DNA from: Eucommia ulmoides
Taxonomy: Eukaryota > Streptophyta > Magnoliopsida > Garryales > Eucommiaceae
Assembly: GCA_016647705.1 (NCBI GenBank)
Contig: CM028334.1
Span: 2,418,001-2,482,000, forward strand
Length of the DNA: 64,000 bases
Reading direction: 5' to 3'
Shown here: piece after piece, positions 1 through 64,000 of the stretch
Layout: the number at the start of each line of letters is the position of its first letter
Numbering within the stretch: position 1 is the first letter of the stretch
Notes under the pieces: generated by a model
Databases searched by the model: none
What the model was told of the DNA's origin: nothing
Seen by the model: the letters and a program-made list of their open reading frames with translations, nothing else
Made by a program: the position numbers and the translations under genes

Positions 1-432
1 AAATATACCAAATTAATTTTCTCATCGAGGAGTGTATTGACATATTCACATGTTGAAATTTAAGATTGGATTCTACAAATAATTGGTCTAAAAATACCAA
101 AAAAAAAATATACACCATGCGGATCAACATAATTGCTGGATTTTATTTTATTTTTGGGAACAAACCATTGGCAGAGGAAATTTTAAATATTAGATTTTCG
201 ACTAGAGAGACTTACTAGATAACCGTTGGTCGAGCCTTGACTTGTTTCCTAGGATAACATCCGATTTTATTTAAAGTATTTACCAAATAGCCAAAATTAA
301 GCTCTCCATTATAGTTTAAATTGAAATTTCAGCATAATAAGGGGATGAAAGTGTAATTTATTCAAATTACTCATTTTCAGCAGGAACTAAGGGGATCTCA
401 GTCTCAGTCTCAGAGATGGCAAAATCCAAATG

Positions 433-436
<4 letters not shown>
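1..436. other. AT-rich intergenic sequence, nothing recognised
   Basis: No convincing coding region, RNA or element end is visible. The stretch is AT-rich and ends in a short run of repeated CAGTCT units just before a TA microsatellite. Confidence 0.6.

Positions 437-502
<66 letters not shown>
437..502. repeat. (TA)n microsatellite
   Basis: Uninterrupted TA dinucleotides, followed by a degenerate palindromic patch of GCTAGC and TATATA units up to about 545. Confidence 0.95.
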
Positions 503-508
<6 letters not shown>

Positions 509-1299
509 GCATGTATCTAGCATCTAGCTATATATATATAGCTAGCCTAGGACCTAGCCTATGAATTGTAGTACAATTACTACTGTTAATCATTTCGTCA
601 TCTCCTCGGATATTGTCTGTCTGTACTCTGTCCCCATCTTTGATCCTTGATCCTTCCTTCTTAGAATTTTCCTTTTAGGTTAAACCCGCTTTTCATGGGC
701 GACTTTTTAGGGTTCCAAAAACCCATCCACCCGCAACTGCAATGCGCGAAGTTTCACCCCCCTCAATCTCTACAACCCCTTACTTTAATTATATATATAT
801 ATATATATTGGAAGTATAAGAATGAGTATTTATGTGAACTGAGGTTTCTCAAATGCAATCTTGAATGTAGTAGTCAAAGTAGAAAAATTCGACGAGTTGA
901 TTAGTTGAAATATGTATAAATTAATTTAAACATACTTTATTATAAAATATAAAAAAATATGTGACATACGATCACTAAGTTTTGTATTTGAATCGATCTT
1001 ATAAAATTAAAAATATTGTTAATAATTTTACTCATTAATTAATTATGATTTTTTCAACCTATAGTCTTTTAATAGAATATTTTTATAATTTAATTGTTTT
1101 AATAAATTTAAAACATTTTTTTTAACACTAACACCGACAAAAATACATTTATTAAAAAATTTGGATTTGACATAATTTATATTCCATTCAATGTAGATTC
1201 ACTTTTTTTTTTTTAAATAAAATATTATTTCTATTAGTGTCATTAAAAAGTATTTAAGTTTAATTTTATGACCATCTACAATACATTCATCAGAATACT
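503..1299. other. AT-rich intergenic sequence
   Basis: Only short spurious reading frames are present, one of them running through a small TA repeat near 790-808. No splice-like structure or known domain was seen. Confidence 0.5.
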
Positions 1300-1369
1300 T
1301 TGCCTCTTGTAACATCTTCAAAATCTTGAAACATTCATCACAGTTACCATTGATGATTGTAGATATAAC

Positions 1370-1411
<42 letters not shown>

Positions 1412-2060
1412 GTATTTATTATATAATAATGCCATTACTTACAAGTGAAATTTATCAATACTCAATAGTTAGCTAACCATGAGAGGGGCCCTTTTCTTGT
1501 GTTCAACTCGGTTAAGCTGCTGATAGCTCGTTCCTTAATTGGGGTGAAAGCCTATCAAAGAAGAAAGCTCGCATTCCTCTTAGCCACCATGAACAAATGC
1601 TTTCTCATTTAAAAAAAAAAGAAAAGAGAGAAAACTCCAAAAATTAAATTTTCAATTTAGTCAAATGCACCCCATTATACTGATATGGAAAAATGTGTAC
1701 TCGAAAACATTGGAGAAGGTGATTCTCCGATATGAGAAAATACGTTCTTAAGATGTGATTCATTGAGATACGCAAAAATTGACCGAGACACTTGTTGTAA
1801 AAAAAAAAAAAAAATATAATCACAATTTTATAAATATTATATATAGAGAGAGAGGCACAATGTCAAAGATACACAAGACTTTGCTCTGATAACATATTAA
1901 ACATCTTAAAGATTCATCATATTTACCATTCATGACAGTAGATATAACCTAAAACCATATATATATTTAGCTGCATGCATGGCCCATGCAACTGAGTCAA
2001 AATTAACCCTAATAATGAAAAAGTTCATAACATTTAAAAAAAAAAAAAAAAAGGTAGAAA
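1300..2060. repeat. 3' flank of ERF-A1, copy of a duplicated block
   Basis: The motif CTTCAAAATCTTGAAACATTC and the following CT/TA microsatellite (about 1371-1411) recur at 18238 and 59625, in the same order relative to downstream sequence. This is the beginning of the ERF-A duplicated block, which lies 3' of the minus-strand gene. No separate gene is seen in it. Confidence 0.7.
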
Positions 2061-2066
2061 CATTGG

Positions 2067-2957
2067 TTATGTACCACCAAAAGTGACGGCCACTGATGAA
2101 GCCCTAGCTCTATCAATCAACCCACCACCGAGCTTCAACTCCAGCTCCAGATCTACACATTTACCATTTACTCCGGCGACTTTACCGGAACTGAATAGGT
2201 GACTGAGTGACGTTACCACGTCGCACTTCCTGTTAGCCAGCGCAGTGGGTTTACCTCTTGCTTTCGTCTTGTTCACTTCAAGCGACGAAGACGCCGACGG
2301 AGCCAGCGCCGGCACCGGAGAGAGGGGCAGAATCGGGGGAATCTGGAAGTTCGTGCGAGCCTTGGAACCCCTCAGTCGCCTTGCTGCCGCGTCGTAAGCA
2401 CGCGCAGCCTCCTCCGCCGTGTCGAACGTTCCAAGCCAGTGGCGGCAACGTCCAATGCGGTCGCGTATCTCCGCCGACCATCTTCCCCATGGCCTTCTCC
2501 TCACACCTCTGTAGCTCTTCTGCACCGGAATCGTACTGCTCCCGCCGGCGCCGGAGAATCCGACCCTTTTCGAAACGGGTCCGGATTCCAAGCTCTCGTT
2601 GTCCTTACTTTTCTTTCTAATCTTACTACCAAACAGAACTCTCTCTCCGACAACCGCAGCGATTCCTTCAAGAACTGGTGTATCCTCCGGCAGTTCATCA
2701 TTGGAACCAGCAGATTCCGACGAAATCATGTCCAAAACTCGAGCTCTCTTTTGCAGGTTTCGAACAGGGGAGAAGGAATTACAGGTTCCAGAACAAAACC
2801 CAGAAGAAGAATGAAGAAAGTGGGGCAGTAATGGCAGAGTTTCCGGCGAGTTAACAGGTTCCGGCCGACCAGAAAACAGAGTATTTTGCATATAAAAATG
2901 TGGGTTCTTGATCATTGTTCTGTTGCTCTGCATCCTAGCTTTGATACAAGAGAACAA
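2067..2957 (-). CDS. AP2/ERF transcription factor ERF-A1
   Basis: Predicted nuclear DNA-binding protein of 296 residues with no intron. One AP2/ERF domain spans about residues 147-205: it opens with [18 protein letters not shown], carries [20 protein letters not shown] and closes with RGSKARTNF. This family binds GCC-box or related promoter elements. Near the C terminus residues 270-276 read LELELKL, an LxLxL (EAR-type) pattern associated with recruitment of TOPLESS-like co-repressors, so a repressor role is inferred. The start is uncertain. The first Met (2957) gives an N terminus whose frame is not shared with paralogue ERF-A2, because of a one-base difference near 2850; residues from about [11 protein letters not shown] onward are shared, and Met77 (MISSE) is the first conserved Met. 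A TATA box and a short upstream ORF precede it. The exact ERF subgroup was not settled. Confidence 0.85.
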
Positions 2958-2976
2958 GAAGAAGACACAAATTCAT
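2935..2976 (-). other. short upstream ORF in the ERF-A1 leader
   Basis: An ATG at 2976 opens a 13-codon frame ([13 protein letters not shown], then stop) overlapping the first in-frame Met of ERF-A1 in another frame. It lies between the TATA box and the coding start, so it could reduce translation from the first Met or favour an internal one. In ERF-A2 the matching ATG has shifted frame and leads into the main ORF. Function is inferred from position only. Confidence 0.4.
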
Positions 2977-2992
2977 GGCTACCACAGTTCCA

Positions 2993-3003
2993 CTATTTAT
3001 ATA
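2993..3003 (-). promoter_or_regulatory. TATA box of ERF-A1
   Basis: Minus strand reads TATATAAATAG, about 36-46 bp upstream of the first in-frame ATG. The same motif is kept upstream of ERF-A2 (19773-19783), which supports it as the core promoter. Confidence 0.7.
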
Positions 3004-3017
3004 AAAATATTTTTTAA

Positions 3018-3022
<5 letters not shown>

Positions 3023-3073
<51 letters not shown>
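3023..3073. repeat. (TA)n microsatellite in the ERF-A1 upstream region
   Basis: A TA dinucleotide run directly upstream of the core promoter. ERF-A2 has a shorter TA run at the equivalent place (about 19814-19832), so the repeat length differs between paralogues. Confidence 0.9.
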
Positions 3074-3077
<4 letters not shown>

Positions 3078-3574
3078 TTTATCTATAATTAATGGTTTAA
3101 GTGGAATAAGAAAAATAGTAGATTTTGTTTTGGAATTAAAAGATATTCCTGTCAAATTCGATGCGACCACAATCTGTCGATGTAAGAGTAAACAATTAAT
3201 AAATAATACTTGACGAAAATACCCTTCAGTGCATTAACATAATTGGAGTAAAAATTATATTTTGGTCCGTAAAGTATTGGGTAGATCTATGTTGATTATG
3301 AAAATCTGTCAAATTGCACATCTCATTTGTTATAATTTTACAAAATAAAAAATATTTTTAATAATTTTGAACGAAAAATGAATTATCTTCGGTAGGTAGC
3401 TTTTTATTGGGGACATTTTTGTTATTTTATCACTTTACTAAATATAAAACGTTTTTTTCTAATAATAATTTAGGTTTTTCTCTGATTTTTTAGAGAAATC
3501 TTCATCAACAAAAGGTTAAAAAAAAATAAATTGGGTTAGTAGACTGATAAAATGATAAAATATTGTCATTAAAA
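3074..3574. repeat. ERF-A upstream spacer, shared with the second block
   Basis: Non-coding sequence matching 20000-20108 and 22915-23207; in the second block it is split by a copia-type fossil. No gene seen. Confidence 0.7.
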
Positions 3575-4026
3575 GGCCCCGTTTGGTTACCGTTTCTATT
3601 CTTTGGTTTCTATTCTCTCTTCCAAAATTTTGAAGTTAATATACAAAAATGCATTTGGTAAATACGTTTCTGTTCTCAAAATTTTGAAAGTAATTCCTGA
3701 ATTCCTTAAAAATTTGAGAAACAAAAATAGGAATCCACTCCCACAAAAATTATTCCCATGACCACCCCGCCGATCACCACCACCATCCCGCTGGACACCA
3801 CCACCCTTCCTCTTGACATACATTTAGAGAAAAAAAAAAAAAACAAATGTTACAACTAAACATATTTCTTGTTTATGTTCATATAAATTTTAAAAAATAA
3901 TTTTAAGATAATGGTCGTTATCAAACATATTTATATTCCTGAAATGCTAAAAAATGAAAATAGAATTCTCATCCCACTTTATTGGAAGTAGAAACACACA
4001 AGCAAAAACACTAACAAAACGCCACT
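3575..4026. mobile_element. PIF/Harbinger-type MITE, copy 1
   Basis: The left end is GGCCCCGTTTGGTTACC; the right end, read on the opposite strand, is AGTGGCGTTTTGTTAG, an imperfect terminal inverted repeat. The centre has a short GC-rich CACCACC tract between AT-rich arms. It is non-coding; the Ser/Gly-rich reading frame across it is spurious. Another copy lies at 23208-23627 in the duplicated block, and half-copies lie in the ERF-B promoters (about 10640-10830, 12945-13170, 55850-55990). The exact target duplication is not resolved. Confidence 0.65.
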
Positions 4027-4780
4027 TAAATATACAGTTTATTAAATTTTATGGTCTACATAAACACGCGCTCTATATTTTAACGAAAATAAGGGTTTAT
4101 ATCACTTGAATCCTCTGTATTTTTGCCCTAAAACAGATACATCCTTTGTCATTTTACAAATGTTAGTCAACTCCATTGATCACATATTTTTTTTGTAAAA
4201 AGACATAAATACCCTTTATTTTTAATTTGATTATATATTTTTTAAAAATTCACTAAAATTCTTATTTTAAAAAATATACCCTTGATCCCCTATTTTTTAA
4301 GTAATTTTATTATTCCATCTCCCATTCTCCTCTCCCACCGCTACTCCACCCTACTACATCCGCTGTCGCCGCTACCGGAATCCTCACCTTTTGAAATATA
4401 ATTAAATGTCATCAAGAATATTAAGAAATATCATCAAGAAATGCCATAAAAAACATCAAGACATGTTATGGAGCTCCTTCTTCCTCCTCTCTCTCTCTCC
4501 CTCCCTCTTACAGATCCGGCATCGGACAAATCTGGTGCACAGATTCGTCGCTAAACAGATTTGTGCACCAAATCTGTTGCCGGACGGATCTGCGAACGAG
4601 AGAGAGGGTGAGAATGAGAGAGGGAGAGGAGGAGAGAGAAATTTCGACACTGGCGGCGGATTCTAGTGACGGCGGATGGATTGGGGAGAGAGAGAGGAGG
4701 AGAGGAGGCTTAGGAGATTTTTTTTTACTCATTAGGGTTAGTGTCACAGGGTTAATTTTTTACTGCAAAAATCGTAATCG
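4027..4780. other. End of the ERF-A block and low-complexity sequence
   Basis: Up to about 4375 the sequence matches 23628-23977. After that it diverges into a purine/pyrimidine-biased stretch with an imperfect hairpin around 4535-4570 (GGTGCACAGATT against AGATTTGTGCACC) and a GAGAG-rich segment. No gene supported. Confidence 0.5.
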
Positions 4781-5690
4781 TGTGATGGTCTAGTTGCACC
4801 GAAAACTAGCAGCCCCGTGAATGTCCTGTCACGCAACAGAAATAAACCGACTCATATGTAACACACACACACACACGTTCCTGCAACGTAATACAACCGA
4901 TAATACATTGAAACAGTACCAGAAAGCACCCACGCAACAGCACACTAACGTTTACGAGAAAACCTAACCTTGTATTACATAATTCAGGTTACAAGGAACC
5001 AATTACAATTACAGTTTGATTTTCGCAGGCATACATTTACCTACTCGAAAATAGACCAAATCATGATATTTTATAGGAGAAGACAACAATTGACAGCCCC
5101 AACTGCCTAGGTAGACAACCGATACCTATCCCGACACGTGTCAGCACCACATGAGTTGTTTTTTCTGTATGAAAATCAACCAAAACCGTCGAAAAACTGT
5201 TTAGAACTTCTGATAACCACCAGTCCATCAGCTCACCACGAGCTCAACTTTCTTCCAGTGTTTTTGCATCGTCCCAATAGTCTGTCATGTTGCCATCTTG
5301 TCCCATAGTCAACCAACGTTCTCTAACGTCTTGCCACACCGCTTGCATGACCAGAACACGTCGTTGCGCTCAACGATGTCCCAATGTCATATGCATTTTC
5401 TGTCCCAAAATGCATCGCCGTTCCCAACAGTTTGTCATGTGCCGCACATGACTTTGCCCACAATGTAGCGTTGCACCTACGATGTGCCGCCTTGCCTCGA
5501 TACCGCACCGAGATCTTCCTCATTGCCCAACACCCGCCGGTGTTGTGCCACAACGTCTCAGCCCACCAACTTGCACCAAGTTGGTGCCGTCCTTACCAAC
5601 GATTCTGTCCATGCCACATGCACCGTGTCCGGTAGGAAAGTACACTAAGTCGCTGTTATTTGGTCTTTCAGCGTTGTTAGGGGCTAATAG
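4781..5690. other. GC-richer unrecognised repeat-like segment
   Basis: Base composition differs from the AT-rich surroundings. The beginning (GATGGTCTAGTTGCA onward) resembles 10886-11070 and 13208-13390 in the ERF-B promoters, so this is at least partly dispersed repeat. Short frames on both strands show no recognisable domain. A CA microsatellite lies at about 4860-4877. Confidence 0.4.
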
Positions 5691-5879
5691 TTAGATAGGG
5701 TTAGATTTTAGGAATGAAATAATAAGAGTATTATTGTAAAAAATAAAAGAGAAAAATATATATAATAAATTTAAAGGGCTATTTATGTATTTTAATTTTT
5801 AATTATTTTTAAATAGGTAAATATAAAATTGTTATGACAATAAATTTTATTAATTTTTAGAGGAGATAAGTGGTTGATC

Positions 5880-5910
<31 letters not shown>

Positions 5911-6901
5911 GTGATTAATATTCATAAAATATTAAGAGAAATACCTAATTTAGAATAAAATGAGATGCATGGTAAGTGGTACCATTAATTGTGGAGGACA
6001 TGATTGACGATTTAAAAATGATTAGGGGTAATAAGGACTTTACTAATGATAGCAAGATCTCAAGCTGAAGATTTGTTCCCAGCCGTCGGATTACGAGACT
6101 TTTGTGGAATCAAGCGTCACGATTGCGTCAAAGGGAAAAGATTGTTTGACTGCATGCTCTTTATTAGGATTTAACCGGAGTGTACTATCCGGTGTTCTGC
6201 AGGTGCATGGTTGAAACCATGCGGCGCAGCTTATTAACCCGCGTGTAAAGTAATGTTCCCCTGGTTTGTCCATGAATTTGGGGGCCAAATGTGGATGAGA
6301 TCACTGCCGCGAATTGGGTGTACAATGGTTTTGATCACGTCTATCGGACGGTTGATATTTCCCCTATGTAAATCATAGGGTGGCAAATCTTTTGTGGTGT
6401 TGTAGAAGGGTCTACTAATTGTCATATTATTTGATGTGTCTTATTCCACTTACTTGTTCTTTTTTATTTTCTATTTTCAAAAAATTAAACAAAAATAATT
6501 TAAACGATGTTATTTCGAACAACACCGACCGTGAATACCCAAGACACTATCCATCATACTTATCGACAAAAATATTTTTATAATATTTTTTAATTTTTTA
6601 ACTTTTATTGTCTACCATCTCTCTTATTTTATATTTTCTATTTTTATTTTTATTTTTTATTGATTTTAATTTTTGTTTGGTATTCCTAAAAAATTTAAAA
6701 AGATAGACAACAATAATCTAGAAGTGAAAATACAAAAAATAATAAAAAAATAAAAATAGGATTTGAAAAAGTAAAAAAATATTTTAAAAAAAACAAAATA
6801 TACATACGCGCGCGCATATATATATATATATATTAAATTTAAAGTTTTTTTTGTTTGTTTTCTAGTTTTTCGTTTTTTTTTTTTTGATTTTTTTTTTTTT
6901 T
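5691..6901. other. Intergenic sequence, nothing recognised
   Basis: An AT-rich stretch with a TAA trinucleotide repeat at about 5878-5903 and a more balanced segment (6050-6420) without a recognisable protein. The end is homopolymer-rich and contains a CG/TA repeat near 6806-6830. Confidence 0.5.
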
Positions 6902-8107
6902 TTAATACCCTGAAAATTTATATTCTTGAAAATATTACTTCATATAAAAGTTTAATATTTTTTTGGACTGTTTGTGAATTTATGGTATAATTAATATTAG
7001 ATAATTTTTGGGAGTTAAATGTTAACTTTAAGTTGACGTTTAACAATTTTGGACTATTATACTATTTAAAATATACTTTTAAGAATTTTGGATTATAATT
7101 AATATTTTTTTTTATTTTAAAAGACATTAAAATATAAATAATAATGAAAAATATGTTAAAAGTTTCCAATTGTGCAACACTATCAACTTCTTTTCTCTTT
7201 GTTTTCATTTCTTTTTTTTTATTTTTTATTTTTTTTTATTTTTATTTTTAAAACCAAAAATAAAATGCATTCATGAAAGAAGCAAACAACACTATCAGGG
7301 ACGACGATAATCTTTTTTCTTATTATCAACCATTATCATGATGCATAATTGCATGAAAATGATTATACATTAGACACGTATTTATTTGCATGCAGGATAT
7401 AAATTAAACACGTATGACCACGCATTATTATTAGCACATATTATTAAACACGTATGACCACGCATTCATGAAAGAAGCAAACAACACCGCACCGCCTGAC
7501 TATATATAGATACACATTATATTTATAAGGAGGAAAAAATATATATATTTATATACGATTGATGTGAATTTCGGTTTTGAATTTTAGATAGAATTCTTAA
7601 CTCTTTTAATATATGTATTTAATTTTCCTATTGTAGGATTTATGGTAAATTGTTGTGAAATTTTATCTGTTAAACTATATGAAATAATTTTGACAATGTG
7701 AAAATTATGTGAAAATCATGCTAATGTGTTTTATGTGCTATATTAATTAAATGCACGTATTAGAAGGGTTGAAGTTCTACTGAGCGTTGGCTCACAACCC
7801 AACAGTTTGATTGCAGGATCGGTGAGAGTAAGACGGCAACGAGAATTTTAGTTGAATTTTTATTTAAAAATTGTAATAGTTGTATATATTATTTATTGTT
7901 GTAATCGGTAAATTCAATAATTATAATTTTCGTCTTCACTTTGTAAATTAAAAATGTTTTTTATTAAAACGAATTATTAAACTTTTGTCGCCGTCGCATT
8001 ATAAATTTACCAGATTTTATAGAATGAAAATTTGGTCAATTGATTTTAATGTCAATTTCTCCAAGGAGAGAAACCGTGTAGCGGTTCTGGAAAATCGGAT
8101 CGTTACA
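6902..8107 (+). mobile_element. Probable solo LTR, Ty3/gypsy-type (fossil)
   Basis: The left boundary reads TTAATACCCTGAAAATTTAT, close to the TGTAATACCCCG-type start of many gypsy LTRs. The right boundary ends GATCGTTACA, and CTACTGAGCGTTGGCTCAC near 7780 is also typical. Both sides are T-rich, so a target duplication cannot be told from homopolymer. No coding domain is present. A segment around ATTCATGAAAGAAGCAAAC occurs twice (7270 and 7464). It looks old. Confidence 0.5.
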
Positions 8108-8993
8108 TTTTTTCTATAAACACTATATATAAAAAATAATAAAATAAAAATACCAAACAAAAATTTTTAAAAATATAATATTTTTTTTAAAAGACGGGTT
8201 AAAAGTAAAAAATAAAAATAAAAATTAGTTACAAGTATAATTTTTGTCAATAAAATGTGATTAAATTGTTTAAGATATCATAAAAATAATAGATAGTAAT
8301 TTTAATATTAGTCGAAATGAAAGATCGTGGAGTCTCGTGTATAAAATCATAATTAAAAATAGTATTTTAACTAGTAATTTTTTTTTTAGGATAATTTAAA
8401 CTACAATTATTTTATGTTATAATAGAGTAGAAATTAATCTATATTGTTAAATTAGTTATTTAGTTAATAAATAAATAATAAAATTGAAGTGACTATTGAA
8501 GTGACAATTGCGTGTTGGGGAGGGAAGTGGCCCAATCCCATGCATGCATAGCAAGCAATAGCATCCCTAGGATTTTATAAAAATAGAAACATTCGCCATG
8601 GAATAACATACACTGTCGGTCTAAACATTCTATAATAGAGAATAAAATAATAACAATAAAAAGAATATTTGTATATATTTTTAAAATATGTTGAGATATT
8701 TTTTTATTGAAAAATTATTATTGATACCTTTGTATTGAGACGTAGACGACGATAATTTTTTTTTTTTAATTTTTTAAGTGATTCGTACTTTTATTGATGA
8801 TGTGAAAGAGTCTCCCTTACTGCATAGAAACATTATAAAATAGGCATATTGATCATACAACAATACTTTAGAATCCACCGCTATTATCAAACATGAACAC
8901 AGGAAGAGTATCTGCTTTAGGGTAAAATGACAAAGGAAGTAAGTGATATAAACTCAAATCAAATATCACTGAGACCCCTTATCTTCTTCTTCT

Positions 8994-9036
<43 letters not shown>

Positions 9037-9165
9037 GATAATTGGTCAATAGTCTCAATTAGAGAGTGTGATCTATAATTTATTCTATTTTAATCTGAAT
9101 TAAGTTGAAAACAAATTTCTTAATTATATTTTACCTCGTGTTTTACTATCGTGGTCATTGCTCCC
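8108..9165. repeat. AT-rich spacer; the right part belongs to the ERF-B duplicated block
   Basis: No gene seen. From about 8690 the sequence matches 47317-47829. A long T homopolymer occupies about 8997-9033. The position near 8690 is the empty counterpart of the Helitron insertion ending at 47315. Confidence 0.6.
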
Positions 9166-9168
9166 TTA

Positions 9169-10169
9169 GATTGTGTTTGGGTAAGGAATTTGACAAATCT
9201 CTTATTTGGATAACAATTCAACCGAAGAATTTGATTGTGCAATTTTATAATTTTTTTATTTGGATAAATTAAACATCATTGTAAAACTAAGAACAAAAAT
9301 AATAGAACAAAAACCAAGTACATCACCTCAATTGGATGAACTATGAACACTAAAACGAAAACGGAAATAGGAATTGAACACTAAAACGAAAACGGAATCA
9401 GGAAACATGAATTGGAATAAGGAATCAGAATAAAACGCATGAATCAATTGCGATTCGTTACAATACTCAACCCAAAATGAAAACGGAAACAAGAATTTAA
9501 GCAGCTACAAATTGAGAACTGTAATCGATAGCTACAAAATTGAGACAGCTCAAAATTGAGAACCTAATCAACAAATTAAAAACCCTAATCAACAACTACA
9601 CAATTGAAAACATGTACAAAATTGGAACCCTTACTTGAGATAGACGGAGACGGCGAAGGTAGACAGCGGCAAAGTGGAGTGCAACAACGAATGAAATGAT
9701 CGACGACGAACAACAAAGTTGTGATGAAGACGATCGATGAAGAAACAAATAAGACAAAACTATGAAGAAGACGAAACTGCGATGACGATGAAGATGGAAA
9801 GACGATCGATGAAGAAGACGGCAACAACGACGACGAAGATGGAGAAGATGAACGACGAAGATGAAGATGAACGACGAATAAAGAAGACGGCGAAGACGAA
9901 GCTGCGATGAAGCTGGAAGACGATCGATGAAGGAACAAAGAAGCGATGAAGATGATTGATGAGGAAGAAAACACAAATCCGATGGATTTGTCAAATAACA
10001 CCTATTTTAAAAGGATTTCCAAATACTTCATTTCACTACTATTTCTTAATTGGAAGGATTTGGCAAATTCCTTCTCATAGATAGCCAAACAAAATATTTG
10101 TTAAAAAAAGTTTTGAAATCTCTTACCTAAATGAAATCCCTCTCCCAAATCCCTTACCTAAACACAACC
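9169..10169. mobile_element. Non-autonomous PIF/Harbinger-like element, complete copy
   Basis: A 1001-bp element. Its ends are GATTGTGTTTGGGTAAGG on the left and, on the opposite strand, GGTTGTGTTTAGGTAAGG. It is flanked by the direct repeat TTA at 9166-9168 and 10170-10172, the expected 3-bp target duplication. The interior is a GAAGAC/GATGA-rich low-complexity tract that opens long Ser-rich frames on the minus strand; these are not genes. Truncated relatives lie at 47830-48780 and, inverted, from 56474. Confidence 0.75.
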
Positions 10170-10172
10170 TTA

Positions 10173-11475
10173 TATCTCCAATCTAATTCTTTCAATTAAG
10201 GTTTGCATTTTCTACTTTTTTTTCCCCTTTCTCTCCCTCTCTGTCCACCCCTCATCACATACACATACACCCAGACAACTACCTGCCACCACTATCAAAT
10301 TTGGCGCCATCACCCTTGCCATCTATTTAGGCGTCGAATGGTGCTCTGTGTGTGCATGTTTATATATATGAGAGAGAGAGAGAGTTATGAACATTTACAG
10401 CCAGGAGTAAAATGGTCATTGCATTGATTTCGTTAAAAAAAATAAATTGTTAACAGATATAAATAGGTAATTGACTATTATTTATCTCCGGTAAGGGTTT
10501 TGCATGATATTGGTCAACAAACGAATTTTTTTCGTAATCAACGTCTCAAATATAGGGGTTGTCATTGATAAAATTCTATTTTTTATTTGCATCCTTTGGA
10601 ATTTTGAAATAATTTTAAGTCAATTGCAAAGTGTTTTTAAGGTCTGTTTCTATTTCTTTATTTGTGTTCCTGCTCTCAAAAATTGGGATTAATATACAGA
10701 AATGCATTTGATAAACACGTTTTTGTTTTCATTTTTTTGGGAGTAATTTGAAAATGTATCCTAAATTCCTGAAAATCTGATAAACAAAAAATATTGAATC
10801 ATATTTATTCCCACAAAACTATTCTCAGTGTCATTCTGTCGGCCACCACCTTGCTAGCTGTCACACGGTCGAATTTTCTAACCGAGTGATGGCCTTGTTG
10901 CATCGACAACTAATCAGCCGCTCGTACAATTTTCGGATTGCCCACTGTCGTACCCACCTAGACGCACTCGCACGTATAAGAAAACAGGATAAAACACAAC
11001 GTTTACAGCCACAACTAACCTTATTTTATTACTCCATCAAAACAAGGAAACTCACATATAAAATTCTGGCCTAAGGCCGACAGAAACATCATAACTCACT
11101 GTTCTCCCCAATATTAATTTATTTAAAGAAAAAAAAGAAATACGAGGTTAAAGTAGTTTTTTTTTTTTTAATGAAATTTGTCCATCATACCTTGATTAAT
11201 TACCTCTTCAAATTCGGATGATTTTAGGAATGCACCCTCATTTTGGTACATTTTAAATTAAATTTAAGATTTAATTATTAAGATATTCTTAAAAAAAAAA
11301 AAATGCCGGCGCTTATTTGGCATTTACGTATGCCTGTGCGTATAATCTTACTTCCAAGAAAATGGCAGCTGTGGGGCAAGGTTAGCCGCAAAGCTGAGCC
11401 GTAATACTTTGAACACGAATCAACTAGCTGACTTTGGAAAATACTCCTTAAATACACATGTCACCAAATTAACAG
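10173..11475. promoter_or_regulatory. Upstream region of ERF-B1
   Basis: Non-coding. It contains an AG repeat (10369-10384) and half of the MITE also seen at 3575 (about 10640-10830). From about 10469 on, the sequence is repeated as the upstream region of ERF-B2 (12763 onward); it also occurs inverted upstream of ERF-B4. Confidence 0.6.
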
Positions 11476-11483
11476 TATATAAA
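11476..11483 (+). promoter_or_regulatory. TATA box of ERF-B1
   Basis: TATATAAA, 104 bp upstream of the start codon and before a C-tract and GA-rich leader. ERF-B4 has TATATGAA at the matching site (55658-55665, minus), and ERF-B2 has a more degraded GTGTATGAG. Confidence 0.65.
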
Positions 11484-11586
11484 CGCATTTAACCATTAAA
11501 CCCCCCCCCCGCCGCAAATACAAATATTTACTCGTCAGTCCCATGATTGGAGCTGCTGATGCAGAGAGAGAGAGATAGAGGGAGAG

Positions 11587-12210
11587 ATGGAGAATATTAA
11601 TCATTACCCTCCGGCCCCGTCGGCAAGGCCACTCCTTGTTCTAACGAAAGACCAAGAGGATGCCATCATGGTCGCCGCCCTCAAGGACGTCATCGCCGGC
11701 GGTCTCCGCGGCAACGAAGCCTTCCGCCTCTTAGCAGCCTCCGAGAAAGCCAAGTCACCATTGCCAACACGGGCTTCCACGAGCGGGAGTCACAAGCAGC
11801 GTGCCGCGAACGAGAAGACGACGAAGCGGCGGAGGCCGAAGAAGAATTACAGGGGAGTCAGACAGAGGCCGTGGGGGAAATGGGCGGCGGAGATAACGGA
11901 CCCGCGGAGGGCGGTGAGGGTGTGGCTTGGGACGTTCGAGATGGCGGAGGAAGCGGCGAGGGCGTACGACAAGGCGGCGGTGGAGTTCAGGGGAGAGAAG
12001 GCTAAGACCAACTTCCCATTGTCGGATTACGTTGAATCGGCGCGGCCGGAAGAGAATGATGGAGACGTCGGAGTCGAAGGAGAGAAAGATGAGCCAAAGC
12101 CGGAATCGGAAAATGCAGGGGAGAGCAGTAAAAGAGAAGAAGAAGAAGAAGATTATTGGAGTATAGTGGAAGATGACAAGGTTTTGGAGATGGATTTTCT
12201 CTACAATTAA
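11587..12210 (+). CDS. AP2/ERF transcription factor ERF-B1 (ERF109-like)
   Basis: Intact intronless 207-residue ERF factor, predicted nuclear. Residues 18-40 form a probable amphipathic helix ([17 protein letters not shown]) resembling the N-terminal conserved region of group X factors such as ERF109. A basic patch KRRRPKK (80-86) is a likely nuclear signal. The AP2 domain spans about 88-144, with [16 protein letters not shown], the conserved WLGTF and ending KAKTNFP. The tail from about 155 is strongly acidic (EEEEEDYW and further D/E) and is a candidate activation region. The ATG has purines around it and follows a GA-rich leader. The coding sequence is GC-rich, unlike its surroundings. Group X assignment rests on motif resemblance only. 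A copia-type LTR starts 22 bp after the stop. Confidence 0.9.
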
Positions 12211-12232
12211 ATCCAACTTCAAATAGTAGTTA

Positions 12233-12762
12233 GTATTAAGAAATATACAAAAGAAAAATGAAATGTTTTTTTTTTGTAATAGTGAATGTTTGATTTAATA
12301 AAATACACAAATAATTTCTATATTCTACATGGTATTAGAGCGGGAGATCCAAAATTAAAAAATTCTAAACCCTAGCTGCTCTTAGAGAGAAAGTTTACAG
12401 CCGCCGCTGACCTTTGTGGCCTTAGGCTGCGAACGCCGACGGCGGCTACGATGAAACAGCAACCACGCCCACCCCCCTACTCCATCCCCGAGGGCCCTGA
12501 CCCTCCTCCTTTCTCCTCTTTCCCTCTCTTTGAAATCTTCTTCCTCCCTCCACGGCGGTAACGCCTCTCAAACCACCATTGTCCTCATCAAAGCTACACT
12601 TTAAATCAGTTTCTCTTGCCGTCAATGTAGCTTCTTCTTGATACTATTGTTGTGCCTTTGATTTGTTCCATCGCCGGTGGTCTTCCATTGCCGCCGTCTG
12701 CCTTGCCGGATCTCTCTCCCTCTCTCCTAAATCACCAATCCCTCTCCATCAAATCTACATGG
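12233..12762 (+). mobile_element. Small non-autonomous copia-type LTR element, 5' part (fossil)
   Basis: A shortened LTR (12233-12329) ends TATATTCTACA and is followed by a primer-binding site TGGTATTAGAGC (12330-12341, initiator tRNA-Met type) and leader/internal sequence to about 12762. No polymerase genes are present; the family is defined by the complete relative at 57822-59186. The LTR carries AATAAA at 12297-12302, close enough to the ERF-B1 stop to act as its polyadenylation signal. An AGCCGCC motif lies at 12399-12405. Broken fossil. Confidence 0.7.
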
Positions 12763-13770
12763 TAATTGACTATTATTTATCTCCGGTAAGGGTTCTCCAT
12801 GATATTTGTCAACAGACGAATTTTTTTTTAATCAACGTCTCAAATATAGGGGGTGTCAGTTATAAAATTCTATTTTTTATTTGCATCCTTTGGAATTTTG
12901 AAATAATTTTAAGTCAATTGCAAAGTGTTTTTAGGGTATAAGTTGACATTACTGTTTCTATTCCTTGATTTATGTTCCTGCTCTCAAAAATTGGGATTAA
13001 TATACAGAAATGCATTTGATAAACACATTTCTGTTTTTAATTTTTTGGGAGTAATTTGAAACTATTTTCTAAATTCCTTAAAATCTAATAAACAAAAAAT
13101 ATTGAATCATATTTATTCCTACAAAACTATTCTCAGTGTCATTCTGTCGGCCACCACCTTGCTAGCTGTCACACGGTCGAATTTTCACCATGAATTTTCT
13201 AACCGAATGATGGTCTAGTTGTATCGACAACTAGTCAACTGCTCGTACGGTTTCCGGACAACCTACTGTCATATTCACCCAGACGCACACGCATGTCCCA
13301 GAAAACAGTATAAAACACAACGTTTACAGTCACAACTAACCTCATTTTATTACTCGGTCAAAACAAGAAAATGCACATACAAAATTTTGGCCTAAGGATG
13401 ACGTGAACATCATAACTTACTCCTCTACCTAACACTAATTAATTTATTTAAAGGGAAAAAAAAAAAAGAAAAAAAATACGGGGTTAAAGTAGTTGTCTTT
13501 TTTTTTTTTTTTTTAAGAAATTTATCCGGATCAAATTTGATTTTAGGAATGCACTCTCGTTTTGGTACATTTTATTTGGACATCCGGTGTGCCACCCTCC
13601 GATTTTACGCGTAATAAATCAACGCCACCCTCATAAATTACTCATGTCACATCATTATCAGTGTATGAGCGCCTTCAACCATTTGGCGCACACCTTAACA
13701 CCCGCCCCCCTCCCCCAACCAAACAGTATATATTCACTCGTCAGTCCCATGAAGAGATATAGAGGGAGAG
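12763..13770. promoter_or_regulatory. Duplicated upstream region of ERF-B2
   Basis: A direct repeat of 10469-11586, starting at GGTAATTGACTATTATTTAT and joined to retroelement internal sequence at about 12762. It contains the same MITE half. The TATA motif of ERF-B1 is not preserved (GTGTATGAG at about 13660), so core promoter function is doubtful. Confidence 0.65.
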
Positions 13771-14511
13771 ATGGAGAATATTAATCATGACCCTCCGGCC
13801 CCGTCAGCAAGGCCACTCCTTGTTCTAACGAAAGACCAAGAGGATGCCATCATGGTCGCCGCCCTCAAGGACGTCGTCGCCGGCGGTCTCCGCGGCAACG
13901 AAGCCTTCCGCCTCTTAGCAGCCCCCGAGAAAGCCAAGTCACCATTGCCGACACGGGCTTCCACGAGCGGGAGTCACAAGCCACGTGCCGTGAAGAAGAC
14001 GACGACGACGACGCGGCGGAGGCCGAAGAAGAATTACAGGGGAGTCAGACAGAGGCTGTGGGGGAAATGGGCGGCGGAGATAACGGACCCGCGGAGGGCG
14101 GCGAGGGTGTGGCTTGGGACGTTCGAGTTGGCGGAGGAAGCGGCGAGGGCGTACGACAAGGCGGCGGTGGAGTTCAGGGGAGAGAAGGCTAAGACCAACT
14201 TCCCATTGTCGGATTACATTGAATCGGCGCGGCAGGAAGAGAATGATGGAGACGTCGGAGCTGAAGGAGAGAAAGATGAGCCAAAGCTGGAATCGAAAAA
14301 TGCAGGGGAGAGCAGTTACTGCCTGAATTGCGTTCCAGCGCCCCCCGCACGCTCCAGTGCGCCTCCCAGCTTCCCCAGATGCGCTCTAGCGCCTGCCAGC
14401 GCTCTCCAGTGTGCTTCCCAGCATCCCAAACGCTGTCTGATCTGTGCTCCAACGCCCTTCCCAGCATCCCCAGAGCCAACTGTGACCTCCAAAGGTGCGG
14501 TCCAAGATTGA
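13771..14511 (+). CDS. Chimeric AP2/ERF factor ERF-B2
   Basis: A 246-residue frame whose first ~182 residues match ERF-B1, including the N-terminal helix and an AP2 domain at about 89-145. Two differences stand out. The invariant RPWG is RLWG (Leu96). The acidic tail is missing: after GESS the frame enters retroelement-derived sequence and adds about 64 Pro/Ala/Cys-rich residues ([17 protein letters not shown] onward). The junction lies at a shared CAGT near 14310, consistent with a microhomology deletion that also removed the gene's 3' end. If expressed it could bind DNA without the usual activation tail; a degraded TATA makes expression uncertain. It may be a pseudogene. Confidence 0.65.
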
Positions 14512-14738
14512 TGCCTTGAGTTGACCACCTTCTTGAGGGGGCATATTGAGAATATTGCATTCTCAGAGCCCTATAACCTCGAAAGGTTGCAGTCCAAGAT
14601 TAGTGTTCCAAATCGACCACCATCTTGAGGGAGTGTATTAGGAAATATACAAAATGATCGAATGTTTCCTTTTGTAGTTTCCATTATGTTGTTTACCTTA
14701 TTTACTTGTTGTTATTATATTGTTTCCTTGTTTAATAT
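14311..14738 (+). mobile_element. 3' part of the small copia-type element with first half of its 3' LTR (fossil)
   Basis: C-rich internal sequence (shared with 52353-52682 and 58660-58997) runs to a polypurine-like CATCTTGAGGGAG, followed by the LTR start TGTATTAGGAAATATAC at 14634. The LTR is split at 14738 by a large solo LTR and resumes at 17739. The first 200 bases are also read as the ERF-B2 tail. Broken fossil. Confidence 0.7.
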
Positions 14739-17368
14739 TGTCACGACCCGTCCTGGACACCCGTCTTCCTGGGGCCGGCGTAACGACAAAACATCACCTG
14801 AGCACCAAACCAACACACAAAATGACAATATACATACAACTATATAGTATCAAAATATAAGTATCCGTATACAAATTATCTACTATGGGGGACATACCCA
14901 TCCCCAAATATAGGAACAAGCAGAATAAAAACCGTGAACCTCTCACAGATTCACCCCAAACAGCTCATCTTAAAAAAAACTACATCCGCCTCCATCGTAG
15001 AACTCTATCTAGCGCTAGTAGGGGACCAACTCCTAACTGTTCCACCTGCGAGTGTACTGCATTCTTAGTAAAAATATTTTACAATAACAATACATTCTAA
15101 ATAATACAACATTTAAATGGATTAAGCATAAATATATAAACATCACACAGCTGGTAAAATTTTCAGTATATAAACAGTGAAAATAAAGTAATAAGTATAA
15201 GTTTCATCAAAACCAATCCAATATAAAATAAGACTAATCACCATATATATAATAAATCACCAAATAATAAATTAAAACACCACTCCACCACATCACTCAC
15301 TGGCTAGCCATAGTGATCGTTTAACCTGACGATTGGGAGTTACAACGGTACCGTAACCATCCGTAGGATATGCCTTACTAGCGGATCTAACTGCGCAGAT
15401 CACCGCTTACCGGACGTCTTCGGAGGTCATAATATCAATCACCATAATAAATATCCATCTGTCGGACTACTCTCCGAACAGACCATAAAATGAATCACCA
15501 CCTGCCGAACCACCCTCCGGACATAACATAAACTATGGCATAGTCAACTCAATAATATCATCATCAAATCAAAAATCAATATCCATCTGCCGGACCACCC
15601 TCCGGACAGATCATAATATAAATCACCACCTCATCAATACTGTCAAAATCATCAACGTCCACCTCTTTTTCGCAAAATCAACTTTTAAATCCGAAAATCA
15701 TATTATTCACCTTTATTTGAAAAACCGTCTAATTTCAACGAAACCATTTTTCCCCTTTATTTTTAGAAAATCATGCATTTTTAGGAAAACATATATTTTC
15801 TACTCTCTTTTAAAACCACCAAGTCCGACGAAAATCTTTTTCAACTTTTTTTCAAAACTAACGTAATTTAATGAAAATCCATTTTTACCAACTCACCCAA
15901 AACTTGCTTGATCCACTTCATTTTTAAAAGCATCTAATTCAAATATAACAATTTTCTATCATATATAGATATAAAAATAGTTCGGTAAGAAGACAGTACA
16001 CTCACCTAATATTCTGATCTCAAAAGCTCCACCAACTATCCGCTACAGAACTTTCGATAATTGTGAACCTATTTGCAACAAGGCCTAAATTAATATTATA
16101 GAGAAAATAACTTAATTGTGCAATGCAAGCTCTACGTTCATTAATTTCCCATTCCCCACGTTTTGATATATGAAGATGCTATTCGACTAGTTTAGCGTCG
16201 TTAAAATTTACGATTTACACCTAATTCATATAAACGATCTCATGATTTATTATTTTCATTTTATTATTCTAAGGTTATAAAACTAAATTTAGAATTCATA
16301 AAATAAATTAGAAAGGTTACCTGTTCCGAACCGATCGTGGATTTTCCTAAAATTTCAGGTATTTTTGATTCTGCTCCCCACCGCCTAAGCGACGACCCAC
16401 CACCTAGGCGAACGAGTTCCTCCTCTGCTCTAAATCGTGTACTGATGCTTCACCGTCTAGGCCATCGATCCTTCGCCTAGGCGAATACTTAGCAGCTTAA
16501 ATTCTTGATTCACTGACTTCTCACCGCCGCGGCGATGGATCTCACTGTCGCGGCGACCGTGCAACAAATCTCCTTCCTGCTTTACTGAATTCCCACTGCC
16601 GCAGTGAATCACCTCACCGCTGCGGTGGTAATCATCTTCCCCTCTCTGATCTGTTTTGGATCTCAGCAGCCTCCTTCTCTTATCTCTTCACCAACGATCA
16701 CCCTCTATATCCACAACGGCGAATCAACACCCACACAAACCAACCTTCGTTGAACCAACCGAACGACGGCACAGCACACACACCCATACACAGTGCAGAC
16801 GCAAAACGCACACCCACCCACTACTCTCTCTTTCTCCTCTTCGTTTCCTATTTCTATTTTTTTGTTTCTGTTTCTTGTTTCTGTTTGAACCAGCCGCCGA
16901 CCAACGAGGAGATCCGATCATGCCATTGACCGCCGGCCACCCCATATCGTTCTGCCCACACATACACACTCCGACGATCAAAACACGCACATACACTGCC
17001 GGAGGAGTAGAACACACCCTCACGTTTCGATCAAACCCATACACGCACATGATCGTCGGCTTAAACAGAACGGAACACACACAGCAGACACACACGACAC
17101 ACAGTAACAAAGCACACCCACACAAATACTCTCGACTTACCCAACTCCACCGGAAAACCATACGCACGCACACTCGCGCCGGCACCGAAACAACGTCGAT
17201 CACTCACGCACAACAACGACGGCGGCGGCCGGACGATGGAACAACACACTCACGCATATGACGAACCAAACCCATCCTTGACGAACGACCCCTCCTTCCT
17301 CGCCGGAGCTCCATCGCCGATCCTCTCTATTTTTTCGATTTCTCTCCTCCTTCTCGATCCTTCTCCCG

Positions 17369-17447
<79 letters not shown>

Positions 17448-17738
17448 AAAAGTGTATGTGATCAATGGCCGGCCAAGTGGCCCCTCTCTCCTCCCTACAT
17501 TTTACCAACTCCCTCTCTCTCTTTCTATATAATATATGTATAATTTGCACTACACCCCCTTCATTTTTAGTTGGGATAGAAATTAAACCCCTTCTTAAGT
17601 TTTAATGTTTATGTAAATTTCAATTTAACCCCTAAAATTTTTAATTCACATAATTAATATCGCAATCCACTCCAATATTTTCAAAATCTTTTAAAACGCG
17701 ACTTAGATTATTCGTATATTAGAGATTGGGATCTTACA
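14739..17738 (-). mobile_element. 3-kb solo LTR, Ty3/gypsy-type (fossil)
   Basis: On the minus strand it starts TGTAAGATCCCAATCTC and ends GGGTCGTGACA. It is flanked by a perfect 5-bp repeat AATAT (14734-14738 and 17739-17743), so it reads as one LTR left after recombination between two. It sits inside a copia-type LTR and is therefore younger than it. Contents: a CCGGA-type minisatellite (about 15440-15620), a GC-rich segment with CGCCTAGGCG and CCGCGGCG palindromes (16380-16640), a CA/GT-rich tract with spurious long frames (16650-17260) and a TA repeat. A relative lies at 48824-51650. Confidence 0.8.
17373..17446. repeat. (TA)n microsatellite inside the solo LTR
   Basis: A pure TA run; the Ile-Tyr repeat frames across it are artefacts. 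Confidence 0.95.
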
Positions 17739-17831
17739 AATATTGTGTTTCCTTTTATTACTATCTCTCATATTGTATAAATAGTGAAGGCTTGATTTAA
17801 TAAAATACACAAGTCATTTCTATATTCTACA
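17739..17831 (+). mobile_element. Second half of the split copia-type 3' LTR (fossil)
   Basis: It continues the LTR interrupted at 14738 and ends TATATTCTACA. It contains TATAAATAG and AATAAA as in the other copies. Confidence 0.75.
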
Positions 17832-18615
17832 GTTAGAAACATAATGGCTAGTTTTTGGATTTTTTCCAATGTACGGTCTATTACGTCATAACGACGTTAC
17901 CGAACAAGCAACTCTAACGGTGCGTTTGGTTAGATAGAATGGGAGTGGAAATGGAATCGCAATTCTATCCTTGATTCTAATTCCTTTGTTTGGTTATATT
18001 TTTAATTCCAGTGGAATGAGAATTGATGAAATTGGATTCCATATTTCATGGGGTGGAATTGAATTTCATACTTTATTTTATTTTATTTTTTGAGTTACAC
18101 TTAAAATACCTCACCTCATTTTGGCCTAAAATTCTCAAATTGAGAACAAAAAAATATATTTCTATTTCTAAATAAAAATAAATATTTGAAAAAAATTTCC
18201 TATTTATTCCCTTATAAATACTTTGCCTCTTATAAGATCTTCAAAATCTTGAAACAGTCATCACATCACAATTACCATATATTCATGGTTGTAGATGTAA
18301 CCTCTCCCTCTCTCTATATAAGAAATATATACTAGTGTCATTATTAAGTGAAATTTATTAAATGAAGTTTATCAAGAGTTAGTGTGATGAAGTTTATCAA
18401 GAGTTAGTGTGGTTCTACCCTCTCCACCAGGAGAGGACTCAACCAGGGTTTTACCCTCTCCACCTGAAGAGGACTCAACGAATTAAATCTTAAATTTAAC
18501 TCTGAATGCACCAGATCAACGTGAGGGAATGCATTCTTAAGATCGCATAGGAAAGTGATTAGTCGAGTTGCGCGTAAGTTGATACAGATACATTTTATCG
18601 TAGAGATTAAAAAAG

Positions 18616-18668
<53 letters not shown>

Positions 18669-18907
18669 AGAGAGAGAGAGAGGAGGGACACTGTGTGAAA
18701 GATCCACAAGACTCTGCCTCTGATAACATATTAAAGATCTTAAACATTTATCATATTAACCATTCATGATAGTAGATATAACCTAAAAACATATATAAAA
18801 AAATATATATTCTCATTTTTAGCTGCACGCATGCATGCCCCATGCAACTGAGTCAAAACCCTAATAATCAAAAAGTTCATAACATGTAAAAAAAGTTGAA
18901 ACATTGA
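17832..18907. repeat. Duplicated spacer with half a Harbinger-type MITE, then ERF-A2 3' flank
   Basis: Sequence from TAGAAACATAATGGC through TCTATTACGTCATAACG recurs after each copia-type 3' LTR in the window. From 17918 (after TAA) a left half of the CGG.GCGTTTGGTT element, related to 26775-27894, is present. From about 18224 it matches 1300 onward. A TA repeat occupies about 18618-18667, followed by GA repeats. No gene. Confidence 0.65.
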
Positions 18908-19765
18908 TTATACACCACCAAAAGTGACGGCCATTGATGAAGCCCTAGCTCTATCAATTAACCCACCACTGAGCTTCAACTCCGGCTCCAGATCTACACA
19001 TTTACCATTTATTCCGGCGACTTGACTGGAACTGAATAGGTGACTGATGGACGTTACCACGTCGCACTTCCTGTTAGCCAGCGCCGTGTGTTTACCTCTT
19101 GCTTTCGTCTTGTTCAGTTCAAGCGACGAAGACGCCGACGGAGCCAGCGCCAGCACCGGAGAGAGAGGCAGAATCGGGGGAATCTGGAAGTTTGTGCGAG
19201 CCTTGGAACCCCTCAGTCGCCTTGCTGCAGCGTCGTAAGCACGGGCAGCCTCCTCCGCCGTGTCGAACGTTCCAAGCCAGTGACGGCAACGTCCAATGCG
19301 GTCGCGTATCTCCGCCGACCATCTTTCCCATGGCCTTCGAAACGGGTCCGGATTCCGAGCTCTCGTCCTTAACTTTTTTTTTTTTCCTAATCTTACTACC
19401 AAACAGAACTCTCTCTCCAACAACCGCAGCGAACCTTCAAGAACCCGTGTCTCCTCCGGCAGTTCATCATCGGAACCCGCATATTCCGACGAAGTCATGT
19501 CCGAAACTCGAGCTCTCTTTTGCAGGTTCCGAACAGGGGAGAAGGAATTACAGGTTCCCGAACAAAACCCAGAAGAAGAATGAAGAAAGTGGGGCAGTAA
19601 TGGCAGAGTTTCCGGCGAGCTAACGGTTCCGGCCGACCAGAAAACAGAGTATTTTGCATATAAAAATGTGGGTTCTTGATCATTGTTTTGTTCTGTTGCT
19701 CTGCATCGTAGCTTTGATACAAGAGAACAAGAAGAAGAGACATTCATAGATACTGATGAACACAC
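18908..19765 (-). pseudogene. ERF-A2, AP2/ERF gene with damaged DNA-binding domain
   Basis: Paralogue of ERF-A1, still an open frame of 285 residues. A deletion of about 74 bp near 19338 (relative to ERF-A1, at a shared TTC) removes the first strand of the AP2 domain including RGVR; the frame now reads [14 protein letters not shown], with Glu in place of the Gly of RPWG. A one-base deletion near 19430 puts the preceding ~20 residues in another frame, and the 74-bp loss restores it. The second half of the domain ([17 protein letters not shown]) is intact. The C-terminal LELELKL of ERF-A1 is LEPELKL here, breaking the LxLxL pattern. The TATA box is conserved at 19773-19783. Probably non-functional for DNA binding; expression not excluded. 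Confidence 0.75.
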
Positions 19766-19772
19766 AGTTTTA

Positions 19773-19783
19773 CTATTTATATA
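19773..19783 (-). promoter_or_regulatory. TATA box of ERF-A2
   Basis: TATATAAATAG on the minus strand, conserved with ERF-A1, a few bases upstream of the open frame. Confidence 0.6.
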
Positions 19784-20108
19784 AAAAATATTAATTTTTT
19801 TAAAATAATCATTATATATATATATATATATATTAATTATTTTTGAGAATTTTTTTTAGAAATTTCAAAATTTCAAAAATAACTTTTTAAGAATTATCTC
19901 ATATATAAAAAAAAATAAAAATTATTACATAATTTCACAAAATGATATTTTCATGGATAGAACTTGAGAATTTGAATTTCCTTTATTTTTATATATAATT
20001 CGATGCGACCACAATCTGTCAATGTACAAGTAAACAATTAATAAATAATACTTGATGAAAATACCCTTCAGTGCATTAACATACTTGAAGGAAAAATTAT
20101 ATTTTGGT
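19784..20108. repeat. ERF-A2 upstream spacer
   Basis: Non-coding and partly matching 3000-3270 upstream of ERF-A1. It includes a short TA run at about 19814-19832. Confidence 0.6.
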
Positions 20109-22912
20109 TGTATTAGAATTTTTTGCTACTTTAATTACTCAATTAAAGTGAGACCTATTAACTAATTTAATTATATTATTCCTAATCGTTTGAGGATCAA
20201 CGTGATATACTAAAAATAATTAAATTTTGAATGAGATTTTAATTCTCAAAGAAACCCATTTGAGATTGGTTGAAGATATAAATGAATTAATTATCCCACA
20301 TTTCTTGAAAAAGGTGATGAGTTATCCCACATTGTTTGTAAATGGAAAACTTGAGTTATAAGGTGTAGTTATCCCACATTGATTGTGAAGAAGAAACTCA
20401 AGCTTATATCAACTTATAAATCGAGAACAAAGGCAAGCCATTAACCGTCAAACCTCCAACTCGAATTGGGTCGAGTAGGGTTTGGGTTGGGACAATCCGA
20501 ACCATATTTGGATAAGGTTGGGCCAGATCTGAGTCGGGTTGAATCGGATTCGTATCGAATCGGTTCTTAACCTGCATAATAGTTTAAAATTGAATTAGTG
20601 GCAGTTAAGCAGTTAATTAACTTCTTATGGGGAATCTATAAATGCATTCTTTTATGAGGATATATTTCCTTGTAAGATTTATCGAGAGATTGGTTTTTAA
20701 AAAAAAAACGCTTGATACTACGATCGGTGAGATCCAAAATGAAATATCTTTGGAAGATAATGAACCTAGACGTAGTAAGAGGGCTAAGACAACAAAATTT
20801 TTTGGTCCTGACTTTCTTACCTATATGGTAGAAAGTGATCCTAAGAGTTTTAAGGAGGTGATGTCAACTCTTAAAGCACCATTTTGGAAAGAAGTTGTAA
20901 ACAGTGAAATAAAATTTATCTTGCAAAACCATACATGAGAACTAGTGGATCTTCCATCAGGTTCCAAACCCCTTAGGTGTAAATGGATCTTCAAAAAGAA
21001 GATGAAAGCAAATGGATCAATTGATAAATACAAAGTTAGACTTGTAGTTAAAGGTTACAAGCAAAGAGAAGGTGTTGATTACTTTAACACGTACTCACCA
21101 GTTACTAAAATAACATCCATTAGAATGTTGATAGTCATAACAGCTATATATAATCTTGAAATACATCAAATGGATGTTAAGACAACTTTCCTAAATGGTG
21201 AAGTAGATGAGGAAATCTATATGGAACAACCATAAGGGTTTGTTATTTCTGGCAAAGAGAACAAAGTTTGTAAACTTGTTAAGTCTTTATATGGACTTAA
21301 ACAAGTACCAAAATAGTGGCATGAGAATTTTGACAAAGTTATGATGTCAAATAGATTTAAAATCAATGAATATGACAAATGTGTCTACATTAAACATAAT
21401 GAATCCGAATATGTTATTGTATGCCTTTATGTAGATGACATGCTAATTATTGGTAGCAACAATGACATTATTAAGTTTACCAAAATGATATTAACCAGTA
21501 AGTTCGATATGAAGGATTTAGGTATTGCTAATGTAATTTTAGGAATTAAAATTTCTAGATCTACTGAAAGACTAGTATTATCGCAATATCATTATATTGA
21601 GAAGATACTTGAGAAATTCAACAAGTATGATATTAGCCTAGTTAAAACACCTATTGATGTGAATTGTCATCTGACTAAGAATACTGGTGAAAGTATCTCT
21701 CAGTTAGAATATGCTTGTATAATAGGCAGTCTAATGTACTTAATGAATCATACTAGACTTGGTATTGCCTACACGGTGAGTAGATTCAGTAGATATACTA
21801 GCAACTCAGGACACGAACACTGAAATGCGATAGTTAGGGTATTTAAATATTTAAGATATACCCCAAATTATGAATTGCATTACACCAAATATTCAGCTGT
21901 ACTTAAACGTTACAATGATACTAATCGGATAACAGATTGTAAAGATACTAAATCCACAAGTGGATATATCTTTACACTTGGAAGATGAGCTGTCTCACGG
22001 AAATCCTCCAAACAGACGTGTATTGCAAGATCTATAATGGAATCTGAGTTTATTACTTTAGACAAAGCAAGTGAAGAAGTAGAATGGCTTCGTCAATTTT
22101 TAGAAGATATTCCAATGTGGACAAAACTTGTGTCAGCTATTTGTATACATTGTGATAGCCAATCTGCAATTGGTAGACATAGAGTAGTATATATAATGGT
22201 AAGTCTCGACACATACGATGTAGACATAATACCGTTAGACAGTTATTCTTAAATGGAGTTATCACAATTGACTACATGAAGTTAAAAGATAATATTGCGG
22301 ATCCGCTAACCAAAGGATTAACTAGAGAAAGACTATACTGCTCATTGAGGGGAATGGGTTTAAAGCCCACAGCTAAATAGTCACCTTAATGGAAACCAAC
22401 CTAGCTAATTGGAGATTCCAAGATCTAGGTTCAAAGGGGCAACCTAATTATGTGCAGACTAAGTAATCACTGAAAGACTTTAAGTCGTATACTTATTCCT
22501 ATGGTGAACCAGTGATAAATATAAGTATTAAGGATAAGTTTTGCTTTTAATGATTCCTATAACTTGAAAAATTCAAGTAGGGCATACGGGAAACTCTTGA
22601 TAGGTTAATCGCCTAAATGAGTGAAGAACAAGGCCGGTTCTATGAGAATGAGAAGGCTGGATTCTCTAAATCACTCATTGAAACACCAGGATGTTCAAGG
22701 CCAAAATGAACACAACCAGAGAACTGACTGTGTCAGGAAGTATCTGTGTGAATTCTATTGCCTTGGTTTAGTATACATTTAGATTGCTTCACAGAATTTT
22801 CATAATGCCCATACATGAATAATTAATATTAACATTAATATTGTTTAATAATTATTAGTTTTATTCCATAGTTATTTAAATATTTATCTTGAAATTTCAG
22901 CATTTCCACCAA
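20109..22912 (+). mobile_element. Ty1/copia-type LTR retroelement fossil, partial
   Basis: The left boundary TGTATTAG and right boundary near CATTTCCACC are inferred by comparison with the uninterrupted ERF-A1 block (about 3267-3285). The left part has three TTATCCCACATT motifs, typical of copia LTR regions. The coding part holds the reverse transcriptase region (about 20945-21480, with YVDDMLIIG) and the RNase H region (to about 22330). Gag, protease and integrase are not evident. It is broken at several places and lacks a clear second LTR, so it is an old, incomplete copy inserted after or during the ERF-A duplication. Confidence 0.8.
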
Positions 22913-22914
22913 TA

Positions 22915-23207
22915 AGATCTATGTTGATTATGAAGATCTGTCAAATTGCACATCTCATTTGTTGTAATTTTGTAAAATTAAAAATGTTGTTAATGATTTT
23001 TGGACAGAAAATGAGTTGTCCTCAGTAGGTGGTTTTTTGTTGAGGACATTTTTGTCATTTTATCACTTTTGCGAAATGTAAGACATTTTTTCCTAATAAT
23101 AATTTAGATTTTTCTATGATTCTTTAGAGGAATCTTTGTCAAGAATAGGTTAAAAAAAAGCTTTCGGGTTAGTGGACTGATAAAATAATAAAATATTGTC
23201 ATTAAAA
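22915..23207. repeat. ERF-A block spacer resumed after the copia fossil
   Basis: It resumes at AGATCTATGTTGATTATGAA and matches 3284-3574. No gene. Confidence 0.75.
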
Positions 23208-23627
23208 GGCCCCGTTTGGTTACTGTTTATATTCTCTAATTTCTATTCTCTTTCCCAAAAATTTGAAATTAATATACAAAAATGCATTTGGTAAGCACGT
23301 TTCTGTTCCCAAATTTTTTAGAGTAATTCCTAAATTCCTTAAAAATTTGAGAAACAAAAATAAGAATCCACTCCCACAAAAATTATTCCCACCGCCACCC
23401 TGCATCCCGCCATAAATTGAGAGTAAAAAAAAAATAGAAAAGAACAAATGTTACAACTAAACGTGTTTCTTGTTTCTGTTCTTATAAATTAAAAGAAATA
23501 ATTTTAGGATAATGATCATTATCAAACATGTTTCTATTCCCGAAATACTCAAAATCGAAAATAGAATTCTCATCCCACTTCATTGGAAGTAGAAACACAA
23601 AAGCAAAAACAATAACAAAACACCACT
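23208..23627. mobile_element. PIF/Harbinger-type MITE, copy 2
   Basis: The duplicated counterpart of 3575-4026, with the same GGCCCCGTTTGGTTAC start and CACCACTTAA end region. Non-coding. Confidence 0.65.
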
Positions 23628-23977
23628 TAAATATACAATTTATTAAATTTCATGATCTACATAAACAAGCACTCCACATTTTAATGAAAATACGGGTTTA
23701 TATTACTTTCCTCCTTTGTCTTTTTGCTTGAAATCAAATACCTCTCATTTTACAAATATCAGCCAACTCCATTGATCACATTTTCTTATAAAAAGACACA
23801 AATACCCTTTATTTTTAATTTTATTATATATATTTTTTAAAAATTCACTAAAATTCTTATTTTCAAAAATATACTTTTGATCCCCTTATTTAAAGTAATT
23901 TTATTATTCCATCTCCCATTCTCCCCTCCCATCGCCACTCCACCCCACTACATCCGTCGCCACCGCCACCAGAATCA
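23628..23977. repeat. End of the second ERF-A block
   Basis: Matches 4027-4375, then joins retroelement internal sequence at GAATCATCAAAGC. No gene. Confidence 0.65.
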
Positions 23978-24254
23978 TCAAAGCTACACTTTAAATCGGT
24001 TTTCTTGCTGTCAATGTAGCTTCTTCTTGATACTATTGTTGTGCCTTTGATTTGTTCCATCGCCGGCGTTCTTCCATTGTCGTCGTTTGCCTCGCCGGAT
24101 CTCCCTCACTCTCTCCTAAATCACCAATCCCTCTCCATTAAATCTACACTGTAAATTAGTTCTCTTGCCGTCAATGTAGTTTCTTCCATTCCAACTAACA
24201 AGGTGTAGCTTAAGTGGTAAGACAAACTTGAACTAAAGCAGTTAAGGGGCCTTT
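23978..24254 (+). mobile_element. Internal fragment of the small copia-type element with tRNA-like head (fossil)
   Basis: Matches 12590-12760 and 58265-58540. Near its end TAGCTTAAGTGG (24206-24217) fits a Pol III box A consensus; the matching box B is absent here but present at 58555-58565. No LTR is attached. Confidence 0.6.
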
Positions 24255-25092
24255 GAACGTTTGTGTGCTTTAATGCCTCTACGATGTTTGAAAAATGAAT
24301 TCTATTCTAATTTGACTTGCGATTCAGACTTGGGATCAATTTTATTGCTTTTAGATGTTAAGGTGGCATTTCTTATCCCAAATTTCTGATTTTGCTCCAG
24401 GAAAAATTATGTTATTCTCTCAAAAAGTTGTTCGAAAAATTTCTGAAATTCTGTTCTATAAATCTGGGAACAGAGTAGACATATATTTGTTCCAAGTTTC
24501 ATTCTCAAAAATCACCACGCTCGAGGTACAACCCCTTTCCCCTTGCTAACAATTTTTCTACCATGCATTTTCTTTAGTTTATTAGCATTTATTTTTTTCT
24601 TTCTTTTCACTTTTCTAATTTATGAAATTAATCAGGTTCTTTCACCATTGTGTTCTACAAATGTATTATTTGGCCTTCTGTTGTTATATTTAGATAAAAG
24701 GCATTGCATGTGAAGGTTGTAATGAACTAAATTTTAAATTCAGTGGAACAATTACAAAAGAAAATTCCTGTTTTCCTTTATGTGATTCCTGATTTTCTTT
24801 ATGTTTTGATTTGGAATTCCATTATCTCTACTAATTGAAAGTTGAAACCCGAAATTCTTTTGCAACAGAGTAGGATTTGAAGGGGTTTGGAAGGTGGATT
24901 CTCTTTGCTATTAGAAGGAAGATGGAGTGTGTTGGCTTCGATTTTGAATCTGCAGGTACCACTCTCCGTTTTCAGTTTCTTCTTTACGTTTTTCTAAGAT
25001 TTATGTATGGATAATAGTTCTTGGTTCTCAACAATCCTATGGTTTCTTTCTCTCCCCCTGCAAATGTCCCTTTACTTTGCTCATCTATGCAG
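24255..25092. other. Unrecognised sequence before the RecQ4-like exons
   Basis: Mixed AT-rich sequence. A 64-codon frame at 24355-24549 and a splice-like CTGCAGGTACC near 24953 suggest degraded exons, but I could not match them to RecQ4 or any other family. Confidence 0.35.
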
Positions 25093-26770
25093 TCATTGGG
25101 AGCTATGTCTTCATCCTGTGTGTTGTATACAGGTATGGTGATTTCGTAAGTTCCCCTATGCATTTTATTGATCCTTGTTTTTTTCATTTTGTGTTCAAAT
25201 GAATATTCTGTTTTTTGACATCATGCCATCATGTATTTTTAATAATTACCCTTTGTCATTTCGAGCCTTTTTTACTTTTTCTTTTTAATATTTTTTGCGT
25301 TGATATAAAATTTTGTAGATGCGAGCCAAGCATATTGTTAGTCAAGGAGCAATGGAACAAAGTTCTTTAGCCCTGTTTGTAACCATTTCCATTCCAGAAA
25401 TTCTCATCTCATTCCCAAATTTTTGGGAATTCTGTTTGAAAATAGCGTTTGGTAATTTTTGTTTCCATTTCTATTTTATTCCCATTTGAGAATTGTGCCC
25501 ACTTTTTTCTTAAGAAATGAGAAACAAAAAAAAATTATTTCTCATTATTTTCATTCCATTCCCAAAAATACAGTCATTGTTCACCCGCCGGCAGACCACC
25601 GTCCGCTGCCGCCGCCGTCCGCCCCCGACCACCGCCACCGTCGTCGCCGTCCGCCCCCCACCGTTGGCCACCATCGCCGGAAACTTTCCGGTCACTGTCA
25701 CCCACCCTCCACCGCTGTCTGACCTTCGCTGGCGCCATTGCCGTCCGACCGGCGTCGGAGCCACCGCCGTCGCCGGCAACGGCGCCACTGCCGTCTGGCC
25801 AAAACAGAAAAAAAAAAAAGATTTTAGGATAAAATCGTTACTAAACACAATTCTCTTCCCAAAACAAAAAAAAAAAATTATCGTTATCAAACGCGATTCT
25901 ACTGATAACGCGATTCTACTCCCAAAAAGAAAACAAAATTCTCATCTCATTCCCATCCTACTACTGGAACAGAAACAGAAACGGTTACCAAACGCCACCT
26001 TAGCATCTGGATATAGAAGTGCAAGCACAACAAATTGAGCGAGGATGTTGGAAACTAATACTACAAATCTTCTACTAGTGGTACTTGATATACGGCTCTG
26101 GTTTTTGGTAGCTTTCCAAAAATAAAATAAAATTATGGCTTCCTTTTTGGGTTATAAGATGTTTAGCCTATTAGCCAGGGTGATCGAACCTTTTACGACT
26201 TTTACCGTATTTTCTGGGGTCACTTAGTTTTGAACCAAAACGCTTGCAGGTCAGCTATTGCGAAAATGATGTGGATTGTCGACGATTTCTACAGCTTATT
26301 CATTTTGGGGAAAAATTTGAGTTCGGTAACTCTGGAAAAACTTGTTATAATTGTTCTAAGAATCAAAGCTTCGTCGAGAAGGATGTTACTGAGATTGCAA
26401 AGCAATTGGTTAGTTACCATACCATATGGAGAATCAAGTTTATTTCTTTTTCACTATTTGTCATTAGACATTCGGAAACATTTCCCGGCGGATATTTTAG
26501 AGCCTGTTTTCTTTAGAACTCAAACAGTTTTTTTGAAAAGTTTGGGAACAGTTTTTAAAATGACGACTTGAAAATTGTGAAATTGATATGTGATAATGCT
26601 TCGTTCAGGTTGAATTGGTGAGGTTGACAATGCAGCAGTTTTCATCATCTCATATCTTGGAAGTTTATAGGGGCTCACTGAACCAATTGAGGAAAATAGG
26701 AAGGGAATTGTTACTGATTGTGAAGTCGAAAGTAATATCAAAGCTTTGGAGTTGGAGGAGGTGAAAGACA
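25093..26770 (+). pseudogene. RecQ4-type DNA helicase gene fragment
   Basis: Exon remnants in order resemble the RecQ-C region of plant RECQ4-type (BLM/Sgs1-like) helicases. Exon 25093-25145 encodes a SSCVLY then YGDF region, one base short, with a GT donor at 25146. Exon 25319-25369 plus 26003-26080 starts MRAKHIVSQGAMEQ and ends LETNTTNLL; it is split by a 630-bp MITE and has one stop. Exon 26250-26408 reads VSYCENDVDCRRFLQLIHFG and later CYNC, the zinc-binding cysteine module, with AG acceptor and GT donor. Exon 26609 onward reads VELVRLTMQQFSSSHILEVY then RGSLNQ. Helicase motor motifs and HRDC are missing. Assignment is from remembered family motifs. Clearly a partial, non-functional copy. 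Confidence 0.75.
25370..25999. mobile_element. Harbinger-type MITE inserted in a RecQ4-like exon
   Basis: Ends are GCCCTGTTTGTAACC and, on the opposite strand, GGTGGCGTTTGGTAACC. It is flanked by TTA at 25367-25369 and 26000-26002. Removing it and one TTA restores a continuous exon reading SSLASGYRSAS. The centre is a strikingly GC-rich CCGCC tract (25585-25800) between AT-rich arms. Frames inside it are not genes. Confidence 0.8.
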
Positions 26771-26774
26771 ATAA

Positions 26775-27894
26775 CGGCATGTTTGGTTGGATGGAATCGA
26801 GGGCGGAATGGAATCGCATTCTGCCCTCGATTCCTATTCCGTTGTTTGGTTCTCCAATGGAATCACTTTTGTGATTCCATTAGAATGAGATTGGATGGAA
26901 TGAGATTCCATTTGAGATGGGGTGGAATGAGATTCCAATCCAATGGAATCAATATCTTAAATTATATGATAGCCCTTGTAATTAAGTCCTTGAAAATTGA
27001 GAACAAAAATAGAAATTAGAAAACATAAATTGAAATTAGAGAACAGAAAGTTGGGAATAGAAATAAAAAATTGAGAATAAAAAATTGAGAACAGAACTAG
27101 AAAATTGAGAACAAAAACTGAAAATTGAGAACATAAACCGAAAATTGAGAACAAAAACAGAAAATTAGAGAACAGGAAATTGAAAACATAAACTAAAAAT
27201 TGAGAACAAAAACATAAAATTAGAGAACAGAAACAGAAAATTGAGAACATAAACTGAAAATTGAGAACAAAAATATAAAATTAGAGAACAAAAAATTGAG
27301 AACGAAAACTGAAAATTGAGAACAAAAACATAAAATTAGAGAATAGAAACAGAAAATTGAGAACAAAAATATAAAATTAAATAATATAAAATTGAGAACG
27401 AAAATCGAAAATTGAGAATAAAAACAGAAAATTGAGAACAAAAACAAAAAATTGAGAACATAAACTGAAAATTGAGAACAAAAAATAGAAAATTAGAGAA
27501 CGGAAAATTGAAAAAGGAAACTGAAAATTGAGGAAAAAAACAAAAATTAAAGAATAGAAACTGAAAATTGAGAATAAAAATAGAAATTAGAGAACGAAAA
27601 CTTAAAATTGAGTTGAATAGTGAAATATAATAAAATGAGGAAAGGAATAGAATAGTGAAATATAATAAAATTTTATTATAACCAATTAAGAAGAGAATGG
27701 AATAATAATTTTATAAGGGCAAAATAGAAATTTTACTATATTTCACTATTTCATTCTTTCTTTCATTCCATACAAACCAAACAAGAGAATGGAATAGTGA
27801 TTCCATTCACAATTCCATTCCATTATTTTTCTCATTCCATTATTTCTTCCATTCCATTCCACTCTCATTCCATTCCGTCCAACCAAACATGCCG
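26775..27894. mobile_element. Non-autonomous PIF/Harbinger element with internal minisatellite
   Basis: A 1120-bp element with inverted ends CGGCATGTTTGGTTGGATGG and, on the opposite strand, CGGCATGTTTGGTTGGACGG, flanked by TAA (26772-26774 and 27895-27897). The arms are GGAATGGAAT-rich. The middle is a tandem array. No transposase. Left-half relatives lie at 17918, 34380, 52958 and 59273. Confidence 0.85.
26985..27610. repeat. Minisatellite of AAAATTGAGAACAAAAAC units
   Basis: Dozens of degenerate 17-24-bp units built on GAAAATTGAGAACAAAAACA alternate with AAATTAGAGAACAG variants. It opens Phe/Ser/Cys-rich frames on the minus strand that are artefacts. There are no unique spacers, so it is not a CRISPR array. 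Confidence 0.9.
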
Positions 27895-27897
27895 TAA

Positions 27898-28432
27898 GAG
27901 TAGTCCAATCGAGAAAAAAGATAGATTCATTGTGTTGGTGTAATTGGTATTTGACAATAGGAGTGGTCAAATGGAGAAAAAAGGTTGATGCACTTTTTTG
28001 TTCGCTTGTTTCAATTGGTAAATTTTGATGTAATATTTTGGCAAAATACTAATTTTGTTGTTGTAAATGGTGATTTAACTTTGACTACAATCATGGTTTT
28101 AGCAAAACTAGTTTATTTATTTGCTACAGTTCATAATATAAATTTTCGTTACTAACAGTTTTACTTTTTACATTTTTATTTTATTGCAATTTCAATTTTT
28201 ATACCGCATTTTTATTGTTGCCAAAAATAAATCTAATTTAGCCACAAAGCAGATATTCATTGGTAATTATTTTTCCCTACAAAATGTTACATTCATTGCA
28301 ATTGATGAGTGTCTATTTTTGTTCCGTTTTGTTGCGAAAAATGTTCATTTAGCTACGAAATTGACATCTGTCTCGAAAACAAATGTCCCAATACTCGTAA
28401 TGAAAGATTATCATTTTTGCCACGGAGCTACC
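27898..28432 (+). mobile_element. CACTA-type element remnant, interior left of the gypsy insertion
   Basis: Sequence with repeated GCTACGAAATT/GCCACAAAG/GTTACTAAC motifs, typical of CACTA subterminal regions, continues across the gypsy fossil into 34231-34343. No left CACTA terminus was found. The 5' flank of the gypsy LTR ends GAGCTACC. Confidence 0.5.
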
Positions 28433-28939
28433 TGTAACGCCACTTACACATTGGCCTTCCTACTAGATGAATTCTCTAAGTATGGAGGGTAAATCTTGTA
28501 TATATAGGGGAGGGGAAGAGGGTACTCTTGGAGGCTTCCCATTTTCTAGAATATTTTAGGATATTGTAGAGAAATGTGGACCATCTTAGACACCTCATTT
28601 TCTAGAATTTTCTTATGTAAATATCTAGTAGAATTCTCTGGATAATTGATTGTAGCTGTTAGATCGAAATTATCTTGGCCGTCCATTGTAAGGTCTTTGG
28701 CCTATCCAAAGGGGAGGAAGCGCATTTGCTCCTAACCAAGTTGAAATCAAGCAATACAAGCTTTCATTCTCACAAGCTCTCTCTTGCTCTCCTACTCTTG
28801 TAAACTCTCTAACTTTCCTTACTTTTTTCATTTTCAAAGTTTGTTTGGTTGACTTGGTAAGACTTATTTAATACTTCCAAGAGGTTGGAATCGAGGTTAA
28901 GTGCCGCATGGTTACTTCGGGAAAAGTAAGTCCGTGACA
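28433..28939 (+). repeat. 5' LTR of the chromovirus fossil
   Basis: About 507 bp, TG...CA ends, paired with 33715-34230. Confidence 0.9.
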
Positions 28940-31900
28940 GCTGGTATCAGAGCTCGAGGAATCGAGCTTGGACTGTGGCGATGGCATCAACTGGAACATC
29001 CAATGTGGAGTAACCTGTAATGGAACACGGCCGGGAGGAGAGTTGCCCCGCTACCCGTTAAGGTAAGAGAAACAAGTCTAAGGACCTTATCTCAAGCCTT
29101 GAGGGACGGGTGACTAGCCTGGAAGAGATGATGGCGAAAGCGACGTCCGACTTCGAGGATATGGGGCAACATCTATATGGCTTTGAGGCAGAAAAGCAAG
29201 CCATTAACGAAGCAATGAAGGTGTCCCTCTGTGAACTTGGTGACACCCTACGAGGTGAGGTACGTGCTCTTCGAGACCAAGTCTTCTTAGAGCTAAACAA
29301 CATAAAGAAACACTTCGAAGGAAAAGTTTCCAACATTCGGGTTGAGTTGGAAAAAATCCTTAGAAGTTACTATGGGGTTGAACTCACCAAAATCTAGGTG
29401 AAACTAGAAGAGACCTGATTGGATTGGGCTCTGTGCAGGCGGGCGGTATCGTCGGGGATTAATATCACTTGCGAGGTCTTAGACATCGACATTCCGAAAT
29501 TGAACACTTTCTCGGGCAAACGGAACGCTCGAGAAGTAGACAACTTTCTTTGGGGGCTGGAACGATACTTTGTTGCCGAGGGGCGGTACACGAGGCCTCA
29601 AAAGATCAACAACTCGATGACATACCTTACAGACGTAGCACTACTATAGTGGTGCCGGAAAGAAAAAGAAATTTCCAAAGGTATGTGTGTGGTTAATACG
29701 CTTGATAATTTCAAAAGAGAATTCAAAAAACAATTTTATCCTAAAAATGCCGAAGCGGAAGCAAGGGGTAAGCTACGTCGGCTAAAACAAACGGGGTCTA
29801 TCTCGAACTACGTGATTTTTTTCCCCACAATTTTGACACTAGAGATCCTTGATATGGCCGACAAGGACAAATTGTTCTACTTCCTTTATGGGTTACAAAA
29901 TTGGGCCAAGACGGAATTAACGCGCCGAGGTGTGCAAGACCTTTCTACCGCTATAGCCATAGCCGAATCACTAATCGACTATAGTTTAAGAGGCGAAACC
30001 ACTAAGGTGAAAGACAGGCCCAGAAGGTACAATCAAGGCCAAGGTGGGAGAGACCACGGATCCTCCCAAAGTGGCCATGGAAATCAGGATACTAGGGGTC
30101 ACAAACCCTTGTCCTCGTATTGGAAGGAAAGGTCATGGAATGCCAAGGATCGGTCACAACCCAGGACCAATTGTTTCATTTGCGATGGACTACATTGGGT
30201 GCGTAAATGTTCCAAATGAAAAGCACTAAGCGCCATGACAACGGAGTACGAGGAACAACACAAGCAACAAAAGGACGAGATATATATGGGCTCCCTTCGC
30301 GTGTTGAACGCTATTAAGGCAAAGTGCTCCGAGCAAGAAGCTTCGCAAAAGGGGTTGATGTTTGTCGAAGTCAAGATTAATGGAGTGCTCACTGAGGCCC
30401 TTATCGATACCGGGGCAAGCCACAATTTCATCTCATTGGATGAAGCAGGACGATTGAAGCTCAAATTTGTCAAGGAAGAAGAAACGTTAATGGCCGTAAA
30501 CTCGGCAGCCCAACCGCTACATGGAATAGCATGAGGCGTACGTGCCAACATCGGACAATGAAAATGAACGATGGATATGTCGGTGGTACCAATGGACGAT
30601 TTCAAAGTTGTGATTGGCATGAGGTTTCTTGATAAGGTAAATGTTTTCCCTATTCTTTTCGCTAATTCAGTATGTATCATGGATAACGACAAGGCTTGCA
30701 TGGTCTATGCGGAACGTGCTGCCAAGATCGAGAAACAAGCTTTGTCCGCTATGCAAAGGCATTCAAGAAGGGGGAATCCAGTTACCTTGCCGTACTAAAA
30801 GAAGCAACAAACGATGCCATAGTACTTGACCTGCCCAACGTTCCAAGAAATATCAAAGCAGTCCTTGAAGAGTTCAAGGACGTTATGCCGAATGAGCTGC
30901 CGAAGAGGCTACCACCCCGCAGAGAGGTGGATCACAAAATCGAGTTAGAACTAGGTGCCAAACCTCCGGCTATGGCACCCTATCGAATGTCGCCTCCTGA
31001 GCTTGAAGAATTAAGGAGGCAATTGAAAGAATTATTAGACGCCAGACACTTGCGAGTGTCTAAAGCACCATACGGGGCACCGATGCTGTTTCAAAAAAAG
31101 AAGGACGATTCGTTACGTATGTGCATCGACTATCGGGCGCTTAACATGATCACGATCAAGAACAAGTATCCGATTTCTTTGATCGTTGATATCTTTGATC
31201 GGCTTGCCAAGGCCTGGTACTTAACGAAATTGGACTTGCGCTCTGGGTACTACCAAGTTCGGATTGCCAAATGAGAAGGGTCCAAAACGACGTGTGTAAT
31301 AAGGTACGGTTCTTTCGAATTCCTGGTCATGCCCTTCGGTCTCACCAATGCACCAACCACATTCTGCACCTTAATGAACAAGATTTTCCACCCGTTCCTT
31401 GATTGGTTCGTCGTAGTTTACTTGGATGATATCCTCATTTATAGCAAGACGTTGGACGGACATGTCCAACATCTCAAACAAGTCCTCCAAGTACTGCGCG
31501 AAAATGAACTTTACATTAAGGTGGGAAAATGTTCATTTGCACAAGAAAAAGTGTCTTTCCTTGGTCACAAGGTGCAACAAGGGAAGATCATGATGGAGAC
31601 ATGCAAGGTGAAGGCGATTTGGGACTGAGGACTGCCTACAAAAGTAACGGAGTTGCGCTAATTCTTGGGACTTGTCAATTATTACCGACGCTTCATCCAG
31701 AGTTATTCTACCCCAGCCGCCCGTATTACTAACCTCTTGAAGAAAGGCAAGGCATGAGAATGGTCTGAGAAATGCCAAAATGCCTTAGCGAATTTGAAGA
31801 AGGCTGTCTCAGAAGAACCAGTCTTATGTTTACCCAACTACTTCAAGCCATATGAGGTTCACACGGATGCCTCCGACTTTGCTATTAGAGGGGTTCTTAT

Positions 31901-33714
31901 GCAGGAGAGACATCTAGTGGCGTATGAAAGTCGAAAATTAAATGACACTAAGAGGCGCTATACGTTCCAAGAGAAGAAAATGACCGCCATTGTTCACTGC
32001 CTACGAACTTGGAGACATTACCTCTTGAGGACTTACTTTGTTATCATGACCGACAATGTCACCACTAGCCATTTCCAAACATAGATGAAACTGAGTCCAA
32101 AGCAAGCACGGTGGCAGCATTTTCTTGCAGAATTTGACTACCGGCTGGAGTATAAACCCAGACGAGTGAATGTGGTAGCGAATGCCTTAAGTCGTAAGGC
32201 CGAACTAGCATCTATTAGTAGTCCCAAATGCCCATTGCTAGATCGCATCAAGGAGGGACTACAATATGATCCCCTAGCCAAGAGTCTTGTTAGCATGGCC
32301 AACGAAGGGAAGACGTGATGCTTTTGGCTAAATGATGATCTTCTGTACACGAAGGGGGACAAGCTCTATGTCCCTAAGTGGAAAAACCTTCAGAAGGAAT
32401 TAATGAAGGAAAGCCACGATTCGAAGTGGGCCGAACATCCCAACATGAGACGTACCATGGTGTTAATGGAGGATGCTTACTACTGGCCTTGTATGCGGGA
32501 TGACATAGAGGCCTACGTCAGGACTTGTCTTGTTTGTCAGCAAGACAAAGTGGAACAACAACACTCAGTAGGATTGTTAGAACTGCTACCCATACCGGAA
32601 CGAACATAGGAGACTGTCTCCATGGACTTCATATCGACGCTACTGAAATCAGAAGGCTATGGGAGCATCGTGGTAGTAGTCGATTGATTTAGCAAGTATG
32701 CCACTTTCATCCCTGCACCAGCCGACTGTACTGCAGATGAGACAACCCGACTATTTCTGAAAAATTTGGTGAATCTATAGGGAGTCCCTCAATATATTGT
32801 CAGTGATCGAGATCCTTGATTCATTGGCTGATTCTGGACAGAGTTGTTCAAACTCTAGAGACGGATTTGGATTTCTCAACAAGTTTTCATCCACAAACCG
32901 ATGGGCAGACATAGAGGATCAATGCCTTGTTGGAGCTATACTTACGGCACTACGTAAGTGCCAACCAAATGGATTGGGCCAAACTGCTCGACGTGGATTA
33001 ATTCTAGTACAATTTGCAAAAGAGCGAGGCGACTAATCAAAGCCCTTTTGAGATTGTTACGAGAAGGCAACTTTTGACGCTCAACGTCCTAGCAACAAGC
33101 TATGATGGGAAGAGTCCGGCAACGTACAAATTTGCTAAGACGTGAAACGAACAAACCGATATGGTTAGGGCATACCTAGATAAAACAGCCAAGAAAAAGA
33201 AGAAATAGGCGAACAAGTCTAGACGACTATTGGAGTTCAATGAAGGGGACTTGGTTTTTGTGAAACTTTTGCCACAACAATTAAAATATATGAGGAAAGT
33301 TCACAAGGGTCTTGTTCGGTGTTACGAGGTCCCGTTTTAGATGATAAAACATGTGGGGAAGGTCTCCTACAAACTTCTTTTCCCACCCAAGTAAAAGGTA
33401 CACCCTGTCTTCTACGTCAGTTTCTTAAAACCATATCATGAAGATACAGAAGAACCGAGACGCGGGGTATCAAAACGAGCGCCAACTGTGATAGTCACCT
33501 CTTTCGACAAAGATGTTGATTGTATACTAGCCGATCGGGTCATACGGAGGAGAGGTGTGCCAAATTACCACGAGTATTTGGTCAAGTGGAAGAACCTACC
33601 GGATTGTGAAGCGAGCTGGGAACATGAAGACCAGCTTTGGAAATTCGCGGATCACATCCAGAGGTTCAAAGATAAAGGCAACATGAGGGCGTCGCGAGAA
33701 TAGGTAGGGGACAA

Positions 33715-34230
33715 TATAACGCCCCTTACACATTGGCCTTCCTACTAGAGGAATTCTCTAAGTATGGAAGGTAAGTCTTATATATATAGGAGAGGGAAAG
33801 AGGGTACTCTTGGAGGCTTCCCATTTTTTAGAATATTTTAGGATATTGTAGAAAAATGTGGAGGGATATTGTCAAAAAATGTGGAGTATCCTAAACACTT
33901 CATTTTCTAGAATTTTTTTATGTAAATATCTAGTAGAATTCTCTAGATAATTAATTGTAGCCGTTAGATCGAAATGATCTCGGCCGTCCATTGTAAGGCC
34001 CTGGGAGGAAACTCATTTGCTCCTCACCAAGTTGGAATCAAGCAATACAAGCTTTCATTCTCCCAAGCTCTCTCTTGCTCTCCTACTCTTGTAAGTTCTA
34101 TAGCTTTTCTTACTTTTTTCCTTCTCAAAGTTTGTTGGGTGGTCTTGGTAAGACTTACTTAGCACTTCCAAGAGGTTGGAATTGAGGTTAAGTGCCACAC
34201 GGTTACTTAAAAAAAAGTAAGTCCGTGACA
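33715..34230 (+). repeat. 3' LTR of the chromovirus fossil
   Basis: About 516 bp. It differs from the 5' LTR by scattered substitutions, many of them transitions, and by small length changes. Confidence 0.9.
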
Positions 34231-34343
34231 TACCGCTACAAACCTAACTACGGCAAATATTCGTTACCAAATTGATTTCGCTACGAAATTTTTGGTTTAA
34301 CCTACGAATTAATTCTTAGTCGAAAATCATTTTTCTTGTAGTG
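34231..34343 (+). mobile_element. Right terminus of a CACTA (En/Spm-type) element
   Basis: It ends CATTTTTCTTGTAGTG, the reverse complement of a CACTACAAGAAAAATG terminus. The next bases are TAC (34344-34346) followed by GTCATAATGAC. Paralogous spacers at 17875-17895, 52915-52935 and 59231-59250 read TCTATTACGTCATAACGAC without the element, so TAC is the expected 3-bp target. The left end is missing from the window. Confidence 0.75.
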
Positions 34344-34709
34344 TACGTCATAATGACATTACCGAACAAGCAACTCTAACGGTGCCGTTTGGTTAAACGG
34401 AATGGGGTGGAAATGAAATCGCAATTCTATCCTCGATTTCAATTCCTTTGTTTGGTTATCCAGTGGAATTAAATTTTTAATTCCATTGGAATGAGAATGG
34501 ATAAAATTAGATTCTATATTTCATGGAGTGGAATTGAATTCCATACTTTATGGTAGTTTTTTTTTTTTTTTTTGTTACACCTAAAATACCTCACTTCATT
34601 TTGGCCTACAATTCTCACTTTGAAAACAAAAAATATGTTTCCATTTCTAAATAAAAATCAATATTTGAAAGAAAAAAAAATCTATTTATCCTCCTATAAA
34701 TATTGTCGG
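34344..34709. repeat. Duplicated spacer with half a Harbinger-type MITE
   Basis: A third copy of the spacer that follows copia-type LTRs elsewhere. The MITE half starts at 34380. It is cut short at CTCCTATAAATATTG by the MULE. No gene. Confidence 0.7.
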
Positions 34710-34866
34710 GTCTTTTACCATTTAAATCCATTTTAAATAAAAAAATACCGAAACGAACCTGATTTAAACTTATTTACCAAAAGAGCTCTACCTGGGGTTT
34801 GAATCCCCGGGTACTAAAACCCGGGTTCCAAAAAAATCCGTCGTATGAACACCGGGTATACGCATC

Positions 34867-34899
<33 letters not shown>

Positions 34900-35140
34900 C
34901 AGTATACTTGGGGATGTGAATGGAACCCGGGGATCACATCCCCGGGTCCTAACTAATAAAAAAAAAATTAAACTGGGAACGGGCCAAAATGTTTGGCCGG
35001 TTCCCCGAGGACAGCTGCTGCAATCTGCAGTGGCTGTCCACTGCTGATGGTCAAATGAAATGACCGTTCAGCAGTGAACGGTCATTTCATTGGACTGGTG
35101 TATTTTGGACCCGGGGATCGTATCCCCGGGTCCAAACTAT
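34710..35140. repeat. Left TIR of the MULE with hairpin-forming palindromes
   Basis: It contains GGACCCGGGGATCGTATCCC and its partner arm at about 35109-35135, a similar one at about 34908-34948, and a stem CAAATGAAATGACCGTTC/GAACGGTCATTTCATTGG at about 35052-35094. About 200 bp (34830-35050) have no counterpart in the right TIR. Confidence 0.75.
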
Positions 35141-37122
35141 TTAAATACCCCCCCTCTCAGTCATTTTTCTTTTACCGATTGTTTGTTCCTCCTGCCTTTG
35201 TTTTTTTTACCGATTGCTCCTGCTGCTTTGCTCCCCTTTGCCGACTGCCACCAAATTTGTTTCCTCTCTTCATAATTTCTTTCCTCTTCTTCACTAAGCC
35301 AGTAACAATTTTTTTTTTTACGGTAGTTGTTCATTAAAGATTGTTTACAACTTTACTTCAGAATTTCTTCCTCTTACTAAAAGTAAGTTTTTTTTTTTTT
35401 TAATTTGTTTTGTTTAATTTATTTATTAGTTTGATTTGATTAATATGTTTTGTAATTGTTTAATTATTTAATTTATTAGTTAGTTACTTTTGTTTAGATG
35501 TTAATTCAATTAATTTTTAAAAATATCATAAAAAATATTAGAATATAAATTAGTTAATTAATTAGTTTGGAGAGCACCTAGCTCAATCTATTTTGTAGCC
35601 GAAAATAGAAACAAGCCTTCTCTTACTATCTTAATCAGGAAAAAAACATGGGAGGAAAGGGCCTTCAAATTTCAAAATTCAACTATCCATCGACTTAATT
35701 TACAAAGATTTGGCCTGAAGATATTAAACATAAAAAAAACAAATAAAAAAAAAATAAAAAATAAAAAATAAAAAATTACTTGTTAACTAATAACTTCTCT
35801 TGGCCTGAAGATATTAAACGATTTATTAATCCTGAAATAATAGTACTATAAGAATACAATTATTACATCATTTTGGGGATATTGCACTTTATCCCCCTTA
35901 TACTATGATCCATTTTTATTTTAGCCCCTTGAATTTTGGACTTAAGTGTATACTTGTCATTACAAAATGAGTTAGAGCTAACAAGGTGTTATTAATTTGG
36001 TTTTCTTTTTGAAATTTGTTCTCGAAAATTTTTTGGAAGTTGTTTTTAAAAATTATGATGAGTTATTTGGTTTAGTTTGAAAAATAGATTATTTATTAAT
36101 AATAGTGTTAAAAAAAATGTAGTTAGTTGGAATATGCTGTTGAAAAAGTGAGATAATAATAATATTTGTTGGGTTAATTTGTGGTAGAAAAAAATTGTAG
36201 AAAAAATAAAAAATAAAGATGGTATTCGATTCGTGCTTTAATTAGGTATTAGATTAGATTTGCGAAATATTAATTGACTAATGTAGCTCTAAGAGTTTTC
36301 TTTGAAATAAACACATATATTGATCTGTAGATGAAATGACATTTTCTCTTCGCCGTAAATTGCGAAATTTTTATAGTTGAAATCTCCATGTATTAGAAGA
36401 GTTGAAGTACGAGAATTTGACTAGTCCATTCAAATAAACACATTTGTTGATCTGTAGATGAAATGACATTTCCTCTTGACCTTATAATTGCGAAATTTTT
36501 ATAGTTAAAATTTGAGTAAAAGTACGAGAATTTGACTAGTCCATTAAACCGACCAATTACAATAGAAGATATTTTATAGACTTTCACTTCCCTTTCACAC
36601 CGTTATATGTAAAAAAACTTCACGTGAAACTTCTGTTGTTTGAAAAGATTAAAAATTTAGGTGTGAAAAAATTGGAAGTGTTGAATTCTAGTTTATAAAA
36701 ATTTAAGCGTTCAATTTGTTAAATAGTAAATTTATTAATTATTTCATATTTAAAAATTTCTATCTCATTCATTTTGATCCTGCACAAATTTCTATTTCTA
36801 AAAAAAAAATTCTTTATAATATATTTTCTCGAATTTGTTAGTTAATTTAATTTTTTAATATGTTTGGAAAAATTATTTTATTATTTTTAAATAAATATAT
36901 TTTAATTTTTTAAAGTTAAAGTTAAAATAATTATTAAATAAATTAAAGATAAGTAAAATGTTAAAGATTGAAAATAAATTATAAAAAATGTTAACTTTAC
37001 GTGGAATATAAAAAATGAACACTATAAACAATTGGTATTTGAACATACTTTTGTGATTGAGTTTTGTTTGATGATAATATATTCTTATTTTGTTTTGGCT
37101 TGTGAAATGATAACCGTTTGAA
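35141..37122. other. MULE 5' non-coding region
   Basis: AT-rich, with pyrimidine-rich leader-like sequence at 35150-35340. A segment around GTACGAGAATTTGACTAGTCC occurs twice (36408 and 36520), a small internal duplication. No gene. Confidence 0.5.
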
Positions 37123-39920
37123 ATGGATCACGTTCGGTTGTTATTATATTGGGGTGGTAGAATATTGGAAGGTACCGAGTTCGAGGCTTCTTACAGTACA
37201 TCATTTGTAAAATTTTTGGTTGTTCGTAGGGGAACAACCTTGAATGAATTAATTGAGATGCTAAAACCGTGTGTTTTTTAGGATGGGGCTGCTGGAATTT
37301 TGAAATTAAAGTGTAGGATGCCGATGGCTCTTTTGGAGAGGAATTTTAAATATACTTTGTTTTCTATTGGGGACGACTTAGCATTAAACCAAATGCTTGA
37401 GTTACCTCTTTGCATATTACCGCTTCTTGCTGTTGAGATGTATGTAGAAATAGAAGGAGTATTTGATCATAGTTTGAATTTTTCCCTCAAACTAGTCATT
37501 TTACTCACTTAATGACTCAGAGTTTTACTCCGAACAGTACCCAATCGGACCCTATATTTTTTTGCTATAATATTACACCGTTCCACCCCCATACATTCCA
37601 GAACAATACCATTCCCACAATATTCCCATATCGCACCCCCAATTAGTTGAGTCTAATTTCACCGTCCCACCCCTACATTCCAGAATAAGAGCATTCACAT
37701 ACTATAATTGATCGTGATCATGGCACCAGTTCCGTTATTCCACATCACCATTTTTCGCTAAGTAGTTCACTGCAATACAACACAAGTAATTATGGTGGTG
37801 ACTTTGATATAGTTGATAGTCACGGTGTGACAGAAGAAGAGTTAGATACGAATGTTGTGTTGGAGCCTGAGGAGTACGATGGGAATGGGGACGAAGATCT
37901 AGATGTTGGGCCTAGCGGGCAAGGGAGTCACAATCAGCAATTTGAGTTGGACAAGATTATTCCATTTTTCAATAACTTGGAGTGGGGTGATGATGATGAC
38001 ATGGTGAAATACAAGCCGAAGTTGAGAAAACATTTTCGGACACCGGAGATGGATAAATTTCGTATCGGTATTGTCTTTAAAAGACAAGAAACATCTCCAA
38101 AATGCCGTAAAATATTACCACATCATGAAGAACAAAGAGTATGGTGTGGTGCGAACGAAACCACATCTTTGAGTGGTTAAATGCTTGCATGGATGCGGTT
38201 GGAGGTTGCGGGAGATTATGAAAAAAGTCACGATATGTTTCAGATTACGCAGTATGAGGTCCAACACACATGTTTTTATAATCATACGGACTTAGATCAT
38301 AAAAATATGGATGCTGGTATGATTTCGAACTTAATACTTGGACAAGTTGAACATGATCCAGAATTAAAGATGAGTGTTATCGTGGCTTACGTGAAAGATT
38401 CTTAGGGATTCTAGGTCTCCTATCGAAAAGCTTGGTTGGCTAGATCTAAGGACATCGAGACCTTGTTCGGAGATTGGGACAAATCATATCAGAAGTTGCC
38501 GAAGTTTATGGTCGTATTGCAGTATTACAATCCGGGTACGGTTATCGAGTAGAGCACTGTTCCGACTGATATGCCTAGCTACATGAGGTTTGACATAGTG
38601 TTTTGGGCATTCAAACCTTTAGTTGATGGATGGCGTTATTGTCGACCTGTCGTCACGATTGACGGCACCCACTTGTACGGTAAATATGAGGAAAAAATCT
38701 TTTGGCTTTCACTGTCGTACCGAAGGAGGACTACCGCTGCTGGCGATGATTTATCTACATGCTTAAGCGCCATATTATCAAAGATCGTCCTTAGGTGACA
38801 TTGATATCTGACAAACACACGGCCATTCTTAGTGCGGTTGACAGCATGTGGCTTAATCAATCGAACGAGCCCGTCCGATATCACCGATTTTGTTTGCGGC
38901 ACCTTTGCAGCAATTTCAACAAAATTGCTAAAAATCAGCAACTAAAAGATCTTGCTTAGAATGCGGGTGCTGCGAACCAAATTCAAAAATACAATGCTAT
39001 CATGGAAAAGATAAAACAAATTGATGTTGAGGCACATAAGTGGTTGAATAGTATTGTAGCCTACAAATGGACCAGGGCACACGACGATGGCAAGCGTTGG
39101 GGAGTGATGGCGACCAATTACGCTGAGGTATTTAACAACTGCTTGAAGGGTGCAAGAAACGTTCCAATTACTACATTCGTGAAAATTACTTTCTATAGGA
39201 TGGTTAAATACTTCGATGTTGGTCGACAAGAAGCTCTAAAGGGATCAACTAACGGTGACATATACGTTAAACACGTTGTTGAAAAAATACAGAAATCCCA
39301 AGCTTAGTCCAAAACATACGAGATTCAGATATTTGATCGGTGCATTATTAGTTATTATTTCCTTTATTTCAGATTACATATAATTGTTGGCACACATAAT
39401 TTAATTAAATATTTTTTTTTAGAGCGAATGCAATCTATCATGTGAAAACTAGAAAGACTCTTACTGGGGGTCTGATCGTTCACTAAGTCACATTAGGGGA
39501 TAACGTTGATTGCACATGTGGGAAGTATAAAATATGGCGATATCTGTACTCCCATATGCTTACGGCCCCCCGAGTATAGTGGCAGTGATGCGTTCTAGTT
39601 TATTGTTGCTGAGTATACAGTAGTGAATCAATCGATGGCGTGAGAGTCATCTTTTCGATTGATTATTCACGAGGACTACTCGCCACAAACAAATTTGCTC
39701 AACCTAATTTCGGACCATAATAGACTTCAAGTGTTACAGCGTGGTCGACCAACATCCACTCGCATTCATAACGAGATGGATCAGTCGTGAAGAACAATGA
39801 CAAATCGATGTGGTTTGTGTTCCCAGACTGGACATGATAGACGGACGTGTCCATCCCGAACCCCGTCATACACCCAATTGATCTTGTCGCACACATTTAT
39901 TTGTAATAGATGCTATATTT
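37123..39920 (+). pseudogene. MULE transposase (mudrA-type), degraded
   Basis: The frame opens MDHVRLLLYWGGRI at 37123, the usual N-terminal motif of plant MULE transposases. An acidic linker follows (37827-37990, EEELDTNVVLEPEEYDG), then the MuDR N-terminal domain (FRIGIVFK, about 38055). The DDE domain keeps FWAFKPLVDGWRYCRPVVTI with the first Asp at 38661 and SDKHTAILSAV with the second Asp near 38810. The SWIM finger near 39507-39560 has CTCGKYKIWRYLYSH, where the expected Cys before Ser-His is Tyr. A CCHC knuckle CGLCSQTGHDRRTC ends it (39800-39860). It is broken by several stops and frameshifts. Role when intact: cut-and-paste transposition in the nucleus. Confidence 0.85.
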
Positions 39921-39929
39921 TGTTTGTTA

Positions 39930-42252
39930 CTAATAAATTAGATGCAAGTTTTGGGGGAAACAATTTCAGTTATGTCTCACCTTGGCCCGGAAGATACTTC
40001 AGTTCTCCACTTGCAAGCCCAACACAGGTCTGTATTAGTTTGGGCAGGACAGGTAAATATTTAAGCTATTACATTAATTTTATCATTTTAGTTTTTAAAT
40101 TTTTTTATGTTATTGATTTTGTCTTAATTAATGTTTTAGGATAATGGTGCGCTAGACTGTGTTGGATTTGATGTAGGGCGATGGAGAGAAGACACCCCTG
40201 CTCGAGTCGTAGAGCTGATAGAATTGGCCAAATTGTACGGTCCTTATAGGTTGTGGCCGAAGCGATTTGATAGGTGTCTGATAACCGCGTTAGTAGAGAG
40301 ATGGCATCTAGAGACGCACACTTTCCATCTACCCGTTAGGGAGATGACGATCACGCTATAGGACGCGGTTGTCTTGTTGGGGTTTCCCATGCACGGGTAA
40401 CCCGCTATCGTCTCTAATGACATGCGACTGCCAGAGAGTTGGCGGGGATTCTACTATGATCTCCTCAGCGTGGCATCGCCGGAGGGTGTGATAAGGAACG
40501 GTTGTTTGAAGCTTAATTGGCTAAAGGCAACATTCAACCAAGTTCTTGAAGATGCAGGCGGAGAGGCCATGCATTGCTACGTATGGGCATATTGCTTGAT
40601 TCTGCTTGGCACGATATTGCTGCCTGATAAATCGCAGAACATGGTCAAGCTTGCCTACCTCCCACTTCTCCGCGACTTGACACTTCTGGTCAAGTATAGT
40701 TGGGATAGTGCGATATTAGCGGTCCTGTACCGCGAGCTATGCAAGGCGGCGAAGGGCACAAGCGAATGTTGTCCCTATTCCTGATTATAATCAAGCATAC
40801 GAAGAGTTGGCTTTGGAGAACTTTTTGTTTCTAGCGGTTCCGAGGGGTGCCTGGTAAGTAATTAGTATTTTATTTTTTATTTCATTATCATATAATGGAA
40901 ATTGTCATCCATATTTAGTTAAATTTATGGTTATTTTATTGGTATACAGATGGACCTTTGAATTCCATTTGGAAAACTGACCGATGCATGTTCTGATCGT
41001 CTATCGCGATCAGTTAGATCAATTGCAGAATGACGAGGTTAGTTATTTATTTACGTCAATTTTTTTATTTTATTTTTTTATTTACATATATTTTGGATAG
41101 GTCGTTTGGATGCCCTATCTCCTGCCGGGTTTGCCTCCATATACTAGAGATGGGGAAGAAATATAGATGACAGAGCTGCCCTTCATCTGCTACGACATTG
41201 TCGTGTATACGTATGCCCTGCGCGTGCTACGACAATTCGATTATCAGTAACCGATTCCTGAGCCATGTATTTGGGATCAGATATTGCACAACACTAGTCG
41301 GCGAGGACACTACGGTGCTAACTGGACTGTGATACACCGCTAGCATATAGCTGCGTGGAACAGTCGACAAGCACCAGATATGGGAAGTTTGGTGCGGGGG
41401 ATAGGGGTTGACCATGAATACATGAACTGGTATTGGAGAATTACACGAAGGTTCTTGGTCAACCAGGAGTACCAACCCGAGTTTAGTTATCTAGCTACAG
41501 GGGGATGAGCAAGGTTAGAGGTATGATCACATTGACTATACTATCTACTTACTTATTTATGAGTTTGATTATCTTATTATTATTCTTGGATTAACTTAAC
41601 GATCATATGTGTTTTGTAGGATCCGGAAGTATCGCAGCTGATGCGCTTGAGTTTTCTTTTTCTGCGGATGCATACTCTAGACTCATACCATGAGATGGTG
41701 AGGGCTGTCTACACCGCTACCACGGGGGCGGTGTATCGTCGGGTACCGCGCCATATGCCAGAACAAGTTCATCCATCTCCTCAGCCTTCTCCCCAGCCAT
41801 AGACTACTGACGGCCACCATCCAAGTAGTGTGGGTGATGCCGGACCTTCTACATCGTACAACATGGGTGCCGATACCGGACTATCTAGTATGTGCGGCAT
41901 GGGTGAGGATGTTGGGCCGTCCGACGTGTATCAGATGCATGACCCTTATTTGCATTACGCATCGCAACTAAGTACATGACCATCATCCTCATTCGTCACT
42001 CCGGAGATAGACGAAATTATTTCAACTTCAGGCATCATTCTTTCGGTGGCATTTGTTGAACCCACAAGATTACAAAGACAAGTGTCACTAGTGCCGTGGT
42101 TCGGGGACGACGTCGATGTCACCCCAGGGATTATGCAATAGTCATTCATGAACTTTGGACAAGTTACACAAGTTCATGAGGAGGCTGATGAACCTCCTAT
42201 TGCTCAACGACGAGGGCAGATGAACATCCGACGTAGGGGTTGCGGTACATAG
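39930..42252 (+). pseudogene. Plant mobile domain (PMD, MAIN-like) gene carried by the MULE
   Basis: Exons encode ALDCVGFDVGRW, ELAKLYGPYRLW, ALVERWHLETHTFHLPVREM, LLGFPMHG and later WIDYRQ-equivalent and HREYM-like stretches (DHEYMNWYWRITRRF), typical of PMD/MAIN-like proteins. Likely introns are 40052-40140, 40855-40949, 41037-41100 and 41521-41620, each GT...AG. The tail is Pro/Ser-rich and ends QMNIRRRGCGT before a stop near 42252. In-frame stops occur (for example in the TITL.DAVVLLGF stretch), so it is probably not translated whole. Known PMD proteins MAIN and MAIL1 act in the nucleus in transcription and silencing, and PMD genes occur in transposons; a role in countering silencing for the MULE is inference. 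Confidence 0.8.
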
Positions 42253-42870
42253 TTAGTTATGTAGTTGATAGTTTAGCTATAGGAATGTAAATACATTTTT
42301 TTTGTAAATATATAGTTATATAGGAATGTATATAGTTAATAAATACATTTTTTTGTAACGTTAGTAGATTTAAAAAGTTATTGATCTACTGTATATATTG
42401 CTTTGCAAATGGATACAGAATTTGAATGGGAGATCGAGTAATGTGTCAAACAATTCAAAAAGATTCTTAACAAGCATATAAAATATATTTTTTACTCCAT
42501 CTTCGAGACTTGTATATACATATTTATTCATCTTGATTTTGAAAGATTATTTTTCGAAGGTAGACATGATATAGAAATTAAAGGCGAAACAACTTAACAT
42601 AATATTAAAGGTGAAACAACTTAACATAATTATAAACATTATATTGAAATTAAACGTGTTAACAAGTATAATTAATTATAAAAAAAATATTACATAAATT
42701 AGAAACATGTTTAATGGTGTTTATTACAAAACTCATAACAAAGACAATACATAAGAAATACAGTCTATAACATCACGAAAATAGTGACAAAAAAAACACA
42801 CACTTAAAAAAACAGTTGAACTACAAAAAAATATTTATTCTTCATTGGACATGTACCCCTCAAACAAATA
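42253..42870. other. MULE non-coding sequence between convergent ORFs
   Basis: AT-rich, with a short repeat of AAAGGCGAAACAACTTAACATAA at about 42579 and 42606. It lies between the 3' ends of the PMD gene and the antisense ORF and may hold terminators for both. No gene. Confidence 0.5.
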
Positions 42871-43341
42871 TTAATTGTTATTTATGACGTTACGGTATTC
42901 ACTTGGAGAGAGTGCTCTGTTGCTTGCAACTACCATTTTATTGTCTAGTTGTAGTAGATAATATCGATTCTTGCGCAACAACCTTCGATTATTCTCCAAG
43001 CAATTTCGTGTAATTGCATTTTCGATCTTGATTGTGTCATCAATTATACATCGTTTAGGCATCTGAAGACTTCAACGATGTGGAACTGGTGCATTAAGAT
43101 CTCACAAATGAGATACAAGATTGTTAGACTCATTCACCCTGTATTCCCTTTCTTGACGTAGACCGACACGATACTCTATCGGGTTGGTGTCTTGATCACT
43201 CCAGTAGTCATCATAATATGGTTGTAGAACCCAACATCTTTAGTAATCCCACAGTCCAAGCCAACCCCAAACACCGTTCGAGTTCTCTTCACTTGAAAAA
43301 CCCAATGAACTTTCTTCACTTGAATTAATATTTGAAGACAT
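42871..43341 (-). pseudogene. Antisense passenger ORF b in the MULE, unknown family
   Basis: A single minus-strand frame of 157 codons from ATG at 43341 to a stop at 42871, interrupted by three stops but with no frame change. The N terminus is Ser/Glu-rich (MSSNINSSEESSLGFSSEEN), the middle aromatic and acidic (YYDDYWSDQDTNPIEYR), the C terminus basic then polar (NNRRLLRKNRYYLLQLDNK, ending SPSEYRNVINNN). The preserved frame argues it was once coding. I do not recognise the family. Confidence 0.5.
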
Positions 43342-43615
43342 GATGAAAATTATAGTCTGAATAATTTCTTTACAAATATTATACTGCACAAAAAATTAGA
43401 ATTTTTTAAAACATAATTATTGAAAAATGATGTTTTAGAACTTATATACACGAGGCTTAACTAAAAAAAAAAAAAAAAACCAATACTACCTATCAATTGA
43501 AAGAGAGAAAATCAGTTGTTTGGTAAAAGTAACGTTATTATAATTTAACGTAGAAACGATACATTAGACTTCAAAGAAAATAATAGTTAAACTGCAATTC
43601 ACCAACGTGAAAACA

Positions 43616-44020
43616 TTAAACATTACTTTCATCATCAGACATTTCAATGTTTGACTGATATTGAGGTTTCATTGGGCATCTTATGTAAGTATGCACTTCG
43701 GCAACCAAATCTTGTTCGAGACGCTCACGTGCCGTCGTTTCAAGCTCGTGTTGAAAAATTCAAATTTGCATTCGGTTATTTTCTTCGCGGTAGTGATGCA
43801 ACGCCATCTGAAGGTTATGCGGCGTGTCTATTGGCATTATTCTAGCCAATTGATGCACTATTTGAATATTATATTGTTTGCATCCGTCCACCATAACCTC
43901 TGATTGATTGACATGATAAGTGTATTCCTCATATATTCTTACAACCCACTGTGAATAGTAACGACATCTTGGATTTAAAGAGTATGAGAATTCACCTTTT
44001 AAAAGCCAGTGACGTTCCAT
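43616..44020 (-). pseudogene. Antisense passenger ORF a in the MULE, unknown family
   Basis: Starts MERHWLLKGEFSYSLNPRCR at 44020 and runs 134 codons to 43616 with one internal TGA (43760-43762). It is rich in Tyr, Glu and His, has YYSQWVVRIYEEYTYHVNQ and ends with the acidic tail EMSDDESNV. Upstream sequence on the minus strand is AT-rich and near the right TIR, which could supply a promoter. No known domain recognised. It may be a separate gene or the upstream exon of the same gene as ORF b. Confidence 0.5.
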
Positions 44021-44560
44021 TGAACGATACAAATCTCTCAACGTTTATATTTTTCATTCCTTATAATTTTAATAATAAAATAAATTATTGACAGAATAAA
44101 AAAAAAAAATTAAAAAAATAATAAAATAATTTTTTCAAACAAATTAAAAAAATAAATTAACTAACAACTAAATTAAAAAATTAAACTAATTAACTAACCA
44201 ACTATCTAACAAATTAAACTAACTAACTATCTAACAAATTGAATAACTAAACTACCAAATTAAATTAAATGACTACTTAACTAACAAAAGTAACTAACTA
44301 AAAAATTAAATAATTAAACAAATACAAAACATACTAATTAAACCAAACTAATAAATAAGTTAAACAAAACAAACAAAAATCAATTTACCTTTAACAGGAG
44401 GAAGAAAATTTGAAGTGAAGTAAAAATATCTTGATGAATAACTCCCGTAAGAAAAAGAGAAATAAGGAAATGTATTCGGAGGAGGAAAGAAAAAACCTAA
44501 TATTCGGGAGAAGGAAAGAAAAAACGCTAAGGAAAATTTAGCTCACAATAAAAAAAAACT
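44021..44560. other. MULE right-hand non-coding region
   Basis: AT-rich, dominated by degenerate AACTAACTAAC/AATTAAA repeats (44150-44350). It may be the leader of the antisense ORFs. No gene. Confidence 0.5.
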
Positions 44561-44792
44561 TACAAGAAGGTCGAGTATTTAAATATTTTAGACCCGGGGA
44601 TACGATCCCCGGGTTCGAAATACACCAGTCAAATGAAATAATCGTTCATTTCGTTTGACCGTCAGCAGTGAACCCCGGGTTCTAGTACCCGGGGATCTAA
44701 ACTCTGGGTAGAGCTCTTTTGGTAAATAAGTTTAAATCAGGTTAGTTTCAGTACTTTTTATTTATTTAAAATGGATTTAAATGGTAAAAGAC
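44561..44792. repeat. Right TIR of the MULE
   Basis: Inverted counterpart of 34710-34830 and 35040-35150, including the palindrome GACCCGGGGATACGATCCCC with its closing arm at about 44591-44616 and CCCCGGGTTCTAGTACCCGG near 44673. Confidence 0.8.
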
Positions 44793-45565
44793 TCATACTT
44801 TGAAGTAAAAATATTTTTTATTTTTTATTTTGAAGTAAAAATATTTTGGAATGAAAGGTAATAAAAAAATAGGACTATTCCAAAATATTTTTACTTCCAT
44901 TCCAAAATATTTTTACTTCAAAAATCCAAAGTGAAATTCAACTATTACTTTATATCTAATTTATTTATTTATTTTTACTTTATTATTTATCACTTTTTTA
45001 TTATTAATAAACTAAAAATATTTTTTTAGTTTCAATTGAATTCAAGTAAAAATTCAATTTGGTCGACAGGATGTCCTATTCGGTTGACAGGTTATATCAA
45101 AACATGCAATTTAAATCTACTATTTTCAACGGTCGACTGATTTGTCAAGTCGGTCAACCGAGTGGATAGTTTTCAGAACTTTTTACCTCACTGTTTTAAC
45201 CGGTTAAACGTTTGACTTATTCGATCGACCGTTTGACCTCACTTTTAAATTAAAATTACAACAATTAAAGAAATTATAATTAACAAACAAATAAAGTTTT
45301 CTTTATAAAAAAACGAAATTAAAAAAAAAAAGTGTAAAAACTAAAAAACAAAAAAAAAATGTTCAAAAAGAAATAATGGTCAAACTTTAGGTGTATAAAG
45401 TGTCACAAATGCTTGGATTTTTTTCAAAAACCAAGTTCATTTTTCATTTTCGTTCTCTCTCTCTCTCTCTCCTCTCTCTTTCCTCTTTCCTTTTTCTCTC
45501 TCTCTCTCTTGGCAAAAAAGGGACTTAGTCTCGGCGTTCAACTTGGCAAAAAAGGGACTACTAAC
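44793..45565. mobile_element. Partial copy of a foldback-type element
   Basis: Matches the centre and right arm of the 60351-62512 foldback element (AAGTAAAAATATTTT inverted units, then GGTCGAC/GGTTGAC-rich sequence, then CTCTCTCT and GGCAAAAAAGGGAC). Truncated on both sides. No gene; the 71-codon frame at 45413 is low complexity. Confidence 0.6.
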
Positions 45566-47315
45566 CAATTCTCAAATTTACCTATTAACCAAAAAAAAGG
45601 GAAACATGCAGAACATAAATTTACCTAGTTCTAGCGTATATTATTGCTCCAAGAAACAATATCTGGAGTAGAACAAAACATCGAGAAAAAAATAATAAAG
45701 TAACGCTCCAAGACATACAATTTTCAAATCTTGCCTATTAACCAAAAAAAAACGGAAACAAAACAGAAATTTACCTGGTTCTAGCGTATATTATTGCTCC
45801 AAGAAACAATATCTGGAGTAGAACAAAACATCGTGCAAAAATAATAAAGTAACGCTCCAAGATACAATATCTGGTTCTATTTCTGGGAAATTACCAACAA
45901 ATTTTGGCACAGAAACACTAAAGTAACGCTACTTCCTTCAACAATAAATTTCAAGTATCAAATAGAGAAGAATGTTGAGGAAAATATAACATGAAGGAAA
46001 ACCAAAGGGTTTAAAGCTTCATACTGGAGAATCTTCCATCAAATTGAATCCAACTGCTAAGTTTGGATATCACCTTAATGTAAAATTCACTACCAGTAAT
46101 TAAAAAAAAATATCTAAATCACTACCGGTAATTCAAAAAAAAAAAAAACTATCTCTAATTTCAAAAAGCTCACCTTGTATTGGTTGATCGGTTCAATGAA
46201 AGATGTTGTCAACTCGATTCAATAGGACCTACAAAATAAAACAAAAATTAGAAAACAGAAACATAAAAATAGAAAATACATAAAACAAAAATACGGTTTA
46301 GATTGGAAAAAACTATTACCGAACAACTAAATATATATAAAAAAGAATACCCTAATTAATTTGGACCATGTTGCTGACAGAGGAACCCCATTGCGGGGAG
46401 TCCGACTCTTGTAGTAATCGTAACAAAAATAGAAACGAACAATCGGACTGTAAACTCAACAACCAAATAGCAACCAAAAAAAGGAAATCAATGTGTTTTT
46501 GTTCCCAGGAAATTTAATGATTTTAAATAGTATGCCAAATCAAATACATAGGTAATGCAATCAAATGTAAAAGTGCTTCTAAACTCTAAGAACAATCAGA
46601 TTCATGAAACTACTCTAATTCATAAACTAAACAAATAATATAACTCACACATACACTGACCGGGCCATATCTAGCAAAATCGAACCTTGATTGGCCAGAT
46701 CTAGGTGGACGGCGGTGCCGTCTGGAGGGCGGCGATGACTGGTAACCCCCCTTCTACTGAGAACGAATTGAACAAATCTAGAGTTAATCCATCCAATGAA
46801 AGCGATCGTGAACGGTGGAGAAGTGGATCGAGTAGTGAATGAACAAATCTTACAAAATAGCGGATGAGAGAGACCTACATGATGATTTCGTCGACCAATC
46901 ACACGAAATCGACCACGAAGATGGTGGCGCGAAGACGTGTGAGGCGTGAGATCGACGGCGACGGTGGTAGTGACGGCGGCCTCCAAAGCGGAGAGTGAGA
47001 ATGAGATAGAGATAGAGGAATTGGGTGAAGGTGAGATCGTGATACTGAGAGAGAGACGGCGCGAGATCGACGACGGTAGTACTGGCGGCGGCCTCCAAAG
47101 CAAAGAGAGAGAGATAGAGAGAGAGGGGTAGGGTGAGGCCGTGAGGGTGAGAGAGACGGTAGAGAGAGAGATTTTGAAATGATGGAGATTAGGATTAGAT
47201 TGTAGGGATATTAGGGTTAGATTAGTATGTTAATCTGGACCGTTCGTTATGGGGGAATAAAGAGTGATTGAGATTCACCTAGAGAGCTTATGTACGTCTT
47301 ATTTTATTAAATAGA
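45566..47315 (-). mobile_element. Helitron-like element, copy H1, 3' end missing
   Basis: On the minus strand the 5' end is TCTATTTAATAAAATAAGAC (47315 inward), preceded by A and, by comparison with the uninterrupted block at about 8690, inserted between A and T. It shares its body with 53213-54305 and 63050-64000. Internal parts: a duplicated ~115-bp CT-rich exon-like unit (46930-47100), a long frame also open in the other copies, and a 150-bp tandem duplication at 45618-45870. No Rep/helicase gene, so non-autonomous. Confidence 0.6.
45618..45870. repeat. Tandem duplication inside H1
   Basis: Two ~150-bp copies around CTAGCGTATATTATTGCTCC and ATATCTGGAGTAGAACAAAA; only one copy is present in the relative at 63150-63250. 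Confidence 0.8.
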
Positions 47316-47829
47316 TGTTGAGATAATTTTTTATTGAAAAATTATTATTGACACCTCCTTTATTGAGACGCAGACGATGATAATCTCTTTTTTTTTTTTT
47401 TTAGCGATTCATACTTTTATTGATGATGCGAAAGAGTCTCCCTTCCTGCATAGAAACATTATAAAATAGACATATTGATCATAAAACAATACCTTAAAAT
47501 CCACCGCTATTATCAAACATGAACACATGAGAAACATCTGCTTTAGGGTAAAATGACAGGAGAAGTAAGTAGTATAAACTCAAATTAATTATAATTGAGA
47601 CACCTCATCGTTTTTTTATTGCAACACGATATCTTTCAAATCGCAGTTGATCAACTGATATCATCAATTATAATCTTCTTCTTCTTCTTTTTTTGGAGAT
47701 AATTAGTCAATACTCTAAATTAGAGAGTGTGATCTATAATTTATTCTATTTTAATCTGAATTAAGTTGAATATAAATTTCTTAATTATATTTTGCCTCCG
47801 GTTTAACTATCGTGGTCATTGCTCCCTTA
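47316..47829. repeat. ERF-B block spacer
   Basis: Matches 8690-9168. No gene. Confidence 0.7.
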
Positions 47830-48780
47830 GGTTGCATTTGGGTAAGGGACTTGACAAATCTCTTATTTGGATAACTATTCAAACGAATAATTTAATTCTG
47901 TAATTTATAATTTTTTTGTTTGGATAAATTAGACACCATTGTAAAACTGAGAACAAAAACAACAGAACAAAAACCCAACATCACCTCAATTGGATTAACT
48001 ATAAACACTAAAACGAAAACAAAAACAAGAATCGGAAACGGAAACAGGAATTGAGCACTAAAATGAAAACGGAATAAGGAAACATGAATCAGAATAAAAA
48101 ACATGAATCAATTGCGATTCGTTGCAGTACTCAATCCAAAACAAAAATGGAAACAAGAATTGAAACAGCTTAAAATTGAGAACCCTAATTAACAAATTGA
48201 GAATTGAAACAGCTTAAAATTGAGAACCCTAATTAACAAATTGAGAACCCTAATCAACAAGTACAAAATTGAAAACAGGTACAAAATTGGAACCCTTACC
48301 TGAAATGGACGAAATTGGAACCCATACCCCAAATGCCCTATGAAATTGGAACCTTTACCTGAGATAGACGGAGAAGGCGAAGGTAGACGACGACGATGAA
48401 GTGGACTGCAGCAATGAATGAAACGATCGACGACGAACAACGAAACTGCGATGAAGATGATCGACGAAGAAACAAAGAAGACGAAACTGCAACGACAATG
48501 ATCGATGAAGGAACGAAGAAGACAAAGTTGTGACGACGACGAATATAGAAAAGACGATCGACGAAAAAGATGGCAACGACAAAGACGAAGATGGAGAAAA
48601 TGAACGACGAAGAAGACGGCGAAGATGAAGACTAACGACAAATAAAAAAGACAGCGAAAACGAAGCTGGAAGACAATCGATGAAGGAACGAAGATGCGAT
48701 GAAGATGATCGATGAGAAATAAAACACAAATACTCCCTCCGATGGATTTGTCAAATAACACCTATTTCAAAAGAATTTCC
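47830..48780. mobile_element. Harbinger-like element, truncated copy
   Basis: Starts GGTTGCATTTGGGTAAGG after TTA (47827-47829), as at 9169. Its right end and the ERF-B promoter that should follow are missing: it joins directly to the ERF-B3 leader at 48780/48781, at a shared CC. Confidence 0.7.
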
Positions 48781-48823
48781 CATGACTGGAGCTGTTGATA
48801 CAGAGAGAGAGCTATAGAAGGAG

Positions 48824-51650
48824 TGCAAGACCTCAATCGTAGCGCGTACGTCATTTTAGTTGCGTTTTAGAGTAATTGAAAAAAAAGAATAAAAATAAAT
48901 AAAAATTGGGAGAATTTGAGTCAATTAAAAATTCAAATTTAAAAAGTTTAGGGGTTAAATTGAAAATTTAGGAAAAAATATTTTATCCAAAATTAGCATT
49001 TAACTTTTTAAATTGAAAATTAAAAGGGGTGAAATTTTAATTTTTAGAATTTTTAAAGAAGTTGATATTGGACTAAAAAAAGAGAATTTTAAGAATTAGG
49101 GGGGAGAAAGAGTAATTAAGAAAAATTCTTTATTTTAATATATATATACACACAAACCCATGCGTGTGTGCTGTGTGCCATGGAAATCCGCCGGAGGTAG
49201 AGAAGAATCGGAAAGTGGGAGACGTGGCATTTGTAGAGCAACTCTTTAGCCACTTGATACATGCATTATATAGGGAGGAAACGAGAAGCACGAAAAGAGA
49301 GAAACAGAGAGAGAACAGGGTCGGACAGTCGGCGTTCGTCGCTGGCGGTGGGTTAGAGAGAGAAAGCTTGCCAGCGACGAAAACTCAAAACAAAAAATAG
49401 AAACGCAGCGTGGGTAGGTGTTCAGGTTCTTCGTATGGGTGTGTGCCATCGTCAAATTTCAGAGGGAGAGAGAGAGAGAGAGACACGGTCCCTCCTGTGG
49501 GTGTGGGATTGCTGTTCGTCCGGTGGTGCATAATCATCGCCGTCGTTCGGTAAAGTGTGTATACGTGTTCTGTGTGGTTTGTTCAGCATCGCCGGTGTGT
49601 GATTGTTCGGTCAGTTAGGTGTGTCGGTATGGTCGCCGTCGTCGCCGGAATGGAGAGTAGAGAGAGAGGGTGTCGTCGGCCGGTAGACGTCGTCAATTTC
49701 GTGGGTTGCTGAATCCAGATGGTGGACGTCTGCGTGTGGGTGTTCTTTAGTGTTGACGGTGTGGGTGTGTTCCTCCAGTGGTAGGTGTGTCGGTCGTGTG
49801 GGTGTGTGTATGGGTGTCGCCGGTGGGCATGGGCCGACGGTAATCGTGGGGCTGTAATCGGAGGTGTGGCATCGCCGGCGTGTGTTTTGTCAGATATGTG
49901 AGTGTTGCTGCTGCAGTGTGTGGGTGTGTGTGTGCAAAACAGTGCAGGTAGATGGCGGACGGTGGCAGGAGGAGTGAGAGAGCTCATCGGTGGAACTGAA
50001 TCAAACGCAGGGAACAGCCGCGAAAAAGAAAAGAAAAAGAAGAAAAAAAAAAGGAAAAAAAAAGAGAAAAAAAACAAATTTGCACAAACCACCCAACTGG
50101 AAATCAAAAACCCATCTCGGGGTCACCAAACGATTCGGAAACAAGTGAAATTTCAATCGATTATTAACTTTCGTTAAATTAAATTTTATTTAGCATTACA
50201 AATCCTAAAATCGTAATAATTTCATAACGATTAATTCATTTTAATTACATGGTACATAAAATAGTAACGATTCAGAATATAGGGTCTGCATTGCATGATT
50301 CAGATGTTTTAGATAAGATATTAATTTAGGCTTTGTCACTATTAGGCTCGCAGGCACCGGTATCCCGATAGAGTATGGTCAGTGAAAGTTTTGGAGAGTG
50401 GTTAACAAGGTGAGTGTACTGTCTTCTTGTTAAACTATTTTTCTATGAATATATATGATGAAATATATTATTATTTAAACTGTATGAATTTATAAATTAT
50501 ATGGATCAAGCAGGATTTGAGTGAGTTGGTAAATTGGATTTTCGGAAGATTTTGATAGTTTTCAAAAAGAAGTTGAAAATAAATTTTTGTTGGATTTGGT
50601 GAAATTAGATGGTGTTTTTAAGAAAAGAAAATAGAAAACATCTATTTTTCTAAAAATGCCTGGTTTTCTAAAAAATAAAGGGTGAAAAAGTGGTTTTGAT
50701 AAAATCGGACGTTTTCTTTAAAAAAAAATGTGAAATATGATTTTTGGATTTAAAAGTTGGTTTTGAGGAAAAGAGGTAGACCTGGTGATTTGACGATGTT
50801 GAGTAGACGATATTTATTGAGTTGTGATTCGATGATGCTGTATTTGATTTTGACGATGTCATGGTTATTCTTCCCGAAAGGGGTGTGGATTATATTTCTC
50901 CCCGTAAGGGGTGTGGATCCTTCCCATGGGATATAGATGTTTCTCCCCATAAGGGGTGTGGATTATATTTCTTCCCAAAAAGGGGTGTGGATATTTCGTA
51001 GGAAGGCATTCCTACGAATGTTACGGTACCGTTGCAACTCCCGATCGTGAGGTTAAAACGATCACTATGGCTAGTCAGTGTGTGTTGTGGTGGAGTGGTG
51101 TTTGAGATGTGATGTTTACTTATATTGGGTAATTTATTATTTGTTATGGTGATTGGCATTATTTTACTAGATGGATTGGAATGGAACTTATATTTATTGC
51201 TTTATTTTCACTGCTTATATTATGGAAGAATTTTACTAGTTACGTGTTGCTTCTATACTCACGCTTGATCCATTTAGATATTGTAGAGTGAATTCTTATT
51301 TTAAAAAATATTTTTTACTAAGAAGGCAGTACACTCGCAGGTAAAATAGCTAGGATTCGGTTGGTCCCCTACTGGCGCTAGATAGAGTTATGCGAGTCAC
51401 GCAAAGGAGTCATTTGAGGAAAATTTTGGAGTCGAGATATCAGAAATGAAATCTAAATGAGGTTCAGGGGATTTGTTTGATTGTATTTATATTCGGGACG
51501 GTGTATCCCTATCAGATGTGACTATTATATGTGTTGTATAGATTTACAAATTTTGTTATCGATGTATGGAGGTTGGCCAGTCAGTTGGTCAGTGTCATGT
51601 CTACGTCACGCCGGCTCCACATAACGGGTGTCCGGGGTGGGGTTGTGACA
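48824..51650 (+). mobile_element. 2.8-kb solo LTR, Ty3/gypsy-type, in the ERF-B3 leader (fossil)
   Basis: Starts TGCAAGACCTCAATCG and ends GGGTTGTGACA, with near-matching 5-bp flanks AGGAG (48819-48823) and GGGAG (51651-51655). Same family as 14739-17738 but opposite orientation. It holds a GT-rich tract (49140-49980) with spurious frames, a purine run (50020-50070) and a tandem repeat built on CCGTAAGGGGTGTGGAT (50862-50998). It ends 7 bp before the ERF-B3 ATG. Confidence 0.8.
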
Positions 51651-51657
51651 GGGAGAG

Positions 51658-52236
51658 ATGGAGAATATTAATCATTACCCTCCGGCCCCGTCGGCAAGGC
51701 CACTCCTTGTTCTAACGAAAGACCAAAAGGATACCATCATGGTCACCGCCCTCAAGGACGTCATCGTCGGCGGTCTCCGCGGTAACGAAGCATTCCGCCT
51801 CTTAGTAGCCTGTGAGAAAGCCAAGTCACCATTGCCAACATGGGCTTCCACGAGAGGGAGTCACAAGCCGCGTGCCGCAAAAGAGACGACGACGATGCGG
51901 CGGAGGTCGAAGAAGAATTACAGGGGAGTCAGACAGAGGCCGTGGGGGAAATGGGCGGCAAAGATAATGGACCCGCAGAGGGCGGTGAGGGTGTGGCTTG
52001 GGACGTTCGAGATGGTGGAGGAAGCGGAGAGGGCATACGCCAAGGTAGCAATGGAGTTTAGGGGAGAGAAGGCTAAGACCAACTTCCCATTGTCGGATTA
52101 CGTTGAATCAGCGCGGCGGGAAGATAATGATGGAAACGTCGGAGTCGATGAGAGAAAGATGAGCCAAAGCCGGAATCAGAAAATACAGGGGAGAGCAGTA
52201 AAAGAAAATAAGAAGAAGAATATTATTGGAGTATAG
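51658..52236 (+). pseudogene. ERF-B3, degenerate AP2/ERF factor
   Basis: A 192-residue frame matching ERF-B1 up to about residue 163, then frameshifted by a one-base deletion (GTCGATGAGAG against GTCGAAGGAGAG), so the acidic tail is replaced by [15 protein letters not shown] and a basic end. The AP2 domain (88-144) has unusual changes: AAKI for AAEI (Lys102), IMDP for ITDP, and RAYA for RAYD (Ala128). Its own promoter is gone: a deletion joins its leader to a Harbinger-like element, and a gypsy LTR sits just upstream of the ATG. It probably does not make a working ERF protein, though the LTR could drive transcription. Confidence 0.75.
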
Positions 52237-52682
52237 TGGAAGATGACGAGGTTTTGGAGATGGAACTTCTCTACAATTAAATCCAACTTCAAATAGTAGT
52301 TAGTATAAGGAAATATACAAAAGGAATTTTCCTTTTGTAATTTCCATTGTCGAAGTTCAGTTATTGCCTGAATCGTGTTCCAGCACCCCATCGCACGCTC
52401 TAGCGCACCTTTCAGCTTCCCCAGATGCGCCCTAGCGCCTTCCAGCACTCTCCAGCGTGCTTCCCAGCATGCCAAACGATGTCTGATCTGCGCTCCAACG
52501 CCCTTCCCAACATCCCCAGAGCCAATTGTGACCTCCAAAGGTTGTGGTCCAAGATTGATGCTTCGAATCGACCACCATCTTGAGGGGGCATATTAAGAAT
52601 ATTGCATTCCCACAGCCAACTATGACCTCGAAAGGTTGCAATCCAAGATTGGTGTTCCAAATCGATCACCATCTTGAGGGAG
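52237..52682 (+). mobile_element. ERF-B3 3' flank and small copia-type element internal sequence (fossil)
   Basis: Up to about 52302 this is the out-of-frame remainder of the ERF-B tail and 3' flank. A shortened LTR start follows at 52303, then the C-rich internal sequence shared with 14311-14633 and 58660-58997, ending in CATCTTGAGGGAG. Confidence 0.7.
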
Positions 52683-52871
52683 TGTATTAGGAAATATACG
52701 AAATTAATGTTTCCTTTTGTAATTTACATTATGTTATTTACCTTATTTACTTATTGTCAGTATATCGTTTCCTTATTTAATATTGTGTTTCTTTTTATTA
52801 CTATCTCTCCCATTATATAAATGGTGAATGTTTGATTTAATAAAATACACAAACCATTTCTATATTCTACA
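52683..52871 (+). mobile_element. Copia-type 3' LTR, 189 bp (fossil)
   Basis: TGTATTAGGAAATATAC to TATATTCTACA, with the family's AATAAA signal. Confidence 0.8.
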
Positions 52872-53212
52872 GTTAGAAGCATAATCGCTAGTTTTGGGGT
52901 TTTTTCCATTGTACGGTCTATTACGTCATAACGACGTTACCGAACAAGCAACTCTAATGGTGCGTTTGGTTAGACGGAATGGGGTGGAAATGGAATCGCA
53001 ATTCTATCATTGATTCCAATTCCTTTGTTTGGTTATCCAATGGAATTAAATTTCTAATTCCTTTGGAATGAGTATCGATGGAATTGGATTCCATATCTCA
53101 TGTGGTGAAATTGAATTCCATACTTTATGGTAGTTTTTTTTGGGAGAGGGGGATTACATCTAAAATACCTCATCTCATTTTGGCCTAAAATTTTCAATTT
53201 GAGAACAAAAAA
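52872..53212. repeat. Duplicated spacer with half a Harbinger-type MITE
   Basis: As at 17832 and 59187. The MITE half starts at 52958 and is interrupted by the Helitron at 53213. No gene. Confidence 0.7.
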
Positions 53213-54305
53213 TCTATATAATAAAACAGGATGTACATAAGTTCACTAGACGAATCTCAGCCATTCTTTATACCTCCCATAAAGAATGGTCCAGATTAAC
53301 ATACTAATCTAAGCCTAATATCCCCGCAATCTAACCCTAATCTCTCTCATTTCAAAATCTCTCTCTCTACCGTCTCTCTCACCCTCACGGCCTCACCCCA
53401 CCCCTCTATCTCTCTCTCTCACTCTCCGCTTTGGAGGCCGCTGCCGCTACTACCGTCGTCGTCGATCTCGCGCCGTCTCTCTCTCACTATCACGATCTCA
53501 CCCTCACCTGACTCCTCTATCTATCTATATTTATCTCACTCTCACTCTCCGCTTTGGAGGCCATCGTCGCTACCACCATCGTCGTCGATCTTGCGCCTTA
53601 CACGTCCTCGTGCCACCCTCTTCGCGGTCAATTTCGCGTGATTGGTCGACGAAATCGTCACGTAGGTCTCTCTCATCCACTATTTTCTAAGATTTGTTCA
53701 TTCACTGCTCGATGCACTTCTCCACCGTTCACGATCGCTTTCACTGGATGGATTAACCCTGGATTTGTTCAATTATCATTCTTAGTAGAAGTGGGGTTAC
53801 CAGTCGCCGCCGCCGTCCACCTAGATCTGGCCAATCAATGTTCGATTTTGCAAGATCTGGCCCGATCAGTGTATGTGTGAGTTATTTGTTTAGTTTATGA
53901 ATTAGAGTGACTTCATGAATCTGATTGTTCTTAGAGTTTAGCAGCACTTTTACATTTGATTACACTGCCGATGTATTTGTTTTGGCATACTATTTAAAAT
54001 CATCAAATTTCCGGGGAACAAAAACACATTGATTTCCTTTTTTTGGTTGCTATTTGGTTGCTGAGTTTACAGTTCGATTGTTCGTTTCTATTTTTGTTAC
54101 GATTACTGTAATGAATTTGGTGGGCAAGAGTCGGACTTCACATGACGGGGCTTTTCTGTCAGTGACATGGTCCAAATTAATTAGGGTATTCCTTTTTATA
54201 TATATTTAATTGTTTGGTAATAGCTTTTCCAATCTAAACCGTGTTTTTGTTTTATGTATTTTCTATTTTTATATTTCTGTTTTCTAATTTTTGTTTAATT
54301 TTATT
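53213..54305 (+). mobile_element. Helitron-like element, copy H2
   Basis: The 5' end TCTATATAATAAAACAGGAT follows A. Paralogues at 34630 and 59530 read ACAAAAAATATGTTTC uninterrupted, so the insertion lies between A and T as expected for Helitrons. It contains the ~115-bp duplicated unit (53426-53478 and 53540-53592) and an open frame at 53554-53880 also seen in H1 and H3. The right end is lost at the junction with retroelement sequence near 54305. Confidence 0.65.
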
Positions 54306-54893
54306 CGACGAGGCAAACGACGGCAATGGAAGAACGCCGACGTTGGAACAAATCAAAGGCACAACAACAGTATCAAGAAGAAGCTACATTGACGGCAAGA
54401 AAACCAATTTAGAGTGTAGCTTTGATGACGACAATGGTGGTTTGAGAGGCGTTGCTGCCGTGGAGGGAGGAAGAAGATTTCGAAGAGAGTATTTTAGAGA
54501 GGGAAAGAGGAGAAGGGAGGAGGGTCAGGGTCCTTGGGGATGGAGTAGGGGGTGGGCGTGGTTGTTGTTTCATCGTAGTCGGCGGCGGCGTTTGCATCTT
54601 GAGGCCATGAAGGTCGGCGGCGGCAGTACACTTTCTCTCTAAGAGCAGTTAAGGTTTAGAAATTTTTATTTTTGGACCTTTCGCTCTGATACCATGTAGA
54701 ATATAGAAATTATTTGTGTATTTTACTAAATCAAACCTTCACTATTTATACAATGGAAGACAGGAATAAAAAGAAACATAATATTAAATAAAAAAAATAA
54801 TATAATGACAATAAATGAATAGAGTAAACAACATAATAGAAATTACAAAAAAAAAAAAAAACATTTCATTTCCTTTTGTATATTTCCTAATAC
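54306..54893 (-). mobile_element. Small copia-type element, 5' part, downstream of ERF-B4 (fossil)
   Basis: Reading on the minus strand: LTR 54893-54695, primer-binding site TGGTATCAGAG (54694-54684), leader and internal sequence to 54306. Same position relative to the ERF-B stop as at ERF-B1, so the insertion predates the duplication. Confidence 0.75.
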
Positions 54894-54915
54894 TAACTAC
54901 TATTCGAAGTTGGAT

Positions 54916-55536
54916 TTAATTGTAGAGAAAATCCATCTCCAAAACCTTGTCATCTTCCACAATACTCCAATAATCTTCTTCTTCTTCTCTTTTACTGCTC
55001 TCCCCTGCATTTTCCGATTCCGGCTTTGGCTCATCTTTCTCTCCTTCGACTCCGACGTCTCCATCATTCTCTTCCGGCCTCGCCGATTCAACGTAATCCG
55101 ACAATGGGAAGTTGGTCTTAGCCTTCTCTCCCCTGAACTCCACCGCCGCCTTGTCGTACGCCCTCGCCGCTTCCTCCGCCATCTCGAACGTCCCAAGCCA
55201 CACCCTCACCGCCCTCCGCGGGTCCGTTATCTCCGCCGCCCATTTCCCCCACGGCCTCTGTCTGACTCCCCTGTAATTCTTCTTCGGCCTCCGCCGCTTC
55301 GTCGTCGTCTCTTTCGCGGCACGCTGCTTGTGACTCCCGCTCGTGGAAGCCGGTGTTGGCAATGGTGACTTGGCTTTCTCGGAGTCTGCTAAGAGGCAGA
55401 AAGCTTCGTTGCCGCGGAGACCGCCGGCGATGACGTCCTTGAGGGCGGCGACCATGATGGCATCCTCTTGGTCTTTCGTTAGAACGAGGAGTGGCCTTGC
55501 CGACGGGGCCGGAGGGTAATGATTAATGTTCTCCAT
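54916..55536 (-). CDS. AP2/ERF transcription factor ERF-B4 (ERF109-like)
   Basis: Intact 206-residue paralogue of ERF-B1 in an inverted block. It has the same N-terminal helix, the KRRRPKK nuclear signal, an AP2 domain with [16 protein letters not shown] and WLGTF, and an acidic tail one Glu shorter. The few differences (for example FCLLADSEK for FRLLAASEK) lie outside the domain. Intronless and GC-rich. The TATA motif is one base off (TATATGAA). A G-tract (55613-55625) in the upstream region corresponds to the C-tract near 11502. A copia-type LTR follows the stop. Likely functional, possibly weaker than B1. Confidence 0.9.
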
Positions 55537-56473
55537 CTCTCCCTCTATATCTCTCTCTCTGCATCAGCAGCTCCAGTCATGGGACTGACGAGTAAATATT
55601 TAGTACATGCTTGGGGGGGGGGGGGAGTGTTAAGGTGTGCGCCAGTGGTTAAATGCGTTCATATATTGTTAATTAGGTGACATATGTAATTAAGGAGGGT
55701 GGGTCTTAGAGTATTTTCCAAAGTCAGCACACGTGTTCAAAGTATTTCGGCTAACCATTTTCTTGGAAGTAAGATTATAGTACAGGCACACGTGTGACAA
55801 ATAGTTTTTGAGAGAGGTGCGAAATAAGCGCCGGTATTTTATTTTTTTTTATCACATTTTTAGGAATTTTAAAAATAGTTTCAAATTACTCCCAAAAAAT
55901 TAAAAACAGAAACGTGTTTATCAAATACATTTCTGTAAATTAATTCCAATTTTTTATAGCAAGAACATAAATTAGGGAATAGAAACAGTAATGTTAACTT
56001 ATACCCTAAAAACACTTTGCAATTGACTTAAAAATATTTCAAAATTCCAAAGGTTGCAAATAAAAAATAGATTTTTATCACCGACATCCCCTATATTTGA
56101 TACGTTGATTAATAAACAAGTCGTCTGTTGACAAATATCATGAAGAACCCATACCAGAGATAAATAATAGTTAATTACCTATTTATCTTTTAACAATTTT
56201 TTTTTTTTAACGAAATCAATGCAATGACCATTTTACTCCTGGCCATAAATGTTCATAATTCTCTCTCTCTCTCTTTCATATATAAACACACACACACACT
56301 ACCATTCGACGCCTAAACAAATGGCAAGGGTGATGGCGCCATATTTGATGGTGGTGGCAAGCGGTTGTTTGGGTTTATGTGCGTGTGATGAGGGGTGGAC
56401 AGAGAGGGAGAGAAAGGGGAAAAAAAAGTAGAAAATGCAAACCTTAATTGAAAGAATTTGATTGGAGATATAA
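55537..56473 (-). promoter_or_regulatory. Upstream region of ERF-B4
   Basis: Inverted match of 10173-11586, including the TATA-like site at 55658-55665, the MITE half near 55850-55990 and a CT/CA repeat at about 56260-56302. No separate gene; the 60-codon frame at 56249 is low complexity. Confidence 0.65.
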
Positions 56474-57475
56474 AGTTGTGTTTGGATAAGGAATTTGGGA
56501 GAGAGATTTCATTTGGGTAAGAAATTTCAATTTTTTTATTTTTAACAAATACTTTGTTTGACTATCTATGAGAAGGAATTTGTCAAATCCTTCCAATTAA
56601 GAAATAGTAGTGAAAGGAAGTATTTGGAAATCCTTTTGAAATAAGTGTTATTTGACAAATACATCGGAGAGGGTATTTGTGTTTTCTTCCTCATCAATCA
56701 ACTTCATCGCATCTTCGTTCCTTCATCGATCGTCTTCCAACTTCGTGTTCGCCATCTTCTTCGTTCGTCGTTCGTCTTCATCTTCGTCTTCGCCATCTTC
56801 TTCGTCGTTCTCCATCTTCGTCGTCGTTGTTCGTCTTTGTCATTGCCATCTTCTTCATCGATCGTCTTCTCCATCTTCGTCGTCGTCACAGCTTTGTCTT
56901 CTTCGTTCCTTCATCGATCATCGTCGTTGCAGTTTCGTCTTCTTTTTTTCTTCATCGACCGTCTTCGTCGCAACTTCGTTGTTCGTCGTCGATCGTTTCA
57001 TTCGTTGTTGCACTCGATCCACTTCGCCGCCGTCGTCTACCTTTGCTTTCTTCGTCTATCTCAGGTAAGGGTTCCAATTTCGTGGGGCATTTGAGGTAAG
57101 GGTTCCAATTTCGTCCATCTCTGGTAAGGGTTCTAATTTTGTACCTGTTTTCAATTTTGTCGTTGTTGATCAGGGTTCTCAATTTTAGTTGTTTCAATTC
57201 CTGTTTCCTTTTTCGTTTTGGGTTGAATACTGCAACGAATCGCAATTGATTCATGTTTTTATTCTGATTCCTGTTTCCTGATTTCGTTTTCATTTTAGTT
57301 TTCAATTCTTGTTTCCATTTTCGTTTTAGTATTCATAGTTCATCCAATTGAGCTGATGTTTGATTTTTGTTCTATTGTTTTTTTTTTTTTTAGTTTTACA
57401 ATGGTATCTAATTTATCCAAACAAAAAAATTATAAAATTACACAATCAAAATTTTCGGCTAAATAGTTATCCAAA
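56474..57475. mobile_element. Harbinger-like element, inverted truncated copy
   Basis: Inverted counterpart of 9169-10169. It starts AGTTGTGTTTGGATAAGG after TAA (56471-56473) and is cut at about 57475, where sequence switches to ERF-B promoter in the other orientation. Ser/Phe-rich frames (56645-57099) are artefacts of the CTTCGTC-rich centre. Confidence 0.65.
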
Positions 57476-57821
57476 AATTATTACTCAGTCAAAACAAGGA
57501 AACGTACATATAGAATTTTGGCCCAAGGATGGCAGGAATATCATAACTCAATGCTCTACACAACACTAATTTATTTAAAGAAAAAAAAGAATTACGAGAT
57601 TAAAGTAATTTTTATTTTTTTTTAGAAATTTGTCTAGATCAAGTTATACATATCTCGATTAATTACTTCAGATGAATTTAGGAATGCACGCTTGTTTTGG
57701 TACATTTTATTTGGCACCTCCCTCTAAAAAATTATTCTTCACACAGGTGAGGATAAATTGGACATCCAAAAATAAGGCCCAATGCTTGTGTTTATGAGAT
57801 GGTCTCAAAAATATATATAAA
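57476..57821 (+). promoter_or_regulatory. Orphan ERF-B promoter remnant
   Basis: Matches 11030-11270 and 13350-13570 (TCAAAACAAGGAAACG through TTTGGTACATTTTATTT). No ERF coding sequence follows; a copia-type element comes instead. A fifth ERF-B copy was probably lost here. Confidence 0.6.
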
Positions 57822-59186
57822 AGAATGTTTTCTTTTGTAATTTCTATTATGTTGCTTACTTTATTTATTAATTGTCATTATATTATTATTTTTTATTTAA
57901 TATTGTGTTTCCTTTTATTACCATTTCTCTCTTTGTATAAATAGTGAAGGTTTAATTTAATAAAATACCCAAATAATTTCTATATTCTACATGGTATCAG
58001 AGTGGAGGATCCAAAAAAAAAAACCTAAACCTTAGCCGCTCTTAGAAAGAAAGTTTACAGCCGCCGCCGCAGGCCTTTGTGGCCTTTGGCTGTAAACGCC
58101 GGCGGCGGCTACGATGAAACAACAACCACCCTCACCCCTACCCCTCCTATTCCATCCCTGAGGGCCCTGGCCCTCCCTTCTCCTCTTTCCCTCTCTAAAA
58201 TATTCTCTTTGAAATCTTCTTCCTCCTTCCACGGCGGCAACGCCTCTCAAACCACCATTGCCGTCATCAAATCTACACTCTAAATCAGTTTTCTTGCCGT
58301 CAGTGTAGCTTTTTCTTGATACTGTTGTTGTGCCTTTGATTTGTTCCATTGCTGGCGTTCTTTCATTACCGCTGTCTGCCTCGCCTGATCTCTCTCCCTC
58401 TCTCCTAAATCACCAATCCCTCTCTATCAAATCTACACTCTAAATCGGTTCTCTTGCCGTCAATGTAGTTTCTTCCATTCCAACTAATAAGGTGTAACTC
58501 AAGTGGCAAGACATACTTGAACTAAAGCAGTTGAGGGGCCTCTACAAGATCAGGGGTTCGAGCTTGCGGAAAAACACTTGTTGGGAGGGACAGTCATGCA
58601 CCCCGAACCAGAGGCACCATCAGATTTGCACTCTAGCGCAACCAGGCGCACTCCAGCACACTCCCGAAGTTCAGTTACTACCTGATTCGCGCTCCAGTGC
58701 GCCCCCACACGCTCCAGTGTGCCTCCCAGCTTCCCCAGATGCGCTCCAGCGCCTCCCAGCGCTCTCCAGCATGCTTTCCAGCATCCCAAATGTTGTCTGA
58801 TTTCACGCTCCAGGACCCTTCCCAGCATGCCCAAAGCCAACTATGACCTCCAAAGGTTGAGGTCCAAGATTGATGTTTCGAATCAACTACTATCTTGAGG
58901 GGGCATATTAAGAATATTGCATTCCCAAAGCTAACTATGATCTCGAAAGGTTGCAATCCAAGATTGGTGTTTCAAATCGACCACCATCTTGAAGGAGCAT
59001 ATTAGGAAATATACAAAAATAATATTTCCTTTTGTAATTTCTATTATGTTGTTTACCTTATTTACTTATTGTCATTATATTATTTTCTTATTTAATATTG
59101 TGTTTCCTTTTATTAATATTTCTCCCATTGTATAAATAGTGAAGGTTTGATTTAATAAAATACACAAGTCATTCATATATTCTACA
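57822..59186 (+). mobile_element. Small non-autonomous copia-type LTR element, most complete copy (fossil)
   Basis: LTRs at about 57822-57991 and 58998-59186 (190-bp class, TATAAATAG and AATAAA inside). Primer-binding site TGGTATCAGAG at 57992-58002; CATCTTGAAGGAG before the 3' LTR. The ~1-kb interior has no gag or pol: its first half is GCCGCC/CCTCTC-rich, the middle has a tRNA-like Pol III head, and the second half is a degenerate CTCCAGCGC-rich tract. In size and layout it resembles a TRIM-type element. It looks nearly whole in structure, and its LTRs have diverged noticeably. Confidence 0.7.
58491..58575 (+). repeat. tRNA-derived SINE-like head
   Basis: TAACTCAAGTGG (58495-58506) fits box A and GGTTCGAGC (from 58555) fits the first part of box B, at tRNA-like spacing. 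The paralogue at 24206 has a perfect box A (TAGCTTAAGTGG). No cloverleaf closes, so not a tRNA gene. Confidence 0.5.
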
Positions 59187-59965
59187 GTTAAGAAGCATGA
59201 TCGCTAGTTTTTTGGTTTTTTCCAATGTACGGTCTATTACGTCATAACGACGTTACCGAACATCAACTCTAACAGTGGTATTTAGTTAGACGGAATGGGA
59301 TGGAAATGGAATCGCAATTGTATCCTCGATTCTAATTACTTTGTTTGGTTATCCAATAGAATTAAATTTTTAATTCCATTGGAATGAGAATCGACGAAAT
59401 TGGATTCATATTTCATGGGTGGAATTGAATTCCATACTTTATGGTAGTTTTTTTTTTTTTTTTGGGGGGGGGGGGGGGTGTTACACCTAAAATACCTCAT
59501 CTCAGTTTGACCTAAAATTCTCAATTTGAGAACAAAAAATATGTTTCTATTTTTAAATAAAAATAAATATTTAAAAAATCAATTTATCCTCCTATAATAA
59601 ATACTTTGCCTCTTATAAGATCTTCAAAATCTTGAAACATTCGTCACAATTACCATTCATGGTTGTAGATGTAACCTCCCCCTCTCTCTATATAAGAAAT
59701 ATATATTAGTATCATTATTAAGTGAAATTTATTAAATGAAATTTATCAAGAGTTAGTTTGGTCCTGCCCTCTCCACCTGAAGAGGACTCAATCGGGGTTT
59801 TACCTAAGACTCAAAGAATTAAATCTCGAATTTAGCCCTGAATACACCAGATCAACATGAGGGAATGCATTCTTAAGATCGCCTAGGAAAGTGATTAGTC
59901 GAGTTGTGCGTAAATTGATCTGGACACATTTTAACGTGAAGATAAAAAAACAAAGAAAAAAAAGT

Positions 59966-60005
<40 letters not shown>

Positions 60006-60350
60006 AGAGAGAGAGAGAGGGACAATGTGTCAAAGATACACAAGACTCTGCCTTTGAACCTTCTAACACTTGTCTTTTTGCGTACTTGGAATTTTTGAAG
60101 TAAAAATATTTTTTTATTTTAAAGTAAAAATATTTTGGAATGGAATAAAAAAAATAGAACTATTCCAAAATATTTTTACTTCTATTCCAAAATATTTTAA
60201 AATTCAAAGTGAATTACTTTATATTATGGATTTTTTTTTTAATTACTTTTTTATTATTAATAAAATAATATATATATTATTTTTATATATAATTAATAGA
60301 GAGTTGTTTATACCATAAATGTTTTTTTTTTAAAAAATTCGGACAAAGGG
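59187..60350. repeat. Duplicated spacer, MITE half and truncated ERF-A flank
   Basis: As at 17832-18720, with a G-tract at 59464-59478 and a TA repeat at about 59968-60002. It stops before any ERF-A coding sequence. From 60090 it becomes AAGTAAAAATATTTT inverted repeats. No gene. Confidence 0.6.
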
Positions 60351-62218
60351 TGATTTTAAACTTATTCACACAATCCAAGTAACTCGGTGTTCTTAACATT
60401 AGGACTTGGGTTATTTTTTTTTTTAAATTTTTTTGCTCCCAGCATTTTTGGAATGCCAGGACCTTTAAAATTACAAACGGTATTTGATAGACCGTTTGTT
60501 TGGTCCCAGCGTTTCAAATGTCGGGACCAAGTGTAACTAGTCCCGGCATTCAAAATGCCGGAACTAAGTCATTTTCATTACTAAGAGAGAGAGAGAGAGT
60601 TGCTAACAGAGAGAGAGGAGGGAAAGACCCAGCCCTTTTTTCGCTGCTAACCGAGAAGAGGGAGATGTGGGTTTTTGAAAAGGGATTTTGACACTTTAGT
60701 CCCCTAAAGTTTGACCATTATTTGACTTTGAACATTTTTAGTTTTTACTCTTTTTTTTTTTTTAATTTCTTTCTTTTTTTATAAAGAAAACTTTATTCGT
60801 TTGTTAATTTTAATTTATTTGATTGTTGTAATTTTAATTTAAAAGTGAGGTCAAACTATCAATCGAATAAGTCGAACGTTTGACTGGTTAAAATTGTGAG
60901 ATAAAAAGTTTTAAAATTTAATCAAATCGGTTTACCAAATTGACAAATCAGTCAACTGTTGAAAATAGTGGATTTAAATTTCATGTCTTGATCTAATCAG
61001 TCAACCGAATAGGGCATCTTGTTAACTAAATTGAATTTTTACTTGAATTCAATTGAAAAAAAAAAAAATTTACTTTATTAATAATAAAAAAGTAATAAAT
61101 AATAAAGCAAAAATAAAAAGAATTTTCATGATATAATAAAAATAAATATATATTTTATAATAGTTGAATTTCACTTGAATTTTTGCAATAAAAATAGTTG
61201 AATTTCACTTGAATTCTCTTTAAAAATTTGTCGGTTTTGGTTTCGAATATTATCGATTTTTTTCTAAATAGTTGAATTTTTAATTGAAATTTTTGAAGTA
61301 AAAATATTTTTTTTTATTTTTGATTTTGAAGAAAAAATATTTTTGAATGGAAGGTAATTTTTTTATTACTACCTTCCATTTTAAAATTGTAATAAGAAGT
61401 TTAATTTTTGAAGTAAAAATATTTTTTTATTATTAATAAAGTAAAAGTATTCTAATTTTTTAAAAACTCCAATTAAAATTCAACTATTTAAAAAGATATT
61501 TTAATAAAGTAAAAATATTTTTTATTAAATTAAAAAAATTGTAATAGAAAAATAGTTGAGCTTTCTATCAAAAAATATAATTTAAACTTCTTATTACAAT
61601 TTTAAAATGGAAGGTAATATTCGAGACCAACCCGACAAATTTTCAAAAAGAATTCAAGTAAAATTTAACTATTTTTACTTAAAAAATCCAAGTGAAATTC
61701 ATCTATTATAAAATATTTTTCATTTATTTTTATTATATCATGATTTTTTTTTTATTATTTATTATTGATAAAGTAAAAATATTTTTTTTATTTTCAATTA
61801 AATTCAAGTAAAAATTCAATTTGGTCGATATGATTCCCCATTCAATTGACTGATTAGATCAAGACATATAATTTAAACCCATTATTTTCAACGGTCAACT
61901 AATTTGTCAAGTCAATCGACCGACTTGATTAGTTTTCAAGATTTTTTACCTCACTATTTTAACGAGTTAAACATTTGACTTATTCAATTGACCGTTTGAC
62001 TTCACTTTTAAATTAAAATGATAATAATCAAATAAATTAAAATTAACAAACAAATAATGTTTTCTATATAAAAAACAAAAAAAAAAAAAGTTCAAAGTCA
62101 AATAATGGTCAAACTTTAGGAGTATAGAGTGTCAAAAACCCACTTATCTCTCTCTCCTCCCTCTCTGTTAGCAACGACAAAAGGGACTTTTAGTCTTGGC
62201 GTTTTGAATGCTGGGACT

Positions 62219-62253
<35 letters not shown>

Positions 62254-62512
62254 TTAGCAACTCTCTCTCTCCCCCTCTCTTTCTGTTAGTAACAAAAATG
62301 GCATAAATCCCGGCGTTGTGAACGTTGGAACTAGGTACACTTGATCCCGGCATTTCAAACGACGGGACCAAACAAACGGTGTATCAAACACCATTTGTAA
62401 TGTTAAAGGTCCCGACGTACCAAACAAATTAAAAAAAAAAATTATAACCCAAGTCCCGGTGTTCAGAACACCGGGTTACTTAGGTTGTGTAAATAAGTTT
62501 AAAATATGATTA
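60351..62512. mobile_element. Large foldback element (about 1.08-kb inverted arms)
   Basis: The two halves are imperfect inverted repeats around about 61430. The outer ends pair (TTTTAAACTTATTCACACAA with its counterpart at 62490-62510), as do the TCCCGGCATT/AATGCCGG blocks (60500-60560 and 62300-62370), AAAGTTTGACCATTATTTGA with its inverted copy at about 62095-62118, and the GGTCAAC-rich segments. No transposase or other gene. The long multi-part ends suggest a Mutator-related or foldback class. Transcription through it would give a long hairpin RNA. Confidence 0.75.
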
Positions 62513-63049
62513 TAAAATAAGGAGACATAACACTAATTAGACCCTAATAATAAATAAATTGTATTGTAAATCATGAGGGGAAAAAACCCCACAATTTCAT
62601 CCATATTATCAGTTCCCAATTGATTATACAGTATCCAATTTGTTCAAGTATACTATATGAGAAAATCTAAGAGTTATCAATGTTTGAGAAGTTGCATTAC
62701 TGCAATAATTTATGTTTCTGATCTTACACACTCATGAAAGCTCTTGAACAAATGTTTTCCTTGCCAAGGTCCTATATTCACAAACAGAGACATTAGCTGC
62801 ACAATATATCAAAAAGTACAGAGATTACATGGCAACTATTTTTTTATTTTAGGTATGTTTAATGAATAAAAAAAAAAACTATTTTTTTATTATTTTTTCT
62901 CAAAATATTTGATGCACACAACTAACAAATTAATAAGACTATTTTTGCTCATTTTTTTCTATCCGAAGGAGTGTTTTAGGCTTAGACATTCAACTTAAAT
63001 AATACTTCATTACGAGTCGAGGAAGAAATTGGGACATAGAGGTGAGGAA
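62513..63049. other. AT-rich sequence, nothing recognised
   Basis: No domain, RNA gene or element end recognised. Confidence 0.5.
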
Positions 63050-64000
63050 GACAAATCAAATAACAGCGCAATCTCTGTAAAAGAAATACACACACAATTC
63101 TCAAATCTTGCCTATTAACCCAAAAAAATGGAAACAGAAAATAAATTTACCTGGTTTTAGCGTATAAAAATCTTGTTGTGATCATTGCTCCAAGAAACAA
63201 TATTTGGAATAGAACAAAACATTGAGCCAAAAATATTAAAGTAACGCTCCAAGATACAATATCTGGTTCTATTTCTGGGAAATTACCAACAAAATTTGGC
63301 ACATAAACACTAAAGTAATGCTACATCCTTCAACAGTAAATTTCAAGTGTCAAATATAGAAGAATGTTGAGGAAAATATAACATGAAGGAAAACCAAAGG
63401 GTTTAAAGTTTCATAATAGAGAATCTTCTATCAAATTGAATCCAACTGTTTGGTTTGGATATCACCTTAATGTAAAATTCACTACCAGTAATTAAAAAAA
63501 AAACTATCTAAATCACTACCAGTAATTCAAAACTATCTAAATCACTATCAGTAATTCAAAAAAAATCTATCTAAATCATTACCAGTAATTAAAAAAAAAA
63601 AAAAACTATCTCTAATTTTAAAAATCTCACCTTGTATTGGTTGATCGGTTCAACGAAATGTGTTGTCAGCTCGATCCAACAGGACCTACAAAATCGGACC
63701 TCGATTGACCAGGTCTAGGTGGACATCGACGACTGGTAACCCCACTTCTATTGAGAACGAATTGAACAAATCTAGGGTTAATCCATCAAGTGAAAGCAAT
63801 CGTGAACGTTGGAGAAGCGGATACAGCAGTGAATGAACAAATCTTACAAAACAGCAGATAAGAGAGACCTACGTGACGATTTTTTCGACCAATAATGCAA
63901 ATTTGACCGCAAAGATGGTGGCGTGAGGAAGTGTGAGGCACGAGATCGATGGCAACTGTGGTAGCGACGGCGGCCTCCAAAGCGGAGAGTGAAAGTGAGA
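63050..64000 (-). mobile_element. Helitron-like element, copy H3, runs off the window
   Basis: Same body and orientation as H1 (matching about 45570-46240, then 46680 onward), with an internal segment missing relative to H1. It contains the conserved frame (63786-63980). The 5' end lies beyond the window. Confidence 0.6.

Follow-up and report, generated by a model that had tools for sequence, protein, structure and literature searches.

The window, the 64,000-nucleotide stretch of Eucommia ulmoides DNA analysed here, contains at positions 34708-44794 one MULE, very probably the decayed remnant of an autonomous-type element of the MuDR type that carried a separate plant mobile domain (PMD) gene and a pair of further genes, A and B, in addition to its mudrA transposase. 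The window copy is dead, with all four genes broken. PMD-bearing MULEs are an already published kind of element; new are the conserved A/B pair, PMD as a separate gene in a relative that we term T1, the inverted gene layout of T1, and relatives that have no A/B. The biochemical roles discussed below are those that we infer for the products. Among the elements of this genome are recently amplified ones whose PMD frame is open, and the T1 layout sets PMD apart from the transposase. Relatives that have A/B and others that do not, together with a paralogous pair that is apparently under selection, make it testable which genes serve movement and which serve the avoidance of silencing.

Structure of the window element

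The ends of the element were set by comparison with four relatives, T1 to T4. The outer part of the left TIR (34708..34830, + strand) reads GGGTCTTTTACC... and carries the sub-terminal motif AACTTATTTAC at 34767, and the right TIR (44283..44794, - strand) reads GAGTCTTTTACC... and carries the same motif on the minus strand at 44722-44732. Inverted-repeat comparison within the window pairs 34710-34745 with 44757-44792 at 97% and 34740-34830 with 44669-44759 at 88%. Inner blocks of the left TIR (35075..35494, + strand) pair with 44549-44648 and 44283-44421, the identities being 83% for 35075-35174/44549-44648 and 92% for 35398-35494/44283-44379. In both TIRs of the window element, of T1 and of T4, AACTTATTTAC occurs some 58-60 bp inward of an end resembling GAGTTSTTTACC; in T2 and T3 this was found in a single TIR. 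Because this spacing of AACTTATTTAC and GAGTTSTTTACC is common to the relatives, we move each end of the element 2 bp outward from the first-pass annotation, to about 34708 and 44794. Comparison of both flanks of the window copy revealed no intact target-site duplication.

The mudrA transposase pseudogene (37123..39888, + strand), with its first ATG assigned by comparison with T1 and its domains from relatives, comprises a core at 38010-39334 and an exon with SWIM and zinc-knuckle sequences at about 39420-39880. The PMD pseudogene follows on the same strand (39972..42252); its domain was likewise identified from relatives, and it ends GCGT-stop at 42252. Read by eye, its exons lie at 39972-40052 (with its own start, MSHLGPEDTSVLHLQ...), 40140-40853, 40950-41037, and 41101 onward, with splice sites predicted by comparison with T1 and T2. 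On the minus strand are the pseudogenes of A (42835..43341; 168 codons with 4 in-frame stops, open in T1 and T2) and B (43616..44050; about 144 codons with 2 in-frame stops, open in many other copies). Relative to T2, the mudrA core of the window has 8 stops and 4 frameshifting gaps, and its PMD gene has 5 stops over exons 2 and 4, with a piece of exon 2 unmatched. Pfam domains were scored on relatives and sister copies in place of the broken window frames. The first-pass annotation had described a single element with TIRs, mudrA, a same-strand multi-exon PMD gene and two opposite-strand ORFs near its right end, and both the TIR pairing and the recurrence of this arrangement in relatives bear it out. 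Its two antisense "unknown ORFs" are real; as genes, however, they are broken by stops in this copy, and they are paralogues of each other.

Two other features adjoin the element. Just to its right, 44828-44923 holds a 30-bp inverted repeat, 97% complementary with the arms 36 bp apart, resembling a MITE-like hairpin. Just to its left (33395-33703) is a frame reading KVHPVFYVSFLKPYHED..., which we take to resemble the end of a Ty3/gypsy polyprotein.

Related elements in the genome

Relatives were sought in one genome (946.7 Mb in 391 contigs). With the whole element as DNA query, 18 further places were scored, at about 76-88% identity over the main pieces. Among the matches listed at these places, as read from the listing, PMD was present at 17 of the 18, the A/B block at 16 and mudrA at 14; fully open mudrA and PMD frames were found in none of the stretches read for open frames, several of which covered their place only in part. 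Protein searches, in which the best 93 of 5171 candidate places were scored for the T1 mudrA core, the best 150 of 1485 for gene A and the best 150 of 1534 for gene B, revealed a far larger and younger family with many open frames and near-identical copies.

All four frames are open in T1 (C5:60432656-60444916; 12,261 bp), where the order is PMD(+), A(-), B(-), mudrA(-). Its TIRs, of at least 1.8 kb, are arrays of ~190-bp tandem repeats, and it has a target duplication of 10 bp, AGTAAAACTA. Compared with the window and T2, the PMD-A-B block of T1 is inverted relative to mudrA, and on either side of the block lie the arms of a 204-bp inverted repeat (93% identity) containing mudrA 3'-end sequence. 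The T1 transposase matches PF10551 (E 3.6e-17), PF03108 (E 1.3e-7) and PF04434 (E 4.3e-7), and the MULE, DBD_Tnp_Mut, SWIM and PMD domains of T1 exceed the curated cut-offs. One sister copy of the window family matches PF03108 (E 5.1e-9), and another matches PF10551 at E 0.012, below the cut-off. Several T1 mudrA cores on different contigs are 99-100% identical, with a 757-aa open frame; judging by these near-identical sister copies, the T1 type has amplified recently.

The gene order of the window, mudrA(+), PMD(+), A(-), B(-), recurs in T2 (around C2:40.63 Mb). PMD, A and B are open in this copy and mudrA has a single stop near its N-terminus; 735-aa mudrA frames with no stop occur at two other T2-type places. 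Neither a left end nor a left TIR was found in the T2 copy read. Between PMD and A, T2 carries repeat units (L042:7990-8838) that are 98% alike and spaced at about 187 bp, and these, like the ~190-bp arrays in the TIRs of T1, are possible binding or regulatory arrays.

T3 (C8:3.17 Mb) and T4 (C7:45202817-45209960), each represented by one copy, have mudrA, with its frame interrupted, and PMD on one strand, and no credible match to A or B was found in either of the stretches read. In T4 the TIRs measure about 350 bp, and the target duplication, CATCCCTTTC, is 10 bp long. T3 shows a single end motif, on the right, and a left TIR was not found in the copy read. Because the T3 and T4 copies have mudrA and PMD with no A/B, PMD looks like a core gene of these elements and A/B like accessory genes. 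A frame just past the right end motif of T3 (L044:7315-7740), which presumably resembles a MATE transporter, is not counted as T3 cargo because it lies outside that motif. Terminal inverted repeats are thus present in the window, T1 and T4, and the 10-bp duplications at T1 and T4 are of Mutator type (8-11 bp). By binding the TIR ends, the mudrA protein would mobilise the element and so generate these duplications.

At 73 of the 93 best T1-query mudrA places A and/or B lay within 12 kb, on the mudrA strand at 64 and on the opposite strand at 9, where chance would give about 0.004 per place and list; at the other 20, A/B were not among the matches listed. PMD, of which the best 117 places were considered, was near at least 23 of the 93 (20 opposite, 3 on the same strand). 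A and B shared a strand in 83/83 pairs, and A was opposite PMD in 34/34. A T2-type set was drawn from 93 mudrA places of another search; it comprises the 42 whose identity to T2 is 83% or higher and omits the remaining 51, which reach 80% or less. A and/or B were near 36 of these 42, on the strand opposite mudrA in every case, and not among the matches listed at 6; PMD lay on the mudrA strand in all 12 places where it was listed. The transposase, PMD and antisense genes, whose joint occurrence in relatives the first-pass annotation had proposed as a check, therefore recur together in tens of places and in two layouts. Nor do relatives consistently lack PMD, as that annotation had allowed they might, since T1-T4 (one copy each) all carry it. 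A chance grouping of these genes by TIRs belonging to nested or adjacent elements could explain why no target duplication was found around the window copy and why pairing of its TIR arms is confined to separate blocks. The recurrence of the same gene set in two layouts argues against such an accident, and T1, with four genes between TIRs and a 10-bp duplication, refutes it for the family, so that we give it a negligible probability.

Comparison with described elements

PMD-bearing plant MULEs were reportedly described by Babu in 2006. In maize MuDR, mudrA and mudrB face each other from the two TIRs. The layout of the window and T2 is similar, with the transposase and further genes facing each other from both TIRs, but here there are two paralogues, A and B, besides PMD, and we liken them to mudrB by layout alone.

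According to the available sections of Ikeda 2017 (PMC5418596), PMD was first described with a rice MULE, MULEs of grasses and Amborella have taken up PMD-C in fused form, and an anti-silencing role, which the first-pass annotation also inferred, has been proposed for MULE PMD. The available sections of Dupeyron 2019 (PMC6446971) report PMD in many plant MULE groups (42 and 45-50), in sense or often antisense, and one unnamed "unknown ORF" in group 42. Because PMD is already known from many plant MULE groups, as the sections of both papers attest, PMD as the mark of a distinct lineage is not supported in the form that the first-pass annotation gave; it may be the A/B pair that sets the present lineage apart. 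The elements described here resemble those published in combining a MULE transposase with PMD, in sense or antisense and apparently of the PMD-C kind. Unlike the fusions of Ikeda 2017, PMD here has its own start, and in T1 it lies opposite mudrA; an A/B pair is not mentioned in the sections available.

VANDAL elements (vanA, vanB, vanC) also combine a transposase with extra genes and have tandem repeats in non-coding parts. They differ in having no TIRs or short degenerate ones, according to the same sections of Dupeyron 2019, and in that DUF1985, which VANC proteins carry, is below threshold here. VANC targets evolve as tandem repeats form in non-coding sequence (Hosaka 2017, PMC5735166; this and the DUF1985 statement are from the available sections). 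KI-MULE/Kaonashi elements, as far as the accessible accounts go, resemble the present ones as MULEs with an extra conserved gene, in their case with an ULP1 domain; Pfam searches detected no ULP1 domain in the proteins scanned here. Related literature, also available in part, includes Nicolau 2020 (PMC7156037), a 2021 Cells review (PMC8616336), a 2022 orchid paper (PMC9289625), a 2026 gene-capture review (PMC13317346), a 2019 meeting report (PMC6419827) and a 2008 grapevine paper (PMC2528002). Among the open-licence papers listed by the literature searches, no description of A/B was recognised.

Selection on the element genes

Between T1 and T2, the mudrA core gave a dN/dS of 0.15; for PMD the ratio came to 0.23 in exon 2 and 0.27 in exon 4, and genes A and B yielded 0.16 and 0.22, respectively. 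The full comparison set consisted of T1, T2, T3 and some sister copies. Ratios involving copies from decayed elements were higher, reaching 0.37 (A), 0.39 (PMD) and 0.57 (B), and PMD exon 2 gave 0.21-0.39 among T1, T2, T3 and one window-family copy. By these ratios, A and B are conserved as proteins and under selection. When variable sites were counted by codon position across the decayed copies, third positions were not clearly in excess; dN/dS was used instead.

These values bear on the very improbable view that PMD and A/B are host gene pieces carried passively, in the style of Pack-MULEs. T1-T2 ratios of 0.15-0.27, open frames in many copies and the presence of PMD in T1-T4 all count against passive carriage, even though MULEs often take up host sequence (available sections of PMC6446971) and a MAIL-like PMD adjoins the MULE PMDs in the tree described below.

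Genes A and B

A and B are, by sequence comparison, diverged tandem paralogues: hhalign aligned them at E 3e-8, and their blastp score was 123, where none of 1000 shuffles exceeded 59. Neither matched Pfam, and searches of NCBIfam and PDB sequences with both gave nothing credible. Derivation of A or B from mudrA or PMD was considered and rejected, as there was no similarity at E<1 to the core parts of T2. Single-sequence structure prediction from the window readings gave mean pLDDT values of 33.0 (A) and 46.8 (B), too poor for use.

We tentatively suggest that A and B form a helper pair for transposition or expression. An alternative, which we regard as possible but somewhat doubtful, makes them a mudrB-like helper pair that integration needs and that has no silencing role. 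Their low dN/dS and their position are consistent with this: in the window they sit at the right TIR and are directed towards mudrA and PMD, at the 36 T2-type places with A and/or B they are always opposite mudrA, and mudrB is apparently required for integration (available sections of Dupeyron 2019, PMC6446971). In T1, however, A/B share the strand of mudrA, and neither gene is found in the T3 and T4 copies read; because T4, with no A/B, has a clean target duplication, A/B would be dispensable for insertion in general.

The A/B block may also have a history of its own. T1-T2 dS was 0.30 for A and 0.24 for B, well below the 0.76 of mudrA and the 0.93 and 0.82 of the PMD exons. Measured to the window family, dS for T1 and T2 respectively was 0.23 and 0.23 in A, 0.20 and 0.21 in B, and 0.61 and 0.39 in mudrA; PMD distances to that family are unequal for T1 and T2, as for mudrA. 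The dS values suggest that the A/B block was exchanged between element lineages. Non-coding identities between T1 and T2 are mixed: the spacer separating A from B reaches 82%, and the 3' flank of A, at 74%, is close to the introns (75%). The low dS of A/B in all comparisons may reflect constraint. It seems unlikely, though worth stating, that A and B are a previously undescribed pair of small paralogous proteins that form a complex with PMD for counter-silencing or for transposition, and that T1 acquired their genes from a diverged PMD-MULE lineage like T2 or the window element, with inversion of PMD-A-B producing the T1 layout.

The PMD gene

The PMD domain (PF10536) was matched at E 1.7e-50 in a window-family copy, 4.9e-60 in T1 and 1.1e-60 in T2, and the gene lies between the TIRs in T1 and T4. 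In T1, T2 and the window alike, the first exon of PMD supplies a start codon of its own. Because the T1 gene is on the strand opposite mudrA, PMD is a gene of its own at least in T1. A PMD-transposase fusion is ruled out by the opposite strand and the separate start codon, a verdict limited to T1, as mudrA and PMD share one strand in the window and T2. In a 12-row tree, with no Arabidopsis rows, two PMD-B-like rows stood apart (100/100) from the MULE PMDs, a MAIL-like row and one further row, and inner nodes had bootstrap values of 82-97; PMD-B, PMD-C and MAIL-like are the clade names that we presume to apply to these rows. The element PMD is apparently of the PMD-C kind. The C-termini of PMD in T1, T2, T3 and T4 have in common a basic tail like RRxRRNxRxRxCGT-stop, a possible nuclear signal.

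MAIN/MAIL1, host kin of the PMD proteins encoded by transposable elements, are needed for transposon silencing. Our leading, though tentative, reading is that the element PMD protein would work inside the nucleus and influence the expression or the chromatin of its own element, either by imitating the host MAIN/MAIL1 pathway or by diverting it. A rival proposal of rather uncertain standing is that PMD is a VANC-like anti-silencing factor that binds to motifs repeated in non-coding parts of its own element and relieves their silencing. The role of MAIN/MAIL1 in silencing and the suggestion made for MULE PMD in the available part of Ikeda 2017 (PMC5418596) are in keeping with such a factor, as are the dN/dS of 0.21-0.39 in PMD exon 2 and the presence of PMD in T4 too, and the tandem repeats of T1 (~190 bp) and T2 (~187 bp) recall, by analogy, VANC targets. 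Against it, the VANC domain DUF1985 reached only E 0.003-0.008 in the proteins scanned (16.6-17.9 bits against a cut-off of 35.1), and a motif search of the non-coding parts of the window, T1, T2 and T4 recovered the sub-terminal TIR motif and an A-rich word absent from T4 and nothing else, so that the TIR motif is the sole repeat motif common to all four.

Nine listed PMD matches, six of them with uninterrupted frames of 784-909 aa, lie at C4:2507473-2604771, likely a tandem array, and we take them to be PMD-B-like host genes. Their dN/dS is 0.39-1.21 within two groups of near copies and 0.34-0.37 between the two groups, the latter being the sole, weak host comparison for the element PMD.
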